From the NCBI GenBank assembly GCA_020723325.1, contig DYJD01000009.1, forward strand, positions 124,001 through 188,000: a DNA stretch of 64,000 nt. Direction: 5' to 3'. Under the pieces are notes generated by a model that was not told the origin of the DNA, made no database searches, and saw only the letters and a program-made list of their open reading frames with translations. Source of the DNA: Desulfosudis oleivorans (lineage in GTDB: Bacteria; Desulfobacterota; Desulfobacteria; Desulfobacterales; SURF-7). Both the position numbers and the translations under genes were made by a program. Shown in pieces: positions 1 to 64,000 of the stretch (its first letter is position 1; every line of letters starts with the position of its first letter).

Positions 1-490
1 CAAGTTCCTTGACCGTGGCGGCATTGACCGAACGCTCACCCAAGGATGTGGCCGCGTTCACCACTGCTTCCCGATCTTTCTGAACCTTGATATAGAACTC
101 GGCCTTGATATCCGCCCGCAGCTTGTCGCCGGTGATCAAAGCATCCTGGTCCCGGCGTTCCACATCCAAACGCATGGTGGCAAGGGAAACCGGCACCACT
201 TTATGAACCACCGGAATCACAATGGCGCCGCCGTCGATGATGACTTTCTGACCGCCCATGCCGGTGCGCACAAAGGCTTCATCGGCGGCGGTCTTTACAT
301 ACAAACGGGTGATGACCAGCACAATCGCGCCGATCAAAAGCAGGAATACGCCGAAACCCACCAAAAGCAAACGGCTGATGCCGCCCACGGCTTCAAAGAG
401 AAAGGGCGTGATGATAAACGCCAGGGCAAACAGGATCATGAACACGCCGAAGCCGGCGCCTGAACTGCTTTTTATTCTCTGGTCGGACAT
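1..490 (-). CDS. yqiK: Flotillin-like membrane protein (YqiK type), C-terminus outside window
   Basis: The reading frame starts at ATG 490 after a GGAGG ribosome site and runs off the left edge with no stop, so only about 163 residues are visible. Two membrane segments (about residues 13-33 and 40-60) are followed by the start of an SPFH-like domain, including V-R-T-G-M-G-G-Q-K-V-I-I-D-G-G and R-R-D-Q-D-A. Flotillins of this type are membrane scaffolds that organise microdomains and envelope stress responses. The gene lies 62 bp downstream of a YqiJ-like gene, matching the yqiJ-yqiK pairing known from Escherichia coli. The family assignment is solid; the exact role is inferred. Confidence 0.85.
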   Translation of the reverse strand, partial: MSDQRIKSSSGAGFGVFMILFALAFIITPFLFEAVGGISRLLLVGFGVFLLLIGAIVLVITRLYVKTAADEAFVRTGMGGQKVIIDGGAIVIPVVHKVVPVSLATMRLDVERRDQDALITGDKLRADIKAEFYIKVQKDREAVVNAATSLGERSVNAATVKEL

Positions 491-552
491 GAATTCCTCC
501 TTTCAAACGGGAAGGGAAGTAATAAAAAACGCTCGCCGCTGTTTGCTGTTGT

Positions 553-1191
553 CTACTGGGTAACAATGAATACTTGGCGATTTTTATCAAAAATCATCAG
601 AAGCACCCGGCTGCCCTTGGGAATCGGCTCTTCAGCGTTCTTGGCAACGCATTGAACCGTGTGCAATACACCGGAGTCATCATGCACAATGGCCTGACCA
701 AAGGTTGCATCGATACGCGTTACGGCTTCGGCCCATTTGCCCACGAGCTGCTCCGGGGTGATGGCGTATGTTTCCGTGACCGGCATGAACTTTCCGATCA
801 GCCCGGCCAGATTTCTGGTGAAAACCACGGCCGCTGTCAGGGCGATAAAAAGGGATATCCAAATAAACAGAGCCGGGGGGAACATGGCTTTCAGAATGGT
901 GTTGCCGGCAAAACCGACAAAGCCCCAGATACAACAGAAGGAAATGATGATGATGGAAAGCGGGACCTTGCCGATGCCCAACAGATTCAACAGGCTGGAC
1001 AGGAAGCCCGGGTGAATATCATGTATGTGTTCCAGGCCGGCGTCATGCTCCAGATCGGCTCCGCTGTCCACATGCAGGCCCATGTCGTGCTCAGCGGCGA
1101 CAGCGCCGGTGCAGAGCAGCAGTATATACGCCAGTGCCCCAATAAAAGGCAATACGAACAGAAGGTTCCACCACTGCAGCAATTCCGTCAT
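553..1191 (-). CDS. yqiJ: YqiJ-like inner membrane protein with C-terminal OB/NfeD-like domain
   Basis: This 212-residue protein starts at ATG 1191 (M-T-E-L-L-Q-W-W), chosen because a GGAG site lies just upstream; a longer frame reaches 1263 but overlaps the upstream gene. It has an N-terminal membrane segment, a His/Asp-rich loop (about residues 35-60), two or three further hydrophobic segments, and a C-terminal beta-rich portion (about 140-212) like the OB-fold of YqiJ/NfeD proteins. NfeD-type proteins work with flotillins at the membrane. It sits between a PspA-like gene (25 bp upstream) and the flotillin gene, so a co-transcribed trio is likely. Confidence 0.7.
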   Translation of the reverse strand: MTELLQWWNLLFVLPFIGALAYILLLCTGAVAAEHDMGLHVDSGADLEHDAGLEHIHDIHPGFLSSLLNLLGIGKVPLSIIIISFCCIWGFVGFAGNTILKAMFPPALFIWISLFIALTAAVVFTRNLAGLIGKFMPVTETYAITPEQLVGKWAEAVTRIDATFGQAIVHDDSGVLHTVQCVAKNAEEPIPKGSRVLLMIFDKNRQVFIVTQ

Positions 1192-1216
1192 TTTCCCTTC
1201 TCCTTCTGTGGAAATC

Positions 1217-2017
1217 CTATTGCTTTTGATTCTGCCGGGAACCCACGGAAAGCCGGCCCCCAAAAGGCGGCTCGATCAAAAATCGTATGGCATCCGCGGT
1301 GGGATCATCCCCGGCCGCAGCAGACTGTATTCCTTCCGGGCTTTGTCCGCCGGCTTCCGTGGTTTCCCGCGTCCATCTTTCACCAATGGTCCTGTGGGCA
1401 TTTCTCCTCTGTTCAAGATTGATTTCCGTCGTATACAATGTATCCGACTCGTTTTCAAGTCGCATCACAGCCGCCTGGGTCGCTGCATTCAGCAGCAGCT
1501 TTTCCCGGGCAGCTTCAAATTCGTTCATGATAAAGGATAGGGAGTGTTCCAGGGCCTGGTCTTTTTTCTGCAAAACCATTATTTCTTCAAGAGGCGCCAG
1601 CATGTCGGCTTCAAAGGCGGCCTGCCGGGCCGCCTGAATGTCAGCCTCAAAGCGGATCATGGCTGCCGTGGCCTGCTCATCCGCTTTTCTGGCCTGCAAA
1701 ACCAGGAGTTGGATTGCCTGCTGCATTTCCGCATAGCGCGCCATGGCGGTCTCGGCCGCGGACAAATCCCCTTGGGCCAAGGCCTGCTTGCCGCCGGCTT
1801 CCAGGGCCTGGGCTTTCTCCACCTGCTTTTGCAGATCGCGACGACGCTGCGAAGCCACTTGCACCAGGGTCGCAAGCATTTCAAAGCGGCCCTGCAGGGC
1901 CTGAATGGGCTTTTCGGCCAAAGCCTTGATTCCCGGCCCGGTTCCGGAGGCGGGCTGCTCTTCCCTGTCTGCAATAAAATCGATTATTTTTCGCAGCAAG
2001 TCCCTGAGCATGCCCAT
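1217..2017 (-). CDS. PspA/IM30 family protein
   Basis: The 266-residue protein is almost entirely charged and helical, with long coiled-coil stretches between about residues 35 and 200 rich in Ala, Glu, Gln and Arg. This is the hallmark of PspA/IM30, the ESCRT-III-like membrane-repair family, which is usually 220-230 residues. The start (M-G-M-L-R-D-L-L) gives an amphipathic N-terminal helix as in the family. A low-complexity tail of about 45 residues at the C-terminus is extra. First gene of the PspA-YqiJ-YqiK trio, consistent with membrane-integrity maintenance. Family level is fairly certain; substrate and regulation are not visible. Confidence 0.75.
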   Translation of the reverse strand: MGMLRDLLRKIIDFIADREEQPASGTGPGIKALAEKPIQALQGRFEMLATLVQVASQRRRDLQKQVEKAQALEAGGKQALAQGDLSAAETAMARYAEMQQAIQLLVLQARKADEQATAAMIRFEADIQAARQAAFEADMLAPLEEIMVLQKKDQALEHSLSFIMNEFEAAREKLLLNAATQAAVMRLENESDTLYTTEINLEQRRNAHRTIGERWTRETTEAGGQSPEGIQSAAAGDDPTADAIRFLIEPPFGGRLSVGSRQNQKQ

Positions 2018-2111
2018 TTTTCACTCCCGCAGCGGCATCCGAAAAGAGAGCACCACGCGATAACTTCACTTTAGCCTTTAAACAATTAAATGTTTAAAGT
2101 TTTTCTCCATG

Positions 2112-2945
2112 TCAAGCTTTGGCGATCTTATCGGCGATGGCGGCAAAAGCCGCGGTAACCGCCGAATCTTTATATTTTTCCTGAAAGGAAATGCCGGCGT
2201 CGCCGCAGGTGACCATCTCCGTGTCAAAAGGCACCCGGCCTAAAAAGGTGATCCCGGCTTCCTGGGCCGTGCGCTCGCCGCCGCCTGAGCCGAAAAGTTC
2301 GATTAGTTGATGACAATGGGGGCAGTTCAGCCCGCTCATATTTTCAATGAGTCCGAAAATATTCATTTTGACCACCCGGCAAAAACTGATGGATTTGCGG
2401 ACATCGGCCAGGGCGACTTCCTGGGGGGTGGTAACAATCACGGCTTTGGCATCCTTGATGATCTGAGCCACGGTAAGGGGTTCGTCACCGGTGCCGGGGG
2501 GCGCATCGATGAGCAGAAAATCCAGATCACCCCAGGCCACATCAGCGATAAACTGCCGGATGGCCGAATGCTTGACCGGACCGCGCCAGATAATGGCATC
2601 GTCCTTGTTAAGGCTCAGGCTTTCAATGGATATGGCGGCCAGGTTTTCCGAATAGCGCAGGGGAATCAGCTTGCGGTTTGCATCCACATCCAGCAGCCCG
2701 GAAAGACCCAGCATGCGTGGAATATCAGGGCCGTGGATGTCCACATCCAGAATACCCACCCGGTAGCCTTTGCGGGCCAGGGCCAGGGCCAGATTCACCG
2801 AAACACTGGTCTTGCCCACGCCGCCCTTGCCGCTCATGATGATCAATTTGTTCTTGATTTTTCCCAGGGATTCCCTGACCGGCCCGTCCGGATCAGCCTT
2901 GGCCTGGCCCGGACTGCTCGCAATCGTGATGCCTTCCTGCTTCAT
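2112..2945 (-). CDS. Mrp/NBP35-family ATP-binding protein (Fe-S carrier)
   Basis: The 277-residue protein carries a deviant Walker A motif G-K-G-G-V-G-K-T at residues 39-46, the switch region D-V-D-I-H-G-P-D, and D-A-P-P-G-T-G-D, all typical of Mrp/ApbC ATPases. A C-P-H-C pair near residue 208 is the expected Fe-S binding motif. Proteins of this family bind and transfer [4Fe-4S] clusters in the cytoplasm. Start ATG 2945 follows GGAGG at a good distance. It appears monocistronic, facing the same way as both neighbours. Confidence 0.93.
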   Translation of the reverse strand: MKQEGITIASSPGQAKADPDGPVRESLGKIKNKLIIMSGKGGVGKTSVSVNLALALARKGYRVGILDVDIHGPDIPRMLGLSGLLDVDANRKLIPLRYSENLAAISIESLSLNKDDAIIWRGPVKHSAIRQFIADVAWGDLDFLLIDAPPGTGDEPLTVAQIIKDAKAVIVTTPQEVALADVRKSISFCRVVKMNIFGLIENMSGLNCPHCHQLIELFGSGGGERTAQEAGITFLGRVPFDTEMVTCGDAGISFQEKYKDSAVTAAFAAIADKIAKA

Positions 2946-3023
2946 TTTCCTTGTTCCTCCACATCCAAATATAAAAAAAACCGCTTGCGCGTGGCATCAC
3001 GATAGTGGCAGTCCCAAGGGATG

Positions 3024-4313
3024 TCAAGTGTAGGTATTCAAATTTTTCACGGTATGAGGTTTGATAGCGGCCGCAGAAACGGCCTTCAACAAATCTTCCC
3101 AAAGGGTACGTTTAAATTGACCTGGAGCAGTTTTTGAACCGGTATCTGCTTCCACCGCTTTATCTTCCAGTTGCGCACCTAATGCCGATAATAAATCCCG
3201 GACCAATTCACGCGGATTGTCCATGCGCGCCAGGGCCGGATCATTCATCAATCGGTTGGTTCGCTCCATGGCCTGCTGTAAATAATCGGCTATATGCGCC
3301 GGCATTTGCTCCGCTCCCCGTCCCTGGAAGGGCATCCTGCCAAAGGGCTGGTTTTGCTCGACCATGGCAGCATATTGCGAGCGTTGATAGCCCATGTCCA
3401 GTGCAAAACCGGATAATTCGGCGGTATCGAATCCGAGGCTTGTGGCTTGGCTCAAGGTTTTCTCAAAATCAGAAGCGTAAAAAGTCTGGGCCAGTTCGGC
3501 AACATTGGAAATGAGCTGATTAATGGCGCTGATTTCATCTTCATCCAGGTTGCCGCTGATGCTCACCGCCAGGCTTTCGTTGATATATTGATACTGCTTG
3601 CCGTTTATGGAGTAACCGTCGCCATTGCTTTTTTCAAGAAGATGTGCACCTTGGCCCTGGGCCTGATGAATATCAATGACCACCGTATCCCCGTCACGGG
3701 TAAGAATCTTGAGGCTCAGATCCTTTGATTCTTGAAAAGCCGCAGCCTGATAGGAATAAGCGCCGCCCTCGGTATCATTTGTTTTTAATTTAATGGCATC
3801 GATTCCTTGCCGGATCAAGGCATGGGTCTGGTCCACAGCACTCATCAGATCGCGGGTTTCCTCTTTTGCGGAAAAATCCGCCAAGGTTTTTTGGTATCCT
3901 TGGTTCAAGCCGTTTTCCACCTTGTTCATGAAATCCTTGCCGGTAGGTTGCACCGGTACGTTTTTCCCAGACGCAATGGACTCAGATGAAACGGCAGGGA
4001 TTTGTTCCCCAGGCCGGGGCAGCCCGCTCTCAACTGCGTTCAGGAACCGACCGGCCAAGGAAGCCGGACTTGCCTCTGATGGATAGGGGCCGGCTGAACC
4101 CATATTTTGAAAATCCAGCAATCCATCCATGGCGGCCCCCACCTGGTTTAAAAAATGCTGTAAGCCGGAATTCAGATCCCATGAATTGAAAAAAACTTCA
4201 TCCGTTGTTTGTGGGAATGAACTATCTTTCCGGATTTCCGCCGGATCTGCTGAAAAATTTTCCGGATAATATGCATAGGGCGCTGCGGCACGGGATTCAA
4301 TCGGATTGAACAT
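3024..4313 (-). CDS. Uncharacterised 429-residue protein
   Basis: I do not recognise this family. The frame starts at ATG 4313 behind a clear AAGGAGG site. The sequence is hydrophilic with no signal peptide or membrane segment. The first half is Pro/Ser/Gln-rich and probably loosely structured; residues about 130-330 look like a folded alpha/beta unit with the segment D-T-V-V-I-D-I-H-Q-A-Q. The overall make-up resembles poorly characterised cytoplasmic or flagella-associated proteins of Desulfobacterota, but nothing specific supports a function. The convergent arrangement and good ribosome site argue that it is a real gene. Confidence 0.75.
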   Translation of the reverse strand: MFNPIESRAAAPYAYYPENFSADPAEIRKDSSFPQTTDEVFFNSWDLNSGLQHFLNQVGAAMDGLLDFQNMGSAGPYPSEASPASLAGRFLNAVESGLPRPGEQIPAVSSESIASGKNVPVQPTGKDFMNKVENGLNQGYQKTLADFSAKEETRDLMSAVDQTHALIRQGIDAIKLKTNDTEGGAYSYQAAAFQESKDLSLKILTRDGDTVVIDIHQAQGQGAHLLEKSNGDGYSINGKQYQYINESLAVSISGNLDEDEISAINQLISNVAELAQTFYASDFEKTLSQATSLGFDTAELSGFALDMGYQRSQYAAMVEQNQPFGRMPFQGRGAEQMPAHIADYLQQAMERTNRLMNDPALARMDNPRELVRDLLSALGAQLEDKAVEADTGSKTAPGQFKRTLWEDLLKAVSAAAIKPHTVKNLNTYT

Positions 4314-4517
4314 GGGGAGGCCTCCTTCCTTGGATGCAGATGGATCATTTATGATTTGTTGATGTTCTTATCGGAAGTTTTATGATAGGACTTTAATCCA
4401 TAATCGTGAAACCGGTTTCCGGAATCAAATCCATTCCTGATTTTGGATAGTCAATTGAGGGGTGATATAGTTGGAAGATTCTGGATAAAAACATCAATGT
4501 TAGGGAAGCAAGTTGAA

Positions 4518-4718
4518 ATGTTATTGCAATATTCGAAATATTTGGCCGTCCTCATCGCTGCTCTGATTCTTGGCCACTGGTTTGACAAGGAACGCAAACG
4601 CCTGGTGGCCCTCGGCCGCCCAGGGCATCATGCCTGGCAAACCATGCCGGGAATCATCATTATTATCTGCATTTGTTTGCTGGTAGCATTGCGGATCTAT
4701 ATTTCCTCGCAAAATTGA
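4518..4718 (+). CDS. Small two-pass membrane protein
   Basis: The likely product is 66 residues starting at M-L-L-Q-Y-S-K-Y-L, about 10 bases after AGGGAAG; the same frame can be extended upstream to 4443 without a ribosome site. It has two hydrophobic helices (about residues 6-20 and 43-60) separated by a basic loop with the segment K-E-R-K-R. No family recognised. It stands alone between two minus-strand genes. Confidence 0.5.
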   Translation: MLLQYSKYLAVLIAALILGHWFDKERKRLVALGRPGHHAWQTMPGIIIIICICLLVALRIYISSQN

Positions 4719-4737
4719 CACGCCTGAAAACGATTTA

Positions 4738-5259
4738 TCATGGAAAAAAAAGGCGGATCTCGCCGGCGCACTTGCCGGTGGAATGCTGCAGGCAGCCCGT
4801 GACTTTCGGCGACACTTCATAGGAAATGCCGGCTGTTTCGAGCCATGCCAGCACCCGGTAAATCACGCCGCATTCATAAGAATCCGCCACACCGAGACGG
4901 CGCATACCTTTGTAGGCAAAGCATTCGCCGTTGTTGAAATACCATTGGATGACGTTTTCCCTTGGAAACTGGTAGGTGAAGCCCATGAATTCGGCGGTAC
5001 TGAGGCGAAAGGAAGCGTTGAGATATTCCACCAGTTGGTTGAAATTCGTGATGGGTTCCTGACCAATTCCCAGGAGCTGCCTGGCCCTTTGGGTTTCAAA
5101 AGCGGCCAGGGCCTTGATGGCCGCCTTGTTCAGTTCATTTGCCGCCCCAATCCCATATTTTTGATAGACATGATAAAACCACATGCCGTCGTGGGTCATC
5201 CAGTTTTTAATCAGATGCTCTTTTAAAACATGGATATCGATCTGATCAATTGTTTTCAT
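4738..5259 (-). CDS. DUF6125-like protein (possible L-2-amino-thiazoline-4-carboxylate hydrolase fold)
   Basis: The 173-residue protein begins at ATG 5259 behind GAGGAGAG. It has an N-terminal helix with W-M-T-H-D-G-M-W-F-Y, a central W-Y-F-N-N-G-E-C-F-A-Y-K-G segment and conserved cysteines at about 136 and 161. That arrangement resembles the DUF6125/ATC-hydrolase-like family common in anaerobes, whose biochemical role is mostly unproven. No signal peptide is seen. The 154 bp upstream are AT-rich and probably hold its promoter. The family call is tentative. Confidence 0.6.
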   Translation of the reverse strand: MKTIDQIDIHVLKEHLIKNWMTHDGMWFYHVYQKYGIGAANELNKAAIKALAAFETQRARQLLGIGQEPITNFNQLVEYLNASFRLSTAEFMGFTYQFPRENVIQWYFNNGECFAYKGMRRLGVADSYECGVIYRVLAWLETAGISYEVSPKVTGCLQHSTGKCAGEIRLFFP

Positions 5260-5413
5260 GGTCTCTCCTCCTCCAGCCGCTGTATACCTTCATTTGTTCT
5301 TGCACAACAAAACACAATCAAGAACGATCAATATAAAAGAACATTATATTAGAATAAAATTCTAGTCAAGAATATTTCGGCAAGGACATGGGGGCATTCC
5401 ATCGCCCGTAAAA

Positions 5414-6334
5414 TTAAAGGCGCTGAAATGAGGGCAGCATCACAAGCCGAAAGCCCAAATCGCTGCCCCGGTAGTTAGGGGTGATGCTTCCCCGGTTGGC
5501 GGAACGGCTGTATCGGGCATGGCCGCTCCAGCCGCCGCCACGGCCCACCCGCTGCGTGCCCTTGCGACAAAGCGGGTCCTTCACCCGGCCTTTGTAGGTG
5601 TCAGTGATAACCCTCTTGGACCGATCATCCCAATCGGCACTGTCTTCACACCATTCCAGGACATTGCCGTGCATGTCATGCAAGCCCCAGGCATTGGCCC
5701 CAAGGCTGCCCACGGGAATGGTCCCCTGCCGGAATCGGCCTTTCCGGCATCCGGCCATGGGTTTATCGCCGTTGTAATTTGCTTGCTCCGTGGAAAGGCA
5801 GTTGCCGAAAGCAAATGAAGTCCTGGAGCCGGCGCGGCAGGCATATTCCCACTCCGCCTCGGTGGGCAATCGATACTGCCCTATCCCTTGATTGCTTGCC
5901 CACTGGGCAAACACTTGGGCGTCGTTCCAGCTCACGCAAGTGACCGGGTGCTGATCGGTCTGGAAAAAGCCGGGCCGATCCCAATAATTCCCCTCCCCTT
6001 TGACCCAATTCTCGCCGACAAAAACAAAGGCCCAGCCTTCCCTTTCGGCTGCACTGCGATAGCCGGTTGCCTTTGCAAAAGCCCGCCATTGCCCCACCGT
6101 TACTTCACAAGTTTGCAAATAAAACCCCTGGGACAACGTCACTTCATGCTGGAACTCGTGTTCTTGATGCTCGGGTTCATGGGGAGAACTGCCCATCAGA
6201 AAAGTGCCGGGAGTAATATGGACAAATTCCATGCCCGCCAAAGGGCCGGAGAGGCTCTTTATAGAGGTGGGTGTAGGTCCCCATGTAAGACCCGCCAATA
6301 TTAATGAAATGCAAATTATCGATTTCAACCACAT
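5414..6334 (-). CDS. Exported SUMF1/formylglycine-generating-enzyme-fold protein lacking the catalytic cysteines
   Basis: ATG 6334 is preferred over an in-frame GTG at 6343 because AGGTG sits 6 bases ahead. Residues 1-20 form a signal peptide. The remainder is a SUMF1 domain with F-L-M-G-S, E-V-T-V-G-Q-W, P-V-T-C-V-S-W-N-D-A, R-L-P-T-E-A-E-W-E-Y-A, G-L-H-D-M-H-G-N-V-L-E-W-C and the closing G-S-D-L-G-F-R-L-V. True formylglycine-generating enzymes use a cysteine pair in the G-G-S-W region; here that region reads G-G-G-W-S-G-H-A-R-Y-S-R-S-A-N-R, without cysteine. It is therefore probably not a sulfatase activator but a binding or scaffold member of the fold in the periplasm. Confidence 0.88.
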   Translation of the reverse strand: MWLKSIICISLILAGLTWGPTPTSIKSLSGPLAGMEFVHITPGTFLMGSSPHEPEHQEHEFQHEVTLSQGFYLQTCEVTVGQWRAFAKATGYRSAAEREGWAFVFVGENWVKGEGNYWDRPGFFQTDQHPVTCVSWNDAQVFAQWASNQGIGQYRLPTEAEWEYACRAGSRTSFAFGNCLSTEQANYNGDKPMAGCRKGRFRQGTIPVGSLGANAWGLHDMHGNVLEWCEDSADWDDRSKRVITDTYKGRVKDPLCRKGTQRVGRGGGWSGHARYSRSANRGSITPNYRGSDLGFRLVMLPSFQRL

Positions 6335-6464
6335 GCTGATCACCTTGCTCTATCTTTAGCAGACTCAAGATTACGGCAGCAATCGGAATTTTATGTATCC
6401 ATTTTAATTGCAATTGGGCATGCTTTGTGGAACAAATGTGATACAAAATGACAAAGGAGTTGAA

Positions 6465-8558
6465 ATGGAAAAAATATTTTATCCTGAATCCATTGCGGTA
6501 ATCGGTCTGTCCTCCAAGGCCAACAATATTCCCCGGCTGGCATTGGAGAATATGCTGAGATGGGGGTATCGCGGCCGGTTGTTCGGGATCAATCCCCGTT
6601 CCGAGGACTTGTTCGTGGACGGTGTGCGCATGTACCGCGCCATTGAAGACCTGCCGGAAATTCCGGATCTGGTCTATTGCCTGATTCCTGCCAAATTCAT
6701 ACCAGCCATGGTGGATGCCTGCGGCAAGTTCGGGGTAAAACGGATGGCCATCCCCAGCGGCGGCTTTTCCGAATTCGGCGACCAGGGACAGAACCTGGCG
6801 GATTTGACCCTGGCAACCGCCCGCTGCCACGGCATCCGCTTTGTGGGCCCCAATGGCTTGACCGTGGCCAACACGGCCAATGGATTGTGCTTCCCGTTCG
6901 CCCCCCTGCTGAAGCCACCCAAGGGCGGGATCTCCATCATCACCCAAAGCGGCGGGGTGGGCCTGATGGTCCTCAATTTCCTGAAGGATGAAAATCTGGG
7001 CCTGGCCAAATTCGCCAGCATCGGCAATAAGCTGGATCTGGATGAGGTGGATTTCCTGGAGTACCTGGGGCAGGACCGGGAGACCAAGATCATCTGTGTT
7101 TATTTGGAAAGTATCCACAGGGGGCGTGAGCTGATTGAAGCCGCACAAAGAATCGACAAGCCCATCGTCATTTACAAATCCAACACCACCGGTGCCGGCA
7201 AAAAAGCCGCCATGAGCCACACCGCGGCCGTGGGCAACGACGACGCCATCCTGGACAGCGCCTTTGAAAAAGCCGGCATTTTGCGCATCCGGGAATTTTA
7301 TGACTTTTTGGCTGTGGCCAAGGCCTTCCAACTGCCGCCCATGCGGGGTCGCCGTCTGATGGTCATGAGCCCGGCCGGCGGCCTCTCGGTCATGCTGGCG
7401 GACATGTGCGAAAAAGCCGGCTTTGAATTCGCGGATCCAGGCGCGGAATTCTACCAGAGCTTGCAGAAGTTCACCAATGCCGGCGTCATCCGCTTTTCCA
7501 ATCCCCTGGACATGGGGGACATTTACGATCCCCAGCTGGTGGCCCACGTGATTTGCACTGTCATGCATTCCGATCAGGTGGACGGGGCCCTGTACGCCAG
7601 CTTCGCCCCACAGATGCCCGCGGGTGAAAATGTTTTCCGCTCCTTGTTTCGCACGGATTTATCCAAAGAGGCCTGGGGTGCCATTCTTTCCTCCGGCAAA
7701 CCCCTGGGTGCCTGTTTGGCCAGTCCATCCGGGACATTGACGCGCTTCAAGCAAGTCATCCATGTCCCCATTTTCAACAGCCCGGAAGAGATGGTGCGGG
7801 CCATGGCCATGCAGATGCGCTACTACACCCGTGCCGCTGAAGCCGAGCAAGCTCCGGCCTCCATCAAAAACATCCAGCGGGTGCAAGCAGATGAATGGAT
7901 GGGTAAACACAAAGGCGACTGCGGCGAAGAGAGCCTGGCCCTGCTTGAAGCCTTCGGCATACCAGCGGCGGCATCCAGGGTCGTGCAAAGCGCGGACGAG
8001 GCGGCCCAGGCAGCTTTGGACCTGGAATTTCCAGTGGTGGCCAAGATTGTTTCACCGGATGCGCTGCATAAATCAGAAGCCGGCGGAGTAATCACCCACC
8101 TGCGCACAGCAGCAGAAGTACGCACGGCCTTCGACACTTTAAGGAAAAACCTGATTGCCTATAAGCAAGCGGCGCGCTTTACCGGGGTCCGCATTCAGAA
8201 AATGGCACCTTCAGGCATTGATTTGTTTGTGGGCGGAAAATACGACGAGGCCTTCGGTCCGGTGGTCTTTTTCGGCATGGGCGGGGTCCACATGGAACTC
8301 TATCGAGATGTTGCCAATACCCTTTGCCCGGCCGGACCAAAAGAGATCCAAAGGAAGCTAAAAGCCCTTAAATGCACGGCGCTCTTGGATGGCTATCGCG
8401 GCGCAGCCGGCGGAGACACAGCGGCCTTCGTGGATCTGGTGGTGCGGCTGTCCCATTTACTGGCTGCTTATCCGAATATCCAAGAGTTGGATGTAAATCC
8501 GGTGCGCGTTTTTAAACATGGAGTGCTGGCCCTGGATGCACGGGCGCGAATTGCTTAG
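6465..8558 (+). CDS. NDP-forming acyl-CoA synthetase, CoA-binding domain first, ATP-grasp last
   Basis: The start at ATG 6465 follows AAAGGAG by 6 bases; an upstream extension to 6408 lacks a ribosome site. The 697-residue product has an N-terminal CoA-binding Rossmann domain (A-V-I-G-L-S-S-K), a succinyl-CoA-ligase-like domain with the phosphorylatable histidine in A-M-S-H-T-A-A-V-G (about residue 250), and a C-terminal ATP-grasp domain (G-I-P-A-A-A-S, K-S-E-A-G-G-V, V-F-F-G-M-G-G-V). Such enzymes interconvert acyl-CoA plus ADP and Pi with free acid plus ATP in anaerobic metabolism. Substrate cannot be told from sequence. A REP-like element follows the gene. Confidence 0.92.
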   Translation: MEKIFYPESIAVIGLSSKANNIPRLALENMLRWGYRGRLFGINPRSEDLFVDGVRMYRAIEDLPEIPDLVYCLIPAKFIPAMVDACGKFGVKRMAIPSGGFSEFGDQGQNLADLTLATARCHGIRFVGPNGLTVANTANGLCFPFAPLLKPPKGGISIITQSGGVGLMVLNFLKDENLGLAKFASIGNKLDLDEVDFLEYLGQDRETKIICVYLESIHRGRELIEAAQRIDKPIVIYKSNTTGAGKKAAMSHTAAVGNDDAILDSAFEKAGILRIREFYDFLAVAKAFQLPPMRGRRLMVMSPAGGLSVMLADMCEKAGFEFADPGAEFYQSLQKFTNAGVIRFSNPLDMGDIYDPQLVAHVICTVMHSDQVDGALYASFAPQMPAGENVFRSLFRTDLSKEAWGAILSSGKPLGACLASPSGTLTRFKQVIHVPIFNSPEEMVRAMAMQMRYYTRAAEAEQAPASIKNIQRVQADEWMGKHKGDCGEESLALLEAFGIPAAASRVVQSADEAAQAALDLEFPVVAKIVSPDALHKSEAGGVITHLRTAAEVRTAFDTLRKNLIAYKQAARFTGVRIQKMAPSGIDLFVGGKYDEAFGPVVFFGMGGVHMELYRDVANTLCPAGPKEIQRKLKALKCTALLDGYRGAAGGDTAAFVDLVVRLSHLLAAYPNIQELDVNPVRVFKHGVLALDARARIA

Positions 8559-8581
8559 GTGGCGGGTTAAAGGCAACCCAA

Positions 8582-8662
8582 AGCCTTGGTCATCGTTTCG
8601 GCCATCATCTATTGTGGGAGCGGCTTCCAGCCGCGATTCGGTCGAACCGGTGATCAAGGCCC
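8582..8662. repeat. REP-like interspersed repeat, copy A
   Basis: The intergenic element has imperfect terminal inverted repeats (GCCTTGGTCATCG at the left, CGGTGATCAAGGC at the right) around a palindromic REP core, TGTGGGAGCGGCTTCCAGCC. Related copies lie at 10514-10564, 36105-36167 (inverted) and about 41560-41635 (diverged). No transposase of the REP-associated type is in the window. Confidence 0.8.
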
Positions 8663-8701
8663 AATCCAACCTGAAAAAAAATGCGGAAAGATGCGGTGAG
8701 T

Positions 8702-9937
8702 ATGTCGATCAACCTTGAAGATTTGCGGGAATCCAACGAATTTCTGAACCAGATCCTGGACAATATGGAGGCGGCGGTTCTCATCGCCGATCAGAATTCC
8801 CGCATTCATCAATTCAACAAATCGTTTTCCCATCTTTTCGACAATGCGGCGGTGATTTCGGACATGAAAACCTTTGGGGAGATCACCGGCTGCGTAAGCG
8901 CTGTCCTTGAAAACAAGGCATGCGGCGAAACCAGCGCCTGCAAGGGTTGCGTGCTGAATCAATCCATTGTTCAAACCATGACCGCCCATGTTCCTGTGGA
9001 CCGCAAGCCTCTGCAGCGCATTTTCTATATCAAAGGGATCGCGGTTGAAAAATATTTGCGCTTCACCACCCGCCGGATTCAATATCAAGGCCGGACAATG
9101 ATTCTCATCATTATTTACGATGTATCCGATATTGAGCGACAGAAGGCGGAACTGGAGCGCAAGCAGATGCTCATCGATATGGACATGAAAGCCGCCGCAA
9201 CCATCCAGCAGAGCCTGCTGCCCCTGAGCCCCATTTGTCTGGACACCCTGCGGGCGGCCTGGAAATTCGTCCCCTCCCAACGCATCGGCGGCGATATTTT
9301 CAACATCCACCAGATGGATCGGAACAGGGTGGGCTTGTACATGCTGGATGTCTGCGGCCATGGCGTAACCGCGGCCCTGATTTCCGTGGCCGTATCGCAG
9401 TTCCTTTTAGGCAGCCAGGGTTTTATCGGAACCTGCTGCGAGCAGGTCTCACCGGCAACCGTGCTGAACAACCTGGAAAAGGCCTTTCCCTTTGAGCGTT
9501 TCGACAGCTATTTCAGCATCGTGTGCATGACCATCGACGTTGCCGGAGGGCTGTTGACTTACGGCAGTGCCGGTCACCCACCGCCCCTGCTGGTGCGGGC
9601 CGACGGCGCCATGCAAATCCTTTCCCAAAGAGGCCCCATCATCGGCTTGAGTTCCGGTGCCGTCTATACCCAGGAAGAACTCGGCCTGCGGCCTGGAGAC
9701 AAAATTCTGCTTTACACCGACGGCATTATGGAAAACCGCGCCGGCAGCGGCCAAGCCTTTGGCAAAGAACGATTTTATAAAACCTTGCAGCAATTAGCGC
9801 AGAATCCGGTAAATGTTTTTGTGGATGAGATCTACTCCGAGATGCAGGCTTTTATGAACGGCAACAGCCCTGATGATGATATCAGCCTGCTGGGACTCGA
9901 GTATACCGGCGAAAGCTTAGATCAATACGCTATATGA
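8702..9937 (+). CDS. PAS-domain SpoIIE-type PP2C serine phosphatase
   Basis: The 411-residue product starts at ATG 8702 (M-S-I-N-L-E-D-L), though ATG 8681 in the same frame is possible. Residues 1-145 form a PAS-like sensor (F-L-N-Q-I-L-D-N-M-E-A-A-V-L-I-A-D) with a C-x6-C-x2-C cluster (residues about 77-87) that might bind metal or redox ligands. A short helical linker (D-M-K-A-A-A-T-I-Q-Q-S-L-L-P) leads to a PP2C domain with the metal-binding G-G-D-I-F and D-V-C-G-H-G and D-D-D-I-S at the end. Such phosphatases act in partner-switching on anti-sigma-antagonist proteins. No partner gene is adjacent. Confidence 0.9.
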   Translation: MSINLEDLRESNEFLNQILDNMEAAVLIADQNSRIHQFNKSFSHLFDNAAVISDMKTFGEITGCVSAVLENKACGETSACKGCVLNQSIVQTMTAHVPVDRKPLQRIFYIKGIAVEKYLRFTTRRIQYQGRTMILIIIYDVSDIERQKAELERKQMLIDMDMKAAATIQQSLLPLSPICLDTLRAAWKFVPSQRIGGDIFNIHQMDRNRVGLYMLDVCGHGVTAALISVAVSQFLLGSQGFIGTCCEQVSPATVLNNLEKAFPFERFDSYFSIVCMTIDVAGGLLTYGSAGHPPPLLVRADGAMQILSQRGPIIGLSSGAVYTQEELGLRPGDKILLYTDGIMENRAGSGQAFGKERFYKTLQQLAQNPVNVFVDEIYSEMQAFMNGNSPDDDISLLGLEYTGESLDQYAI

Positions 9938-10041
9938 ACAGCATTTGACAAAGGGAATCTTACTGCGCTATGAGACCGAAAGGTTTCCATCGTTAAATCA
10001 ACAATAATACCCCGAATTTCGATAAGGAGAGCGCTTCAACC

Positions 10042-10500
10042 ATGAATCTACAAGACATGAAGACCGGGTTTATGACCATCCAGGAAAAACTCAATCCCAC
10101 CAAATGGGATGCTGATATCTGGAAAAAATTCTTTCTCATCGCCGCCCTGTGGAACCTTTCCGGCGCCGTTCCGGGCATTTTCATGTCCGGCCTGAATCTG
10201 AGGCTGTTTTACGGTATTCAGACCACGGATTTCCACACCCTTTTTCTGAATTCCATGTTCTGGGGCGCTGTGCTGGTTTTCGGCATCGGCTATCTCATTG
10301 TAGCCAAAGACATCGGTAAAAATCCGGGGATCGTCACCCTGGGCGTAATCTGCAAATCCCTCGTGGCCCTGGTTTGGTATTATATCTACTTCTTTGGCTG
10401 CAACCGTGCCACCATCCTGGTGGTGGGAGCTGCCACCGGCGATGTGATATTTGTGGGCTATTTTGTCTACTTCCTGATGCGCGGACCGAAAGTCGAGTAG
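10042..10500 (+). CDS. Four-helix membrane protein of unknown function
   Basis: The 152-residue protein starts at ATG 10042 with AAGGAGAG upstream. After a polar N-terminus of about 33 residues there are four hydrophobic segments (about 34-52, 68-90, 97-117 and 123-145). No catalytic motif is visible and I do not recognise the family. It may be co-transcribed with the phosphatase 105 bp upstream, but no further link is visible. Confidence 0.75.
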   Translation: MNLQDMKTGFMTIQEKLNPTKWDADIWKKFFLIAALWNLSGAVPGIFMSGLNLRLFYGIQTTDFHTLFLNSMFWGAVLVFGIGYLIVAKDIGKNPGIVTLGVICKSLVALVWYYIYFFGCNRATILVVGAATGDVIFVGYFVYFLMRGPKVE

Positions 10501-10513
10501 CTATACCTGTATA

Positions 10514-10564
10514 GGCCTTGGTCATTGTTTCGGCCACGATACGGCTGGAAGTGTGACCAAGGCC
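10514..10564. repeat. REP-like interspersed repeat, copy B (51 bp, perfect terminal inverted repeats)
   Basis: The element begins GGCCTTGGTCA and ends TGACCAAGGCC, a perfect 11-bp terminal inverted repeat. The inside keeps the CGGCTGGAAG portion of copies A and C, but most of the REP palindrome is missing. It lies between convergent genes. Confidence 0.8.
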
Positions 10565-10685
10565 ATGCGGTGAGCATTTCAGGTCTTTATTGCGCGAAGA
10601 GCGACTCCGGGAATTATCAACGAAAAAAGGCACGCTGCTTTTACTCTTCCAGACCGTCAAGCCAAATAATGAGTTATTCCTAAAT

Positions 10686-13103
10686 TCACCTCTCAAGACG
10701 GCCAGTTTTTGATTCCAAGGATATCAAGGTCTCAAATACGAAGTCACAAACATCTATAATGTTGCCCTGAGCGATTCTTGCTACGCGATGGTATTGGCTT
10801 GCATTATCAATAGGCGGCCATTGGGCGGATCTGGCCTCAAAGTAAACCTTGCCGCGGTGAATGAAAAACCGCGCTTTATTATTGCAACCAATGGGATATT
10901 TATGAGATGGATCTGCTTTCTGAAGTTTCATCAGCAAATCGTGTTTCTGACCTGAAACCAAGTATTGACCGCTTGGATCAAGAACATCGTAAAACTCGGC
11001 ATCGCAACCCGCGCCTGCACCACTTGAAAGCTCAAATTTTGCGATATTTACAGGCTGAGCATCATTGGCAAAAGCAATTTGCCGCATACCAATTGCACGG
11101 GTTTCACGGTAATATTCATGAATTGTTTCCCAAGTGATTGGCGCAGGGGTTTCAAAGTCAATGGAAGGCGGTCCCTTTCCCTTGCTGATATCATTGCACA
11201 GACAAGGTTCCATTGACTGGCGTCCCACTCTTTCAACGATCTGTGCTCTGAAATGGCAGGCTGTGCTGTCGGTAAGGGGAGTAGTGGCCACTGGATGGCG
11301 AAAGTCCCTATATTGAAGAATATGGGCTGAATCACGATAGACGACTAGTCCCAAATTATCTCCACCCCAAAGCCTGCCCTCACCTGGTATAGATATCTCA
11401 TCTTGTTCCAATGGAAAATCAGTATTCGCATCAAAAGCATACGCATAAGGCACACTCGCCGTACCTTCATGCTTAAACACGAAATCAAACTTGCGTCCAC
11501 CAACGTTAATATTGATGGCTGAGTCGGCCACTATCTCCTGCAAGCGCCCTGAATTAGCGTATCTTACAATTGCATTGCAGATGCCGTCTTTGTCTTTTAT
11601 GGCAGGAAAGTCTTGAATGAAGGCTTCAATATGACGTTTGCTCTTGCCGCCCAGTTTTAGATAATTTTGGTACAGCGTTTTGATTTCATGTACTTGTTTT
11701 TGTCTGACCGAAAAATCGGTCAAAGCAGGTAACTTGTTCCGCAATGCATCTGCAAGATTGAGCAGAGCAAGCTTACGTTTAGGATCAAGAGTCATGGCGC
11801 GCCGCAGAGCTGTCTCTGCAAAAGGCGATCGTTTATCATATTTCAAGGCCAAAAATCCATAGTCATTAAGAATCGCTGCTGCTCGCTGACGTGAAATCCC
11901 TTTAACCGGCGCCGCCAATGCCAGCAGAATACCGGTTTCCTCCAAGCGCTTAGTCACGCTGCTAATGTGCGTGTATGACATGGCTTTGGTGTTGATGCCT
12001 TGGTTGTATTGAACCATGGCAGCATTGTGAGCTGCTTCGAGTTTAGACCAATCCACAGTTACAGGGGCTGCAATGTCGAGTCGTAAGACCAACACATGCC
12101 GAGTATCAGTCCTATCCGTGGCATAAAGAAAATCCCCGGCCACAGCTTGCGGGTTGATGGATGGTACCGATTCCCAAAGACCGGTAAACATCGGATTGTT
12201 CGGATTAGAAAGATCAAGCCGGTGCAACCGCTGTTTTTCATCTTCAAGCACGAGGATTCCGCCTGCAGCATTTTTATTCAGGCGGGAACAATATATCATA
12301 CCGTCATGGGGAAGCGTGGCCACACGAGGAATCCCCTCTTGGAAAGCATAAATGCCGAGTCGTGGAACACGTGCATCATCAACAACGACATATCCACTTT
12401 CCAGAATAGAGACGATGCATCGATATCTTGTGGTAAACGTATATTTTTGCTCTTTAAGAACAGGTGTAACCGGCCGGAGATCATACATCATCAATTGATT
12501 GTCACTATGCGGGTAAACAATGAACGAGGCACAATCAGAGAAGAGCATAAAAGGCTGCGAGTGCTTAGCTTCCTCTAAAATGATTTCCGGACGTCCTACC
12601 TTGAGCGAGTTGACCACAGTCTGCCATCGATCTGATTGGGTTTTGGAAGGCTGTGAGGCGGCATAAGCACTGGCATCATCCGCAAGGATAACCCGCCGTG
12701 CCAAAATATCTCGTCGCCATCTTACCTCCGGTCGGTCAGGTACGGATAGGTCCACAGCGATAAGCTGATGATATGTGGCAGCATCGAATTTTGGGGGTGC
12801 GCCTTGTGCCAGAATAAGCGCGTGATTGCCGTCCGGCGCCAGAACCAGCACCCCAGACACATTTGGCAGAAAGCCTTTTACAACAGGCATCTGTGATTGA
12901 GGCGAATCAATGATCTTGAGCCCCCCGGGTCGCTCCCCGGTCGATCCCACCAAAGCGACCATCCGATGTCCGTCAGGAGTAACACACATCCTGATGAGCG
13001 GCGCCTCCAGATCAATTTTCGTAAAAAAAGTAGGGATATCCGCTGAAGAAATTAAAGGGCAGAAGTGAATCAGAAGCACAATAACAAAGCATCTCATGAT
13101 CAT
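10686..13103 (-). CDS. Large exported protein with propeller-like N-terminal half
   Basis: The 805-residue product has an N-terminal signal peptide (about residues 1-20, ending near S-S-A-D-I). The first 330 residues contain repeated V-T-P-D-G-H and L-A-P-D-G-N-H-A-L-type strands typical of beta-propeller repeats. Residues about 390-480 are helical and TPR-like (A-E-T-A-L-R-R-A-M-T-L-D-P). The C-terminal third holds short aromatic and cysteine-containing segments of unknown fold. Probably periplasmic. I do not recognise a named family; no partner gene is adjacent except pirin, 18 bp upstream in the same direction, which may be co-transcribed. Confidence 0.75.
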   Translation of the reverse strand: MIMRCFVIVLLIHFCPLISSADIPTFFTKIDLEAPLIRMCVTPDGHRMVALVGSTGERPGGLKIIDSPQSQMPVVKGFLPNVSGVLVLAPDGNHALILAQGAPPKFDAATYHQLIAVDLSVPDRPEVRWRRDILARRVILADDASAYAASQPSKTQSDRWQTVVNSLKVGRPEIILEEAKHSQPFMLFSDCASFIVYPHSDNQLMMYDLRPVTPVLKEQKYTFTTRYRCIVSILESGYVVVDDARVPRLGIYAFQEGIPRVATLPHDGMIYCSRLNKNAAGGILVLEDEKQRLHRLDLSNPNNPMFTGLWESVPSINPQAVAGDFLYATDRTDTRHVLVLRLDIAAPVTVDWSKLEAAHNAAMVQYNQGINTKAMSYTHISSVTKRLEETGILLALAAPVKGISRQRAAAILNDYGFLALKYDKRSPFAETALRRAMTLDPKRKLALLNLADALRNKLPALTDFSVRQKQVHEIKTLYQNYLKLGGKSKRHIEAFIQDFPAIKDKDGICNAIVRYANSGRLQEIVADSAININVGGRKFDFVFKHEGTASVPYAYAFDANTDFPLEQDEISIPGEGRLWGGDNLGLVVYRDSAHILQYRDFRHPVATTPLTDSTACHFRAQIVERVGRQSMEPCLCNDISKGKGPPSIDFETPAPITWETIHEYYRETRAIGMRQIAFANDAQPVNIAKFELSSGAGAGCDAEFYDVLDPSGQYLVSGQKHDLLMKLQKADPSHKYPIGCNNKARFFIHRGKVYFEARSAQWPPIDNASQYHRVARIAQGNIIDVCDFVFETLISLESKTGRLER

Positions 13104-13121
13104 TTTCTATGCCTTTATTAT

Positions 13122-13820
13122 TTAAAAAGGTACATCTATCAAAATAATCTCAGCCGGTTCGAGTGCCTTTATAGTAAGGAAGTCTTCAATATCGATCCGA
13201 GCCTGATCGCCTGAGCCCATCTCTTTGCCGTTGATGGAGAGGCGGCCTTTGGTCAGGTAGACAAAAATTCGCCGTCCGGTGGTGCCTGGGAACGTCACTT
13301 CTTTGGCCGACTCCAGGTGGCAGCGGTAGATACTGGCATCGGTGTGAAAGGTGACCGAACCTGGAATATTTTGGCCGGAGGCTACCGGCAACAATCGATT
13401 TTTCCAATCGGCGGGTGAAAACGTTTTCTGATCGTAGGTCGGCTTAAGGTCGGCCTTGTCCGGGAAGATCCAGATCTGGTAGAAGTGCACCGGATCTTGG
13501 CCCAGGTTGAATTCGGAATGGGTCAGCCCCGTGCCGGCGGACATGCGTTGCACATCGCCGGCTCGAATGACGGTCCTGTTGCCCATGCTGTCCGCATGGG
13601 TCATCTCGCCGGCGAGCACAATGGTCACGATCTCCATTTCCTCATGGGGATGGGTGGGGAAGCCGGTTCCCGGCTCAACCACGTCGTCATTGAATACGCG
13701 CAACGCCCCGAATTGAATGTTGCGGGGATCAAAATAACTTGAGAAAGAAAACAGCCAGTAGGTTTTCAACCAGCCAAAGTCGGAAAAATGCCTTTTGTCA
13801 GCTTTAATAATATCAATCAT
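13122..13820 (-). CDS. Pirin family protein
   Basis: ATG 13820 (M-I-D-I-I-K-A-D) is chosen because AAAGGAAG lies 8 bases ahead; the same frame runs further upstream to 13874. The 232-residue protein is a bicupin of the pirin family: residues about 40-60 contain H-P-H-E-E-M-E-I, followed by G-E-M-T-H-A-D-S-M-G-N and G-T-G-L-T-H-S-E-F-N. These supply the His/Glu metal ligands of the N-terminal cupin. Bacterial pirins are metal-dependent redox or quercetinase-like proteins; the substrate is unknown here. Confidence 0.92.
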   Translation of the reverse strand: MIDIIKADKRHFSDFGWLKTYWLFSFSSYFDPRNIQFGALRVFNDDVVEPGTGFPTHPHEEMEIVTIVLAGEMTHADSMGNRTVIRAGDVQRMSAGTGLTHSEFNLGQDPVHFYQIWIFPDKADLKPTYDQKTFSPADWKNRLLPVASGQNIPGSVTFHTDASIYRCHLESAKEVTFPGTTGRRIFVYLTKGRLSINGKEMGSGDQARIDIEDFLTIKALEPAEIILIDVPF

Positions 13821-13880
13821 GACCATCTTCCTTTCTGTGGGAGAGACGGATTGGTTACCGCTGCTTTTTTGCATGAAGTT

Positions 13881-13908
13881 CTGACTCCTGACTCCTGACT
13901 TCTGACTC
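13881..13908. repeat. Four tandem copies of a 7-bp unit (CTGACTC)
   Basis: CTGACTC is repeated four times with one T variant, just upstream of the pirin gene and downstream of the DUF4143 ATPase gene. Short tandem repeats of this kind also form part of the 17047 and 23875 repeats. Confidence 0.75.
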
Positions 13909-13941
13909 CTGGCTTTTGTTTACCCGAGAATTTTCAATCCA

Positions 13942-15108
13942 TCAAGAGACTGCTTCCAAACATTCGCGAATACCCACTATCTTTGCCCCATTGCGGATCG
14001 GATAGCCCGGGTCGGTCATCAGACATACAACAAAGATTTGATCCGGTTTCAGAGCTTCTATAGTTTCGGGAAATCCTTTTGACAGATGGGGACTCAATGA
14101 GGCTTTGATTTCAAAAGCAAGGCATTTTCTTCCTTTGGTCAGGATGAGATCGATTTCCTCGCCTGAAGAGGTGCGATAAAAGGATGGTTGCCAGTTTGGA
14201 AGGGCTGTGATGATTTGTTCAATGCACCACCCCTCCCAGGCGGCGCCGAAAGCCGGATGCCCGTAAAGATCTATCATGGTCTCTATTTCCAGAAGTATGT
14301 GCAGGAGACCGCTGTCACGCAGGTAAATTTTGGGGGATTTGACCAAACGCTTCTTCAGATTGGCTTCCAGAGGCCGCAAGATCCGGACCATGAAAGTCTG
14401 TTCCAGAATATCAAGATATTTCCGTACAGTATTGTGGGAGACATCCAGGGCTTGACCGAGCTTGGAAGCATTGAGAAGTCCGCCGTGATAGTGGGCCAGC
14501 ATTTTCCAGAATCGCCCAATGGTGGCTGCGGGAATGGAGAAACCAAAGGCAGGAATATCGCGATGGAGAAAATCCTGGATCAAATCCCGCCGCCAGGCGG
14601 CACTCTTCGCTTCTGAGTCCGCAAGAAACGCCGGGGGAAAACCGCCACGCCACCAATGCCTTTTGAAATCCCATCCCTGCTTACCGGAATAATTTTCTAT
14701 CTCTGCCCATGTAAACGGAGTCAGTTCCAGATAATGGATGCGACCAGCCAAGGTCTCCGCACTCTGCCGGATGAGATCCCGTGACGCAGAGCCGAGAATG
14801 AAAAATCGGCCCGGTCTGCGGTTTTTATCCACCAGCGCCCGCAAGAGTGGAAATAAGTCGGGCTTTTGCTGAATCTCATCAATGCAGATCAAACGGTCCT
14901 GATGCTCACCAAGGAAAAATTCAGGGTCCTCTAGTTTGCGGAGATCCGAGGGTAGTTCCAAATCCAGCAGAATGGCATTACTATGGTCCTGTAGAATATA
15001 TTGGGCAAGGGTAGACTTGCCGCATTGCCGTGGCCCGATGAGGGCGGTCACAGGATTTTCGCGAAGAGATTGTCGAAGTTCTTCGGTGATATAACGATCA
15101 ATATACAT
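13942..15108 (-). CDS. AAA-type ATPase with C-terminal DUF4143 domain
   Basis: The 388-residue protein has a Walker A motif G-P-R-Q-C-G-K-S-T at about residues 26-34 and Walker B L-I-C-I-D-E-I-Q-Q near 75, as in the AAA_14 domain. A winged-helix-like centre follows (about 200-260, including L-D-V-S-H-N-T-V-R-K-Y-L). The C-terminal DUF4143 portion is nuclease-like, with E-E-I-D-L-I and F-E-I-K-A-S. Members are common, mobile accessory ATPases of unclear function. A perfect 20-bp inverted repeat sits between 6 and 52 bp upstream of the start codon and is a candidate autoregulatory operator. Confidence 0.92.
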   Translation of the reverse strand: MYIDRYITEELRQSLRENPVTALIGPRQCGKSTLAQYILQDHSNAILLDLELPSDLRKLEDPEFFLGEHQDRLICIDEIQQKPDLFPLLRALVDKNRRPGRFFILGSASRDLIRQSAETLAGRIHYLELTPFTWAEIENYSGKQGWDFKRHWWRGGFPPAFLADSEAKSAAWRRDLIQDFLHRDIPAFGFSIPAATIGRFWKMLAHYHGGLLNASKLGQALDVSHNTVRKYLDILEQTFMVRILRPLEANLKKRLVKSPKIYLRDSGLLHILLEIETMIDLYGHPAFGAAWEGWCIEQIITALPNWQPSFYRTSSGEEIDLILTKGRKCLAFEIKASLSPHLSKGFPETIEALKPDQIFVVCLMTDPGYPIRNGAKIVGIRECLEAVS

Positions 15109-15113
15109 TATAA

Positions 15114-15160
15114 ATTATCTTTGTATTTTGTAACTCGCCATTACAAAATACAAAGATAAT
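15114..15160. promoter_or_regulatory. Perfect 20-bp inverted repeat upstream of the DUF4143 ATPase
   Basis: Arms at 15114-15133 and 15141-15160 are exact reverse complements, separated by 7 bases (CTCGCCA). Each arm contains TTTGTATTTTGTAA or its complement. The position directly ahead of the minus-strand start codon suits an operator or a leader hairpin; it could also mark the edge of a mobile insertion. Confidence 0.8.
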
Positions 15161-15166
15161 ATTTAT

Positions 15167-15197
15167 TTGTCAAGATGGAATATAATGTGTAAACCGC
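15167..15197 (+). promoter_or_regulatory. Third occurrence of the TTGTCAAG...TGTGTAAAC motif
   Basis: This 31-bp stretch matches the core of the two leader repeats at 20982-21012 and 24022-24052: TTGTCAAGAT, an AT-rich centre, then TGTGTAAAC and GC. Only this core is shared; the rest of the leader is absent. It may be a promoter or protein-binding element. Confidence 0.55.
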
Positions 15198-15208
15198 GCT
15201 GATAGCAA

Positions 15209-15260
15209 ATAATGACTTAAATCAATAAACCTTCAGCCTTCGGACTATCTACCTTAAAAT
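15209..15260 (-). repeat. Interspersed repeat with TTCAGCCTTCGGACTATC core, copy 1
   Basis: Read in reverse complement this matches 23869-23927, including the flanks AATGACTTAAATCAATAAAC and TACCTTAAAAT. A further copy of the core is at 17047-17082. Confidence 0.7.
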
Positions 15261-15363
15261 CCAACCCCGAAAAAGCAACATGCAAATCCTCGGCATGGTT
15301 TTCCTCGAAGTATTGACTCACCAAAGCTCTTGGCGTATGCTGTTTTCCGATAAAAAGGAAACC

Positions 15364-16266
15364 ATGCCAGTAAAATCCCGAGACAAACACTTTGCAATTG
15401 TTACCCCGGCCCACAACGAGGCTCGCTTTTTGCCCAGGGTCATCGATTCCATCCTTAGCCAGGAAAGCCGGCCCAGTATGTGGCTGATCATGGACGACCG
15501 CTCCAGCGACGATACCTGGGCCATCATCCAGGCGGCTGCCCAAAAGCATGCCTTTATCAAAGGATTGAAATGCGACGGCGCGGGTGAATCCGTTTTGGGC
15601 AGCCATGTGGCCAGGCTTTTTACCAAGGGCATGGCCGCTGTGCCAAGGGACATGGATTTTTTCATCAAAATGGATGCGGACATCATACTGCCGCCGAATT
15701 ATTTTGCCGAGCTTTTGGCGCGCTTCAATTCAGACCCGCAAATGGGCATTGCCTCGGGAAAAATCTACATTGAGCACGAGGGCCAGTGGCTCCAGGAACG
15801 CTTTCCGGATTTTCATGTGCCCGGCGCGTGTAAAATGTACCGGGCCGCCTGCTACCGGCACATCGGCGGTGTGATTCCGGTTTACGGCTGGGATATCATG
15901 GATGGGGTCAAGGCGCGCATGCTGGGCTGGCAGACCCGCTCCTACCCGGATCTGAAAATCCAGCACCTGCGCATGATGGGCTCACGCAAAGGCATGCTGC
16001 AAGGCCATCTGGGCCACGGCCGGGGCATGTATGCCGTGCGGGCCCACCCGTTGTTTGTGCTGGCGCGCGCGTTGTATCGCGCTATCGAGCCGCCTTATCT
16101 TTCCGGCCTTCTGATTCTGGCCGGCTATTTTCAAGGCTGGCTGAAAAATGAACCGCGACTTCAGGACCGCAAACTGGCCGCCTATCTGCGGAAAGAACAA
16201 CTGAGCCGCCTGCTTGGCAAACATCTAAGCAAGGAAAACCTGTTACCGGACCGGATCAAGAAATAG
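15364..16266 (+). CDS. Family 2 glycosyltransferase
   Basis: The product is 300 residues from ATG 15364 (M-P-V-K-S-R-D-K), behind AAAAAGGAAA; the frame is open upstream to 15280 but without a ribosome site. It has the GT-A fold signatures A-I-V-T-P-A-H-N-E-A at residues about 9-18, D-D-R-S-S-D-D-T near 45, and F-F-I-K-M-D-A-D acting as the DxD nucleotide-sugar site near 100. It is cytoplasmic-face, with a hydrophobic C-terminal stretch. The next gene (26 bp on) is a WecG/TagA-type transferase, so both probably act on one lipid-linked polysaccharide. Confidence 0.92.
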   Translation: MPVKSRDKHFAIVTPAHNEARFLPRVIDSILSQESRPSMWLIMDDRSSDDTWAIIQAAAQKHAFIKGLKCDGAGESVLGSHVARLFTKGMAAVPRDMDFFIKMDADIILPPNYFAELLARFNSDPQMGIASGKIYIEHEGQWLQERFPDFHVPGACKMYRAACYRHIGGVIPVYGWDIMDGVKARMLGWQTRSYPDLKIQHLRMMGSRKGMLQGHLGHGRGMYAVRAHPLFVLARALYRAIEPPYLSGLLILAGYFQGWLKNEPRLQDRKLAAYLRKEQLSRLLGKHLSKENLLPDRIKK

Positions 16267-16292
16267 CCCCTGTTTATCACCAAAGGTAGTCC

Positions 16293-17051
16293 ATGCAACA
16301 ATTACCCATCCTAGGCATCAAAATCACCTCCGCCACTGCTGATGAAATCCATCAAGCCATCGACGGTTTTGTCAGCACCGGCGGGCGCGGCTTCATTCTT
16401 TCCGCCAATGCCCATGCAGTCAATCTGGCCAGGACAAGGCCCTGGCTGGCCGATTTTTTTAAAAAAGCCGATCTGATCCATGTGGACGGCGGCGGTATCA
16501 TTTTGGCGGCCAGACTGCTGGGTCATTCCATCCCCCAGCGGCTCACCTGGGCGGACTGGGCCTGGGACCTGGCGCGCCACTTCAGCAAAAACAACTACAC
16601 CCTGTTTCTGCTGGGCGGGCCTGCCGGCCTGGCGGAACAGGCAGCGGCCGGGCTCCGGGCCGTGCTGCCGGATCTGAACATTGTAGGCTGCCATCATGGC
16701 TATTTTAAAAAAGCCGGGCCGGAAAACGAAGCTGTCATTCAACAAATCAACCAGGCGACGCCGGATATTCTTTGGGTGGGATTGGGCATGCCCCTTCAGG
16801 AGCGCTGGCTCCTGGACAACCACGCCAAGCTCAACGCCAAGGTATTCATGCCCTGCGGCGCGGCCTATAAACACCTGGCTGGCTGGCTGAAGCGCGGTCC
16901 CCGCTGGATGTGCGACCATCATCTGGAATGGCTGTGGCTGCTTTTGCAAGACCCCAAACGGGGGTTGATCCGGTATTTATGGGGCAATCCGGTGTTTATT
17001 TACTACTGCTTCAAGGAATGGATACAAATGCGTAACTACTCAGGTGAATAG
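16293..17051 (+). CDS. WecG/TagA/CpsF family glycosyltransferase
   Basis: The 252-residue protein matches the GT26 family in length and in motifs: N-A-H-A-V-N-L-A-R (about 33-41), D-L-I-H-V-D-G-G-G-I, Q-R-L-T-W-A-D (about 84-90), F-L-L-G-G-P-A-G, I-L-W-V-G-L-G-M-P-L-Q-E-R-W and C-G-A-A-Y-K-H-L-A-G. Enzymes of this family add N-acetylmannosaminuronic acid or a related sugar to lipid carriers at the inner face of the membrane. It directly follows a family 2 glycosyltransferase in the same direction. Confidence 0.95.
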   Translation: MQQLPILGIKITSATADEIHQAIDGFVSTGGRGFILSANAHAVNLARTRPWLADFFKKADLIHVDGGGIILAARLLGHSIPQRLTWADWAWDLARHFSKNNYTLFLLGGPAGLAEQAAAGLRAVLPDLNIVGCHHGYFKKAGPENEAVIQQINQATPDILWVGLGMPLQERWLLDNHAKLNAKVFMPCGAAYKHLAGWLKRGPRWMCDHHLEWLWLLLQDPKRGLIRYLWGNPVFIYYCFKEWIQMRNYSGE

Positions 17052-17082
17052 TCCGAAGGCTGAAGACTGAAGACTGAAAATT
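17047..17082 (+). repeat. Interspersed repeat with AGTCCGAAGGCTGAAG core, copy 2
   Basis: The segment begins ATAGTCCGAAGGCTGAAG and continues with two GACTGAA units. The first 18 bases are identical to those at 23881, and the core recurs in reverse at 15232-15253. Confidence 0.7.
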
Positions 17083-17094
17083 GCTCTCATTAAT

Positions 17095-17271
17095 CTAACG
17101 ACGCCCACGCCAATAAAAAGGGCGCCGCTTTTGATGCGCCACTGCCAACAACCTAATCTCGTTAGGTTTAACAGAGTAAACAAGATTGTACGGGAATTTG
17201 CGCAGTGTTTTTTTTCTTAGCCGTCCTCGTATGAGCGGCGCTGCTTCCGGGAACGTGCGCGAGCAATCACT
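17095..17271 (-). pseudogene. Remnant of a RelE/ParE-family toxin gene
   Basis: On the minus strand an open stretch of about 58 codons ends R-L-L-A-V-A-H-Q-K-R-R-P-F-Y-W-R-G-R-R-stop, with F-P-Y-N-L-V-Y-S-V ahead of it. This is the characteristic C-terminal half of ParE/RelE mRNA-interferase or gyrase-targeting toxins. The frame is closed by a TGA at 17272-17274, with no start in a sensible place, and no intact antitoxin gene is adjacent. It is read as a decayed toxin gene that fills part of the gap between 17052 and 17435. Confidence 0.7.
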
Positions 17272-17435
17272 TCAACATGCATATTTGCACCTCGAACTCG
17301 ATTGGATGATCGTTTTGGATTAACATCCGTTCGGTCGTTGATTATTAAAGATTGATTTTCTCAATTTCATCCAATATGTCAATAATAAAAGATCGAAATA
17401 CCGTTCTTAACCTCATTGTTTAAAGGAAATGACAA

Positions 17436-17771
17436 ATGGCCGTCATCGTAAAATATTTTATCGTTCGCAACGGAATTGAACTGGACCAGGCTTTTACCGA
17501 CAAAAGGGAAGCCGATGCTTATGACAAGATGCTGGATGCCGCCGATGAGCTGGAAAGCCTGATCCGCAACAGCGGCATGGAAATCGACCTGAACGATAAG
17601 ACCGTGCGTGAAATCGCGGTGGTGCTGGCCAAAAACGGGCCTGAGGTGGTGAAAATCCTGAAGAACGTCAAACCGCTTGGGCCGGCCCGCGAGGCCGCTG
17701 AAACCGGCGGCGATGGGGAACCGGCCAAGGACAAGGCAGCCGCCGAGAAATCCAAACGCAAAAACAAATAA
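17436..17771 (+). CDS. yebG: YebG-family protein
   Basis: The 111-residue protein starts M-A-V-I-V-K-Y-F-I-V-R-N-G and has K-R-E-A-D-A-Y-D-K-M-L-D-A-A (about 28-41), as in Escherichia coli YebG, a small SOS-regulated protein of unclear function. Residues 45-80 are helical and the C-terminus is a Lys/Ala/Glu-rich tail. RBS AAAGGAAA precedes ATG 17436. No Escherichia-type LexA box (CTGT-N8-ACAG) was seen upstream, so SOS control is not shown here. A paralogous short gene follows after 5 bp. Confidence 0.88.
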   Translation: MAVIVKYFIVRNGIELDQAFTDKREADAYDKMLDAADELESLIRNSGMEIDLNDKTVREIAVVLAKNGPEVVKILKNVKPLGPAREAAETGGDGEPAKDKAAAEKSKRKNK

Positions 17772-17776
17772 ACACC

Positions 17777-17971
17777 GTGACGGCCGTTTCCAAACAAGAA
17801 GCCGATGCCCATGACCGGGTCATCGAAGCAGCCTTGCGTCTTGGCGATCTCCTGGAATCCCAGGGGATCGAGATGGACGGCCGCGACCTTGAAAAACTGA
17901 CGTTCTTTTTGGCCAAAAACGGGCCGTTGATCAGGGAAATCCTGAAAAAATGCACGCTGTCCTTTGCTTGA
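17777..17971 (+). CDS. Short YebG paralogue lacking the N-terminal strand region
   Basis: This 64-residue frame begins at GTG 17777, 5 bp after the yebG stop. It aligns with the middle of the preceding protein: K-Q-E-A-D-A-H-D-R-V-I-E-A-A against K-R-E-A-D-A-Y-D-K-M-L-D-A-A, and L-A-K-N-G-P-L-I-R-E-I-L against L-A-K-N-G-P-E-V-V-K-I-L. The first strand pair of YebG is absent. It looks like a tandem duplication that kept the helical part; translational coupling with yebG is likely. No ribosome site beyond the upstream gene end is obvious. Confidence 0.7.
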   Translation: MTAVSKQEADAHDRVIEAALRLGDLLESQGIEMDGRDLEKLTFFLAKNGPLIREILKKCTLSFA

Positions 17972-18077
17972 AAACAAGGCGCGAAGTTCGGCTCAATAAA
18001 AATGGTAACTGTTCAGTCTTACCACCTGAGTAGATACTAAGGGAGCTTGAAAATTTTGATTTACCATTTTACTCAAT

Positions 18078-18173
18078 TTCGTGCTCGTGCTCGTGCTCAG
18101 CGAAGCGGTAATCGTAATCGAACGACAGATTTTATCATCTCATAAGCAGTCGATTACGAGCACGAGCACGAAA
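18078..18173. repeat. Inverted pair of CGTGCTC-type repeats
   Basis: The left arm (18078-18095) and right arm (18156-18173) are 18-bp inverted copies of TTTCGTGCTCGTGCTCGT. Both arms are followed by AAGCGGTAA, and the left one by GTAATCGTAATCG. The 249 bp between 17972 and 18220 hold no other recognisable feature. Confidence 0.75.
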
Positions 18174-18220
18174 AGCGGTAAATTGGATTTTTCCACATCC
18201 CTAAAAATGTAAAATTGCTG

Positions 18221-18748
18221 CTACAGCGACCCGTCCAGCTCATCCGCCACCGGCCGCTTGCATTCCCGGCAGCGCTGGGCGCCGCGGAACAGGGGAGCGC
18301 CGCAGGCGGAGCAGTGGTAGCGCTCACATTCGGATCGCGCCCATTCCACACTCCCTTCCTCATCCCCCAGGGCCGCAACTTTTTCCCGCCAAATGGGGAT
18401 GGTGCGTTTCATCACCCGGCAGCCGGTGGCCAGGGGGAATTTTTCGATCAGCCCGCAGGGCCATTCCTGGCATTGATGGCAGGAATAGTATCCCTTGGCT
18501 TTGACGCAATCCCGAATAGTACACATCTTGCACCAACCGTATAGTTTTTTCGGCGGCTCGGGCTGCATGCACCCCAGGCACTCGGTTTCCTCGGGCTTGG
18601 TGCCGTATAGATTGGCCATGACGGTCTTGAATTTTTCATTGCCGTCACGGGTGGCGATATAAATTCCGCAGGCCCCGCAATACAGCCCGCAAGGAGCCAT
18701 GATTTCCTTGTTCCGGATTTCCTCCTCGGTCCAACCTTTCATATCCAT
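18221..18748 (-). CDS. DUF3795 cysteine-rich protein
   Basis: The 175-residue protein has many cysteine pairs: C-G-L-Y-C-G-A-C-G (about 20-28), C-L-G-C near 57, C-K-M-C-T-I-R-D-C near 73, C-H-Q-C-Q-E-W-P-C near 90, and a C-terminal zinc ribbon (C-S-A-C ... C-R-E-C). This is the DUF3795 pattern, common in anaerobes and presumed to bind zinc or an Fe-S cluster. RBS GGAGAC precedes ATG 18748. Nine base pairs separate it from the upstream GntR regulator gene, so the two may be co-transcribed. Confidence 0.88.
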   Translation of the reverse strand: MDMKGWTEEEIRNKEIMAPCGLYCGACGIYIATRDGNEKFKTVMANLYGTKPEETECLGCMQPEPPKKLYGWCKMCTIRDCVKAKGYYSCHQCQEWPCGLIEKFPLATGCRVMKRTIPIWREKVAALGDEEGSVEWARSECERYHCSACGAPLFRGAQRCRECKRPVADELDGSL

Positions 18749-18757
18749 TGTCTCCTT

Positions 18758-19555
18758 TCATATCCCCATGGGCTCAAGGGGATCTTCCATATTGAGAAGT
18801 CCTACGGCTTTAATAAAGGCCGCCTTGTGATTCTTGAAAATACGTGTGGTGAGCAGCGCCGCCATCTCGGAATCCCTATTGGCAAAGGCCTCCACCAGCC
18901 GTTCTAAAAAATTCTGCATATCCGGTTCAAAATATTCCGGCGTCGTAAACACGATCCGGGAGACTCGGGTGGTGCGGGCCAGGGTGTTGAAAAGCAGATT
19001 CAGAAAGCGGTTATGGGCGGCCTGGACAATACGCCTGCTGATTTCCATGGTGATCCCGGCCAGGCGCTCCGGGTCGGCTGCAAGTGAAGCCCTTTCGATC
19101 AGCAATTTTCTGAGAACCCCGATTTCATCCGGTGTGATATGCCGGGCGGCAAGACGCACCACCCAAATATGCATACCTTCATGAAGTTGGGCCATTTCCA
19201 TCAGAAAGGCCTCGTCGATCTCACCATTGCTGCTGAAAAGCAAAAGATCAGCGAGTTCGACACCGCCTTTGGTTTGAAAGTCCTGGACCACCGCTCCTGA
19301 ACCCTGCCGGATGGCCACCAGATTCAAGGCTTCGATGCGCTTCAAGGCCTCCCGGATCACACTTCGCGAGGTTCCGAATTCCTCCCCCAGCAAACGCTCG
19401 GTGGGCAGCCTGCTGCCGGCCGGATAAACGCCGTCCATGATCCGCCGCAACAACTGCACCGTTAGTTCCCTGGAGCGGGTTTTATGCTGATCGACCGGCA
19501 AATCGACTTCTTTTCTTTTCCGGCTTTTGCCGCGGTTATCCGAATGCGCTTTCAT
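18758..19555 (-). CDS. FadR-subfamily (FCD) GntR transcriptional regulator
   Basis: The 265-residue protein has a basic N-terminal tail, then a winged-helix GntR domain (about residues 25-95) with Y-P-A-G-S-R-L-P-T-E-R and S-R-S-V-I-R-E-A-L-K-R. The C-terminal FCD effector domain contains E-M-A-Q-L-H-E, V-R-L-A-A-R-H and H-N-R-F-L-N-L-L metal and ligand residues. It starts 3 bp downstream of the flavoprotein gene stop, so it belongs to the same operon. The candidate operators at 20676-20757 suggest autoregulation. Confidence 0.92.
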   Translation of the reverse strand: MKAHSDNRGKSRKRKEVDLPVDQHKTRSRELTVQLLRRIMDGVYPAGSRLPTERLLGEEFGTSRSVIREALKRIEALNLVAIRQGSGAVVQDFQTKGGVELADLLLFSSNGEIDEAFLMEMAQLHEGMHIWVVRLAARHITPDEIGVLRKLLIERASLAADPERLAGITMEISRRIVQAAHNRFLNLLFNTLARTTRVSRIVFTTPEYFEPDMQNFLERLVEAFANRDSEMAALLTTRIFKNHKAAFIKAVGLLNMEDPLEPMGI

Positions 19556-19558
19556 GGC

Positions 19559-20647
19559 TTATGCCGCCTTGGTCCGGGTCTGTTTTTCCATAAAGTTTTG
19601 TCCCAAAAGCATTCTGCCCAATTCCCATGATTTGGTTGTCATGCGGCGCTCTTCCCGGGTCATCTCGGCATATAGGTCCAAAGCCGCTCCGGAGGTTTTG
19701 GCCGCCGCATGAACAGCTTCGGCCGCCAAATACCCGGTGGCCAAGGCCGAAGAAATACCCTCGCCGAACAAATTCAAGAAACCCGCCGCTTCGCCGGCAA
19801 GCAAGACCCGCCCCCGGCCCAGGAAAAAATTGCCCTGCATGCCCATGTTGGTGGCGATACCGCCTGTCCTACGCTCAATCCTTTGGATATTCAAGCCGAA
19901 ATTTTCAGTCAGATAGGCCTTTGTGTTTTGCAGGCAGGGTTCGATGCTGCCCCCCATGGGCTGTCCCACCCCGAATACCAGTTTGTCGTCCTCGGCATGC
20001 AGCCAAGTATATATGGAGGTCAAAGCAGGATTGAAAAGCAGGTAATAATAATCCTGGTCCAAATCGATCCGGGCAGTGCAATAAAGCTGGATAAAGGTAT
20101 ACCAACCAATGGCTCCTATTCCGGAAGGCTTGAGCAGCCGGCGTACAAAGGACCGGCCGCCGTCCGCGCCGATGAGATAGGCCGCTCTGATCCGAAACTT
20201 TTCGCCGTTGCTGTTGACAACCGTGGCCGTGACCCGCTCCTGCTCCTGTTCAAAATTGAGCAGATGGCACCCATCCAGCACCTTGGCCCGGGATTGCCGG
20301 ACAAGCCAAAAATCAAAGGCCGAGCGCCGGACATGCTGGACAAAGGATTTTTTCAGAGGAACATCCGTGACGGTATTTCCCGCCATGCAGATTTTAAAGC
20401 CTTTAATCCGGTGCGGCGCGCACAGCACGTTTTCCGGCAAAGGACCGAAATGCTCTTCAATCAGATCCTGGGCCCGGTCGGCGATCATCCCGGAACAAGT
20501 CTTGTGGCGCGGCAGAATTTTCCGTTCCACAATCACCACACGATAGCCTTGCTGCACCAAGCCTTTGGCCGCCGCAGCGCCTGCCGGCCCGGCGCCCACG
20601 ATGATCACATCATAATCCATGGTTTGGGTCCTGTTTTTATCTGCCAT
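19559..20647 (-). CDS. Geranylgeranyl-reductase-family FAD-dependent oxidoreductase
   Basis: ATG 20647 (M-A-D-K-N-R-T) is chosen because a GGGGG site lies 9 bases upstream; the frame is open to 20785 but runs through the promoter region. The 362-residue protein has the FAD-binding V-I-I-V-G-A-G-P-A-G-A-A (about 13-24), the D-G motif G-A-D-G-G-R-S near 150, and G-R-V-L-L-A-G-E-A-A-G-F near 290. Members reduce isoprenoid chains of lipids or quinones. It is followed by an FCD-type regulator gene that probably controls it. Confidence 0.9.
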   Translation of the reverse strand: MADKNRTQTMDYDVIIVGAGPAGAAAAKGLVQQGYRVVIVERKILPRHKTCSGMIADRAQDLIEEHFGPLPENVLCAPHRIKGFKICMAGNTVTDVPLKKSFVQHVRRSAFDFWLVRQSRAKVLDGCHLLNFEQEQERVTATVVNSNGEKFRIRAAYLIGADGGRSFVRRLLKPSGIGAIGWYTFIQLYCTARIDLDQDYYYLLFNPALTSIYTWLHAEDDKLVFGVGQPMGGSIEPCLQNTKAYLTENFGLNIQRIERRTGGIATNMGMQGNFFLGRGRVLLAGEAAGFLNLFGEGISSALATGYLAAEAVHAAAKTSGAALDLYAEMTREERRMTTKSWELGRMLLGQNFMEKQTRTKAA

Positions 20648-20675
20648 GGCATTATCCCCCTTTCCGCAAATTGTT

Positions 20676-20757
20676 AATTGGTATGATCTATTATCAAAAT
20701 TATTCCAATAATTTTCTAATTTATCCAAAGTATCAATAAATTTGTCATACCAATTTG
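20676..20757 (-). promoter_or_regulatory. Candidate GntR/FCD operators ahead of the flavoprotein-regulator operon
   Basis: AATTGGTATGATC (20676-20688) and its inverse TTTGTCATACCAATTTG (20741-20757) flank an AT-rich region. The half-site TTGGTATGAC-A resembles known operators of FadR/PdhR-type regulators (TGGTATGACCA style). A third, related palindrome TTGACA-N7-TGTCAA follows at 20755-20773. The adjacent regulator is of the matching class. Confidence 0.55.
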
Positions 20758-20910
20758 ACATACAAATTGTCAAGTCCTTTTTCAACCGATACCGTCGCCG
20801 GTCAGTGCAACCGCGTTTGGTTTTCGAGGTCGGGGTCGATTTCTACGGTATCGGGATCGAAATGCAAATCGATCAAACAAGAATAGAGTCTTTCTGGCTC
20901 AAAAATCATA

Positions 20911-21134
20911 GAAGTCGAGAAAGGTGCTTCCCCGCTTTTCATAACGAAAAAAAAGACTTTAATTGCGATACAAGAAAACACTTGGCAAGACAAAATATAT
21001 TGTGTAAACAGCTATGTACAAATACAAGATAATTTTTCCGAATGAACAGGTGTTGAAATTAAACATATTTACTCGCTCAAAGACCTTTCCGGTTTTTGGG
21101 GATATACGGAAAACTGTAGAATCACTTGTTCTGT
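20911..21134 (+). repeat. Leader repeat, copy 1 (possible attI/promoter region of the cassette array)
   Basis: About 220 bp match 23951-24172 at roughly three-quarters identity. Shared blocks include CCGCTTTTCATAA, AATATATTGTGTAAACAGC, GCTATGTACAAATA, TTTCCGGTT and GATATACGGAAAACT. Similarity stops at GTTCTGT (21128-21134), which resembles a cassette core site, just ahead of the first cassette gene. A possible promoter is TTGGCA at 20982 with an extended -10 TGTGTAAAC 17 bases on. No integrase gene lies beside it. Confidence 0.7.
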
Positions 21135-21144
21135 GCAGAAAACT

Positions 21145-21555
21145 ATGGAAATACGCGAAACGTATAAAAGCTCAGTAGGTTGGTATTTAGTTATAGTAGT
21201 TGAGCGCTTCCAAAAGGATAAAGAGGACATAGATAATCCAAACAGGATGTGTTCCGCATGGGAAAACACCTATTTAGTAAAGGCAAAAGATATTCTTCAT
21301 GCATATGATAAAATTATTGCTAACGAAGAAAAATCACGAAGCAATGAATTGACCGAATTGAATGGTAAAAGGGGAGTTTGGATCTTTGAGGGTGTTACTG
21401 ATATTGTACCGATTTATAAGGAACTTGAAGACTTGTCAGAGATATTGTGGACTGAACAAAATAGAGTCTCTGTAAAAACTGTAAAAAGTTGGGTGTATGA
21501 CAAATGCGACTTGGAATCGCGATTTACTGAAACTCCAAGTCGTTTTAAAAAATAA
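21145..21555 (+). CDS. DUF4288-like small protein (first cassette)
   Basis: The product is 136 residues from ATG 21145; a GTG at 21133 in frame is less likely. Near the N-terminus it reads S-V-G-W-Y-L-V-I-V-V-E-R-F, and further on A-K-D-I-L-H-A-Y-D-K and G-V-W-I-F-E-G-V-T-D. This resembles the small alpha/beta DUF4288 family of unknown function, often found in accessory DNA. It is AT-rich compared with the flanking chromosome. It lies directly behind leader repeat copy 1 and is closed by an attC site. Confidence 0.7.
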   Translation: MEIRETYKSSVGWYLVIVVERFQKDKEDIDNPNRMCSAWENTYLVKAKDILHAYDKIIANEEKSRSNELTELNGKRGVWIFEGVTDIVPIYKELEDLSEILWTEQNRVSVKTVKSWVYDKCDLESRFTETPSRFKK

Positions 21556-21559
21556 GAAC

Positions 21560-21622
21560 ACAGAACCATCCGCTGGTGTGGGACGCGCAAAAAGCGGCGC
21601 GCCCCGCAGCGGCACGTTGGGC
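21560..21622 (+). other. attC site 1
   Basis: The 63-bp site begins ACAGAAC and ends GTTGGGC, a perfect GTTRRRY. The arms CCGCTG and CAGCGG, and GGACGCGC with GCGCGCCCC, can pair. It lies between two cassette genes. Confidence 0.75.
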
Positions 21623-21631
21623 CGAAAAATT

Positions 21632-22048
21632 ATGATCACACGTGAATTTTTCAAAAGCATGCCATCATCTAAAGAAAATTCTATAGATGATATTGTACAG
21701 TGGTTCATAAAGTGTCATCGGAATGCTTGCAACGCACTTGGCAAGAAGTCCCCACATCATGAAGGGCGCATTGAGGTTTCGATAGGGCCTTATGATTCAG
21801 GAGAAAGCCGAGATCCGTATTTGGATATAATGCATGGATCATCATGGGACTTTGAAAGCTTTGAACAAGTATGTCTAGAAATATTACTGCCAACCGGTGA
21901 ATATAACAATTCCCACTGGTTCAGGGTTGATAGTCCAGATGATCCTATAGAGGAATGGAAAAAATTCTGTAACGCATCAGGAATTATTCATTGTCTTGGT
22001 GCCAAAGGCTGTAAGTATAAACTGGATTTTGGATCACATGATGGCTGA
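21632..22048 (+). CDS. Uncharacterised cassette protein (138 residues)
   Basis: ATG 21632 (M-I-T-R-E-F-F-K) lies 9 bases after the attC core and is the natural start; the frame itself is open further back through the attC. The product is soluble, acidic and has no recognised domain. A motif I-E-V-S-I-G-P-Y-D-S-G-E and the aromatic-rich E-Y-N-N-S-H-W-F-R-V-D are visible. The cassette spans 21616 to 22184 and ends at an attC site. Confidence 0.65.
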   Translation: MITREFFKSMPSSKENSIDDIVQWFIKCHRNACNALGKKSPHHEGRIEVSIGPYDSGESRDPYLDIMHGSSWDFESFEQVCLEILLPTGEYNNSHWFRVDSPDDPIEEWKKFCNASGIIHCLGAKGCKYKLDFGSHDG

Positions 22049-22064
22049 GAAAACAGGTTGTGCT

Positions 22065-22190
22065 GCTCAACAACCGCTTCCACAAAGAACCACAAAAGCC
22101 GGGCGGCCTCGGCAAAATCGGCTTTATCATTAAATGCACTTCGTTCACATACCGCATTCCTTTTATGGCCTGTGAAGCGGACCGTTAGAG
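22065..22190 (+). other. attC site 2
   Basis: The site starts with a perfect RYYYAAC (GCTCAAC) and ends GTTAGAG at 22184-22190. CCGCTTCCACA near the start pairs with TGTGAAGCGG near the end with a single bulge, the classic extrahelical-base pattern of attC. The 126-bp length indicates a long variable terminal structure. Confidence 0.85.
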
Positions 22191-22226
22191 TCAGTCAAAT
22201 TTTTTGTAATAAATAATGGACACCTC

Positions 22227-22700
22227 ATGCTTTCTATGAATTGCGACATCATTAGTATTCGAGAAAATCCAAATCATCTTGAAAGAGGCGTTGACTATTT
22301 CACTGCAAAATGGGGGATTGATCGTAGGATTTATTTGGATTGTATCTCAAATAGCATAACAACCGATAGCCCGTTACCCCGTTGGTATTTGTTGATGAAA
22401 CAGGATGAAATAATTGGATGTTATGGACTTATAACAAACGATTTTATTAGCCGACAAGATTTGTATCCTTGGCTTTGCGCTTTGTTTGTTGAAGGTAAGG
22501 AAAGAGGAAATGAATATGGCAAAGAACTTTTATTACACGGCAGACATGAAGCGGCTTTATTGGGGTATAAAAAGATTTATTTGGCGACCGACCACATTAG
22601 CTATTATGAGAAATACTCATGGTATTACATCGCTACGGGTTTCCATCCATGGGGAGCTGAATCAAGAATTTATGAAAGTAATACAATCAACAAACTGTAA
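22227..22700 (+). CDS. GNAT-family N-acetyltransferase (cassette)
   Basis: The 157-residue product has a GNAT fold outline: strand Y-L-L-M-K-Q-D-E-I-I-G-C-Y-G-L (about 52-66), then motif A, W-L-C-A-L-F-V-E-G-K-E-R-G-N-E-Y-G (about 84-100), with the acetyl-CoA pyrophosphate loop as R-G-N-E-Y-G. A C-terminal strand Y-K-K-I-Y-L-A-T-D and G-F-H-P follow. Substrate unknown. Acetyltransferases are common integron cargo. ATG 22236 in frame is an alternative start. Confidence 0.85.
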   Translation: MLSMNCDIISIRENPNHLERGVDYFTAKWGIDRRIYLDCISNSITTDSPLPRWYLLMKQDEIIGCYGLITNDFISRQDLYPWLCALFVEGKERGNEYGKELLLHGRHEAALLGYKKIYLATDHISYYEKYSWYYIATGFHPWGAESRIYESNTINKL

Positions 22701-22719
22701 ATATACCATCCAATGAAGA

Positions 22720-22814
22720 CTCTAACAAAAAACTACACCAGAAAAACAGGGCTGGGGGGCCATGTAAATTGACATTTCGTATTGCCCTGTTTTCAGGTGA
22801 GTAAATCGTTAGCT
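22720..22814 (+). other. attC site 3
   Basis: The site runs from CTCTAAC to GTTAGCT. The long arms ACACCAGAAAAACAGGGC and GCCCTGTTTTCAGGTG pair almost completely, with one extra A, giving a 95-bp hairpin site. Confidence 0.85.
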
Positions 22815-22849
22815 GCAATAAATTAGAAAGTACAACAAGGAGGATAAAA

Positions 22850-23686
22850 ATGATTAAAAGGATTGGTTACATCTTGCATAGCATTCTATTTATTTCTTTT
22901 TTGACTGCAGGGGTTGCTCTCGCCCAGACAGATGTCAAAGGAAGCAAGGATCACCCGTTAATAACCCGCATGCCCGACTACTACATCAGCCAGTATAATG
23001 TATCTGAATTTGCCGGATTCGATCCGACGGTAGTTGGGGGCAAGGATGTTCACTGGGAAGGGAAAGTATACTCCTACGGATATGAGCGGAAGGAAGGCGG
23101 CCGACCCATCAGTATGCTGCAGATCGTGCGGAACTACGAAACGGCGATCAATAAGGCCGGAGGGAAGGTCCTCGGTGGCGATGAAAGACGGGTGGCAGCC
23201 GAGATCAGAAAAACAGACGCCTTGACCGGGATCTACGTGGAGGTGTTCAACGACGGCATGAATTACAGCCTGACGATTGTCGAGACGAAGGCAATGCAGC
23301 AGGAGGTCGTCGCAGACGCCAAGGCAATGCGGAATGACCTCGCAAGCACAGGCAAGACGATAGTCTATGGCATCTACTTTGATACCGCTTCGGCGACAAT
23401 CAAGCCTGAGTCGGAGCCAGCCTTGGTAGAGATAGTAAAGCTTCTCAAGGACTCCCCCGCACTCAAGGTATACGTAGTCGGTCATACGGATAGCGTCGGC
23501 AACCTCGAAACAAACCTTAAACTCTCCTCCGACCGTGCTGCTTCCGTGGTCAAGGCGATCGCCGCGCGAGGCATAGCAGCGTCATGCTTGAAGTCTGCTG
23601 GAGTAGGTCCCTACTCCCCGGTAGTCTCGAATGACACGGATGAAGGCAAGGCGAAGAACCGTCGGGTGGAGTTCGTCAAACAATAG
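22850..23686 (+). CDS. OmpA-family peptidoglycan-associated outer membrane protein
   Basis: The 278-residue protein starts at ATG 22850 behind a strong AAGGAGG. Residues 1-26 are a signal peptide ending A-L-A-Q. The N-terminal 140 residues are a DUF4892-like domain of unknown role. The C-terminal domain (about 165-278) is OmpA-like: Y-F-D-T-A-S-A-T-I-K-P-E, V-V-G-H-T-D-S-V-G, L-S-S-D-R-A and N-R-R-V-E-F-V, the peptidoglycan-binding signature. The gene starts 36 bp after an attC core, but no attC follows it; its GC is higher than that of its neighbours, so it may not be a true cassette. Confidence 0.9.
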   Translation: MIKRIGYILHSILFISFLTAGVALAQTDVKGSKDHPLITRMPDYYISQYNVSEFAGFDPTVVGGKDVHWEGKVYSYGYERKEGGRPISMLQIVRNYETAINKAGGKVLGGDERRVAAEIRKTDALTGIYVEVFNDGMNYSLTIVETKAMQQEVVADAKAMRNDLASTGKTIVYGIYFDTASATIKPESEPALVEIVKLLKDSPALKVYVVGHTDSVGNLETNLKLSSDRAASVVKAIAARGIAASCLKSAGVGPYSPVVSNDTDEGKAKNRRVEFVKQ

Positions 23687-23950
23687 GCCATTGATGGGGC
23701 TTTTAATGGAACCAGCTAGCCTAAGAAGAGACGTTAACAGCCTTTTCCCATGGATGCAATTTTGATAACTAATAATTTTTTCAATTGGTTAAATAGAAGC
23801 AGCTATCTATCAATAACAACACGTAACGAACCTGTCCCACCCAATATTTGGGGTGGGGTCGGTATCGGATTTTGAGGTAGATAGTCCGAAGGCTGAAGGC
23901 TGAAGGTTTGTTGATTTGAGTCATTATAAAGCCTTTTTTCACATTCCTCA
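23687..23950 (+). other. Non-coding gap with hairpin and interspersed repeat
   Basis: Nothing coding is seen. A hairpin CCCACCC with GGGTGGG lies at 23836-23857 without a T run, so it is a poor terminator. The AGTCCGAAGGCTGAAG repeat (copy 3) is at 23875-23910. No complete attC was recognised after the OmpA gene. Confidence 0.6.
23875..23910 (+). repeat. Interspersed repeat with AGTCCGAAGGCTGAAG core, copy 3
   Basis: The segment begins TAGATAGTCCGAAGGCTG, then repeats GAAGGCT and continues into GAAGGTTTG. It matches 17047-17082 and, in reverse complement, 15209-15260 including some flank. Confidence 0.75.
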
Positions 23951-24172
23951 GAAGCCTGGAAAGGCGCCTCACCGCTTTTCATAATGAAAAAATTGGCTCT
24001 AACTGCGACATATGAAAAAACTTGTCAAGATCAAATATATTGTGTAAACAGCTATGTACAAATAAAAATATTTTTCTAAATGAACACATTTTTAAATTGA
24101 ATATATCTGCTTGCTCAAAAGAACTTTCCGGTTATTGGGATATACGGAAAACTTTAGAATCAATTGTTCGGT
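23951..24172 (+). repeat. Leader repeat, copy 2
   Basis: Counterpart of 20911-21134; similarity stops at GTTCGGT (24166-24172), the same core form as the attC end at 27250-27256. The putative promoter is closer to consensus here (TTGTCA at 24022, then TGTGTAAAC). It precedes a stretch without genes and the second half of the cassette array. Confidence 0.7.
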
Positions 24173-24383
24173 GCGCAGGATGTGATTCCCGTTTTGAATC
24201 GGGTAGAGAGTCGTAACAGTGGCAGTTCAAGCGGTGGGTTCCGGCGGCGTTGATCGTTCCAAAAGGTCGAGCGCTCGCCAAGTACAAAAGTGATCGGCCA
24301 TCATTGTATTGAGCCCCTTCACGCTGCTTCAGTTCAGGCTTTAATTGAAGTGATTACCGATTGTATCAAGGCTTATTGAGTTC

Positions 24384-24485
24384 GCCGAACCTGGCGTTCC
24401 AGCCAACGGGCAGGAGCTGTTCGCGTCGGAGTGAAATTTGATCGTCAGCGGCGGCTCCCGCCCGTAGCTGAACTTTTCGTTAGTT
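24384..24485 (+). other. attC-like site closing a gene-less segment
   Basis: The likely start is GCCGAAC (24384-24390) and the end GTTAGTT (24479-24485). ACGGGCAGGAGC and GCTCCCGCCCGT pair with one mismatch, with spacers of about 14 bases on each side. The segment from the leader core at 24166 up to here has no reading frame of useful length, so this would be a cassette without a gene. Confidence 0.5.
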
Positions 24486-24509
24486 GCAGCGATCCAGACG
24501 GAGTATCGG

Positions 24510-25817
24510 ATGAATGAAATTGAAATTTTAAAAAAATTAGCTTCAAATCTTACGGAGCGAAAGAGCATTGCAGCACTGAGCAATTATGAAGTTCTGTGTA
24601 ATAATATCTCTTTTTCCCATGACCTTTTGGAGAAAGGCTTAAACTATCTCAGGTATATTGTTTATGAATTTAAAAACAAATTAATCAATGATTCAGTGCG
24701 TTTTGAATACCAAAGTGATAAAGATCTTTCCCCATTCGTATCAATTGTTCCTCGTTTGTTATCAAATGATTTGGAAGTTATAAATAAACTATCCTTGCAT
24801 ACCATCCCAGATGTTCGCGACAATATAAATGAGAGTAACGTTGAAGAACTACATAGAGGATTTATTGAATATAATAATTTGGTTACGGCGACAAGACAGT
24901 TAGTCGATAGCTTAGTAACCGATTCGTATCAAATGCAACTCCTTGATCCAAAGGAATTTAATTATCATGTGCTATTATCGTTAAATAGTTTTGACAAATA
25001 TGCAACAAAATCGCTTCGTCAAGGTCTTTTTAACGATGACGTAAAAGATGCCTTAAACGAATTTCGGAATTTAAGCTTTCGTGACTGGAAGAATTCATCG
25101 ATAACAAAATGTCAGCATCTAAGCTTTGCCAATAAAGTTGATTTTTTGTTTTCAGAATTAAATCGTAACACACCTGAGGATGACTTTTTTAGAGAAGAAA
25201 TAAAAAACCTGTTTAAATTTTCTTCTGAGTTTACACATATTGGCTATATTTCGACCTTCTTCACATCTGAATCCGGTTCTCAGCCAATTTTTGGCGGAGA
25301 TAAAAGCCCCTACTTACCAAGCACTGAAAATTTTAGTGAACTGAAATATCAAATTCTTGAAACATGTATAAATTTTATTTTTAAAATCTATGTTCCAAGT
25401 ATAAAATTTTGTGTTGATAAAATGGTATTAGAAAATGAATCAAAGTCTATAGTGGAGTGTTTGGACAATCTTATCAAAATGTTAGATTATGGTATAAAAA
25501 CGAGAAATAATAATTACTATTTCTTTGTTTGCTCATCCCTAATAGGATCGGACAACACGATAGAGTTACCTTGCATATGTGGTCATATTAATAAATGGAA
25601 ACCGCCCCATGATAATAGCGACCTTTTCTGTATTGGGTGTGGGAGTTCATACAACATAATGGCTATGGACGGAGATCCTGGCTACATCATCACTAGTAAC
25701 GGTCCAGCGAGAGTCATTGGTTCAAGTGCCCCTGATTTTAAAGATTTGCCTTTTAGCAAACAGCAGGAACTTATGCAGAAAGTAGCTGAGCTTAAAAAAA
25801 GTTCAAAAGACAACTAA
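24510..25817 (+). CDS. Uncharacterised 435-residue cassette protein with C-terminal zinc ribbon
   Basis: The product is predicted mostly helical and soluble, with E-F-T-H-I-G-Y-I-S near residue 245. Near the C-terminus, C-I-C-G-H-I-N (about 353) and C-I-G-C-G-S (about 375) form a zinc-ribbon-like pair. I do not recognise the family. The coding region is very AT-rich, unlike the host genes. Start ATG 24510 lies 24 bp past the attC-like core. Its stop codon overlaps the next attC. Confidence 0.75.
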   Translation: MNEIEILKKLASNLTERKSIAALSNYEVLCNNISFSHDLLEKGLNYLRYIVYEFKNKLINDSVRFEYQSDKDLSPFVSIVPRLLSNDLEVINKLSLHTIPDVRDNINESNVEELHRGFIEYNNLVTATRQLVDSLVTDSYQMQLLDPKEFNYHVLLSLNSFDKYATKSLRQGLFNDDVKDALNEFRNLSFRDWKNSSITKCQHLSFANKVDFLFSELNRNTPEDDFFREEIKNLFKFSSEFTHIGYISTFFTSESGSQPIFGGDKSPYLPSTENFSELKYQILETCINFIFKIYVPSIKFCVDKMVLENESKSIVECLDNLIKMLDYGIKTRNNNYYFFVCSSLIGSDNTIELPCICGHINKWKPPHDNSDLFCIGCGSSYNIMAMDGDPGYIITSNGPARVIGSSAPDFKDLPFSKQQELMQKVAELKKSSKDN

Positions 25818-25939
25818 CAATCTGCTGGTAGGGACAGCCAGGGCCGAGCCGTTTTGAAAGGTTTCTATGAAATTGTAATTTTAAACATTTAACAAAGGCC
25901 GTGGAAGCCCTGGCTGCCCCACAGCAGCACTTGTTATGG
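25812..25939 (+). other. attC site 4
   Basis: From AACTAAC to GTTATGG. The arms TCTGCTG and CAGCAG, and GCCAGGGC with GCCCTGGC, are well paired, with an unpaired centre of about 55 bases. It overlaps the stop codon of the preceding gene. Confidence 0.85.
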
Positions 25940-25982
25940 TGCAATAATTACAGTAAGGGGAAAGAAGAGGTAGCCGAAGACT

Positions 25983-26804
25983 ATGAGCGATTCTATTAAG
26001 CTCCATGTCATTCACTGTGGCCAGGTTCAAGTTGATATTGCATTGCCTTTCAAACAGAAGACCTTGAATCCTGTGGCTTATACTGGACTATTCAGATCAA
26101 AAAGACATCAAGTTATACTTCCTGTTTCATCTTATCTCATTGAACATCCGAAAGGACTTATTCTGATAGATACCGGTTGGCACACAGATGTCAGGAACAA
26201 TCAAGTCAAATATCTCGGTCGGTTGCATTACATGATCGGTAAGGCCATACTTCCCCAAGGACGGGCCATAAACGAACAGCTTAGTCAACTTGGAATAAAA
26301 CCAAAAGATTTAGACTATGTTATTTTAAGCCACCTGGATACTGATCATGTCAGTGGTTTGAAGTTACTATCTGAATCAAAAAACATAATGGTCAGTGAGG
26401 AAGAACTGCGGGCCGCTAATAAAAGCAAACTGCGTTATATTCACCATATGTGGGAAGACGTAGATGTAAAACCATTTCATATGGCGGTATCGGAATACGG
26501 CCCTCAAGAGCGGTCATTTAATCTGTTCGGTGATGATTCGGTTATATTTGTTCATGTCCCTGGACATAGCCATGGTTTAGTTGCGACCGTAATACAAAGA
26601 AATGATAAATTTGTTATGTTAACAAGTGATTGTGGCTACGCAACAAAGTCGTGGGAACAATTGATTCTGCCTAGTGTAATGGTTAACAAGAAACAATTGA
26701 CATACTCACTGCGATGGGAAAGGGAAATGTCGCAAAAAAAGAACTGTATAAAAGCCATTGCAAACCATGATACAGATATAGAGCCACACATAATTGAAAT
26801 ATGA
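25983..26804 (+). CDS. Metallo-beta-lactamase-fold hydrolase, N-acyl-homoserine-lactonase-like
   Basis: The 273-residue protein has the metal-binding motif H-L-D-T-D-H at about residues 116-121, followed by P-G-H-S-H-G near 194, D in T-S-D-C-G-Y-A near 217, and a late histidine in A-N-H-D-T-D. The spacing and H-x-D-x-D-H pattern match the AHL lactonase branch (AiiA/AttM-like), which opens the lactone ring of quorum-sensing signals. The substrate here is inferred only. The gene is a cassette of its own, bounded by attC sites on both sides. Confidence 0.88.
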   Translation: MSDSIKLHVIHCGQVQVDIALPFKQKTLNPVAYTGLFRSKRHQVILPVSSYLIEHPKGLILIDTGWHTDVRNNQVKYLGRLHYMIGKAILPQGRAINEQLSQLGIKPKDLDYVILSHLDTDHVSGLKLLSESKNIMVSEEELRAANKSKLRYIHHMWEDVDVKPFHMAVSEYGPQERSFNLFGDDSVIFVHVPGHSHGLVATVIQRNDKFVMLTSDCGYATKSWEQLILPSVMVNKKQLTYSLRWEREMSQKKNCIKAIANHDTDIEPHIIEI

Positions 26805-26816
26805 TTATTGAAAACC

Positions 26817-26880
26817 ACATAACCATGCTTTTTTGCAGCGGAGCGCAAAAAACCGCGCCCGCTGAAAAGCGCCGTTCGCT
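26817..26880 (+). other. attC site 5
   Basis: From ACATAAC to GTTCGCT. GCAGCGGAGCGC and GCGCCCGCTG form the stem. Its inner sequence is close to that of site 8 (31492-31552). Confidence 0.75.
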
Positions 26881-26891
26881 TTCGGAGAATA

Positions 26892-27191
26892 ATGAAACCA
26901 GGATCGAAAGATAAGAAAATAGAGATATTAATTTCTGGAATAGAGCTTTCGGAATTACAACGCCATACTTCCTCAATGGTTGAGGCTTTTGGTCTTGATC
27001 GCCGAATTGACAATTATCAAGGGAAGCGTCCTATAGGGTTTTATAGATGGGATTTAGACTGTCTGATAGATGTCATAGATATTGCCTTGGATGACCCAAG
27101 GGATTATCCTGATAGAAATAGCGAAGAATATAAGGCATTAAAAAAACTACATGTTCGATTGAAAGATGAATATCAGAGAAATTTTGATTAA
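26892..27191 (+). CDS. Uncharacterised 99-residue cassette protein
   Basis: The start ATG 26892 is 12 bases after the attC core. The product is small, charged and soluble, with Y-R-W-D-L-D-C-L-I-D-V-I-D-I-A in the centre and helix-forming ends. No family recognised. It is bounded by attC sites on both sides. Confidence 0.65.
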   Translation: MKPGSKDKKIEILISGIELSELQRHTSSMVEAFGLDRRIDNYQGKRPIGFYRWDLDCLIDVIDIALDDPRDYPDRNSEEYKALKKLHVRLKDEYQRNFD

Positions 27192-27197
27192 TCAAAA

Positions 27198-27256
27198 AGC
27201 GAACAAATCACTGGTGCCGACCCAAAAAGCTGGGCGGCACAGTTCAACCGTTCGGT
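27198..27256 (+). other. attC site 6
   Basis: The 59-bp site runs from AGCGAAC to GTTCGGT. GGTGCCG and CGGCAC pair around a short loop containing CCCAAAAAGCTGGG. The end core is identical to that of leader copy 2. Confidence 0.75.
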
Positions 27257-27359
27257 GGCAAGGTAGAGCACACAGTCATAGGAAAAGTCAAATCTGACAC
27301 AATATGCCCTCTCTGTCGAAGTCACTTGATAAACAGATGGCATTGTACTGGGGGAGTGA

Positions 27360-30300
27360 ATGTCACTTAGGATGAAAGATGAGCGTGAAAGGATTACTCC
27401 ATCAACCTTCATGCGGCAGCTGCGTCCTGAATATTATTCTGACACGGCCGATCGAACAACTTACCAACTTGACGCGCCGACATTTGAATATCACCTCGAC
27501 ACAATCACGGCGCGTAACCAAACCCACCAGTTCGAAATCTTTTGCCGCAAGCTGTGCGAGCGCACAATCTGCCCAAATCTAAAACCCGCTACCGGGCCGG
27601 AGGGTGGCGGAGACAGTAAAGCCGATACCGAAACTATTCCGATCGCTGAAGAGATCGCAACCCTCTATTATGTCGGCGAGCCCAATGCCTGTAGAGAGCG
27701 CTGGGCATTCGCTTTTAGTGCAAAGAGGAAATGGACAGAGAAAGTACGCAGCGACGTGACCGGTATAGTCGCAACTCACCGCGGATATCAGAAAATTTAC
27801 TTCATTACCGCGCAGTTCGCACGTGCCAAGGTTCGCGCCCGCTTTGAGGACGAACTCACTAAGCAGCATGGCGCGAATGTCATTATTCTCGACAGGACAT
27901 GGATCGTAGAGCAAGTCATCAACGGCGACCGCAAGGATCTCGCATTCAATTATCTGGGCGTAGGACAGGAGATAGCAGACACGTGTCGTATAGGCCCATC
28001 TGATTATTCTCGCGCGCAGCAGCTCGACGATATCGAGAGAGAACTCTGCAATCCGCAGTCATTTGAAGGCATGAAGCTACAGCGCGTGACCGAGGCTTTG
28101 GTCGCAGCTAAGCTGTCTCGTAATCTTGAACGGCCCCGGACTGAGACTGATGGGAGGTTTGTGCGTGCTATTCGCCTCGCCGAAGCCGATGGAACATACC
28201 GACAGCGGCTCGAGGCGAGCTATGAGCGAATCTGGACAGGCTTTTGGTGGTTCGATGACATTACGCTTCTGAACACTAGTTACGACAAGTTCGAGACTCT
28301 CGCGCTGGAGACTGATCATGCAAGGAACCTCGAGTTACTATGTAATCTCGCTCAGCTCCTATTCAACGCAGTTATCCACGGCCACCTAACTGCCGACGAA
28401 GCCAACCTTGTTGAGCGTGTTGCACGGTTGACCCATCGACTGGACGCTATGGCCAAAGACACCGAACGTCCAAACAATGCCTTGGAAGCGCGAACCTCGT
28501 TACTGCTGATACGGGTAAATCAAGCCATTATCGATAGCGATCCTGCCGCACTTGTCGAGCTTTGGCCTCAATTTTCTGAGGTCATAGAACAGGCGAAGGG
28601 ATTGGGGGAGTTTACTGCGGATCGCTTGATACAAATGATCGAAGTCTTCGGCAATGTCGCGGCCAACGACCCCGGCTATGCCAACCTCGTCGACCAGCTC
28701 TCGACATTTGTTTCGGAGCGCACCAGCGAGGCCCAAGGCGCACTTGTCCTTCTCAAGCGTGCCCAGCAGTTGGACTTCGAAGACTGTTTCGAAATGATAC
28801 GCTTGCTTGGCAGAGCTGGTCATCAGCTCACCAAGAAAGAATACACAGGGTCCCTGATTGAGGCGATGCGGTTGCTTTCGCTTGCATATCGCAGCGCCGG
28901 TTTGCTCTGGGCGGCTCGCGCCAGCTGCATCTTTGCGATCGCATCGATCTTTATAGAAGCCGAAGAGTACAGCAACCTTCCCGCTTCGGTTGTGCCCACT
29001 ATTATGTTACTCGGTTGGATCACGGTCGAGCTTCGGCATTTACCCGATACGTTCGAGGCCATACGGCTGGTTCGGGGGTGTGTCGCCACCCTACCTCTCA
29101 GCGATTCGTCGAAAGAGCTCGCAGATAAGCGCTTGCAGGAATTCGATATGGTGCTCAGCAGCCAGATCATGAACTTTACGGAGGCTGAACTCCAACAATC
29201 TGCCGGACTCCCCGACGTGTTGGGTGGTCTCGGCCTGCACCACAGCCGATCATCGCTCCTTTACGCGCTAGGTTATGAGCAGAAACTGCGCGACGAAGGG
29301 TGGATCCCGTCTAAAGAAACGCCAGAAGAAGTAGCCGAACTATTTACTCTGCTCGCGAGCCAACCCGCTTCAGAGAATCTGCGTAGTATAGTCATCATCA
29401 ATGAACCGAGATCTCAGAGCTATGTATCGATGGTGTTGGGTATACGAATCGAGGTACAGCATCAAGGATCCGAAGCTGCAACGCTCGCCGCTGAGGCAGT
29501 GATCGGTTCGATTGAAGCACTATTTGCGACCACGATTAATTTTGATGCCCCGCCGCATACAGAGGCGTTCACCATCATGATTGAAGAGAACGCCGACGGT
29601 TCTGCGCCTACCTTCACCGTCGATCCAGAGCAAATGACGGCGGCTGTTCACTGGCCCTCTGGTTTGCTGCCTGCGACATATGGGAAACAAGACGAAATCC
29701 AAAAAATGCTCGTGAGTCTCGCAGGAACCATCTTTACTGTCACTTGCGCTGTAAAGGACATAGATGCCATCTTCACACGCTTCTTCAGCGACGATGCGGT
29801 ACTCCACCGAATCGCAATGATCGCGGTGGCCGGGAATAGCCACAGTCGATTATTCGAAACCAGCGTAACTCGGCTGAGTGACTGGACAGAGTTGACTGAG
29901 AATACATTCTCCCTACAGCCTTTACATCCCAAAATCGTCCGCCGTAAGCTCAAGTCGAGGGAGGATGAGAGAGAAGAAAAGGAGCAGCCAGCTGTCAACA
30001 TAGGAAATTTGATCCCATCGAGGGACCATCGCGACCTCACAGTACACTCGATCATTGACATTCATTTATGGGACCGCGCTGGCTGGTCTGGAACCGCCTT
30101 CGCCGATTGGGGTGCACCCTATCCCCCCGCGATCGCTCTGCTATTTACCGACGCCGACGCGGGCAGGAAAATCTTCGAGCGGTGGCAAGAACGCTTTGGC
30201 CGGATTGATAAGCAGGATGATATATACTTGGCAATAGTGCGTGGCATCTCTTCAGACAATCCCGCTCACTATCGAGTTTTGATTACTTCGAACATGAGGC

Positions 30301-30581
30301 CCAAGGACGAGTTGCCCAACGGGCAGCAACTCATGGTCGTATGCCGAATGAATACGATGCACGCGGAATCCGATGCTAACCTCGTTCATTTTCTCGAAGC
30401 GTATGGCAGATCCGGAAGATACGCGTTACTTCCTGCTGTCTGGAAAGGCGAAGGGAAACCCGAGTTTCTTTCAGACCTGACAATCTTTAAACGAAAATTG
30501 AGCGTTAAAGAAGCGTCCGAGATTGGCGACAATGACATCGAGATGATGGCGCTCAAACCAGATCACGATTTTAATCGGTAA
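27360..30581 (+). CDS. Large protein with Mrr-like nuclease signature; possible defence gene
   Basis: The 1073-residue protein starts at ATG 27360 behind GGGGGAG. Residues 55-130 contain F-E-I-F-C-R-K-L, P-E-G-G-G-D-S-K-A-D and W-A-F-A-F-S-A-K-R-K-W, which fit the D-x(n)-[EQS]-x-K core of Mrr-like PD-(D/E)XK endonucleases, with E59, D85 and K122 as candidate catalytic residues. Residues about 230-640 are helical and repeat-like. No Walker A motif of a STAND ATPase was seen. Architecture of nuclease plus helical sensor is common in anti-phage proteins; that role is inference. Its GC is higher than that of neighbouring cassettes. Confidence 0.75.
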   Translation: MSLRMKDERERITPSTFMRQLRPEYYSDTADRTTYQLDAPTFEYHLDTITARNQTHQFEIFCRKLCERTICPNLKPATGPEGGGDSKADTETIPIAEEIATLYYVGEPNACRERWAFAFSAKRKWTEKVRSDVTGIVATHRGYQKIYFITAQFARAKVRARFEDELTKQHGANVIILDRTWIVEQVINGDRKDLAFNYLGVGQEIADTCRIGPSDYSRAQQLDDIERELCNPQSFEGMKLQRVTEALVAAKLSRNLERPRTETDGRFVRAIRLAEADGTYRQRLEASYERIWTGFWWFDDITLLNTSYDKFETLALETDHARNLELLCNLAQLLFNAVIHGHLTADEANLVERVARLTHRLDAMAKDTERPNNALEARTSLLLIRVNQAIIDSDPAALVELWPQFSEVIEQAKGLGEFTADRLIQMIEVFGNVAANDPGYANLVDQLSTFVSERTSEAQGALVLLKRAQQLDFEDCFEMIRLLGRAGHQLTKKEYTGSLIEAMRLLSLAYRSAGLLWAARASCIFAIASIFIEAEEYSNLPASVVPTIMLLGWITVELRHLPDTFEAIRLVRGCVATLPLSDSSKELADKRLQEFDMVLSSQIMNFTEAELQQSAGLPDVLGGLGLHHSRSSLLYALGYEQKLRDEGWIPSKETPEEVAELFTLLASQPASENLRSIVIINEPRSQSYVSMVLGIRIEVQHQGSEAATLAAEAVIGSIEALFATTINFDAPPHTEAFTIMIEENADGSAPTFTVDPEQMTAAVHWPSGLLPATYGKQDEIQKMLVSLAGTIFTVTCAVKDIDAIFTRFFSDDAVLHRIAMIAVAGNSHSRLFETSVTRLSDWTELTENTFSLQPLHPKIVRRKLKSREDEREEKEQPAVNIGNLIPSRDHRDLTVHSIIDIHLWDRAGWSGTAFADWGAPYPPAIALLFTDADAGRKIFERWQERFGRIDKQDDIYLAIVRGISSDNPAHYRVLITSNMRPKDELPNGQQLMVVCRMNTMHAESDANLVHFLEAYGRSGRYALLPAVWKGEGKPEFLSDLTIFKRKLSVKEASEIGDNDIEMMALKPDHDFNR

Positions 30582-30663
30582 TGCGAACGCTAACTGAGTT
30601 GCCGCTTTTGTTGAAGACGGGCTTTTGCAGAGCATAATGTGATTCCAGTGTCATCGAACCATG

Positions 30664-30716
30664 CCATTCACTTGGATGGGGATTCCGCTATGCTTCATCC
30701 CCACCGGTGATGGCCG
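30664..30716 (+). other. Imperfect hairpin, possible decayed attC
   Basis: GCCATTCAC with GTGATGGC, and GGATGGGGA with TCATCCCC, form an interrupted stem. CGCTAAC at 30588-30594 could be a remote start, but no GTTRRRY end is present before the next gene. It is either a degraded site or an unrelated hairpin. Confidence 0.35.
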
Positions 30717-30743
30717 CGAACATTACGATAGAAAGGAGTAATC

Positions 30744-30995
30744 ATGAAGGTATGGATCAAGTCATTTGACGTTGAGATGCAAGTAAAATCCAATGGCATT
30801 GAACTCGAAGTTCGCTCAACAGATGACGAACAGCAACTCGGAGACTGTTACGCCACAATGACTGGACTAATTTGGTGTGAAGGAAAAACAGACAAGAAAA
30901 ATGGCGTGAAAGTCAGCTGGCCAGATTTTATTGCTATCTGCAAGACAAAAAAGACTTTAAAGGCTGCCCTGAAAGCTGCAAAAGCATTGGAATGA
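30744..30995 (+). CDS. Uncharacterised 83-residue cassette protein
   Basis: A good GAAAGGAG site precedes ATG 30744. The product starts with two probable beta strands (M-K-V-W-I-K-S-F-D-V-E-M and I-E-L-E-V-R-S) and ends in a Lys/Ala helix. No family recognised. It is followed by a well-formed attC. Confidence 0.7.
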   Translation: MKVWIKSFDVEMQVKSNGIELEVRSTDDEQQLGDCYATMTGLIWCEGKTDKKNGVKVSWPDFIAICKTKKTLKAALKAAKALE

Positions 30996-31005
30996 TAAAA
31001 AGTCA

Positions 31006-31109
31006 TTCTAACCTTTCATTCCAGCGGACGCGCACCAGCACGCTCCGTTCTCGTGAAGTCCGAGGGTCGCGTTCTCAGTGCCACCGCGCCGCTAAATTTA
31101 GCGTTAAGT
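31006..31109 (+). other. attC site 7
   Basis: From TTCTAAC to GTTAAGT, a perfect GTTRRRY. CCAGCGG near the start and CCGCTAAATTTAG near the end supply the arms, with about 60 unpaired or internally folded bases between. Confidence 0.75.
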
Positions 31110-31116
31110 GCATAAA

Positions 31117-31497
31117 ATGAACGACAAGCCATACACTAAAAAAGAAATATCGAATGTAGGTGATGGGCTCCCCGATAGAGGATTATTTTGTCCGAAATGC
31201 AAGGTGCATATTCCGTTATTCGAAGATTTAAAACCTTCTGATGAACATAGAATTAGAAGTTTGATTCGAAGTAACAGAAAAATAATGGCGACAGAAGAGC
31301 TTAGAGTTATAACTGGTTGCCCTTTAAGTTGGGCAAAAATATGGGTCACTCATTCTGGGAAACCAACGGCAGAGTACAATGACACACCTTGTCCATATTG
31401 CGGTAAGCCACTGCGCACGTCTTTGGCCAAACAGTGTCGTCATTGCAAAACAGATTGGCATGATCCAAACAATATAAAAAAACTCGGGAGCACTTAA
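31117..31497 (+). CDS. Small double zinc-ribbon protein (cassette)
   Basis: The 126-residue product starts at ATG 31117, 8 bases after the attC core; a GTG at 31108 lies inside the core and is unlikely. Two cysteine pairs, C-P-K-C near residue 23 and C-P-Y-C-G-K-P-L then C-R-H-C near 95 and 108, indicate treble-clef or zinc-ribbon domains. Between them is a helical segment. No family beyond zinc binding is recognised. Confidence 0.75.
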   Translation: MNDKPYTKKEISNVGDGLPDRGLFCPKCKVHIPLFEDLKPSDEHRIRSLIRSNRKIMATEELRVITGCPLSWAKIWVTHSGKPTAEYNDTPCPYCGKPLRTSLAKQCRHCKTDWHDPNNIKKLGST

Positions 31498-31552
31498 CCT
31501 GCTCTTCCAGCGGAGCGCAAACAGCCGCGTCCGCTGAAAAGCGGCGTAGGGC
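31492..31552 (+). other. attC site 8
   Basis: The start ACTTAAC is a perfect RYYYAAC and overlaps the upstream stop codon. The end reads GTAGGGC, one T short of GTTRRRY, which might reduce its recombination. The stem CCAGCGGA with TCCGCTG resembles site 5. Confidence 0.7.
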
Positions 31553-31565
31553 GAGCGGATTTCAT

Positions 31566-32057
31566 ATGATCTTCGGTAATACAGATTCTATTTCGATTGA
31601 GATTCACCATGAACCTGAAGGTCCTGAATGGATTGGCTTTGGCCGTATGTGTGTATATATACAGGGCAATGTTTTAGGGGATATCACTGAGAACCACTGT
31701 TCGCTATTCCATGCAGTTGAACGCATTTATGAAGTGTCTTTGCAATTAGATGACTTATGGGATGATCGCTTTATCGGGCATACACCAGAAGAGATATTCA
31801 GCTGGATCGATGCTGTTATTTATTCCGGAGATATTGTGGACTGCCAAGGTCGAACTGAGAGGTTTGATTTCCTCACTAATACAGGTGAGCAATTTGATGG
31901 TTTCAAAAGCTTCGTCTACTGTGAGCCTGCGGGTAAGGTATATGTTCCCTTTCGGAACAATAACGGGCAACTATTTGAGCCATCATGTGAGAGATCTGAA
32001 TTCAGAACTGTTGCGGGGAATCTACAATATTGGTTCAAAAACGAAACTAAAAGATAG
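31566..32057 (+). CDS. Imm42-like immunity protein (cassette), tentative
   Basis: The 163-residue product starts M-I-F-G-N-T-D-S-I-S-I-E and continues W-I-G-F-G-R-M-C-V-Y-I-Q-G-N-V-L-G-D-I. That N-terminal pattern (an M-I-F-G-N-like opening, then G-x-F-C-x-x-I-N-G-x-x-I-G-D) resembles Imm42-type immunity proteins, which neutralise polymorphic toxins. No toxin gene is adjacent. This start is 13 bases beyond the attC core. The assignment rests on memory of the family pattern only. Confidence 0.55.
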   Translation: MIFGNTDSISIEIHHEPEGPEWIGFGRMCVYIQGNVLGDITENHCSLFHAVERIYEVSLQLDDLWDDRFIGHTPEEIFSWIDAVIYSGDIVDCQGRTERFDFLTNTGEQFDGFKSFVYCEPAGKVYVPFRNNNGQLFEPSCERSEFRTVAGNLQYWFKNETKR

Positions 32058-32058
32058 C

Positions 32059-32116
32059 GCCCAACAAGGGGCTGTTGCCGACTCGGTTCCCTCGCGGCAA
32101 AGCCCCGGCGTTATAA
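32059..32116 (+). other. attC site 9
   Basis: The start GCCCAAC is a perfect RYYYAAC and the end is GTTATAA. GGGGCT with AGCCCC and TTGCCG with CGGCAA form a well-paired short stem. At 58 bp it is the neatest site in the array. Confidence 0.9.
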
Positions 32117-32119
32117 AAC

Positions 32120-32479
32120 ATGAAGCGATTTCTCAATATTATTTTGCCAATTGTCTTTGTTGCTATAGCTGCTGTTTATCTTAATAGTGCAGCTTTTAGC
32201 GTTTGGGTATCTGGCGGTCCACCAAATGATTACCCAGAAGTTTGGGCATACAGGGCTATGCGGCATTTCTTTTATGGAGCTGGTTTTTTTGTTTTAGCAA
32301 TAACAGTTTTTTGGGCACTCAACGCGAACGCCAAAAGAATAAAGGTTAAATGCGTTATAGGCTCTATTGTTGCACTTATTCTGTTTTCTGCGCCACATTT
32401 GAAGGAGTTTATCGAAATTGATTCTTGTCTTGATCATGGTGGCAAGTGGAACTACAGTTATCATCGCTGTGAGAAATGA
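32120..32479 (+). CDS. Small membrane protein (cassette)
   Basis: The 119-residue product has three hydrophobic segments (about residues 4-24, 46-66 and 74-92). Its polar tail ends in C-L-D-H-G-G-K-W-N-Y-S-Y-H-R-C-E-K, an outward-facing-looking cysteine pair. The start ATG 32120 is 3 bases past the attC core, leaving no room for a ribosome site of its own within the cassette. No family recognised. Confidence 0.65.
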   Translation: MKRFLNIILPIVFVAIAAVYLNSAAFSVWVSGGPPNDYPEVWAYRAMRHFFYGAGFFVLAITVFWALNANAKRIKVKCVIGSIVALILFSAPHLKEFIEIDSCLDHGGKWNYSYHRCEK

Positions 32480-32484
32480 CTTCT

Positions 32485-32519
32485 TTATAACATTGCAGTT
32501 CAGAGGGACAGCGTTATAT
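32485..32519 (+). other. Truncated attC-like site
   Basis: TTATAAC and GTTATAT lie only about 20 bases apart with the weak pair GCAGT/ACAGC between. This is too short for a working attC but sits exactly where one is expected; probably a deleted site. Confidence 0.35.
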
Positions 32520-32538
32520 ACCAGGATATATCGGACAA

Positions 32539-32886
32539 ATGAATAATGAACATGGTGCAGTGTATGAGATTCGGGGCTTTTCAGCCTTGCCAGCCGAAGC
32601 GGTAAAACAATTTGAAAACGCTTTTCTAAAGACTTTTCTGAGGAAAGGGGCTGTTGCCGGGAGCATTCACAGCAGTGGCTGGATGCGAGTTTATGTTGAC
32701 CGAAATTCCGAGTATCCTGATCTTGATTTGGAGATTTTGCCGGAAGGCAGATTGCTTGTTTGTGATATGGATGTGCATAATGCCGATTTATTAAGACAAC
32801 TTTCCAGCCTTATGAATGAATTCCAAGGGCTTTCTCTGATTAAACTCCTTGATGCAGCCAACGGTGATACTGTGACGGATTTATGA
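32539..32886 (+). CDS. Uncharacterised 115-residue cassette protein
   Basis: The product is soluble with a mixed alpha/beta pattern: Y-E-I-R-G-F-S-A-L, then W-M-R-V-Y-V-D-R-N and D-L-E-I-L-P-E-G-R-L-L-V-C-D-M-D-V-H-N. No family recognised. Its stop codon meets the start of the following attC. Confidence 0.65.
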   Translation: MNNEHGAVYEIRGFSALPAEAVKQFENAFLKTFLRKGAVAGSIHSSGWMRVYVDRNSEYPDLDLEILPEGRLLVCDMDVHNADLLRQLSSLMNEFQGLSLIKLLDAANGDTVTDL

Positions 32887-32970
32887 CATATCTAGCGGAT
32901 CGAGCGGTTGTCCATGGGGTCCAAGCAAGCTTATCCGCCGCGGCCAATGCTCATCCGCGGAGCGTTATGT
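32886..32970 (+). other. attC site 10
   Basis: From ACATATC (a mutated ACATAAC) to GTTATGT. GCGGATCGAGC with GCTCATCCGC gives the stem. Start overlaps the previous gene end. Confidence 0.65.
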
Positions 32971-32984
32971 GTCTCAAATAAAAT

Positions 32985-33171
32985 ATGAAACCAGAATCAA
33001 TTTTTATTTCGCCATTCGAGCATGTTGTTGAAAGATTAAGAAAATATAAAAACAGAAGTGAGTTTGTTTGTGATATACCGAAACCTTAATTCATTTTTAT
33101 ATTGGCCTAATCCTGTTGAAGATCTTAAAGAGGTCAAGAGGATTTTGAAGCCCAAAGGAATTAAACGGTGA
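32985..33171 (+). pseudogene. Remnant of a class I SAM-dependent methyltransferase
   Basis: A 34-codon frame at 32985-33089 (M-K-P-E-S-I-F-I-S-P-F-E) is followed in another frame by L-Y-W-P-N-P-V-E-D-L-K-E-V-K-R-I-L-K-P-K-G, ending at TGA 33169-33171. The second stretch is the typical motif of a Rossmann-type methyltransferase near strand 5. The middle of the gene is missing, so this is an internal deletion or frameshift remnant, and the last piece of cassette content before the chromosomal rsgA. Confidence 0.6.
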
Positions 33172-33180
33172 TACAAAGAT

Positions 33181-34236
33181 ATGAAAATAAAAGATCTGGG
33201 TTTTGACCAATGGTTTGAAAATTATTCCACTGAATTCCTCCAGGAGGGTTGCGGCTTTGCCCGCATATCCGCAGTTAACCGCGGTTCCTATCTTATCATG
33301 AACGAATCTGGAGAAATTCCGGCTGAGTTGACAGGGAAGCTTTTATATCAGATTGAAAGTTCCATGGATCTGCCATGCGTTGGTGATTGGGTAACAGCAT
33401 ATAATTACAATGATGACACGGCAGCCATTATCCACAGGGTGTTTCCGCGAAAGACCTTCCTGCGGCGTAAGTCCGCGGGTGAAAACGTCGACTACCAGAT
33501 GATTGCAGCCAACATAGATACCGCATTTATTGTTCAGTCATGCCATTTTGACTTTAATCCTAATCGCTTGGATCGGTACTTGATAATGGCGGCAGATGGC
33601 CATGTTGAACCGATTGTCCTTCTCACAAAAACAGATCTGATTCCACAGGACGAATTGGATCAGAAGCTTTCAATCATCAGCTCTGTTTCAAAAGTGAGCG
33701 TGCTCGCGCTGAGCAGCATCACCGGAATCGGCTTCGATGAGTTTGAACAGATGCTCTCCCCTGGCAGGACTTACTGTCTTCTTGGTTCATCGGGTGTTGG
33801 GAAGACGACGCTCATCAACCGCCTCATTGGCCGGGAAACCTTTCACACCAAAGCCGTCAGCGGCACGGGAGAAGGCACCCATACGACTTCCCGCCGTCAG
33901 CTCATTGTGCTTAGCCAGGGTGCAATGTTGATCGATACGCCTGGTATGCGCGAGGTGGGCATTGTCGGTGCAGGCGATGGGATCAATGTCGAGTTCGAAG
34001 AATTTGCCGCTCTTTCCTTACATTGTCGATATGCGAATTGCAGCCATAAACACGAACCCGGCTGCGCCGTCCAGGCCGCAATCAAAAGTGGCGATTTGAG
34101 CGAAGATCGCTATTCAAACTATCTCAAAATTAAAAAGGAATCCGAGTTCTACGAGATGTCATATCTGGACAAACGGAAGAAGGACAAGGCTTTTGGGAAA
34201 TTTATAAAAACAGTAAAAAAGCAGATGAAGGACTGA
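33181..34236 (+). CDS. rsgA: Small-subunit-dependent GTPase RsgA
   Basis: The 351-residue protein shows all RsgA (YjeQ) parts: an N-terminal OB domain (C-G-F-A-R-I-S-A-V-N-R-G), the circularly permuted GTPase with T-K-T-D-L then the P-loop G-S-S-G-V-G-K-T-T (about 200-208) and D-T-P-G-M-R-E. A C-terminal zinc finger C-R-Y-A-N-C-S-H-K-H-E-P-G-C completes it. RsgA releases assembly factors from the 30S subunit. Start ATG 33181 directly follows the methyltransferase remnant; whether this copy is cassette-borne or chromosomal is unclear. Confidence 0.95.
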   Translation: MKIKDLGFDQWFENYSTEFLQEGCGFARISAVNRGSYLIMNESGEIPAELTGKLLYQIESSMDLPCVGDWVTAYNYNDDTAAIIHRVFPRKTFLRRKSAGENVDYQMIAANIDTAFIVQSCHFDFNPNRLDRYLIMAADGHVEPIVLLTKTDLIPQDELDQKLSIISSVSKVSVLALSSITGIGFDEFEQMLSPGRTYCLLGSSGVGKTTLINRLIGRETFHTKAVSGTGEGTHTTSRRQLIVLSQGAMLIDTPGMREVGIVGAGDGINVEFEEFAALSLHCRYANCSHKHEPGCAVQAAIKSGDLSEDRYSNYLKIKKESEFYEMSYLDKRKKDKAFGKFIKTVKKQMKD

Positions 34237-34275
34237 TATCAGAAGACCACCGAATCGAAAAAGGGCAGGCTCATT

Positions 34276-35973
34276 ATGAAGCACAAGGAGGTGCGTAATT
34301 TTGAAATAGATGGTTCAGGTGAAAAAATTGACCCATGGGCACGCGAGGTAACCAGCTCTGCTGGAAAAAGCGTGGTGGTGGATGAGGAGGAATATCAGTG
34401 GCAGTGTAATGACTTTGTCATGCCGCCATGGAATGAGTTGGTCATTTATCAAGTGCATCCATGCACTTTTCCAGACCAGATCCGCCGGCCCATAGACCAG
34501 TTGTACGATGTCGCCGAGGATCTATGGTACCTTAAGGAGCTTGGCGTCAATGCTATCCAGCTCCTGCCGACCTCAGAGTTTGCCGGAAATATATCATGGG
34601 GATATAATCCTTCGAATATTTTTGCCGTTGAATCTTCGTATGGCGGCCCGAGCGCGCTGAAATATCTGATAGACCAGGCACACTCCAATGGTATCGCGGT
34701 GCTTTTGGATGTTGTTTACAACCACCTTCAAGCCGATGCAAGCATTGGTCTGTGGCAGTTCACCAGATGGAATGAAAATTCACTCGGCGGTGTTTTCTTT
34801 TACAACGATTGGCGTGCGACAACGGAAGGTTTTGGCGATAACCGTCCTGATTTCGGGCGTCCGGAAGTCAGAGACTTCCTGCGTGAAAATGCGCTGATGT
34901 GGCTCAATGAGTATCGCGTCGATGGGCTGCGCTTTGACTCTGTCGGCAATATCCGCAATGTCCATGACCGAGATGATGATCCAGGCAGTGACTTGGCGGA
35001 CGGTTGGTTACTGCTGCGATCAATTAACAACTCCGTCAATGCCTCCCAGCCATGGAAGATCATGATTGCCGAGGATTTAAAGAGCAATGCCGGAATTACC
35101 CAGGGCACAGACGGTGACTGGCAAGGCGGAGCCGGGTTTGATTCGCAATGGGAAGAAAAGTTCTATGGTGCTGTCTGCGGTGCTTTGACGCGCTTTCAGG
35201 ACATGGACCGTTCAATCGTACAAGTGGCATCGGCACTAAAGGCTAATTTTAACGGCGATGCTTTCCAGCGTGTTATTTACCTGGAAAACCATGACAAGGT
35301 GGCAGATAAAGAAGCTCGGCCCGGCCGCCTGCCAGACCAGATTGAACCTGGAAATGTCGACGATGGTTGGTATGCCAAAAAGCTTAGTACCCTTGGAGCA
35401 GTACTGCTATTCACAGCTCCGGCAATACCGATGATGCACCAGGGACAGGAATTACTAGAATGGCGCAGGTTCGGCGATAACCCGGAAAGAAATGGGGTCG
35501 ACTGGAACCGATTCTGTTCAAAACCGGATTGTGCGACCTGTCACGCTAATTATTCATGTGAGCCCAACGGAAAATTTTTCGGCATTTTTCGCCTCTATCG
35601 AGATGTGATCAAGCTACGTCGAAATTGGTTCAATTGCACTCGCGGCCTGAGAGGAAGGCACATCCATGTGTTTCATGTGCATGAGAAAAACAAAGTATTG
35701 GCTTTCCATCGTTGGGAAAATGGCGGGCCGCGGGACGATGTGATCGTGGTCGCCAACTTTGCTGATCGAACGTACAGCAACTATATCATCGGATTGCCGC
35801 GCGAAGGGCATTGGCGCGTACGCTTCAACAGCAACTGGACTGGTTATGATTCGGCTGCCCATGATATCGCGACATTTGATTTGGATGCAATCAGCGGTGA
35901 TTGGGATGGGCTTAATTTCCAAGGCAATCTGAATATTGGCCCATATGCTGCGATAATTCTCTCGCAGGATTGA
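34276..35973 (+). CDS. GH13 alpha-amylase-family enzyme lacking the usual N-terminal CBM48 domain
   Basis: The 565-residue protein has GH13 signatures: D-V-V-Y-N-H (region I, about 150), G-L-R-F-D-S-V (nucleophile Asp, about 220), A-E-D-L (acid Glu, about 263) and L-E-N-H-D-K (about 336). It is closest to branching-enzyme or trehalohydrolase-type members. Those start with a CBM48 domain of about 100 residues; here the frame begins at the linker, so either the N-terminus is lost or it is natural. ATG 34276 or GTG 34291 (just after AAGGAG) can start. It lies 39 bp after rsgA in the same direction. Confidence 0.85.
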   Translation: MKHKEVRNFEIDGSGEKIDPWAREVTSSAGKSVVVDEEEYQWQCNDFVMPPWNELVIYQVHPCTFPDQIRRPIDQLYDVAEDLWYLKELGVNAIQLLPTSEFAGNISWGYNPSNIFAVESSYGGPSALKYLIDQAHSNGIAVLLDVVYNHLQADASIGLWQFTRWNENSLGGVFFYNDWRATTEGFGDNRPDFGRPEVRDFLRENALMWLNEYRVDGLRFDSVGNIRNVHDRDDDPGSDLADGWLLLRSINNSVNASQPWKIMIAEDLKSNAGITQGTDGDWQGGAGFDSQWEEKFYGAVCGALTRFQDMDRSIVQVASALKANFNGDAFQRVIYLENHDKVADKEARPGRLPDQIEPGNVDDGWYAKKLSTLGAVLLFTAPAIPMMHQGQELLEWRRFGDNPERNGVDWNRFCSKPDCATCHANYSCEPNGKFFGIFRLYRDVIKLRRNWFNCTRGLRGRHIHVFHVHEKNKVLAFHRWENGGPRDDVIVVANFADRTYSNYIIGLPREGHWRVRFNSNWTGYDSAAHDIATFDLDAISGDWDGLNFQGNLNIGPYAAIILSQD

Positions 35974-36104
35974 CCCGATTGCCGGACCTGTCCGGCCAGA
36001 ACTTGAGTTGCGATTTGACGCTATGTGCCCGTGAAAAGAGCACGGAAAGTTCCGGTTCAGCGGTTCATCGTAAGGCTTTTTTTCAGCTTTGGATAGCTTA
36101 TTTT

Positions 36105-36167
36105 CGGCCTTATCGCGGCTGGAAGCCGCTCCCACAATGGAGGATGGCCGAAACGATGATCAAGGCC
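36105..36167. repeat. REP-like interspersed repeat, copy C (inverted)
   Basis: The element is the inverse of copy A: GGCTGGAAGCCGCTCCCACA core with GGCCTTATCG at the left and CGATGATCAAGGCC at the right. It abuts the stop codon of the minus-strand gene that ends at 36168. The rest of the gap between 35974 and 36104 holds nothing recognisable. Confidence 0.8.
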
Positions 36168-37421
36168 TTATTTTCCTATGATGCGGATTCCGCCAAGTTT
36201 CTTCAGTGATTTCGGTGTAAATGAGAGAAAAGACGCCATGGTGAGCGCTGATGAGCCGAGCCTTCCTGAAGCATGGTACGCCTTTAACAAAAAGCCGGAA
36301 GGGTCCATTGTATTCATTGTAAGTTGAAATACCGCTTCTTTGAGCAGGTTCAGGGCAACGCCGGCAAATACCGTTTTGTTATAGATAAGAAATGCATCCA
36401 AATCGCCGAAGGATACCAGCATGGGTTTGGAGGATGGCTGGAAAGCCGTTAACGATTTTCCGGAATGATGCCGGCTAATATTTTCCGCGGCCGTTTTCCC
36501 CATATCCAGTGCATGATAGGCCTGCTTACTCACAGGCTCCGGCGTGCCGGCCGCATCACCGGCCACGAAAATATTCGGATATGTGACATGCTGTAGTCCC
36601 GCATTTACAGGCGTCCATTGCTCCATGGACGCTGACAAGCCCGATTCAAATAAAAGCGCCGGGGGTATGTTGCCACCTGTCCAAATAGTGATCTGTGAAG
36701 GGATTCTGGTGTTATTCGATAACACCACCGAATGTTTCCAAACGCGGGTTACATGGATGCCGTTATGAAATACAACCGGATAGGGGCTGCACAAGCGACG
36801 AAGTTCTTTGTCCATATCCCCTGGCGCATCATTCATCATTCTCCCTCGTTTTTCGATCATGTGAACCTGAATGGCTTTTTTATCTTTGTATTTTCGGAGT
36901 ATTTCCCCCAGCGCCTCCACACCTTCAAACCCGCCACCCACAATAATGATTGAAACAGACTTGTTTTTTCCGCTAAACTGCTTGAGTCGATCTCCAATGG
37001 CTTGACAATGGCTGACGGTTTTAAACGGCATGGCATGCGTGCCGGCGCCTTTGACCCTATGCATATTCGTCTGACCGCCGATGGCGAGAAGGCAGTAATC
37101 ATAAGACAGGCGTTTGCCGGAATTTGTGACTATCGTATTTTTTTCAGGCATGATCGTTGTCACGGCTTCAGGGATAAAGGCATGGCCTGCGTGCTTGATG
37201 ATGGCCTTTTTGGGAAGCCGCAACAAGTCAGGGGTCTTAAGACCGGATACGAGTTCGTGAATGTTGGGTGAAAATTCGAACCATGGCCGAGGATCGACAA
37301 CCGTTACACGAAACTTTTGGGGCAAAGACAGGGCTGCTTTTAAACCGGCGAAATTGGCGCCCACGATAACAATTGACGGAAGTGAACCATGAGAACGATT
37401 TTTATGTATTTTTTTAACCAT
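36168..37421 (-). CDS. NDH-2-like NAD(P)/FAD-dependent oxidoreductase
   Basis: The product of about 417 residues has two Rossmann sites: I-V-I-V-G-A-N-F-A-G-L-K (FAD, about 18-29) and I-I-V-G-G-G-F-E-G-V-E (NAD, about 155-165). The FAD motif I-F-V-A-G-D-A-A-G-T-P-E near 290 is typical of type II NADH dehydrogenases, as is the hydrophobic C-terminal helix region that anchors them to the membrane. It would pass electrons from NADH to a quinone. An in-frame TTG at 37427, 11 bases after GGAG, is an alternative start. Confidence 0.88.
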   Translation of the reverse strand: MVKKIHKNRSHGSLPSIVIVGANFAGLKAALSLPQKFRVTVVDPRPWFEFSPNIHELVSGLKTPDLLRLPKKAIIKHAGHAFIPEAVTTIMPEKNTIVTNSGKRLSYDYCLLAIGGQTNMHRVKGAGTHAMPFKTVSHCQAIGDRLKQFSGKNKSVSIIIVGGGFEGVEALGEILRKYKDKKAIQVHMIEKRGRMMNDAPGDMDKELRRLCSPYPVVFHNGIHVTRVWKHSVVLSNNTRIPSQITIWTGGNIPPALLFESGLSASMEQWTPVNAGLQHVTYPNIFVAGDAAGTPEPVSKQAYHALDMGKTAAENISRHHSGKSLTAFQPSSKPMLVSFGDLDAFLIYNKTVFAGVALNLLKEAVFQLTMNTMDPSGFLLKAYHASGRLGSSALTMASFLSFTPKSLKKLGGIRIIGK

Positions 37422-37525
37422 ATTCAAGATGATCTATTCTCCTTTTCCTCCAATAAGGCTATTAAGAAATTTTATATTCGATCTCTGGAGGTAAAGTCGA
37501 ATAGTTTTTCCTTATTGAACAACAA

Positions 37526-37933
37526 ATGAAAATAGTCACCGCCGCCATTATTATAAGGGATGAAAAAGTTTTGATCGCCCGCCGCAAGGCCAATGAGAAA
37601 CTCGAAGGCTTTTGGGAATTTCCTGGTGGCAAGATAGAAAACGATGAAAATCCACAAGAGTGTTTAGAAAGGGAGTTGATAGAAGAATTGGGCGTGAGAT
37701 CCAAAGCCGGTGAGATCATTGCCGAAAGCGAATACCGATACGATCATGCCGCGATTAAACTTTTGGCGATTCTTACAACTCTTATTGACACTGATTTCAC
37801 CTTGCATGTCCACGATAAGGCGGAATGGGTACGGCTTCATTCTTTACTCGATTACAAATTGGCTCCCGCCGACATCCCGATTGCAAAGGTTATCATGGAA
37901 AAATATAGTAATGCCCATCAACAGGATGACTAG
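37526..37933 (+). CDS. MutT-like Nudix hydrolase
   Basis: The 135-residue protein carries a complete Nudix box, G-G-K-I-E-N-D-E-N-P-Q-E-C, then R-E-L-I-E-E-L-G-V (about residues 37-59), matching G-x5-E-x7-R-E-U-x-E-E-x-G-U. Length and N-terminus (V-T-A-A-I-I-I-R-D) resemble MutT/8-oxo-dGTP diphosphatase, which cleans the nucleotide pool; substrate is inferred. Its last 4 bp overlap the end of the convergent gene. Confidence 0.92.
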   Translation: MKIVTAAIIIRDEKVLIARRKANEKLEGFWEFPGGKIENDENPQECLERELIEELGVRSKAGEIIAESEYRYDHAAIKLLAILTTLIDTDFTLHVHDKAEWVRLHSLLDYKLAPADIPIAKVIMEKYSNAHQQDD

Positions 37934-39252
37934 TCGCCAATATTGGAGAATTTCTTTTCCAGCATGATTTTCAAGATAGTGCGATCGGTTTCCAGCATGC
38001 CCAGGGTGGCCAGCACCCCCACGTTTTTCATGGTTTGCTCAGGGGTGAAACCGATGATGCCGTCGGTGGGCAGGACGGCGACGCCTTGCAGGGCGAACAG
38101 GGCGGCCTGAACCGCGGCACCTGCGGCTGTGGATAGTTTGAAGGCGCAGCCGGCCTTGGCCCCGTCGCAGATCACGCCGGCCAGATCCTCGATGATATTT
38201 TTGATGGCGTCGGCGATGTGGTGGATGGACCCGCCCAAAAGACAGGTCACGCCCGCGGCGGCGCCCGCGCCCGCGGCAATGGAGCAGCCGCATAAGGCCC
38301 CCAGGCGGCCGGTGTGGGCCTTGATATAGGCGGTGATGATGTGGCTGAAGCCGATGGCTTTCAGCACTTCAGCTTCGGTGGTATCCACAAAATCACTCAC
38401 GGCCTTGATGGGCAAGGTGGCGGTCAGTCCATGATTGCCGCTGCCGGCCGAGGTCATGGCCGGCAGTTTGACACCGGCCATGCGGGCATCGGCCGCCGCT
38501 GAAGTATAAATTTTGGCGGCCAGAACCATGTCGTTGCGGATCAATTTCTGGATGGCCATGCGTTTCAGGGCCATGCCCACCCCGTAGCCGGGACCATGTT
38601 TGATGCCGTATTCCGCCAGTTGCAGATTCAGGTCCAGGCCTTTTTTAAGAAAGACCAAGTCCTCGGCATCGAACTCATCCGCCATCTCAAACAACCGCAC
38701 CAATGAAAGGTCCTTGAGCCAGTCTTCCAGCAAGGCCAGATCACTTTTCTGTCTGTGCCTGGGTATGCTGACCAACGGCGAGTCCGTTGCTTTTTTTCCG
38801 TTGAGGGACAAAGCCGTAATGTTGTCGTGAAGCTCGCGGATGACCGATTCGGCTGTATCGCCGCCGCTGCGGATGATGGTTTTGATGTAGAGCCCCTGCT
38901 GATCCTGGAGCAAGTTGACCTTCACCTTGCCGGCAGAAAGCAAGGCCGCGGCTTTGCGCACATCCTCTTTATCAATGGTGTCCAGAACTTCCAGCTTGCG
39001 ATGGGGATCGCCGCCCAGGGCGCCCAAGGCCGCGGCGGTGTCAAGACCTTTCAGTCCTCCAGTGCCCGGGATGGATACGGCCAGGCCGTTTTTGTAGATG
39101 TTAGGATCCACCCAGATCTCGATGGAACTGATTTTCTGTTTTTTCAGCAAAGAGGCGGCCGCGGCAGCGCATAGGGCAATGGCCCCCGGCTCGGTGCAAC
39201 CCAGGGCCGGCGCTACTTGGATTTTCAGGATGTCTTTTGCGGTGAACAGCAT
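37930..39252 (-). CDS. UPF0597/L-cysteine desulfidase-like protein
   Basis: The 440-residue protein starts at ATG 39252 (8 bases after AAAGGATG; ATG 39261 is an alternative). It belongs to the UPF0597 family of L-serine dehydratase alpha-like proteins, seen in A-L-G-C-T-E-P-G-A near residue 18 and the glycine-rich G-C-S-I-A-A-G-A-G-A-A near 312. Cysteine residues there could hold the [4Fe-4S] cluster used by cysteine desulfidase to release sulfide. It lies downstream of MOSC, cysK and a protease gene, in one block about cysteine and sulfur. It ends 4 bp into the convergent Nudix gene. Confidence 0.88.
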   Translation of the reverse strand: MLFTAKDILKIQVAPALGCTEPGAIALCAAAAASLLKKQKISSIEIWVDPNIYKNGLAVSIPGTGGLKGLDTAAALGALGGDPHRKLEVLDTIDKEDVRKAAALLSAGKVKVNLLQDQQGLYIKTIIRSGGDTAESVIRELHDNITALSLNGKKATDSPLVSIPRHRQKSDLALLEDWLKDLSLVRLFEMADEFDAEDLVFLKKGLDLNLQLAEYGIKHGPGYGVGMALKRMAIQKLIRNDMVLAAKIYTSAAADARMAGVKLPAMTSAGSGNHGLTATLPIKAVSDFVDTTEAEVLKAIGFSHIITAYIKAHTGRLGALCGCSIAAGAGAAAGVTCLLGGSIHHIADAIKNIIEDLAGVICDGAKAGCAFKLSTAAGAAVQAALFALQGVAVLPTDGIIGFTPEQTMKNVGVLATLGMLETDRTILKIMLEKKFSNIGD

Positions 39253-39295
39253 TGGTGTCATCCTTTCCCGAATAAAAAGCGGAATGGCCCAAGCC

Positions 39296-39925
39296 TCAGT
39301 GGCCGGCGAAAAACCACCAGAAAAATTTATAAGCCGGGATGAAAATGGGCTTTAAAATCATGGAGAGAATGGGAATGTTCAAAGCCCATTCAGCCAGCAT
39401 CATGCCCATGAAAATCATTGGAACCACTTTCATGCTGCGGACATAGCGCTGTAGCGGTTCACCACTGAGAACCGCCATGACGATGCGGGAGCCGTCCAGG
39501 GGATAAATCGGCAGCAGGTTGAAAACCGCCAGGCCGATGTTGATGCTGAAAAGAATGCTGAGAAAAGTCGCCAATCCCGTGTCAAGGGTGCTGATGCCCA
39601 AACGAAAACACAGGCCGGTCACGGCAGCCAAGGCTATGTTGGCCAAAGGACCGGCCGCGGCCACAATGCCCATATCCCGTTTGGGATTGTATAGATTGCG
39701 TGAATCCACCGGAACCGGCTTGGCCCAGCCGAATGGCCCGAACAGCAGCATGGCGGCTCCCAGCAAATCCAAATGGGCCAGGGGGTTCAAAGTGATTCGG
39801 CCTTCTCTTTCCGCAGTATCGTCCCCCAACTGCCTGGCCGCATAAGCATGGGCCAGTTCGTGGATGGTGAGGGACAACAGGATCGCCGGGATGCGCAATA
39901 GCATGAACAAAACATCTGAACCCAT
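39296..39925 (-). CDS. Site-2-protease (M50) family membrane protein
   Basis: The 209-residue polytopic protein has H-E-L-A-H-A at about residues 22-27, the zinc site, and N-L-L-P-I-Y-P-L-D-G-S-R near 134, the third ligand motif of small M50 proteases. The surrounding hydrophobic segments place the active site in the membrane. Small M50 proteins of this type have unknown substrates. The ATG shares a base with the upstream cysK stop (TGATG), implying translational coupling. Confidence 0.9.
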   Translation of the reverse strand: MGSDVLFMLLRIPAILLSLTIHELAHAYAARQLGDDTAEREGRITLNPLAHLDLLGAAMLLFGPFGWAKPVPVDSRNLYNPKRDMGIVAAAGPLANIALAAVTGLCFRLGISTLDTGLATFLSILFSINIGLAVFNLLPIYPLDGSRIVMAVLSGEPLQRYVRSMKVVPMIFMGMMLAEWALNIPILSMILKPIFIPAYKFFWWFFAGH

Positions 39926-40860
39926 CAGGTCGGGCTTTCTTTTAAAAAAAGGTCTGTGCTGATATAGCGCTCGCCGGTGCTCGGCAGAATGACCACGATC
40001 TGTCTACCCTGGTTCTCTTCCTCCCGGGCCACCTGCAAGGCCGCCCAAACAGCGGCACCGGAGGAAATCCCGCACAAGAGTCCTTCCATGGCGGCCAGCT
40101 TGCGGGCGGTATCAAAGGCATTGTCATTGCTCACGGTAATGATTCGATCAATGACGGCGGTATTGAGCACGGCCGGCACAAAGCCGGCGCCGATGCCCTG
40201 GATCTTGTGGGGTCCGGGGCTCCCGCCCGACAGTACCGGGGAAGCTTCCGGCTCCACGGCCACGGCCTTGAAGCCGGGCTTGCGGGCTTTCAACACTTCG
40301 GATACCCCGGTGATGGTTCCGCCCGTACCGACCCCGGACACAAAAATATCCACTTTACCGGCGCTGTCCTGCCAGATCTCCTCGGCAGTGGTTTGACGAT
40401 GGATGGCCGGATTGGCCGGATTGGAAAACTGATCCGGCATAAAGGCATTCTGGGTTTCCGCCAAAATTTCCTTGGCTTTGGCAATGGCCCCTTTCATGCC
40501 GTCCTTGCCGGGGGTCAGAATCAACTTGGCGCCCAGGTGGGCCAGCAGTTTTCTGCGTTCCTGGCTCATGGTCTCCGGCATGGTGAGAATCAGGGGGTAT
40601 TGCTTCACGGCGCAGACAAAGGCCAGGGCCAGTCCGGTATTGCCGCTGGTGGGTTCCACGATGGTGGTGCCCGGCCTGATCCGGCCGTCGGCTTCGGCCG
40701 CCTCGATCATGGCTTTGCCGATGCGGTCTTTAACGCTGCCCAAAGGATTCTGGAATTCCAGCTTGGCATAGATTTCCGCCTTGGCCCCTTGGGCAATGCG
40801 ATTCAGCCGCACCAAGGGAGTACTTCCGATGATCTGGGTAACATTGGCATGTTGTTTCAT
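39925..40860 (-). CDS. cysK: Cysteine synthase A
   Basis: The start ATG 40860 is placed by a GGAGG site 7 bases ahead. The 311-residue protein has P-L-V-R-L-N near the N-terminus, the PLP lysine in G-S-V-K-D-R (about 40-45), T-S-G-N-T-G near 71, and V-S-G-V-G-T-G-G-T near 175, all as in O-acetylserine sulfhydrylase. It makes cysteine from O-acetylserine and sulfide. It is 18 bp downstream of a MOSC gene and coupled with an M50 protease. Confidence 0.94.
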
Positions 40861-40878
40861 GGAGCAATCCTCCAAACT

Positions 40879-41346
40879 TTAGTCACTTTCTTTATTTATT
40901 ATCTGTATCGAGTCCCCCACCCGGATCAACCCGCCTGCCAGCACCCGGCCGAACACCCCTTCCCGGGGCATGATGCAATCGCCGGCCTGGTAGTAGATGG
41001 CACACTTATTGTGGCATTCCTTGCCGATCTGGGTGATCTCCACCCGGGCCGTTTCTCCCAGGCGCAATTGGGTGCCCACGGGCAGGGCTTTCCAATCCAC
41101 CCCGGTGGTGGCGATGTTTTCGGCAAAATCGCCGAAGCCCACGTCCAAGCCCTTTTCACGGGCGGCTGCAATGTTTTCGTAAGACAAAAAACTCACCTGA
41201 CGATGCCAGGTGCCGGCATGGGCATCTCCTTTAAGACCATGCTCGACGATCAGCTCGGCCTCGGGCACGGTCTGCTTGCGGGTGCCTTTTTTCTTGCTCA
41301 CGGCAATCGCTACGATTTCAATGTTTTTTTGTTCCAAAATTCCCAT
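40879..41346 (-). CDS. MOSC-domain protein
   Basis: The 155-residue product is a single MOSC domain: G-D-A-H-A-G-T-W-H-R-Q-V-S-F-L near residue 41, G-D-F-A-E-N-I-A near 71, and the conserved cysteine in I-G-K-E-C-H-N-K-C near 105. MOSC proteins bind sulfur or molybdenum cofactor related ligands; small standalone versions are often linked to cofactor sulfuration. Neighbouring cysteine genes fit such a role, but the substrate is not shown. It heads the block MOSC-cysK-M50-desulfidase. Confidence 0.9.
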   Translation of the reverse strand: MGILEQKNIEIVAIAVSKKKGTRKQTVPEAELIVEHGLKGDAHAGTWHRQVSFLSYENIAAAREKGLDVGFGDFAENIATTGVDWKALPVGTQLRLGETARVEITQIGKECHNKCAIYYQAGDCIMPREGVFGRVLAGGLIRVGDSIQIINKESD

Positions 41347-41559
41347 CCTGAAAATTCTTTATCTATCCCGCCACTCGTATCCCGTATCCCGCATTCTCCC
41401 AAAACCTCCAGCCCGGAAGGCCTTAATCTACCTTATTTGCATTCTGCTTGCAACAGATTCCATTGAATTTCGTCCAGTGTCCTGATACAGTAATCCAAGC
41501 AACTTTGCCTTAATTCCCAATCGTTTTGCACTGGCTGGGCAAAGCGGGCATTGGTTGCT

Positions 41560-41635
41560 GTTACGGTCAGATCGCAACTTGGAGCCGCTCCCACAAAGGG
41601 GGCTGACTGAAAAGCTAATCATGGCCATGAAAAAA
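41560..41635. repeat. Diverged REP-like repeat, copy D
   Basis: GGAGCCGCTCCCACAAAGGG, with the flanks CAGATCGCAACTT and GAAAAGCTAATCATGGCC, parallels copy C with several changes. It runs into the start region of the next gene. Confidence 0.6.
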
Positions 41636-44050
41636 ATCAACAAGGAGCGCGGCGTGGACATCTATGTTGATTTCAAATCCATTACCGGCCTGTTCTTCCA
41701 GGCGGAACAAGAAAACCGCCGATTTCTGTTCGAGCATGAAGTTTACGAGCTGCTGCGGCTTTCCGGTGCGGAAACACCGCCCCGCTTCTTCTTGCTGGCC
41801 AAGGACGCCCGCCTGAATCCGGATCAGTTGACTGCGTTGCCGGGAACGGAAGTGATCATCAAGGTGGTATCGCCATTCATCACCCATAAAAGCGATGTGG
41901 GCGGCGTACGCATCACCAAAAAAGACCCGGAAAAAATTCTTTCCGCCATCCGGGCCATGCAATATGAAATCCCGGCTGCTTATACCCAAATGCTGGAGAG
42001 GAACCCACAGCTTACACCGCCTGTATACCAGGGATTGAAAGGAACCGCGCTGTCATCCGCAGTCGCTCAGGATATCAAGGGCATGCTCATCTGCCAATAT
42101 ATCCAGGATGTCACTGCGGAATTCGGCCATGAGCTGATCGTGAGCCTGAGAAGAACCAGGGAATTCGGCATGATCATCACTGCCGGGCTAGGCGGAACCG
42201 ACACGGAACTTTACGCCGAAAACCTGAAAAAAGGTCAGGCGGCCGTGGTGGCTTCCACGATCATGACCGACGGCCCCTCTTTTTTCAACCTCTTTAAGCA
42301 AACCATTTCCTATAAGACCTTGGCCGGCCTGACCCGCGGGCATAAGCGGGTGGTCACGGACGAACAATTGCTGGAATGCTTTTCCGCCTTCATTGCCCTG
42401 GGCAATCATTTTTCCCCTTTGAATCCGGACGCCGGATTTGTGATTGAAGAACTGGAAATCAATCCCTTCGGCTTTGCCGAATACCTGATGCTGCCCCTGG
42501 ACGGTCACTGCCGCTTTTCCAAACCCCAGGCCCTTGCTGTTCCAAGTCCCATTGCCAAAATTCACAACCTGCTCCATCCCAAGGACATCGCCATCATCGG
42601 TGTTTCGCGCCAAACCATGAATGTGGGCCGCATCATTCTCCAAAACATTCTGGCCAATGGTTTTAATCCTGCCCATGTTCACATCATCCACCCCACGGCC
42701 GACAACATCCAAGGGCTGCCGGTGGTGCCCGCCCTTGGCGACTTGAAAATCAAGGTGGATCTCCTGGTGCTGGCCGTGGAGGCGGAGCAGGTACCGGAAC
42801 TGGTGCATCAGATCATCAGTCGGGACGCGGCTGAAACCGTTCTGTTGATTCCAGGGGGCTTGGGCGAAAAAAAAGGCAGCACCGGCCGCAGCCGGGACAT
42901 TGAAGAAGCCATCCGCGCCTCCCGGAGCCTGCCGGGCGGCGGCCCTTTGTTTGTGGGCGGCAACAGTTTGGGGGTCCTGTCCCACCCTGGAAAATACGAC
43001 ACCTTTTTCATTCCAGAGGACAAGCTTCCCAAGCACCGCGGCGACCATCCCCGCACCAGCGCCTTTATCAGCCAGAGCGGGGCATATATGATCACCCGCA
43101 TGAGCAAACTTTCGTTTCTGGACCCGGCCTATGCGGTTTCCATCGGCAATCAGATCGATATGACCGCCGGGGAAATGATTCACTTCATCAATCAGATGGA
43201 TCAAATTCAAACCATCGCATCCTATATGGAAGGATTTCGCGATTTGGACGGCCTGAATTTCGCCCAGGCCATCCGCGCAGCGGTGCTGAACAACAAGGAC
43301 GTGATTTTCTACAAGGCCGGCAGAACCCCGGAAGGCAAGGACGCCATGTCCGGCCACACCGCCTCCCTGGCCAGTGATTATATGGTCTGCGAGGCCTGTG
43401 TTGGCCAGGCCGGGGCCATGGTGGCCGGCACCTTCACTGCCTTTGAAGGGCTTTTCCGGCTTTCGGCCGCCCTGCGCGGAAAAACCATCGCCGGCAACCG
43501 GCTGGCCGCGGTGAGCAACGCCGGTTATGAATCCGTGGGCATTGCCGACAATATTCTGGGGGAAGACTACCGCCTGGAAATGGCCCCCCTTACGCCGGAC
43601 ACCCGTAAGGCCCTGAAAGAAATTTTAGCCGCCGCCGGGCTGGCCCAACTGGTGGACGTGAACAATCCCATGGATCTAACCCCCATGGCTACCGCCGCGG
43701 TCTATGAAGCCGTCATTGAAGCCCTGCTCCAGGATGATACCACGGATGCGGTCATTGGCGCCCTGGTGCCCTTGACCCCTCTGCTGCAAACCCTGCCGCC
43801 CAAGGTTTCACCGGCGCCCCCATTGCCGGACGAAAGTTTAGCCGGGCGCATCACCAAGCTGGCGGCGGGTTTTCAAAAGCCTTTGATCATCGTGGTGGAC
43901 AGCGGCCCCTTGTACGACCCCCTGGCTGAAGCTTTCCATGCCGGTGGTCTGCCCATTTTCCGCTCCGCTGATCAGGCTGTCTGGGTCCTGGGCAAATATA
44001 TTCATGGCCGCCTGAAAGCCCGGCAGATCATTCGCGACACATCGACTTGA
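41621..44050 (+). CDS. NDP-forming acyl-CoA synthetase, ATP-grasp domain first
   Basis: Two neighbouring ATGs (41621, 41627) are likely starts; no strong ribosome site is visible, and part of the upstream sequence is a repeat. The product of about 809 residues has an N-terminal ATP-grasp domain (K-S-D-V-G-G-V-R, E-F-G-M-I-I-T-A-G-L-G-G), then a CoA-binding domain (I-A-I-I-G-V-S-R) and a succinyl-CoA-ligase-like domain with M-S-G-H-T-A-S-L around the phosphohistidine. This is the beta-alpha order, opposite to the enzyme at 6465. Both likely make ATP from acyl-CoAs. Confidence 0.9.
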   Translation: MAMKKINKERGVDIYVDFKSITGLFFQAEQENRRFLFEHEVYELLRLSGAETPPRFFLLAKDARLNPDQLTALPGTEVIIKVVSPFITHKSDVGGVRITKKDPEKILSAIRAMQYEIPAAYTQMLERNPQLTPPVYQGLKGTALSSAVAQDIKGMLICQYIQDVTAEFGHELIVSLRRTREFGMIITAGLGGTDTELYAENLKKGQAAVVASTIMTDGPSFFNLFKQTISYKTLAGLTRGHKRVVTDEQLLECFSAFIALGNHFSPLNPDAGFVIEELEINPFGFAEYLMLPLDGHCRFSKPQALAVPSPIAKIHNLLHPKDIAIIGVSRQTMNVGRIILQNILANGFNPAHVHIIHPTADNIQGLPVVPALGDLKIKVDLLVLAVEAEQVPELVHQIISRDAAETVLLIPGGLGEKKGSTGRSRDIEEAIRASRSLPGGGPLFVGGNSLGVLSHPGKYDTFFIPEDKLPKHRGDHPRTSAFISQSGAYMITRMSKLSFLDPAYAVSIGNQIDMTAGEMIHFINQMDQIQTIASYMEGFRDLDGLNFAQAIRAAVLNNKDVIFYKAGRTPEGKDAMSGHTASLASDYMVCEACVGQAGAMVAGTFTAFEGLFRLSAALRGKTIAGNRLAAVSNAGYESVGIADNILGEDYRLEMAPLTPDTRKALKEILAAAGLAQLVDVNNPMDLTPMATAAVYEAVIEALLQDDTTDAVIGALVPLTPLLQTLPPKVSPAPPLPDESLAGRITKLAAGFQKPLIIVVDSGPLYDPLAEAFHAGGLPIFRSADQAVWVLGKYIHGRLKARQIIRDTST

Positions 44051-44098
44051 CAGATTTGATTATTACCGAGCCTTGAATTTAAATATAAGGAGTTCGTG

Positions 44099-45592
44099 AT
44101 GGCAGAGGAAATACAAGCGAAAAACAAACGGCGGAAAAAAGTCCTGTTCTTCAATACGATTCTGATCTTGATCAGCTTTATCGCCACGCTGATGTCCACA
44201 CTTTTGGTCAAACTGGCCGGTTTATCCAGCATAACCCATGGTCAGATTATTTTTTTATTTTTGGTTTCCGCAGGTGTGATGGCCTTGTATCTGATCGGCA
44301 TCCGTTCCCTGACGGAAGTCACCAAAAGCACCGCCAATACCATTTTCTTTTCCCAATATATATTCTGGTTGTTGTTATATGTGGTCTGGGTTTTTTGGCT
44401 CAATGAGGCCCGCACCATGGGCCTTTTTTTCGCCATCCTGGGTCTTTGCTTTCTGATCGCCAGTTCCAATCTGCTTTGGTCGCTTTCCATCTCCATCATG
44501 CTGCCGCTTCTCCATCTCGGCGCGGCCTACACCGGTATTTATCATTTTCATCAAAGCGGCTCAATGAAACAGGATTTCTTCTATACCCTCTGTTTTCTTC
44601 CTTCGGCAATACTGATATCTTATCTCGCAGAGCAGTTCGGCCGGCAAAAAAAGGAGATTCTGAAAGCCAAAACCCATGCGGAAGAAACCAGGGATTCCCT
44701 GGGGGCACTTATCAAGAATGTAAGCCAAAAAATCGAAACCTTGAATTCCGCTTCAGAAGGATTGCTGGGCCTGTCCAAAAAAATGAATTCCACCACGGAT
44801 GAAATTGCGGCCAAATCCATGGAAGTGACCTCGTCTTCTAAAGATATGAGTACCAATATCAATTCCGTGGCCGATTCCATGAACGAGACTTCAGACCGTA
44901 TCGGTATGATTGCCACCTCCATTGAGGAAATGACTTCCACCATCAACGAAATTTCCCAGCATTCCGGCAAGGCCCAGGACATATCCAGCCAGGCCGTAAA
45001 CCAGTCCATCGTGGTCTCCCAAAAAGTGGAGGACCTGGGCAAGGTCGCCCAGGAGATCGGCAACATCACCGAGGTGATCTCGGAAATTTCAGAGCAGACC
45101 AATCTGCTGGCTTTAAACGCCACCATCGAGGCGGCCCGGGCCGGTGAGGCCGGCAAGGGCTTTGCTGTCGTGGCCAATGAAATCAAGGAACTGGCCCGGC
45201 AAACGGCCCACGCCACTCTTAAAATCAAAGAGCAAATCAAGAGCATTCAAGGCACCACCGCCACAACGGCAAATGAAATCGCCGGCATTATGAAGATCAT
45301 CAATGAAGTCAACGATATAATTTCCTCCATCGCCATGGCCATCAGCGAGCAGTCCTCCACCACTCGGGAAGTGGCCGACAATGTGGCCCAGACTTCCATG
45401 GGAATATCAGAAGTCAATAAAACGGCTGTCAGTGGCTCCAAATTCGCTACAGAAATCGCCAAGGCCATATCGGAAGTAAATGAGGATGTGGGCCGGATAT
45501 CAGAGAGCAGCTCCCATGTAAACCAAAGCGCCGTCACCTTGGCGGAACTGGCCCAAGGCCTCAGCCGACTGACCCAGGAGTTCGTCAAGTAA
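44099..45592 (+). CDS. Methyl-accepting chemotaxis protein
   Basis: ATG 44099 follows AAGGAG by 6 bases. The 497-residue receptor starts with a long hydrophobic N-terminal region of about six membrane helices (to about residue 180) instead of a periplasmic sensor. The cytoplasmic part has the hairpin tip [19 protein letters not shown] (about 338-356). There is no clear HAMP domain. It probably senses something within the membrane, such as redox state or lipids, and signals to CheA. Confidence 0.92.
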
Positions 45593-45593
45593 G

Positions 45594-46694
45594 TTGGAAA
45601 AACAGGCTCTTGAAAAGCTGCGGCACGCCCTTTTGGCCTGGTATGCTGCTGAAAACCGCCGCCTTCCCTGGCGGCAGAGCAGTGATCCTTATGCTATCTG
45701 GGTTTCGGAAATCATGCTGCAGCAGACCCGGGTGGAAACCGTGATCCCCTACTACCAACGCTTTCTGGGACGTTTTCCCCAAATCCACACCCTGGCCCGG
45801 GCCGATTTGGAAACCGTTCTGAAACTGTGGGAGGGGCTTGGTTATTATGCCCGGGCCCGCAACCTGCACAAAGCTGCCGGGATCGTATGCCGGGAACATG
45901 GTGGAAGACTGCCTGAAGATCCGGAGCAGCTCCGCCGTCTTCCAGGTATAGGTGACTATATTGCCGCAGCCTTGGCAAGCATCGCTTTCGGCCGGCCGGC
46001 GGCGGTGGTGGACGGGAATGTCAAGCGCGTCCTGGCCCGCCTCTTTATGGAAAAAGCCGCGGTGAATGATTCTGCCGCCAAGCAGCGTTTTATGCGCCTT
46101 GCGGATGAAATCCTGGATCGCCATAATCCCGGCCAATTCAACCAGGCCATGATGGAGCTTGGACAAAGGATCTGCACTCCCCGCAATCCGGTTTGCCCTG
46201 TTTGTCCCATCCAGGCTTTTTGCCGGGCCTTTCAGGAACAGTCCGTCGCCGACTTTCCCCGACGGCTCCCAAGCAAAATACCTCCTTTGCGCAAAATGGT
46301 CTTCGTTCTGATCGCGCGGGAAGACCGTTTCTTGATCATCCGCCGTCCCAATCAAGGGCTTTTGGGGGGACTTTGGGAATTGCCCGGACAAGAATTCCAG
46401 GGAAGAAAAATCAGTCCGGAAAAAATGGCGGAATCGGTTCGAGGCCTGACGGGCCTGATCGTCACAACCCCGAAACTCTTGGGAAACGTCCGCCACGCCT
46501 ATACCCATTTCCGGGTTTCCGCCGATCTGTATTGCTGCCGTTATCTTGAAGGTCGGATAGTTCTGGCCGGCCACACGGCTTATCAGTGGATTCATCCAGA
46601 CGAATCAAGCCGCTATGCTTTCCATAAACTGATTCACAAAATGGGGGGAATGGTTACTGAATGCGGGATCACAAAGTTTTTCATTAACCGTTAG
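45594..46694 (+). CDS. mutY: A/G-specific adenine glycosylase MutY
   Basis: A TTG at 45594, one base after the chemoreceptor stop, gives a 366-residue protein starting M-E-K-Q-A-L-E. The helix-hairpin-helix part L-P-G-I-G-D-Y-I-A-A-A, the catalytic E-I-M-L-Q-Q-T-R, and the Fe-S cluster motif C-T-P-R-N-P-V-C-P-V-C-P-I-Q-A-F-C near 199-215 are present. A C-terminal Nudix-like domain (about 240-355) recognises 8-oxoG. It removes adenine mispaired with 8-oxoguanine. Confidence 0.94.
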   Translation: MEKQALEKLRHALLAWYAAENRRLPWRQSSDPYAIWVSEIMLQQTRVETVIPYYQRFLGRFPQIHTLARADLETVLKLWEGLGYYARARNLHKAAGIVCREHGGRLPEDPEQLRRLPGIGDYIAAALASIAFGRPAAVVDGNVKRVLARLFMEKAAVNDSAAKQRFMRLADEILDRHNPGQFNQAMMELGQRICTPRNPVCPVCPIQAFCRAFQEQSVADFPRRLPSKIPPLRKMVFVLIAREDRFLIIRRPNQGLLGGLWELPGQEFQGRKISPEKMAESVRGLTGLIVTTPKLLGNVRHAYTHFRVSADLYCCRYLEGRIVLAGHTAYQWIHPDESSRYAFHKLIHKMGGMVTECGITKFFINR

Positions 46695-46769
46695 CAATCA
46701 GCAATTGATTATTAGTTATTCGCTGTTTTTGCGGGTTTTAACGATTAATAATCAATTGATAACGGTTAA
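46684..46769. terminator. Long imperfect inverted repeat after mutY
   Basis: TTAACCGTTA (46684-46693) pairs with TAACGGTTAA (46760-46769), and AATTGATTATTA (46703-46714) with TAATAATCAATT (46746-46757). The left arm overlaps the mutY stop. The loop holds a T run (GTTTTTGC), so termination is possible, but it may also be a small repeat element. Confidence 0.5.
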
Positions 46770-46833
46770 TTGTTAATGAAAAGACAGTGCGTTTCCCTTG
46801 CTGCCCCCAAGACCCAATGCGATGGCCTTGCCG

Positions 46834-46859
46834 TAGGGGCGGTTCGCGAACCGCCCCTA
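46834..46859. repeat. 26-bp perfect palindrome, GTAGGGGCGGTTCGCG type
   Basis: The palindrome is centred on TTCGCGAA and flanked by arms GGGGCGG and CCGCCCC. Such sequences occur as dispersed extragenic repeats in many bacteria. The rest of the gap between 46695 and 47220 holds only poor, low-quality frames. Confidence 0.8.
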
Positions 46860-47220
46860 ACCATCAGCTGGAAGTCCCGACCTTTCCTGCCGGCGAATCG
46901 CCTTTGGGAGAAAAGCGGGGTGAAAAAAAAGGAAAAAAACTCGATACCGACCCCGACCCCGAGAGGCTAGATGGCAGAGGTAAAATCCAATCACGAATCG
47001 CTTGGATAAAAGTTTGGTAATTAATGGCTGCATATTCCGCGTCAAGTTTACATGCGATTCCTTGAGCAGCGGCCTTTTCCCTTGACAGCCCGACTCGTTT
47101 TGCCTATAATCTTTTTCAAATCAAACAATTCCCTTTTCATACCCCAATTTGTTTTCCGGTAGGAAAACAAACGCAGAACTATTTGAATCATCCATCATAA
47201 TCGAAATTCAGGGAGGATCT

Positions 47221-48618
47221 ATGCGGCCGGACCGAAATGCCTTCAAAAAATCCTTAGCGTTTTTTTTGCTTGCGGCGATTTTATCGTATCTCGCTCTCGC
47301 GGGCCGAGCCGAGGCCCTCATCATCGGGTCCGACATGTGGGGTATCGACTTCCGCTTCAACAATCCCGGCGCCCGGGCCAATGCCATGGGCGGCGCCTTC
47401 ATCGGTCTGGCGGACGATGCTACGGCGGCCTATGCCAATCCGGCCGGGTTGACTATCCTGGACAAACCGGAACTGTCACTTGAATACAAAGCCTCGGACA
47501 ACAAGGTGATCATCGAGGATGACCGCGGCCAAACCGATTACAAGAATAAACTGAACGGCGCCTCCTTTATCAGCTTTGTATATCCCTCGGATAAAATCAC
47601 AGTCGCTGTTTTTCAACATAAATTAATGGACATTAATAGCAAATTCGAATTTTGGGCAAGAAGCAATCGCTCGACGCCCTTTCCCGGTGAAAAGCCTCCG
47701 ACAACAACACCGACGACCCCGCCGGCAAACGGCGGCACCACGCCCCCCACGCCCACTGATCCAGGCACAGGACCTGCTGATCCAGGCACAGGCCCGGCCG
47801 ATCCGCCCGGGGAACAAACCACCTATTCCAAGCAGAAGATCAATATTGAAATGGATGTCGATACATACGGCATAGGTGTGGGTGTCAAGCTGGCGAAATC
47901 GTTTTCATTGGGTATGGCCGTGGGATTCGACCAACTGGATTATTACATGGAACTCCGCAATCGAAAAATGAGCAACAACCAGGATATCAACGACCGGCTG
48001 CTGGTGATAAACGACAACGATACTGCCGAACACTACACCTTTTCCTGTCTGTGGAACCCCATCGGCAACCTGAATATCGGCGCGGTCTACCGCTTATCAC
48101 CCAAATTCAATGTGCGGGTTACGGAAAACCAATATAATGAAACCGATCAAACCTTCACCACTTCCTGGGATCGTGAAACCAAAGTGAAACTCCCGGACAG
48201 TTACGGCCTGGGGCTTTCCTATCGTTTTTTATCCAATTATACCGTTGCGGTGGACGCCGATTATGTGGAATATTCCGATCTTTCCGATGACGTCATTGAG
48301 GGCACTGACGGTAAGCGGGTCAAAGAGGTGGAAGCACCGGATAAGCTGGAAGTTCATGCCGGCTTCGAAGGCGCGTTCATTGCCTTTGACATCCCCATGG
48401 CCCTGCGTTGCGGCTATTACTACCGCCCGGGCCATCGCTTTGAATTCGTAGCCCAAAATCAGGAATTTCGAAAAAAACTGACCGCCGGGGAAGATGATCA
48501 TATCTTCTCGCTGGGCTTCGGTCTGGTGCCCAATGAGCAATTCCAGCTTGATCTCGCGGCCAGCGCCGGTGAATTCGAGAAATCCGGAATTGTCTCCGTG
48601 GTATATCGGTTTAAATAG
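47221..48618 (+). CDS. FadL/OMPP1-family outer membrane transport protein
   Basis: ATG 47221 follows AGGGAGG. The 465-residue protein has a signal peptide (about 1-32) and then G-A-R-A-N-A-M-G-G-A-F-I-G-L-A-D-D and A-N-P-A-G-L, the N-terminal hatch motif of FadL/TodX channels. The rest is beta-barrel-like. A low-complexity insert of Pro/Thr/Gly near residues 158-200 (P-T-T-T-P-T-T-P-P) is unusual, and probably a long loop. It likely moves hydrophobic compounds across the outer membrane. The caspase-like gene follows after 40 bp. Confidence 0.88.
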   Translation: MRPDRNAFKKSLAFFLLAAILSYLALAGRAEALIIGSDMWGIDFRFNNPGARANAMGGAFIGLADDATAAYANPAGLTILDKPELSLEYKASDNKVIIEDDRGQTDYKNKLNGASFISFVYPSDKITVAVFQHKLMDINSKFEFWARSNRSTPFPGEKPPTTTPTTPPANGGTTPPTPTDPGTGPADPGTGPADPPGEQTTYSKQKINIEMDVDTYGIGVGVKLAKSFSLGMAVGFDQLDYYMELRNRKMSNNQDINDRLLVINDNDTAEHYTFSCLWNPIGNLNIGAVYRLSPKFNVRVTENQYNETDQTFTTSWDRETKVKLPDSYGLGLSYRFLSNYTVAVDADYVEYSDLSDDVIEGTDGKRVKEVEAPDKLEVHAGFEGAFIAFDIPMALRCGYYYRPGHRFEFVAQNQEFRKKLTAGEDDHIFSLGFGLVPNEQFQLDLAASAGEFEKSGIVSVVYRFK

Positions 48619-48658
48619 CCTCTCCGTGTTTATCCGGACCTGAAAGAGGTACAGCCCC

Positions 48659-49882
48659 ATGATAAAAAACATATGGAACATACAGATCCGCTTCAGCTTG
48701 ATCATCATTGCCCTGGCCATGGTTCCCATAACCACGGCCTATGGAATCGACGACTTTGCGAAATACTATCTTGAAGGCTTGGAAAACAAGCAAAAAGGCG
48801 ACTATCAGGCGGCACTCACGGCTTTCAGCAAGGCCATGGAGGAAAACAATGAAGAAGCCGCACGGGTGCGATTTTACGGCATGCGCTACGAAGAATATTT
48901 CCCCCTGCGGGAAAAAGGCATCTGTCATTATTTTCTCAAGCAATACCCCCAGGCCCTGAATGAACTGGAAGCCTCCATTGCCAAAACGCCCACAGATGAA
49001 GCCCTGAAATATCTCAAGTTAACCATGCAGGAAATTTCCAAGAGCAAGCCGGAAGATCTGCCCGAAATCGTTCAAACCCCGCCGGAATTGGCTGAGCCGC
49101 CTTCGGCGGCCAAGATAAATCCTGCCGCGGTTGCCGTCATCATCGGCAACCGCGACTATCAAAACAAAGATATCCCGCCGGTCAACTATGCTGTTCAGGA
49201 TGCCCGGCTTGTCAAGGAGTATCTGATCAAGACCTTTGGATACCGGGAGGGCAATATCATTTTCCGCACCAATGCCACCAAAGGTGTTTTTGAAAACATA
49301 TTTGGAACCGCCGAAACCCACAAAGCCATGCTTTTCGACTATCTAAAACCAAAGGAGTCTGAGTTGTTCGTGTACTACTCCGGCCATGGGGCCCCCAGCC
49401 TGGAAACCAGAAAAGGCTATATTCTGCCCGTGGACGGCAACCCCAACAATGTGACCATCGGCGGCTACTCCCTTGACCTGCTCTACAACAATCTTGCCAA
49501 GCTCAACGCCAAATCGGTGGTGGTGGTGACCGATGCCTGTTTTTCCGGCGCGCCCCTGTTTCAAAAGGCCAGCCCGGTGGGCATCATCGTGGAAAATCCC
49601 CTGGCGGCGGTCCAAAACACCAGCATCATCAATTCCTCATCCGGCACCGAGCTGTCCAGTTGGTATCCCCAGAAAGGGCACGGGCTGTTTACTTATTTTT
49701 TTCTTTTGGGCCTTACGGGCAAAGCCGATGCCGACGCCGACAAGCAGGTCACCCTGCGGGAGCTTTCCGCTTTTCTGAACGACAACATTTCCTATATGGC
49801 CAGGGAACTGCATAACGGCCGGAAGCAGACACCCACCATCATCTCCGGCAATGACAACACAACCCTCATCACTTATAAATGA
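48659..49882 (+). CDS. Exported caspase-like (C14) protease with N-terminal TPR-like region
   Basis: The 407-residue protein has an N-terminal signal peptide (about 1-28), a helical TPR-like part (F-A-K-Y-Y-L-E-G-L-E-N-K-Q-K-G-D-Y), and a caspase domain from about 158. The catalytic histidine is in Y-Y-S-G-H-G (near 243) and the cysteine in T-D-A-C-F-S-G (near 300). It should act in the periplasm or on the outer face. It overlaps the next gene by 4 bp (ATGA), showing co-translation with a DUF4384 protein. Confidence 0.9.
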   Translation: MIKNIWNIQIRFSLIIIALAMVPITTAYGIDDFAKYYLEGLENKQKGDYQAALTAFSKAMEENNEEAARVRFYGMRYEEYFPLREKGICHYFLKQYPQALNELEASIAKTPTDEALKYLKLTMQEISKSKPEDLPEIVQTPPELAEPPSAAKINPAAVAVIIGNRDYQNKDIPPVNYAVQDARLVKEYLIKTFGYREGNIIFRTNATKGVFENIFGTAETHKAMLFDYLKPKESELFVYYSGHGAPSLETRKGYILPVDGNPNNVTIGGYSLDLLYNNLAKLNAKSVVVVTDACFSGAPLFQKASPVGIIVENPLAAVQNTSIINSSSGTELSSWYPQKGHGLFTYFFLLGLTGKADADADKQVTLRELSAFLNDNISYMARELHNGRKQTPTIISGNDNTTLITYK

Positions 49883-50736
49883 CTATGGCTGCTAAAATTT
49901 TTCTTTTCTCACTTTTGATGATCCATCTGCTTGTTTCAATCCCTGCCCTTGCCGATCAAACCGTTGTCGCCACCGGTGAGGCTTTTTTAGCCCACATCAC
50001 CCCGGAGGAAGGTCAACGCCAGGCCCTGCAAAAAGCCCGGGCCCAGGCCGTGGAACAGGTCTGCGGGGTACGCTTGCAGGCCGAAGCCTTTGTGCACAAC
50101 AACACCTTGCAGGATGATTTTATTCATTCCGTTTCTTACGGCCAGGTGGTTTCCGAAGAGATTTTGAAATGGGAAGCCGAGGTGATTCAGGACTCCCCCA
50201 AGACGCCGCCGGCATTCGCCTACCGGGTGAACATCAAAGCCGCCGTGGCCAAGATCAACGATGACCCGGATCCCTTTTTCAAGGTGAATCTGAAGCTGAA
50301 CAAATCCGTGTTCCATTCCGGGGATGAAATGATCGCGACCATCAGCGCCACCAAGCCCTGCTACATCAATGTCCTGAATTTTTCAGCGGACGGCAGCGTC
50401 ATCCTGCTTTTCCCCAACCACCTGCGCAAGGACAATCATATCGAAACCGACCGCAAATATGAGATCCCTACCCCCGCAGACCGCAAAGGTGTCCTGAAAC
50501 TCCAGGTTTCCACCCTGCCCGGCGACGCGGAAAACGTGGAGCATATCAAGGTGCTGGCCACCCATGAGCCCTTGCATTTGCTGGAAGGCTTCGATGCCCG
50601 CGGGCAATACAGTGTCATGGAAACCACCCGCTTTGCCGCCGTGGAAGTGGCCCGCCTGGTGGCTTCCATCCCCATGAAAAGCCGGGCCGAAACCACGGTT
50701 GCCTATAAAGTGGTTTCAGTCGTGAAACAACCGTAA
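49879..50736 (+). CDS. Exported DUF4384 protein
   Basis: The ATG overlaps the caspase stop (ATGA). Residues 1-24 are a signal peptide ending A-L-A. A helical region (A-Q-A-V-E-Q-V-C-G-V) is followed by a beta-rich DUF4384 domain (about 130-240): L-N-K-S-V-F-H-S-G-D-E, A-T-K-P-C-Y-I-N-V-L-N-F and I-L-L-F-P-N. DUF4384 domains often sit in the same operons as extracytoplasmic caspase-like or kinase proteins and are presumed substrate- or ligand-binding. Confidence 0.85.
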   Translation: MTMAAKIFLFSLLMIHLLVSIPALADQTVVATGEAFLAHITPEEGQRQALQKARAQAVEQVCGVRLQAEAFVHNNTLQDDFIHSVSYGQVVSEEILKWEAEVIQDSPKTPPAFAYRVNIKAAVAKINDDPDPFFKVNLKLNKSVFHSGDEMIATISATKPCYINVLNFSADGSVILLFPNHLRKDNHIETDRKYEIPTPADRKGVLKLQVSTLPGDAENVEHIKVLATHEPLHLLEGFDARGQYSVMETTRFAAVEVARLVASIPMKSRAETTVAYKVVSVVKQP

Positions 50737-50779
50737 GGGAAATGAAAAAGCGAATCTCCGACTTGAAAGGATCTCGACA

Positions 50780-51352
50780 ATGGCAAAAACATTCAAGCTT
50801 GTGTTTGAAGGTAAACTGACCGGGACAAACCCGCTGGAAGAAGTCAAGCAGAATCTGGCGGCAGTATTAAAAAAAACCCCCGCGGCAATGGATCAACTGT
50901 TTGCCGATGTGCCGGTGGTCATCAAAACCGCAGCTGACGACGCGACAGCAGCGAAATATGAGGCCGCATTCAAAAAGGCCGGCGCTGTGATCCAGCTCAT
51001 CGAAATGAAACGCCGGTCCGATATCGCCGCCGGCGGGATGATCCTGACCAATGTGGAGACAGTCCCCGGCGCAACCATTGTGGAACATTTTGGTCTGGTT
51101 GCCGGCAACACCATCCGTGCCAAACATGTGGGACGCGATATCATGGCATCTCTGAAGAATCTTATCGGCGGTGAGCTGAAGGGTTATACGGAGCTGCTGA
51201 AGGAGTCCAGGGAACAGGCCGTGGAACGTATGGCGAATCAGGCCCGCCAACTTGGTGCCAATGCCATTGTCAATGTCCGCTTTTCGACCTCTTCCGTTGC
51301 CCAGGGAGCGGCTGAACTGTATGCTTATGGAACGGCCGTCCGCGTAGAATAA
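50780..51352 (+). CDS. YbjQ/UPF0145-family protein with N-terminal extension
   Basis: The 190-residue protein has an N-terminal alpha/beta domain of about 75 residues and then a YbjQ domain: M-I-L-T-N-V-E-T-V-P-G-A (about 87-98), I-R-A-K-H-V-G-R-D and A-N-A-I-V-N-V-R-F. The YbjQ family forms pentamers and is presumed to bind metals or ligands; function unknown. A similar gene follows after 9 bp. Confidence 0.88.
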   Translation: MAKTFKLVFEGKLTGTNPLEEVKQNLAAVLKKTPAAMDQLFADVPVVIKTAADDATAAKYEAAFKKAGAVIQLIEMKRRSDIAAGGMILTNVETVPGATIVEHFGLVAGNTIRAKHVGRDIMASLKNLIGGELKGYTELLKESREQAVERMANQARQLGANAIVNVRFSTSSVAQGAAELYAYGTAVRVE

Positions 51353-51361
51353 GGAGGCAGA

Positions 51362-51811
51362 ATGGAACAACTGATCATCTTTCTCATCCTGATCGCCGTC
51401 GGATATACGGCCGGCACCATCAACGAGAAAAAGCATTACAAAGCCATCGAGGCACGCGAGCAGGCCTTTCTGATAATGCCGGCCGTGACTTTCTGGAAAG
51501 CGTCAATGACGAATGCCGTTATCCTGAAGGCCGAATTGGTCTCCGGCAATGCCGTTATCGCTGTTGATTATTTCAAGCAGTTTTTAGCAGGGTTGCGCAA
51601 AATATTCGGCGGGCCAGTGAGATCCTATGAAAGCCTACTCGACCGCGCCCGCCGGGAAGCAATACTGCGCATGAAAGAAGCGGCGGGAAACGCATCTATC
51701 ATTGTGAATGTCCGCATTGAAACATCCACCATCGGACAGAGCGGCAGGCGGCAGAACGCGACCTGTGTCGAAGCAATAGCCTATGGAACGGCATTGACCA
51801 TTGAAAGATAA
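51362..51811 (+). CDS. Second YbjQ-like protein, membrane-anchored
   Basis: The 149-residue product starts with a hydrophobic segment (I-I-F-L-I-L-I-A-V-G-Y-T-A), so it is probably anchored. The YbjQ-like part repeats motifs of the preceding protein (L-L-D-R-A-R-R-E-A-I-L-R-M, I-V-N-V-R-I-E-T-S). It may be a tandem duplicate with a different N-terminus. Confidence 0.8.
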   Translation: MEQLIIFLILIAVGYTAGTINEKKHYKAIEAREQAFLIMPAVTFWKASMTNAVILKAELVSGNAVIAVDYFKQFLAGLRKIFGGPVRSYESLLDRARREAILRMKEAAGNASIIVNVRIETSTIGQSGRRQNATCVEAIAYGTALTIER

Positions 51812-51888
51812 TCGTGACAAAACGTTCAAGAATGGAATGGCGATAGTCGCCGAATAAGCATTGCCCCTGCAAGGAAAGTCGTTTTTCC

Positions 51889-52767
51889 ATGAAATACACA
51901 CCACGGCTGCCCCGGATCAATGACAATGTCACACCCGGTTCGCCGGTGCGGGAATTTTTGGTTCTGATGGGCGGAGTACTCGGCCTCATCTTAGGAATCT
52001 ACATCATTTTAGGACTCATGGTTGATTTTGCCGTCCCGCGTATATCCCTGGAGACGGAGCAGCGCATCGCCGGCTATTTTTCCCGATTGACGGATACTGC
52101 TGAAAAGCATTCAACGCGGGTGGCGTATTTACAAACCCTGACGGATCAGCTTAAAGCGCGCTGCGCGCCCCTGCCCTATGAAGTCAAGGTAAATGTCAGC
52201 GAAAACCAGGGCACAAACGCCGTTGCCCTGCCCGGTGGTGCCATTATTGTTTTTTCCGGGCTGCTGGAAAAAATGACCTCTGAAAACGAGCTGGCCTTTG
52301 TCTTATCCCATGAACTCGGCCATTTTCATCATCGCGATCACTTGCGCGCCATGGGGCGTGGCCTTGTTCTGATGGTACTTGCGGCGTTTCTGTTTGGCTC
52401 CGACAGCAGCACCGGAGACCTTCTGTCGCAGTTCATCGGCATCACCGAGTTGGGTTTTTCAAGAATCCAGGAAAAACGCGCAGACGAATTCGGCGTGTCG
52501 GTGGTGAGCTGTTTTTATGGTCATATGACCGGCTCAACTGATTTTTTTGAAAAAATCAAACAATCCGAAGATCCGTCACGCTTCGGCCGGTACTTCACTT
52601 CCCACCCGGAACTGGAAGAACGGATTCGGCACATCTTGGACTATGGGCGCGAAAAGGCATATTCCTTCGGGTGTCTCAAACCACTGCCCGAACAGGCTGA
52701 GCACAGGATCAAGGTCTCAACATCCATTGATGAACCACAGCCGACATTATCCAAGCCCCGAAACTAG
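51889..52767 (+). CDS. M48-family metalloprotease
   Basis: The 292-residue protein has one N-terminal membrane segment (about 24-44) and a zinc site H-E-L-G-H (about 140-144), with F-H-H-R-D following. The third ligand Glu is in E-K-R-A-D-E-F near 195. M48 proteases of the HtpX/BepA type handle misfolded envelope proteins. It fits the envelope-related cluster upstream. Its 3' end overlaps the convergent DUF3147 gene by 59 bp. Confidence 0.9.
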   Translation: MKYTPRLPRINDNVTPGSPVREFLVLMGGVLGLILGIYIILGLMVDFAVPRISLETEQRIAGYFSRLTDTAEKHSTRVAYLQTLTDQLKARCAPLPYEVKVNVSENQGTNAVALPGGAIIVFSGLLEKMTSENELAFVLSHELGHFHHRDHLRAMGRGLVLMVLAAFLFGSDSSTGDLLSQFIGITELGFSRIQEKRADEFGVSVVSCFYGHMTGSTDFFEKIKQSEDPSRFGRYFTSHPELEERIRHILDYGREKAYSFGCLKPLPEQAEHRIKVSTSIDEPQPTLSKPRN

Positions 52768-53044
52768 TGATTAAAACAAGAAGCAAAGGCATCTGCCGCT
52801 TGAAGCAGAACCAGGCAACCAGGAAAAAGAGAACGGTGGGAATCATCCCCAGAACCGCGCCTTTGGTAAAGGCTTGCATGACAGTCGAATTTCCCTCATT
52901 TTCCAGATAGACCAGCACCAGGACCAAAGCTCCGGTCAGCGGCATGACCGCGATCAGACCGGCTATGGACGGAACTTTCCTGGCAATGGCCGTGGCCAGG
53001 AGGATGACACAGACACTTACCAAGATTTTGAGGAAAAGCTGCAT
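52709..53044 (-). CDS. DUF3147 small membrane protein
   Basis: The 111-residue protein has four hydrophobic segments and the family's G-L-I-A-V-M-P-L-T-G-A motif near residue 30. Function unknown. It overlaps the M48 protease gene on the other strand by 59 bp. Confidence 0.8.
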   Translation of the reverse strand: MQLFLKILVSVCVILLATAIARKVPSIAGLIAVMPLTGALVLVLVYLENEGNSTVMQAFTKGAVLGMIPTVLFFLVAWFCFKRQMPLLLVLITSFGAWIMSAVVHQWMLRP

Positions 53045-53102
53045 GGCTATCCCACTTATGTTATAATAGCGATAATATCAATATTGGAATGTATCCTGGA
53101 TT

Positions 53103-54089
53103 TCAAGGGGAGTTCAAAGCAAAGCCCGGACTTGCCACAGCATAGCCGGCCCCCAGTTCGGAAAATGTACTGCCGCTGATGAGGTCCGTAAAATCGGAAT
53201 CGGTTAGAAGTCGGTCAAGACTGCCATGAATAGCAAGCCGAATGACCTGCAGGTTGCCCCGGGGGATATGTACGTATGTCCAATATTCACCGCTCGACTG
53301 ATCATAATACCCGCAGGGAACACCGCCGGCACCGTTTACGAGCATGCCGTTTTCCAGATTGGGGAGGTCGGTGTAAGTGCCCTTCAGGTCCGTTGCCGCA
53401 AGGGCCTGAACAGCGGCGCCCTTGGAGACATAAAGAATGAAGTCTTGGAGCCCTTTAAAAATGTCCGGATCGGATGCGGTTTCCGAAGAGGTGATGACGA
53501 TTTCCGCGCGGTTGCCGGGGTCCACAACAAATTCCGTTCCGTCGGAACCATCCGCTTCTGTGGCGCTTCTGATGATCTTTGTACAGACAGACTGCCCCTG
53601 CGGGCATCGCGCCGGATCACCGGAGGTCTGACCGACCAGGTAAAACAAAACCAGACGGCCGTTCTCATCAATAATTGCACTTGGATCCACAAACATCTCA
53701 TTCGTTCCATCCGTATGCCGTATGCTTACATCCGATGGTTGCCCCCATGTGTTGTCTGTATAACTGTATTGCCGGACTTTGCCCGGTGTATAAACATACA
53801 GGCGATCCCCCCTGCGGATTACATCCGGAACGCTGCCGAAATGAGGCTCATAACCCGCAATCAAGGACCAATTGATACCGTCATCCGACTGAGCGATATG
53901 AGTTTTGTGGTTGCGCGGATCATCGCAGGCCGTATCGGCGGTATTGCAAACCAGAAAAGAAAGCAGATAACGTTTGCCGATCACTGAATTGGTACTCGTC
54001 TTGGCTGCCTCAATCGCCGGTTCATTGTCACTGCCGCTGCAACCGAAGATCATCAAGACAAAAATCAGATTCAATGTTGTTTTTTGCAT
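53103..54089 (-). CDS. Lipoprotein with glycosidase-propeller-like fold
   Basis: The 328-residue product begins with a lipoprotein signal; the lipobox I-F-G-C-S places the modified cysteine at about residue 17. The remainder is beta-rich with repeats like S-D-D-G-I-N-W, S-V-P-D-V-I, Y-V-Y-T-P-G-K, D-P-S-A-I-I-D-E-N-G-R and D-P-D-I-F, as in five-bladed propellers of GH43/GH32-like and related surface proteins. No catalytic triad can be fixed. It is transcribed from the same strand as the kinase operon but separated from the kinase end by 8 bp on the upstream side. Confidence 0.75.
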   Translation of the reverse strand: MQKTTLNLIFVLMIFGCSGSDNEPAIEAAKTSTNSVIGKRYLLSFLVCNTADTACDDPRNHKTHIAQSDDGINWSLIAGYEPHFGSVPDVIRRGDRLYVYTPGKVRQYSYTDNTWGQPSDVSIRHTDGTNEMFVDPSAIIDENGRLVLFYLVGQTSGDPARCPQGQSVCTKIIRSATEADGSDGTEFVVDPGNRAEIVITSSETASDPDIFKGLQDFILYVSKGAAVQALAATDLKGTYTDLPNLENGMLVNGAGGVPCGYYDQSSGEYWTYVHIPRGNLQVIRLAIHGSLDRLLTDSDFTDLISGSTFSELGAGYAVASPGFALNSP

Positions 54090-54097
54090 GTTTGCTC

Positions 54098-56362
54098 CTA
54101 TTGTATCGAGTTCAGCAGGATTTCAAGCTCCTGCATTGTATACGGCTTTTTCAACACACCGCAAAACCCGTATTTCTCGAACTCGGACATGACCGGATCA
54201 TTTGAATACCCGCTGGAAACAACGGCTTTCACCTGGGGCGCCAGCTTGCGCAAAGCCGCCATGGTTTCCTTGCCGCCCATGCCGCCGGAAATGGTAAGGT
54301 CCATAATGACGATATCATAGGGCTTGCCGGCTTTGGCCGCTTGCAGGTATAAATCAATGGCCTCCTGCCCGTCTTTGGAGGAGTCGGCCCGGTATCCCAT
54401 TTGCTTGAGCATTTCCGTCAGGAGTTCACGGATGATCTCCTCATCGTCCATGACCAGAACAGCGCCGCCCTTTAATTTTTCAGCCACATGGCCGGGCATG
54501 GGCCGGATTTCCGTCGGCCGGAGCTGATATGCCGGCAAATAAATAGCGAAGGTGGCGCCCAGCCCTTTTCCGGATTCGGCTGTAAGAAAGCCTTGATGTT
54601 TGTTGATGATGGAATGGGAAATGGCCAATCCGAGGCCAGAGCCTTTTTCCTTGGTAGTAAAGTAGGGATCGAAAATTTTATCCAAATGCTCTTCCGGAAT
54701 ACCGATCCCCGTATCCTGAATGGAAATCCGGACAAAATCCCTGTCCGGCATGGTCTGCAGAAATTTGTTTTCCCCTAGTTCGTCTGGCGTGATTTTCTGC
54801 AGGCAAATGCGAATGACACCCTCATAAGCCATGGCTTGCTGGGCATTCACGATCAGGTTGTAAACCACCTGACTCATCTGCCCTTCATCCAGTTCCACCA
54901 TGGGTAAATCTGATCCGATCGCATACTCGCACCTCACCTTGGAGCCGCGCAGCACAAATTCCACCGCCTCCATAATGAATTTTTCAATGGCCACGGCCTT
55001 CTTGACCGGCGCTCCGCCCTTGGCAAAGGTGAGTAATTGCTGGGTCAGCTTCGCCGCTTTTTCCGTCACGCTTTCAACACTCTTCAGATACCTGGCGATA
55101 TCCTTGCCGACCGCCATGTTCACCTGGGCCATTTGGATATTCAGGAGAATTCCGGACAACATATTATTGAAATCATGGGCCAGCCCCCCGGCCAACAATC
55201 CGATGGATTCCAGCTTGCGGATTTTGAGCAGCTCTTCCTCCATTTTTTTTTGGCTGGTGATGTCCCGGATGTGAAAAATACTGCCGGCAAAACCGCCGTG
55301 TTCATCAAAATGGGCCGCGGCGCTGATGCTGACCTCCCGCAGGCGGCCGTCCCTGGTCATGCGTTGTGACTCAAGATTGGATATTTTCGAACCCGCCAGC
55401 ACGCGGGTTTTGAGATCCTGGAGATCCCGGGCGCCGCCCTTTGGTACAAAATCCATTGTTTTGCTTTTGATTTCATCCAAATTCCAGCCGAACTCGTATC
55501 CAAAAGCAGAATTCAAAAAAACCGGCCGCCATTTTTCATCATACACCACGATGGGATCAGCCGAGGAATCCAGCAGGGTGCGGTATTTGGCGCCGGTTCT
55601 TTCCGATTCCAGATAAAGCCGGCGGTATTCCTCCCGTGATTCAGCCAGTTCGGCGGTTCGCTTCTGGACAATGGCCTCCAGTTCATCATTCAGACTTCTC
55701 AGATCATCATGGGCCCGCCGTAATTCCAGCCGTTCCAGCTCCAATTGGGCATAGAGCCTTGCATTCTCCAGGGCGGAAGCCGCTATACGCTGGATGGTTT
55801 TCCACAAGGGGCGATCCTGTTCATCGATGGAACGGTGATAAGCGCTTCTTTCCCTGGAATTGCCGAAGACCATGATCCCCAATACTTTGCCCTGGTCACC
55901 CATTCGGCAAAAAATCAACACGCGCTTATCCATGACCATGACCGGCTGGGGCATGTTGTTTTCAATAAGGATATCGGCAGCACTGTGCTTGGAAACAGTT
56001 TCCAGCAGATCCAGCAGAAACTCCCGGGCAGATTCCGGTTCAGGCTCTTCGTAATAACCATCCTTGCCGGCCAGGGTAAGTTCCTGCAAGGAGTCATCCC
56101 AAAGACAGAAAAGAGATTTTTCATAATCAAAATGTTCCACCAGGGATCGGGCCACAAGGAGGGCGATCTCATGTTCGCTATGGACGGTCTGAAGCCGGTG
56201 CCCGAGATGGATGATTTCTTCCTGGGTCTTGAGCTGGTAATCCAGCCGCATCTGAAGATCGTACTGATGAAGTTCGCCGGCGGAAAGCTTTTTGACTTGA
56301 TCCTTCAGCGACTCTATCTGTTTCTGAAGGTCTTCCAGGCATTGTGCATCCGTATTACTCAT
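54098..56362 (-). CDS. Hybrid histidine kinase: GAF, PAS, kinase, receiver
   Basis: ATG 56362 (M-S-N-T-D-A-Q-C) is chosen; the frame is open to 56554 but that part overlaps the FIST gene. The 754-residue product has a GAF-like domain (about 60-205), coiled coil, PAS (about 260-370), HisKA with L-A-H-D-F-N-N-M-L (phosphoacceptor His, about 400), HATPase with D-T-G-I-G-I-P and G-S-G-L-G-L-A, and a C-terminal receiver with V-M-D-D-E-E and I-M-D-L-T-I. The last receiver takes phosphate from the kinase. The FIST gene precedes it by 13 bp. Confidence 0.93.
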   Translation of the reverse strand: MSNTDAQCLEDLQKQIESLKDQVKKLSAGELHQYDLQMRLDYQLKTQEEIIHLGHRLQTVHSEHEIALLVARSLVEHFDYEKSLFCLWDDSLQELTLAGKDGYYEEPEPESAREFLLDLLETVSKHSAADILIENNMPQPVMVMDKRVLIFCRMGDQGKVLGIMVFGNSRERSAYHRSIDEQDRPLWKTIQRIAASALENARLYAQLELERLELRRAHDDLRSLNDELEAIVQKRTAELAESREEYRRLYLESERTGAKYRTLLDSSADPIVVYDEKWRPVFLNSAFGYEFGWNLDEIKSKTMDFVPKGGARDLQDLKTRVLAGSKISNLESQRMTRDGRLREVSISAAAHFDEHGGFAGSIFHIRDITSQKKMEEELLKIRKLESIGLLAGGLAHDFNNMLSGILLNIQMAQVNMAVGKDIARYLKSVESVTEKAAKLTQQLLTFAKGGAPVKKAVAIEKFIMEAVEFVLRGSKVRCEYAIGSDLPMVELDEGQMSQVVYNLIVNAQQAMAYEGVIRICLQKITPDELGENKFLQTMPDRDFVRISIQDTGIGIPEEHLDKIFDPYFTTKEKGSGLGLAISHSIINKHQGFLTAESGKGLGATFAIYLPAYQLRPTEIRPMPGHVAEKLKGGAVLVMDDEEIIRELLTEMLKQMGYRADSSKDGQEAIDLYLQAAKAGKPYDIVIMDLTISGGMGGKETMAALRKLAPQVKAVVSSGYSNDPVMSEFEKYGFCGVLKKPYTMQELEILLNSIQ

Positions 56363-56375
56363 AACGGCGCTATTC

Positions 56376-57554
56376 CTATCTCCAAACGAACAAGGCAAAC
56401 ACATCAGTGTAGTTGTGAAAAATATTCCGCCGGCCGATGGGGCAGAATTCACCATAGGAAAAAAAGCCGATCCAGGGAATTCCAGGCGCCAGATTGTTTT
56501 GGAAGGTATGCAGCAGGTCGTGCTTTTCACTGTCCGCCAAAACGATTTTCCCACGGCCCACGCAATTGATATCCATCACCAAAAATGGGATTCTTGCCCC
56601 CAGTTTCTCCCTCAACTTCTTGATGCTGTTCCCGGAGGCGGCAAACATCTTATCGCGATCCCTGCGGGTCACCCAAATTTTATTTCCGATTTCCATCTTC
56701 ACCGGCAGGGATATGGATCTGCTCGCGGCATCATATTTGGCGATATAGCGGATGATATAGCGGTCATAGGATTGGGTCAGGTCGGAATCGGTCAACTGCC
56801 CGATACAAAAATGCAGGGCGACTTTGCCGAAATCCTTGATAATGCCCTCGCCCACACATTCTGTTAAAACATCCATGACCGGCCGATGGTCGATCTCATG
56901 GAGCCTGTTTCCTTGTGCTTTGGTGACTTCCATTTCCAGGCCGATGGGCACGCAGCCGTGACTGACATCCGTAATCAGGTCAAAATCGCCGCTGAGAATC
57001 GCCGCACTTACGCCGCCCTCGTATACGCGCCAATTATGATACTGATAGGTTTTATCCCGCAGCAGATTGTCCGCGGCCAATCCGCCGATAATGGGCAGAT
57101 CTGCCCCCAGATGTTCTTCCAGAGCCGGCACCAGGTCATCCATGACGGCATTAAGCCCGCACGGAAACAACAGCAGGCAGCGGGCATCCTTTTCAATACC
57201 AAGGCCCAGGGATTTCCCCAGGTCCCTGCCTGCCGCATGCGAATCATCAATACGTGCAACAGCAGCGGTTCGGAGACGGATTCTTGGATCCGCCAGCAAC
57301 ATCACCACCAGGCAATGGTTGCTTTCATCCGCAACACCCGGGGCAATCACCCCCGCCCCTGAGCAGCCCACCATGGGAACATCGCCCACCTTTTTCCGGA
57401 CTTCTTCCAGAAGAACTGACTGGGAATACCCCACCGTGGCAAAGACGATACAGGCATGCTGGGCATGCCCCTTTACCATGGCCAGCGCTTTGGTGACTGC
57501 TTCTTCCGCCGCTGTTCTTGGATTCTTCGCCGCACTATACCCGACTCCGATCAT
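56376..57554 (-). CDS. FIST-domain sensor protein
   Basis: ATG 57554 (M-I-G-V-G-Y-S-A-A) follows AAAGGATG; the longer frame to 57662 has no ribosome site. The 392-residue product shows FIST N (V-G-C-S-G-A-G-V-I near 66) and FIST C (G-F-F-S-Y-G-E-F-C-P near 368) domains. FIST proteins bind small ligands and are found with histidine kinases or chemotaxis systems, which fits the kinase next to it. Confidence 0.93.
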   Translation of the reverse strand: MIGVGYSAAKNPRTAAEEAVTKALAMVKGHAQHACIVFATVGYSQSVLLEEVRKKVGDVPMVGCSGAGVIAPGVADESNHCLVVMLLADPRIRLRTAAVARIDDSHAAGRDLGKSLGLGIEKDARCLLLFPCGLNAVMDDLVPALEEHLGADLPIIGGLAADNLLRDKTYQYHNWRVYEGGVSAAILSGDFDLITDVSHGCVPIGLEMEVTKAQGNRLHEIDHRPVMDVLTECVGEGIIKDFGKVALHFCIGQLTDSDLTQSYDRYIIRYIAKYDAASRSISLPVKMEIGNKIWVTRRDRDKMFAASGNSIKKLREKLGARIPFLVMDINCVGRGKIVLADSEKHDLLHTFQNNLAPGIPWIGFFSYGEFCPIGRRNIFHNYTDVFALFVWR

Positions 57555-57571
57555 TGCTTCATCCTTTCCTG

Positions 57572-58678
57572 CTACACCACAATGTTCAATAGGCCGTTGC
57601 CTGTATTGATGCGTTCCAGCAATGTTAGGCCCGTGGAAGCGCTGGAAACAGCCAGACGGCAATCCACATGCTCGGCCTTGAATCCATGGGCCGCAAGATT
57701 GGACTTCAATTCCGGAATGCCGGCTGCGATCAGATCCCGGACACTTGCATCCGCCGTCTCAAAAAAACCGTTTACGGTTTTTTGGAAAATGGAAAAATCC
57801 GCTGCCAGTTCCCCTAGATTCGACAGCTCCAGCAGCAAAGCTACCCGCACCACCCCGGCCCCCCGTGCTTTTGCGCCCTCATCCCGATCCGCAAGCTGAA
57901 TCAGCAATTGGCCCAAACGCCATTCGCCTTCCAGTGATATGGGAAAAGGGAAAAAAAACTTGCCGGTTTCTTCCAGGGCTTGCTTGTTGAACAGTTGCAG
58001 GTCTTCCAGTTGATCCACAAACACCCGCATGGAGCCGCCCGCATCTGATTTTTCGGCCGGCTCATGTTGAAGGCCCTCCAAAATCAGGGCTTTTAAATCA
58101 TCGGCAATCATTTCCTTAACCCGGCTTTTGTCCGCTGGGGTGTCTGCCAGCATTTGCCGGCGCAATTTGTGCTCCCAGCTCAGACCGCCGTCCCGGATGA
58201 TGCGCCCAAGTATCTCCCGGTCGGGTGTTGCGGACTTGAGGGCCAAAGTAGAGAGCAGCTTTTTCAGGACAGGGCCGTGAATGCCGCTGGGCTTGGCTTT
58301 GGTTCCACTGCTCTCCAAGGAGTTCAAAAGATCAAAAACCAAGTGATAGGCTTCCTGACGAAAGGGGATCGGAATTGTTTTTAAGGGCACTACAGGCGGA
58401 TTAGCGCCTTCCGCCATGATTTTCAACACTGTTTCCCTGCCGGTTGATTGCACTTTTACGGTTATGCTTTCATCGATCTTCAGCGGCGTATGGGTTTTCA
58501 CCGCGACTCTCTGGCCCTGGATCAGCAGAACCGCCTCCCGCGGGCCGGAGTCCCCCACTACTCTTGCCGTTATTATCCGGCCGGGACGCAGTCCGGATAA
58601 AAGCTTCTGGTTATCAGCCTTGGACTTGACCACAAGATCAGATGAAGAAACCAGCAGTCGCGATATCTTTTGGGCCAT
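57572..58678 (-). CDS. FliK-like flagellar hook-length-control-family protein (tentative)
   Basis: The 368-residue protein has no signal peptide. It contains L-R-P-G-R-I-I-T-A-R-V-V-G, V-L-L-I-Q-G-Q-R-V-A-V-K-T and I-T-V-K-V-Q near the N-terminus and a C-terminal region with E-W-R-L-G-Q-L-L-I. These are like FliK-domain proteins that control hook length or substrate switching in Desulfobacterota. Location in a flagellar block supports this, but the assignment is not firm. Confidence 0.6.
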   Translation of the reverse strand: MAQKISRLLVSSSDLVVKSKADNQKLLSGLRPGRIITARVVGDSGPREAVLLIQGQRVAVKTHTPLKIDESITVKVQSTGRETVLKIMAEGANPPVVPLKTIPIPFRQEAYHLVFDLLNSLESSGTKAKPSGIHGPVLKKLLSTLALKSATPDREILGRIIRDGGLSWEHKLRRQMLADTPADKSRVKEMIADDLKALILEGLQHEPAEKSDAGGSMRVFVDQLEDLQLFNKQALEETGKFFFPFPISLEGEWRLGQLLIQLADRDEGAKARGAGVVRVALLLELSNLGELAADFSIFQKTVNGFFETADASVRDLIAAGIPELKSNLAAHGFKAEHVDCRLAVSSASTGLTLLERINTGNGLLNIVV

Positions 58679-58698
58679 GAAAAACCCCGTCTGCTTTC

Positions 58699-59175
58699 CT
58701 AGGTCATCGCCAACAACTTCTTTTTCAAATCAATGACCAAATCCACTTCTCCGCGGGACATGGTCAATTCCCGGGCAATGGCTTCCGAGTCAAAACCTTT
58801 TTCCAATAACCGGCCGATGGCCTCCTGTTGATCATAGACATGCACTTGATCTGCGCCCCAGGTCCCGGATTGCAGATTCAAATCCGCCCGATTCAACAGC
58901 AGGTTCAAACTGATGATGCGGCTGTCCAGTTTTTCATTCAATTGATTGATGATTCGATTCTTTTCTTTTAATTGCTTTTCAAAATCCCGGGACGCTGTTT
59001 GCGCATCCTGGAACAATGGTTCGATCAGGCGAAAAACCTGTTCGGCCGCTCCGGCTGAAATCTCCCGCTGCAGGCTCATGCGGAGGCTGCGGATTAAATA
59101 AATCATGAACATGATTAAAAGCATATCAATCACGATCATGAGAATAGTAAGGAATTCGATGGATAGCCCCTTCAT
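58699..59175 (-). CDS. DUF2802-like flagellar-cluster membrane protein
   Basis: The 158-residue product has one N-terminal membrane segment (about 8-29), a coiled coil (about 55-95) and a C-terminal helix-turn-helix-like segment, G-F-D-S-E-A-I-A-R-E-L-T-M-S-R-G-E-V-D, seen in DUF2802 proteins of flagellar operons. It sits between FliK-like and small flagellar genes. Function unknown. Confidence 0.75.
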   Translation of the reverse strand: MKGLSIEFLTILMIVIDMLLIMFMIYLIRSLRMSLQREISAGAAEQVFRLIEPLFQDAQTASRDFEKQLKEKNRIINQLNEKLDSRIISLNLLLNRADLNLQSGTWGADQVHVYDQQEAIGRLLEKGFDSEAIARELTMSRGEVDLVIDLKKKLLAMT

Positions 59176-59195
59176 GGTTTGATCAACACTCCTTA

Positions 59196-59495
59196 TCAGG
59201 CAATGGTATCCAGCAAGCGTCCGGTTCCCTCCGGATCTTCTTCATTCAACGCCTGTTTTTCCTTTTCTTTTTGTTCCTGCTCACGTTCCTGCTTTTCATC
59301 ACGCTTTTTCTCCTGATACGGCTTGATCTTGTCCGCATTATCAGATTCATTGACGACAGCGCGCTGCTCCATTTCCTTGTGGGCCTGCTGGGCCGGGGTC
59401 ATCTGGCGCGGATCCAGCATTTGTTTTATTTGCTGGCTGTCCCGGGCCGCATCCCCCTGTTGAACCACGATGGTGATATTTGAAATCGTCGACAC
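59196..59495 (-). CDS. Small charged flagellar-cluster protein
   Basis: GTG 59495 follows GGAGG. The 99-residue product is highly charged and probably coiled (E-K-K-R-D-E-K-Q-E-R-E-Q-E-Q-K) with no recognised domain. Transcription with the repeat protein upstream (gap 33 bp) is likely. Confidence 0.7.
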   Translation of the reverse strand: MSTISNITIVVQQGDAARDSQQIKQMLDPRQMTPAQQAHKEMEQRAVVNESDNADKIKPYQEKKRDEKQEREQEQKEKEKQALNEEDPEGTGRLLDTIA

Positions 59496-59528
59496 GGCAC
59501 ATTCCTCCCAAGCAAGATCTTTACCCTA

Positions 59529-61934
59529 TTAGACCGTTCTGAAATCATTCAGCTCCACCTTGCTGACTGCTTCAGCTTTCAAGGCCCGGTTCAAGGCCTC
59601 CTTGATCACCTTTTTCAGTTGCTCCGGATCGGTTTCACCTGCTTCTTTCTCAAAAAATTCCTTGCTGATGGCTGAATAAACAATGGAGCGGAAAAACGCC
59701 TCCTGCCGGATGATTTCATTGGCAGACTCTGTTTTTTGCAGATCAATGATCACATCAGCGGTAATAAAGGCAATTTTTTCATTACCGGGTGGTGCAAAAA
59801 CAACAAAACCCTTCAGCTCGATTTTAAAATCATGAGCCATTACCGGTGGTTTTTTCTTCTGGGCCGGGGGCGGTTTGGGTATGGATTTAACCGCAACTTC
59901 CGTCTGCATCCCGGTTTGCGAAGCGGTTTTCTTGCCGCGGAAATAATGATATCCGCCCGTTGACGCCAATATCACCAGCAGGATCGAAGCAGCCAAGGCC
60001 ATATACTTGGACCGATACCAGGGACGCCTTAAGGGTCGGAGCGCGGTCTCCTCTTTCTCAGCCAGAATGACCCGATCCACTGGTTCCTGTGGCAGGGCGG
60101 CGGGCTCTTCAGGCTTGCTCTCTTCCGCGGCTCCAAGATCATCCTGCAACAACCGGTCGATTTCATCCTGGGAAACCAGGTCTTTCTTCGGCCTTTCCTT
60201 GGCCTTTTGCACCGGCTGTACCGGCGCTTCTTCATCCACTTCCCGCAGCAACTGATCAATATCGTCCTGGGAAATGATCTCTTCCTCGCCCGTCGACATT
60301 CCGCCGGCCGGGATCGATCCGCCTGGGCCATCTTCGCCCCCCAGCAACCGGTCAATGTCGTCCTGGGAAATGATCTCGGTTTCTTCCAATCCTTTTTTCA
60401 GAGCAACGGTTTCAGCAACATTATCTTCACCCCGTAATAGCCGATCAATGTCATCCTGGGAGATGATCTCGGTGGTGTCGCTTTCCGCTTTCGTGGGAAG
60501 AATTTCAGTCCCGCCTTCATCCTGCAATAGCCGCTCGATATCATCCTGGGAAATGATTTCGGTACTGTCTATTTCAGCTTTCAAGGCAACGGTTTTAGGA
60601 CCGCTCTCATCCTGGAAAAGCCCATCGATATCATCCTGGGAAAAAATATCACTTGTATCTGCCCGGTCTTTCGGCCCCATGCTTTTATCTTCATCACCCT
60701 GATCCAGCATGAGCGAGTCGATTTCATCCTGGGAAATGAGTCCGCTTTCTCCAGCCGCTTTTGTCGGCGACTCCTTTAAGGGTTTTTTCTTGGCTGCGGC
60801 TTTTGCAAGCAGTTCATCCAGTTCGGCTTGGGTGATAAAATTGGAGCGCGCTTCTTCCTCTTCCACCGGGGCTGTTTCAGTCCCGCTCGGTTTTGCCTCC
60901 AATAAAAGCCGATTGATCTCGTCCTGTGTCAGGATCAAGCCGGCATCTTCCGTCGCCGAAGCCTGCTCTTCCAATGTTCCGCTTTTGTGGTAGGACATCA
61001 ACAATTGGTCGATATCAGCTTGAGTCACCAAAGAGGGGATGGGCTCTCCGGCTTGAGCTGTTTTGGGTATTTCGATTTCAGTATTTTCCAAATTAATGCC
61101 GGCCAGCAACTGGTCGATGTCGGACTGGGTTACCATACCGCTATCCGCAGCCGGGGGCTCTTCAACCTTGGGCAGGGGCTCGGACGCACCACCACCGCCG
61201 AATAACTGGTCGATATCGGATTGGGATATCAGACCCGTGTCGGATTCGGCCACAGCCCCGCCGGATCCGCTCTCTTCCTCGGCTCCGGACAGCAAACGAT
61301 CAATTTCAGACGGGGATACCACTCCGCTGTCCGCGGCCGGCGGCTCCTCAACCTTGGGCAAGGGCTCGGACGCACCACCACCACCGAACAACTGGTCGAT
61401 ATCGGATTGGGATATCAGACCCGTATCGGATTCGGCCACAGCCCCGCCGGACCCGCTCTCTTCCTCGACTCCGGACAGCAGGCGATCGATGTCGGATTGG
61501 GATACCACTCCGCTGTCCGCGGCTGGCGGCTCCTCAACCTTGAGCAGGGGCTCGGACACTTCACCGCCGCCGAACAACTGGTCGATGTCGGACTGGGATA
61601 TCAGGCCGGAATCCGACCCGGCTCCGGTCTCCTCCGCCGCGGCCGCAGCCCCGCCGGACCCGCTCTCTTCCTCGGCTCCGGGCGACCGTGAAATCAGCCG
61701 GATTTCATCAGAAATTTCCGCATCAAGGGTCTCCTCGATCTCCTCGGCTTTTTCCAGGGCAAGATCCAGCAGCCGCTCGATTTCATCCAGGCTGACCAGC
61801 TCTGCAGCAGGCCCTGCCCGGCGAACCGGCTCTTCCACGGCCACGGATTCTTCCGAAACCCCCCGCAACAGACGATCAATATCATCCTGGGAGATCTGAT
61901 CGCTTTCAGCATCTTGATGGAGGATATCGTCCAT
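59529..61934 (-). CDS. Multivalent S-Q-D-D-I-D-x-L-L repeat membrane protein with FliL-like C-terminus
   Basis: The 801-residue protein has 18 copies of a 10-residue motif, consensus I-I-S-Q-D-D-I-D-R-L-L, between residues about 12 and 610, separated by acidic Gly/Ser/Glu-rich linkers. A single membrane segment (about 644-665) and a FliL-like domain (about 701-801, with I-E-L-K-G-F-V-V-F and a C-terminal amphipathic helix) follow. The motif resembles the N-terminal peptide of FliM and FliN (L-S-Q-x-E-I-D-A-L-L), the CheY-binding segment of the flagellar switch. Motifs would be cytoplasmic if the FliL domain is periplasmic. The gene follows fliA by 16 bp. Confidence 0.85.
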   Translation of the reverse strand: MDDILHQDAESDQISQDDIDRLLRGVSEESVAVEEPVRRAGPAAELVSLDEIERLLDLALEKAEEIEETLDAEISDEIRLISRSPGAEEESGSGGAAAAAEETGAGSDSGLISQSDIDQLFGGGEVSEPLLKVEEPPAADSGVVSQSDIDRLLSGVEEESGSGGAVAESDTGLISQSDIDQLFGGGGASEPLPKVEEPPAADSGVVSPSEIDRLLSGAEEESGSGGAVAESDTGLISQSDIDQLFGGGGASEPLPKVEEPPAADSGMVTQSDIDQLLAGINLENTEIEIPKTAQAGEPIPSLVTQADIDQLLMSYHKSGTLEEQASATEDAGLILTQDEINRLLLEAKPSGTETAPVEEEEARSNFITQAELDELLAKAAAKKKPLKESPTKAAGESGLISQDEIDSLMLDQGDEDKSMGPKDRADTSDIFSQDDIDGLFQDESGPKTVALKAEIDSTEIISQDDIERLLQDEGGTEILPTKAESDTTEIISQDDIDRLLRGEDNVAETVALKKGLEETEIISQDDIDRLLGGEDGPGGSIPAGGMSTGEEEIISQDDIDQLLREVDEEAPVQPVQKAKERPKKDLVSQDEIDRLLQDDLGAAEESKPEEPAALPQEPVDRVILAEKEETALRPLRRPWYRSKYMALAASILLVILASTGGYHYFRGKKTASQTGMQTEVAVKSIPKPPPAQKKKPPVMAHDFKIELKGFVVFAPPGNEKIAFITADVIIDLQKTESANEIIRQEAFFRSIVYSAISKEFFEKEAGETDPEQLKKVIKEALNRALKAEAVSKVELNDFRTV
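61130..61600 (-). repeat. Recent tandem duplication of a ~186-bp unit inside the repeat gene
   Basis: Units of about 62 codons, each containing two motif copies and the linkers E-P-L-P-K-V-E-E-P-P-A-A and E-E-S-G-S-G-G-A-V-A, are nearly identical in DNA. This suggests recent unequal recombination or slippage and variable repeat number. Confidence 0.8.
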
Positions 61935-61950
61935 TGTCCGGCTCTTGTTT

Positions 61951-62733
61951 TTATTCGTAGAATGTCTTCAGCTTGTTTTTCAATTTGATCAGGGCCATGG
62001 TGTGGATCTGGCAGATCCGGGACTCGGTCAAGCTCAACACCTTGCCGATTTCATTCAAGGTGAGTTCATCATGATAATATAGGGAAATGACCAGTTGTTC
62101 CTTTTCGGAAAGGCCGGTGATGGCCTTGGCCACCACCTGCTTCAATTCTTGCCTGGCAAAATTCCGGGAAGGATCATCCAGGCTGCGAACTCCATCCTGA
62201 AACCGCTTCTGGGACATGGTCTCGTTATCCTGGTTGCGGATGAATTCATCCAGGCTGAGAATGGCCGTGCCGTGTATGTCCGTGAGATGCCGATAGTATT
62301 GATCCAGATTGATCCCGAGTTCCCCGGCGATTTCGCGGTCCTCGGCCGGCCGTCCCTCCCGGGCCTCCACCGTTGCCACCGCTTTTTCAATTTCCCGAAT
62401 TTTCTTGCGCATGGAGCGGGAATACCAGTCCATACTGCGCAGTTCGTCCAGGATGGCCCCGCGGATGCGGTATTCGGCATAGGTCTGCAGATTCACTTCC
62501 TTCTGCGGATCATACTTGTCCACCGCATCAATCAGTCCCATGCAACCGGCGCTGATCAGCTCATCCAACATCACACTGGAGGGCAGCTTGGCCGCCATCT
62601 TGCCGGCAATGCGCTTGACCAGATAAGCGTATTTGACAATCATTGCCTCCCGGACCTGGGGATCAAGGGGCCCTGGATTTATATTTTCGCCGGATTGCTC
62701 GTATTGTAACACCATATATTCCCGTTTCGGCAT
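61951..62733 (-). CDS. fliA: Flagellar sigma-28 factor FliA
   Basis: The 260-residue protein has sigma region 2 (Y-L-V-K-R-I-A-G-K-M, D-L-I-S-A-G-C-M-G-L-I-D-A-V-D-K-Y-D-P, T-Y-A-E-Y-R-I-R-G-A-I-L-D-E-L) and region 4 with L-T-L-N-E-I-G-K-V-L-S-L-T-E-S-R-I-C-Q-I-H. It directs RNA polymerase to late flagellar and chemotaxis genes. Its start lies 5 bp after the flhG stop. Confidence 0.96.
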   Translation of the reverse strand: MPKREYMVLQYEQSGENINPGPLDPQVREAMIVKYAYLVKRIAGKMAAKLPSSVMLDELISAGCMGLIDAVDKYDPQKEVNLQTYAEYRIRGAILDELRSMDWYSRSMRKKIREIEKAVATVEAREGRPAEDREIAGELGINLDQYYRHLTDIHGTAILSLDEFIRNQDNETMSQKRFQDGVRSLDDPSRNFARQELKQVVAKAITGLSEKEQLVISLYYHDELTLNEIGKVLSLTESRICQIHTMALIKLKNKLKTFYE

Positions 62734-62738
62734 TGGGT

Positions 62739-63755
62739 CTATTGTGTGTCTCCCAGCATCTGGGAGGTGCGGAAACCGATAAAGCGTTTTAAGAAAAATT
62801 TTATGTTGCCGTCCGACTCATGCCGCCGGGGCGACTCTAAAATGCCGGCAGCCAGTTTGATGAACTGTTTGCTGCATTCGGCGCCGGGATAAAGGCTCAT
62901 GACCGGTTTGCGGCGCAGCACGGCCTTTCTCATGAGCTCATCCCCTGGAATGAAACCGATATATTCCAGCAGGACCCCGTTCAGGAAGCGGTCCGCCACC
63001 TGGCTCAAATTTTCATACACCGCCTTGGCCACGCTGTTGTCCTTGACCATATTCACGAGGATCTTGAAATGCTTGGTGCCGTGCTGGGTGAACATCACCT
63101 TGATCATGGCATAAGCATCGGTGATGGAAGTCGGTTCATCCGTCACCACAATGATGCATTCGTCGGCCGCCAAATTAAAATACACCACATTGGCGGAAAT
63201 ACCCGCACCGGTATCGATGAGAAACACATCCAGCATGTCATCCAGGGCTTCGAACTCACTCAGAAGGTTCAGTTTCTGACCTTCTGAAAGATGGGTCAGT
63301 TCCGCAACCCCGGAACCGGCCGGAATAATGCGAATCCCCTCAGGACCCTCCACCATTACATCCGCAAGGGATTTTTCGCCGTCGATCACATGGCCCATGT
63401 GATAGGAAGGATTCAAGCCGAAAATGATATCGATATTGGCCAGCCCAAGATCCGCATCAAAGATCAGCACTTTTTTCCCAAGCCGGGCAAAGGCTACTGC
63501 CAAATTCCCCACGATATTGGTCTTGCCCACACCACCCTTGCCGCTGGTTACGGAAATCACCCGCGGGGCATGCTGAATCGAACGGGGCGCCGTGCTGCCG
63601 GAAATCATTCGCCGCCGCGCTTCCACGGCTTTTGTCTCCACAATTTTTCGTAATCCTTGTGCCTGATCCACGTTTCGTCTCCCTTGTGTGATCTGTTCAC
63701 ACCCTTGTTGATCATGATCCTCTACAGGGGTATCTTTGCTGCCGGAATCTGTCAC
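62739..63755 (-). CDS. flhG: MinD-like ATPase FlhG (FleN)
   Basis: A GTG at 63755 follows AGGGGAC. The 338-residue protein has the deviant Walker A motif S-G-K-G-G-V-G-K-T near 73-81, D-A-D-L-G-L-A-N and D-T-G-A-G-I. The N-terminal tail holds Q-G-L-R, which in FlhG binds FlhF to stimulate its GTPase. It sets flagellar number. The gene is 7 bp after flhF. Confidence 0.95.
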   Translation of the reverse strand: MTDSGSKDTPVEDHDQQGCEQITQGRRNVDQAQGLRKIVETKAVEARRRMISGSTAPRSIQHAPRVISVTSGKGGVGKTNIVGNLAVAFARLGKKVLIFDADLGLANIDIIFGLNPSYHMGHVIDGEKSLADVMVEGPEGIRIIPAGSGVAELTHLSEGQKLNLLSEFEALDDMLDVFLIDTGAGISANVVYFNLAADECIIVVTDEPTSITDAYAMIKVMFTQHGTKHFKILVNMVKDNSVAKAVYENLSQVADRFLNGVLLEYIGFIPGDELMRKAVLRRKPVMSLYPGAECSKQFIKLAAGILESPRRHESDGNIKFFLKRFIGFRTSQMLGDTQ

Positions 63756-63762
63756 CGTCCCC

Positions 63763-64000
63763 TTACATCCGGTTGAAAATCAGCCGCGATATGGTCTGGC
63801 GGCTGGCGGGCAGGATGTCTTCCGGTACATTCTGCCCGTTGGTGATGAACGAAATCGGCAGGCGATAGTCCAACAACTGATCAATAATGCCGCCGCGCTG
63901 ATTGGTTTCATCAATCTTGGTAAAAATATAGGTCTGGGGCTTCAGCACCGCAAAACGTTCAACCGCGGCCTTCATATCCGCCCGCCGGGTGGTGGCGCTG
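63763..64000 (-). CDS. flhF: Flagellar GTPase FlhF, C-terminal part
   Basis: The frame continues past the right edge; 79 residues are visible. S-A-T-T-R-R-A-D, F-T-K-I-D-E-T-N (the GTP-binding T-K-x-D) and P-E-D-I are those of the SRP-type GTPase FlhF, which fixes flagellum position at the pole. Only the last portion of the G domain is here. It heads the flhF-flhG-fliA operon. Confidence 0.92.
   Translation of the reverse strand, partial: SATTRRADMKAAVERFAVLKPQTYIFTKIDETNQRGGIIDQLLDYRLPISFITNGQNVPEDILPASRQTISRLIFNRM

Follow-up and report, generated by a model that had tools for sequence, protein, structure and literature searches.

An array of FliM-like docking motifs on a FliL-like protein encoded downstream of fliA in Desulfosudis oleivorans

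The window considered here is a stretch of 64,000 nucleotides from Desulfosudis oleivorans (contig DYJD01000009.1, positions 124,001 to 188,000), taken from a genome of 7.2 Mb in 113 contigs. The genes and protein features that concern us are listed below from upstream to downstream, and counts of loci refer to a set of 39 in which L117 and L192 are the same contig, further repeats of a genome are possible, and L074 is a short form without motif copies.

62739..63755, (-), flhG (fleN), lies upstream of fliA and encodes a MinD-type ATPase; closest solved relative FleN 5j1j, E 8.8e-71
61951..62733, (-), fliA, sigma-28, directly upstream of the array gene; TIGR02479, E 2.2e-80
59529..61934, (-), array protein, 801 aa, ATG start; array of FliM-like docking motifs, then one predicted membrane helix and a FliL-like domain
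59934..60014, (-), predicted membrane helix of the array protein, about residues 641-667; low model confidence; basic residues flank both sides
59535..59828, (-), FliL-like (SPFH-type) domain of the array protein, about residues 703-800; model pLDDT mostly >90; Foldseek FliL
59196..59495, (-), small 99-aa protein, downstream, no family; similar ORF in 34 of 39 loci
58699..59175, (-), DUF6115/DUF2802-like protein; present in 39 of 39 loci
57572..58678, (-), FliK-like (Flg_hook) protein; present in 36 of 39 loci

The conserved order is flhF, flhG, fliA, array gene and FliK-like gene. Only 16 bases separate the fliA stop codon from the ATG of the array gene, and fliA is the next gene upstream on the same strand in 32 of the 39 loci (five begin at a contig edge); both observations support the placement of the gene directly after fliA, reported in the first-pass annotation. 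The two loci without fliA both belong to genome G118, where the array gene directly follows flhG. In 34 of the loci flhG lies upstream on the same strand, and the remaining five begin at a contig edge. The genome of the window also encodes a classical fliL together with fliM and fliN, about 10 kb upstream of the array gene and in the same direction.

The distinguishing feature of the array protein is a tail of about 610 residues with 18 copies of a motif that can be written as [ST]Q-x-[DE]-I-D-x-L-L, located by regular expression between residues 15 and 588. The copies, all on the (-) strand, are as follows, each with the residue given for it.

61866..61892, (-), motif copy 1, SQDDIDRLL, residue 15
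61767..61793, (-), motif copy 2, SLDEIERLL, residue 48
61572..61598, (-), motif copy 3, SQSDIDQLF, residue 113
61476..61502, (-), motif copy 4, SQSDIDRLL, residue 145
61386..61412, (-), motif copy 5, SQSDIDQLF, residue 175
61290..61316, (-), motif copy 6, SPSEIDRLL, residue 207
61200..61226, (-), motif copy 7, SQSDIDQLF, residue 237
61104..61130, (-), motif copy 8, TQSDIDQLL, residue 269
60999..61025, (-), motif copy 9, TQADIDQLL, residue 304
60903..60929, (-), motif copy 10, TQDEINRLL, residue 336
60807..60833, (-), motif copy 11, TQAELDELL, residue 368
60708..60734, (-), motif copy 12, SQDEIDSLM, residue 401
60615..60641, (-), motif copy 13, SQDDIDGLF, residue 432
60525..60551, (-), motif copy 14, SQDDIERLL, residue 462
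60435..60461, (-), motif copy 15, SQDDIDRLL, residue 492
60342..60368, (-), motif copy 16, SQDDIDRLL, residue 523
60246..60272, (-), motif copy 17, SQDDIDQLL, residue 555
60147..60173, (-), motif copy 18, SQDEIDRLL, residue 588

The earlier count of 18 copies followed by a membrane segment thus agrees exactly with the regular expression and with the one helix predicted. Successive copies are spaced 30-35 residues apart, except for an interval of 65 between copies 2 and 3. Chance or composition is ruled out as their source by 2000 shuffles of the array protein, which gave a mean of 0.0085 copies and a maximum of 1 even with a slightly looser pattern. Residues 1-612 have a net charge of -108 and a pI of 4.05; this long acidic tail is probably disordered and would be expected to lie in the cytoplasm, with the FliL-like domain probably on the periplasmic side of the membrane.

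Assignment of the C-terminal part to a family depends on its predicted fold. Searches of the array protein against Pfam and NCBIfam returned no family over its cut-off: the Pfam FliL model (PF03748) scores 17.3 bits against the whole protein and 20.6 bits against its C-terminal part, both below the cut-off of 24.6, and a FliL family search of the same genome at E<=0.001 finds the classical fliL and one other ORF and leaves the array protein out. The same model matches 9 of 16 homologous C-terminal domains at E up to 0.01, and a profile built from these 16 domains (A1) retrieves in turn the shorter FliL proteins encoded beside fliM, with E values from 7e-13 to about 1e-6. An AlphaFold2 model of residues 613-801, made from an alignment of the window sequence with 18 relatives from named contigs, has pLDDT mostly >90 over its final 100 residues, with values <60 for the helix and the linkers. 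Foldseek gave three matches in all at E up to 0.001, namely FliL 6ahq at the top (E 3.9e-4, TM 0.65 by target), the SPFH domain of mouse stomatin (4fvj) ranked second between two FliL structures, and Helicobacter FliL 7sgn third (E 8.4e-4, TM 0.73). The C-terminal domain is therefore predicted to have the SPFH-type fold of FliL, which supports the likeness to FliL proposed from the sequence, though its Pfam score is below the cut-off, and we regard the kinship with FliL as sound. No solved structure is related to the array protein by sequence at E 1, and no plasmid-borne relative was found at E 1e-5.

The protein cannot be assigned to the other flagellar or chemotaxis families that carry comparable peptides. 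Pfam searches found in it no FliM or FliMN_C domain and no CheC-like or FliN-like domain, and the CheZ domain (PF04344) has no match either in the array protein or anywhere in its genome; FliM, FliN and CheZ are accordingly ruled out as identities for it. The NCBIfam FliY model matches one of five homologues with E 9.7e-9, the best part being residues 320-362 within the repeats and no single stretch passing, and with the array protein of the window it reaches no better than E 0.14.

Relatives of the array protein are spread over many families of one order. With the whole protein as query, matches were obtained in 19 of 59 genomes, its own included; an initial whole-protein scan of genome contigs had confirmed no relative. 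The 19 named contigs on which relatives lie include one from Desulfospira joergensenii DSM 10085 (Desulfobacterales in the NCBI taxonomy), whose array protein has 7 copies. Of 241 genomes of the class, 127 have a match to the C-terminal profile at E<=0.001, classical FliL included, and 60 have strong homologues (89 to 219 bits), 57 of these 60 with FliM and 58 with CheA. We counted 475 motif copies in 15 families over 62 loci, that is, the 60 strong homologues minus G005 (cut by a contig end) and G097 (split frame) plus G002, G011, G146 and G147. There are 1 to 18 copies per protein, most of all in that of the window, the counts being lower bounds in G011, G020, G060, G061 and G117 (cut at an edge) and in G010 and G054 (internal N run). 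In a set of 20 stretches retrieved chiefly to cover shorter forms, a strict pattern finds no copy in 15 and 1 to 6 copies in the other five.

Outside the order, no comparable array was found in a sample of 394 genomes of the phylum with a stricter pattern, the maximum there being four hits per strand, in a scan that clusters of two to four copies or arrays of variant motifs could escape (G372, for example, has two hits 375 bases apart). The two genomes that exceed four hits, G000 with eight and G031 with seven, five of them clustered, both belong to the order of the array. The C-terminal profile, applied to the same 394 genomes, gave no match above 73 bits outside the order. Within the genome of the window the motif pattern has five hits beyond the array, none of which we retained: two lie in large ORFs that read SQAEIDAF and SQFDIDRF and have no SPOA features, one in an ORF of 35 residues, and two do not start with Ser or Thr. 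The FliM of this genome, with Val at position 11, escaped the pattern and was found by family search, and the motif is absent from both of its FliN-like proteins, C84 and C94. In the open-access literature, judged by titles and the beginnings of abstracts and with most subscription papers outside its scope, we recognised no description of a protein with repeated EIDAL-type motifs or of a FliL with a tail of this sort. Within the literature and family databases searched the architecture is new, and the earlier impression that no such family had been described holds to that extent.

The motif invites comparison with the peptides by which flagellar and chemotaxis proteins recruit CheY. Residue frequencies over the 475 copies give [I/L/V] S Q D D I D x L [L/M], most positions being limited by the regular expression that collected the copies. 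Position 10 is D in 88% and E in 6%, the residue preceding S is I in 44%, L in 31% and V in 22%, and, with only such residues allowed by the expression, position 11 is I (0.88) or L (0.10) and position 12 is D (0.84), E (0.09) or N (0.07). The published CheY-binding motif of FliM is LSQxEIDxLL (PMC5677366), a consensus that the array copies fit except at E10, and its Ile-Asp pair, which was mutated in Caulobacter FliM to test the CheY/Cle site (PMC5677366, PMC7534056), is present in most of them. FliM of Escherichia coli K-12 reads MGDSILSQAEIDALLNG, with the stretch ILSQAEIDALL, and CheZ of the same strain ends ASQDQVDDLLDSLGF, with ASQDQVDDLL at its C-terminus; FliM and CheZ are reported to bind one face of CheY (PMC3774744). 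The FliM of the window's own genome begins SEILSQEEVDSLLSG. All 50 FliM N-termini compared, from genomes with and without an array, have E10-V11, and FliM in another group within the order has EEIDALL. The likeness to the FliM N-terminal peptide that had been noticed at first thus extends to the published motif and to the FliM of both organisms. As for the CheY-contact residues, on whose retention the first-pass annotation had made its reading depend, I11, D12, L14 and L15 are kept and position 10 is mostly D rather than E. Since the copies mostly have D-I where the local FliM has E-V, the array is a retuned version of the local FliM peptide and not a plain copy of it.

The array protein is, then, a FliL paralogue bearing an array of docking peptides of the FliM N-terminal and CheZ C-terminal type. 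CheY-type receivers are the likeliest partner, and the evidence leans toward them; judged from sequence, there is an even chance that the copies bind activated receivers of this type weakly and that the array keeps a local reserve or buffer of them and thereby governs the amount of CheY-P that gets to FliM. FliL is reported to ring each stator in Borrelia (PMC9195833), and the helix and SPFH-type domain of the array protein would place it, as a second and specialised FliL, at the flagellar motor. A location at the stator is probable by homology with FliL, and the tail would then lie beside the C-ring. Each copy might weakly bind one activated receiver, presumably CheY, and the array as a whole would capture and concentrate many receivers next to the C-ring and so enlarge the pool of bound CheY-P. 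There is a parallel for this in FliM itself, whose N-terminal peptide is described as a high-affinity site through which more CheY-P molecules become available to the FliM core (PMC9126983). A pool on the stator side could make switching slower and smoother by buffering it, or could act as a sink.

Part of the leaning toward CheY comes from copy number, which rises with the number of CheA genes (Spearman 0.42, p 0.0014, n=56, with G020, G060, G061 and G117 dropped, G010 and G054 kept, and no CheA count for G002 and G011). The nine genomes with 0-1 CheA have 1, 2, 2, 2, 3, 4, 6, 9 and 9 copies, and the other 47 have a median of 8 (p 0.0025). The correlation is 0.55 by family means (p 0.03, 15 families) and 0.36 when partialled on genome size (n=60); it does not reach significance when phylogenetic contrasts are computed over a C-terminal domain tree (r 0.32, p 0.15), nor in the family with the best sampling (rho 0.20, p 0.23, n=39). 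Two genomes without a CheA or CheW match, G013 and G118 (completeness 92% and 97%), have only 2 and 4 copies, respectively; that they retain copies at all speaks against CheY alone as the partner. The array copies of G118 show substitutions such as Phe or Ile at position 14, and their motif score is the third lowest of 38 in that best-sampled family, the lower ones being those of G133 (2 CheA) and G120 (5 CheA). CheZ has matches in 18 of the 241 genomes, 14 of them over the cut-off and six of these 14 among the 60 carriers, leaving 54 carriers without a CheZ match over the cut-off. In a simulation, Asp12 of FliM forms a salt bridge with Lys119 of CheY (PMC7012829). In the stretches that surround the CheA genes of the window's genome two small receivers were found, and the one clear CheY among them has Ile at the position of E. 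coli Lys119; this and the departure of the array from FliM at positions 10 and 11 count against CheY.

The principal alternative to CheY is the MinD-type ATPase FlhG. Its docking site on FliM went unmentioned in the first-pass annotation, as did the presence of flhG upstream and the two genomes that keep copies without CheA and CheW. What stands of that interpretation is the likeness to FliM, the FliL fold, the adjacency to fliA and, within the searches made, the lack of a described family. FlhG is reported to bind FliM/FliN by way of the FliM N-terminus, and FliM and FlrA to share one site on FlhG (PMC12826062, PMC11236974); residues 1-36 of FliY reportedly suffice for binding FlhG in Geobacillus (PMC12327844). 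One and the same peptide therefore serves two regulators, and finding the motif is not by itself a sign of CheY binding. A tail that mimics the FliM N-terminus might hold FlhG at the membrane or motor, and such an array would regulate C-ring assembly, flagellar number and FlhG-dependent transcription. The consistent position of flhG upstream of the array gene agrees with this, as does the fact that G013 and G118 still have copies. So does the locus of G118, a genome lacking CheA and CheW, in which fliA is not found and flhG adjoins the array gene. Moreover, 12 of 138 FliM-bearing genomes lack CheA and all 12 keep a FliM motif (11 exactly, while G039 has TK where the others have [ST]Q), from which it follows that the FliM motif works beyond CheA signalling. 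The Lys and Phe by which Geobacillus FlhG contacts FliY appear conserved in the FlhG of the window's genome, and the Arg is replaced by Asn, in a mapping for which the numbering offset is inferred and the source gives two residue numbers for the Arg, 207 and 277. Against FlhG, however, the FliM of G013 and of G118 keeps the full motif while their arrays are reduced to a few copies, altered ones in G118; the relative L074 has flhG and a short FliL-like protein with no copy; and a docking array for FlhG does not predict that copy number should tend to follow CheA count. On balance we consider this alternative unlikely.

The FliM N-terminus is documented to bind each of the two partners (PMC12826062, PMC11236974, PMC5677366), and CheY-type receivers and FlhG could also compete for the same copies, which would link the state of assembly to switching. 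The data show features expected of each partner, but such a shared array is more complex than needed, and we think it less probable still. A further step down are CheY-like receivers without input from CheA. An example is the Cle proteins of Caulobacter, which bind c-di-GMP and are reported to bind the canonical CheY site of FliM (PMC5677366, PMC7534056); a partner of this kind would explain how copies persist without CheA, and we hold it to be improbable.

The array also bears the marks of its own recent history. Two stretches of it are tandem DNA repeats, with a 186-bp unit present 2.7 times at 61099-61604 and a 90-bp unit present 2.4 times at 60425-60643, and both are recent duplications. 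When the 18 copies are compared with one another, pN is 0.21 in the motif codons versus 0.65 in the nine linker codons that follow, and pS is saturated in both (0.71 and 0.73); the nine C-terminal copies, which lie outside the 186-bp duplication, give a pN of 0.19 for the motif versus 0.60 for the linker when compared alone. With pS saturated and pN so much lower in the motif, the copies are kept by selection and, given the recent duplications, are both gained and kept. The notion that neutral slippage expanded a low-complexity acidic tail into copies of no selective importance, for which the tandem repeats and the range of 1 to 18 copies among loci might be cited, is hardly credible in the face of purifying selection on the motif codons and the occurrence of copies in 15 families, and is ruled out as the cause of the array by the codon comparison.

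As a bolder extension of the preferred reading, we would tentatively, and at less than even chance, picture the array protein as a capture antenna anchored at the motor. Each motor would have, on FliL-type subunits at its stators, a large number of retuned FliM-like peptides, perhaps more than its FliM sites, and these would keep activated CheY-type receivers (or FlhG) pooled locally; lineages would tune the response of the motor through copy number. If true, this would be a multivalent local buffer of signal, of a kind that we found undescribed for the flagellar motor in the literature searched, and the array hints in any case at an undescribed way to keep a regulator near the motor. FliM carries one such peptide, and a family with up to 18 retuned copies would amount to a natural experiment on the number of docking sites that a motor needs. 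With its members probably at the motor, the family offers a tool to test whether local capture of CheY-P or of FlhG sets switching bias or flagellar number.

Set beside known systems, the array protein most resembles FliL, with which it shares an SPFH-type domain behind a single membrane helix, the helix and the fold being predicted ones, and a place in a flagellar operon; it differs from FliL in its added motif tail, in scoring under the Pfam cut-off, and in coexisting with a separate classical fliL that adjoins fliM. Most copies retain S/T7, Q8, I11, D12, L14 and L15 of the FliM N-terminal peptide, but they are many, lie internally in a tail without FliM domains, and mostly have D10-I11. The N-terminal peptide of FliY, which binds CheY-P and FlhG, has a similar motif, and FliY differs from the array protein in its CheC-like and FliN-like domains. 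The C-terminal peptide of CheZ closely resembles the unit of the array (in E. coli K-12 it reads ASQDQVDDLLDSLGF), but it is a single copy at the end of a phosphatase, and the array protein has no CheZ domain.

Downstream of the flagellar genes, a FIST-domain protein adjoins a PAS histidine kinase, the pair occupying window positions 54098-57662.

Window 56376-57662, FIST-domain protein
Window 54098-56554, PAS histidine kinase with receiver domain

The 99-aa protein at window 59196-59495 found no family match in a Pfam search, and of the 39 loci compared, 34 have a similar ORF in the vicinity of the array gene.

In genome G118, whose array gene lies on a contig represented by both L192 and L117, flhG directly precedes that gene, and the locus showed no fliA, no FliK-like protein and no counterpart of the small protein encoded downstream; the genome has no match to CheA or CheW.

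L192 2856-4094, array gene of G118

Acidic repeats of another kind (e.g., FTGNELDE and EITGHELDE) replace the FliM-like motif in shorter FliL-like relatives at four loci, which lie ~10 kb from fliM, and the FliM proteins of the same genomes retain the motif. Both repeat types are present in locus L169.

L162 1308-2165, shorter FliL-like relative
L164 1240-2055, shorter FliL-like relative
L165 1103-1930, shorter FliL-like relative
L166 1050-1853, shorter FliL-like relative

The motif-pattern scan also yielded two matches on one strand, spaced 375 bases apart (G372:C1:2318679 and 2319054), in a genome from a different order of the same phylum as the array carriers. The window's own genome encodes a second FliN-like gene (G000:C94:156008-156220; L052, L057), distant from the flagellar cluster. 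Within the class-wide FliM set, two score groups seem to be present among the FliM proteins of the order, the N-termini read including the EVDSLL and the EIDALL type, and strong array homologues were seen alongside the EVDSLL type.
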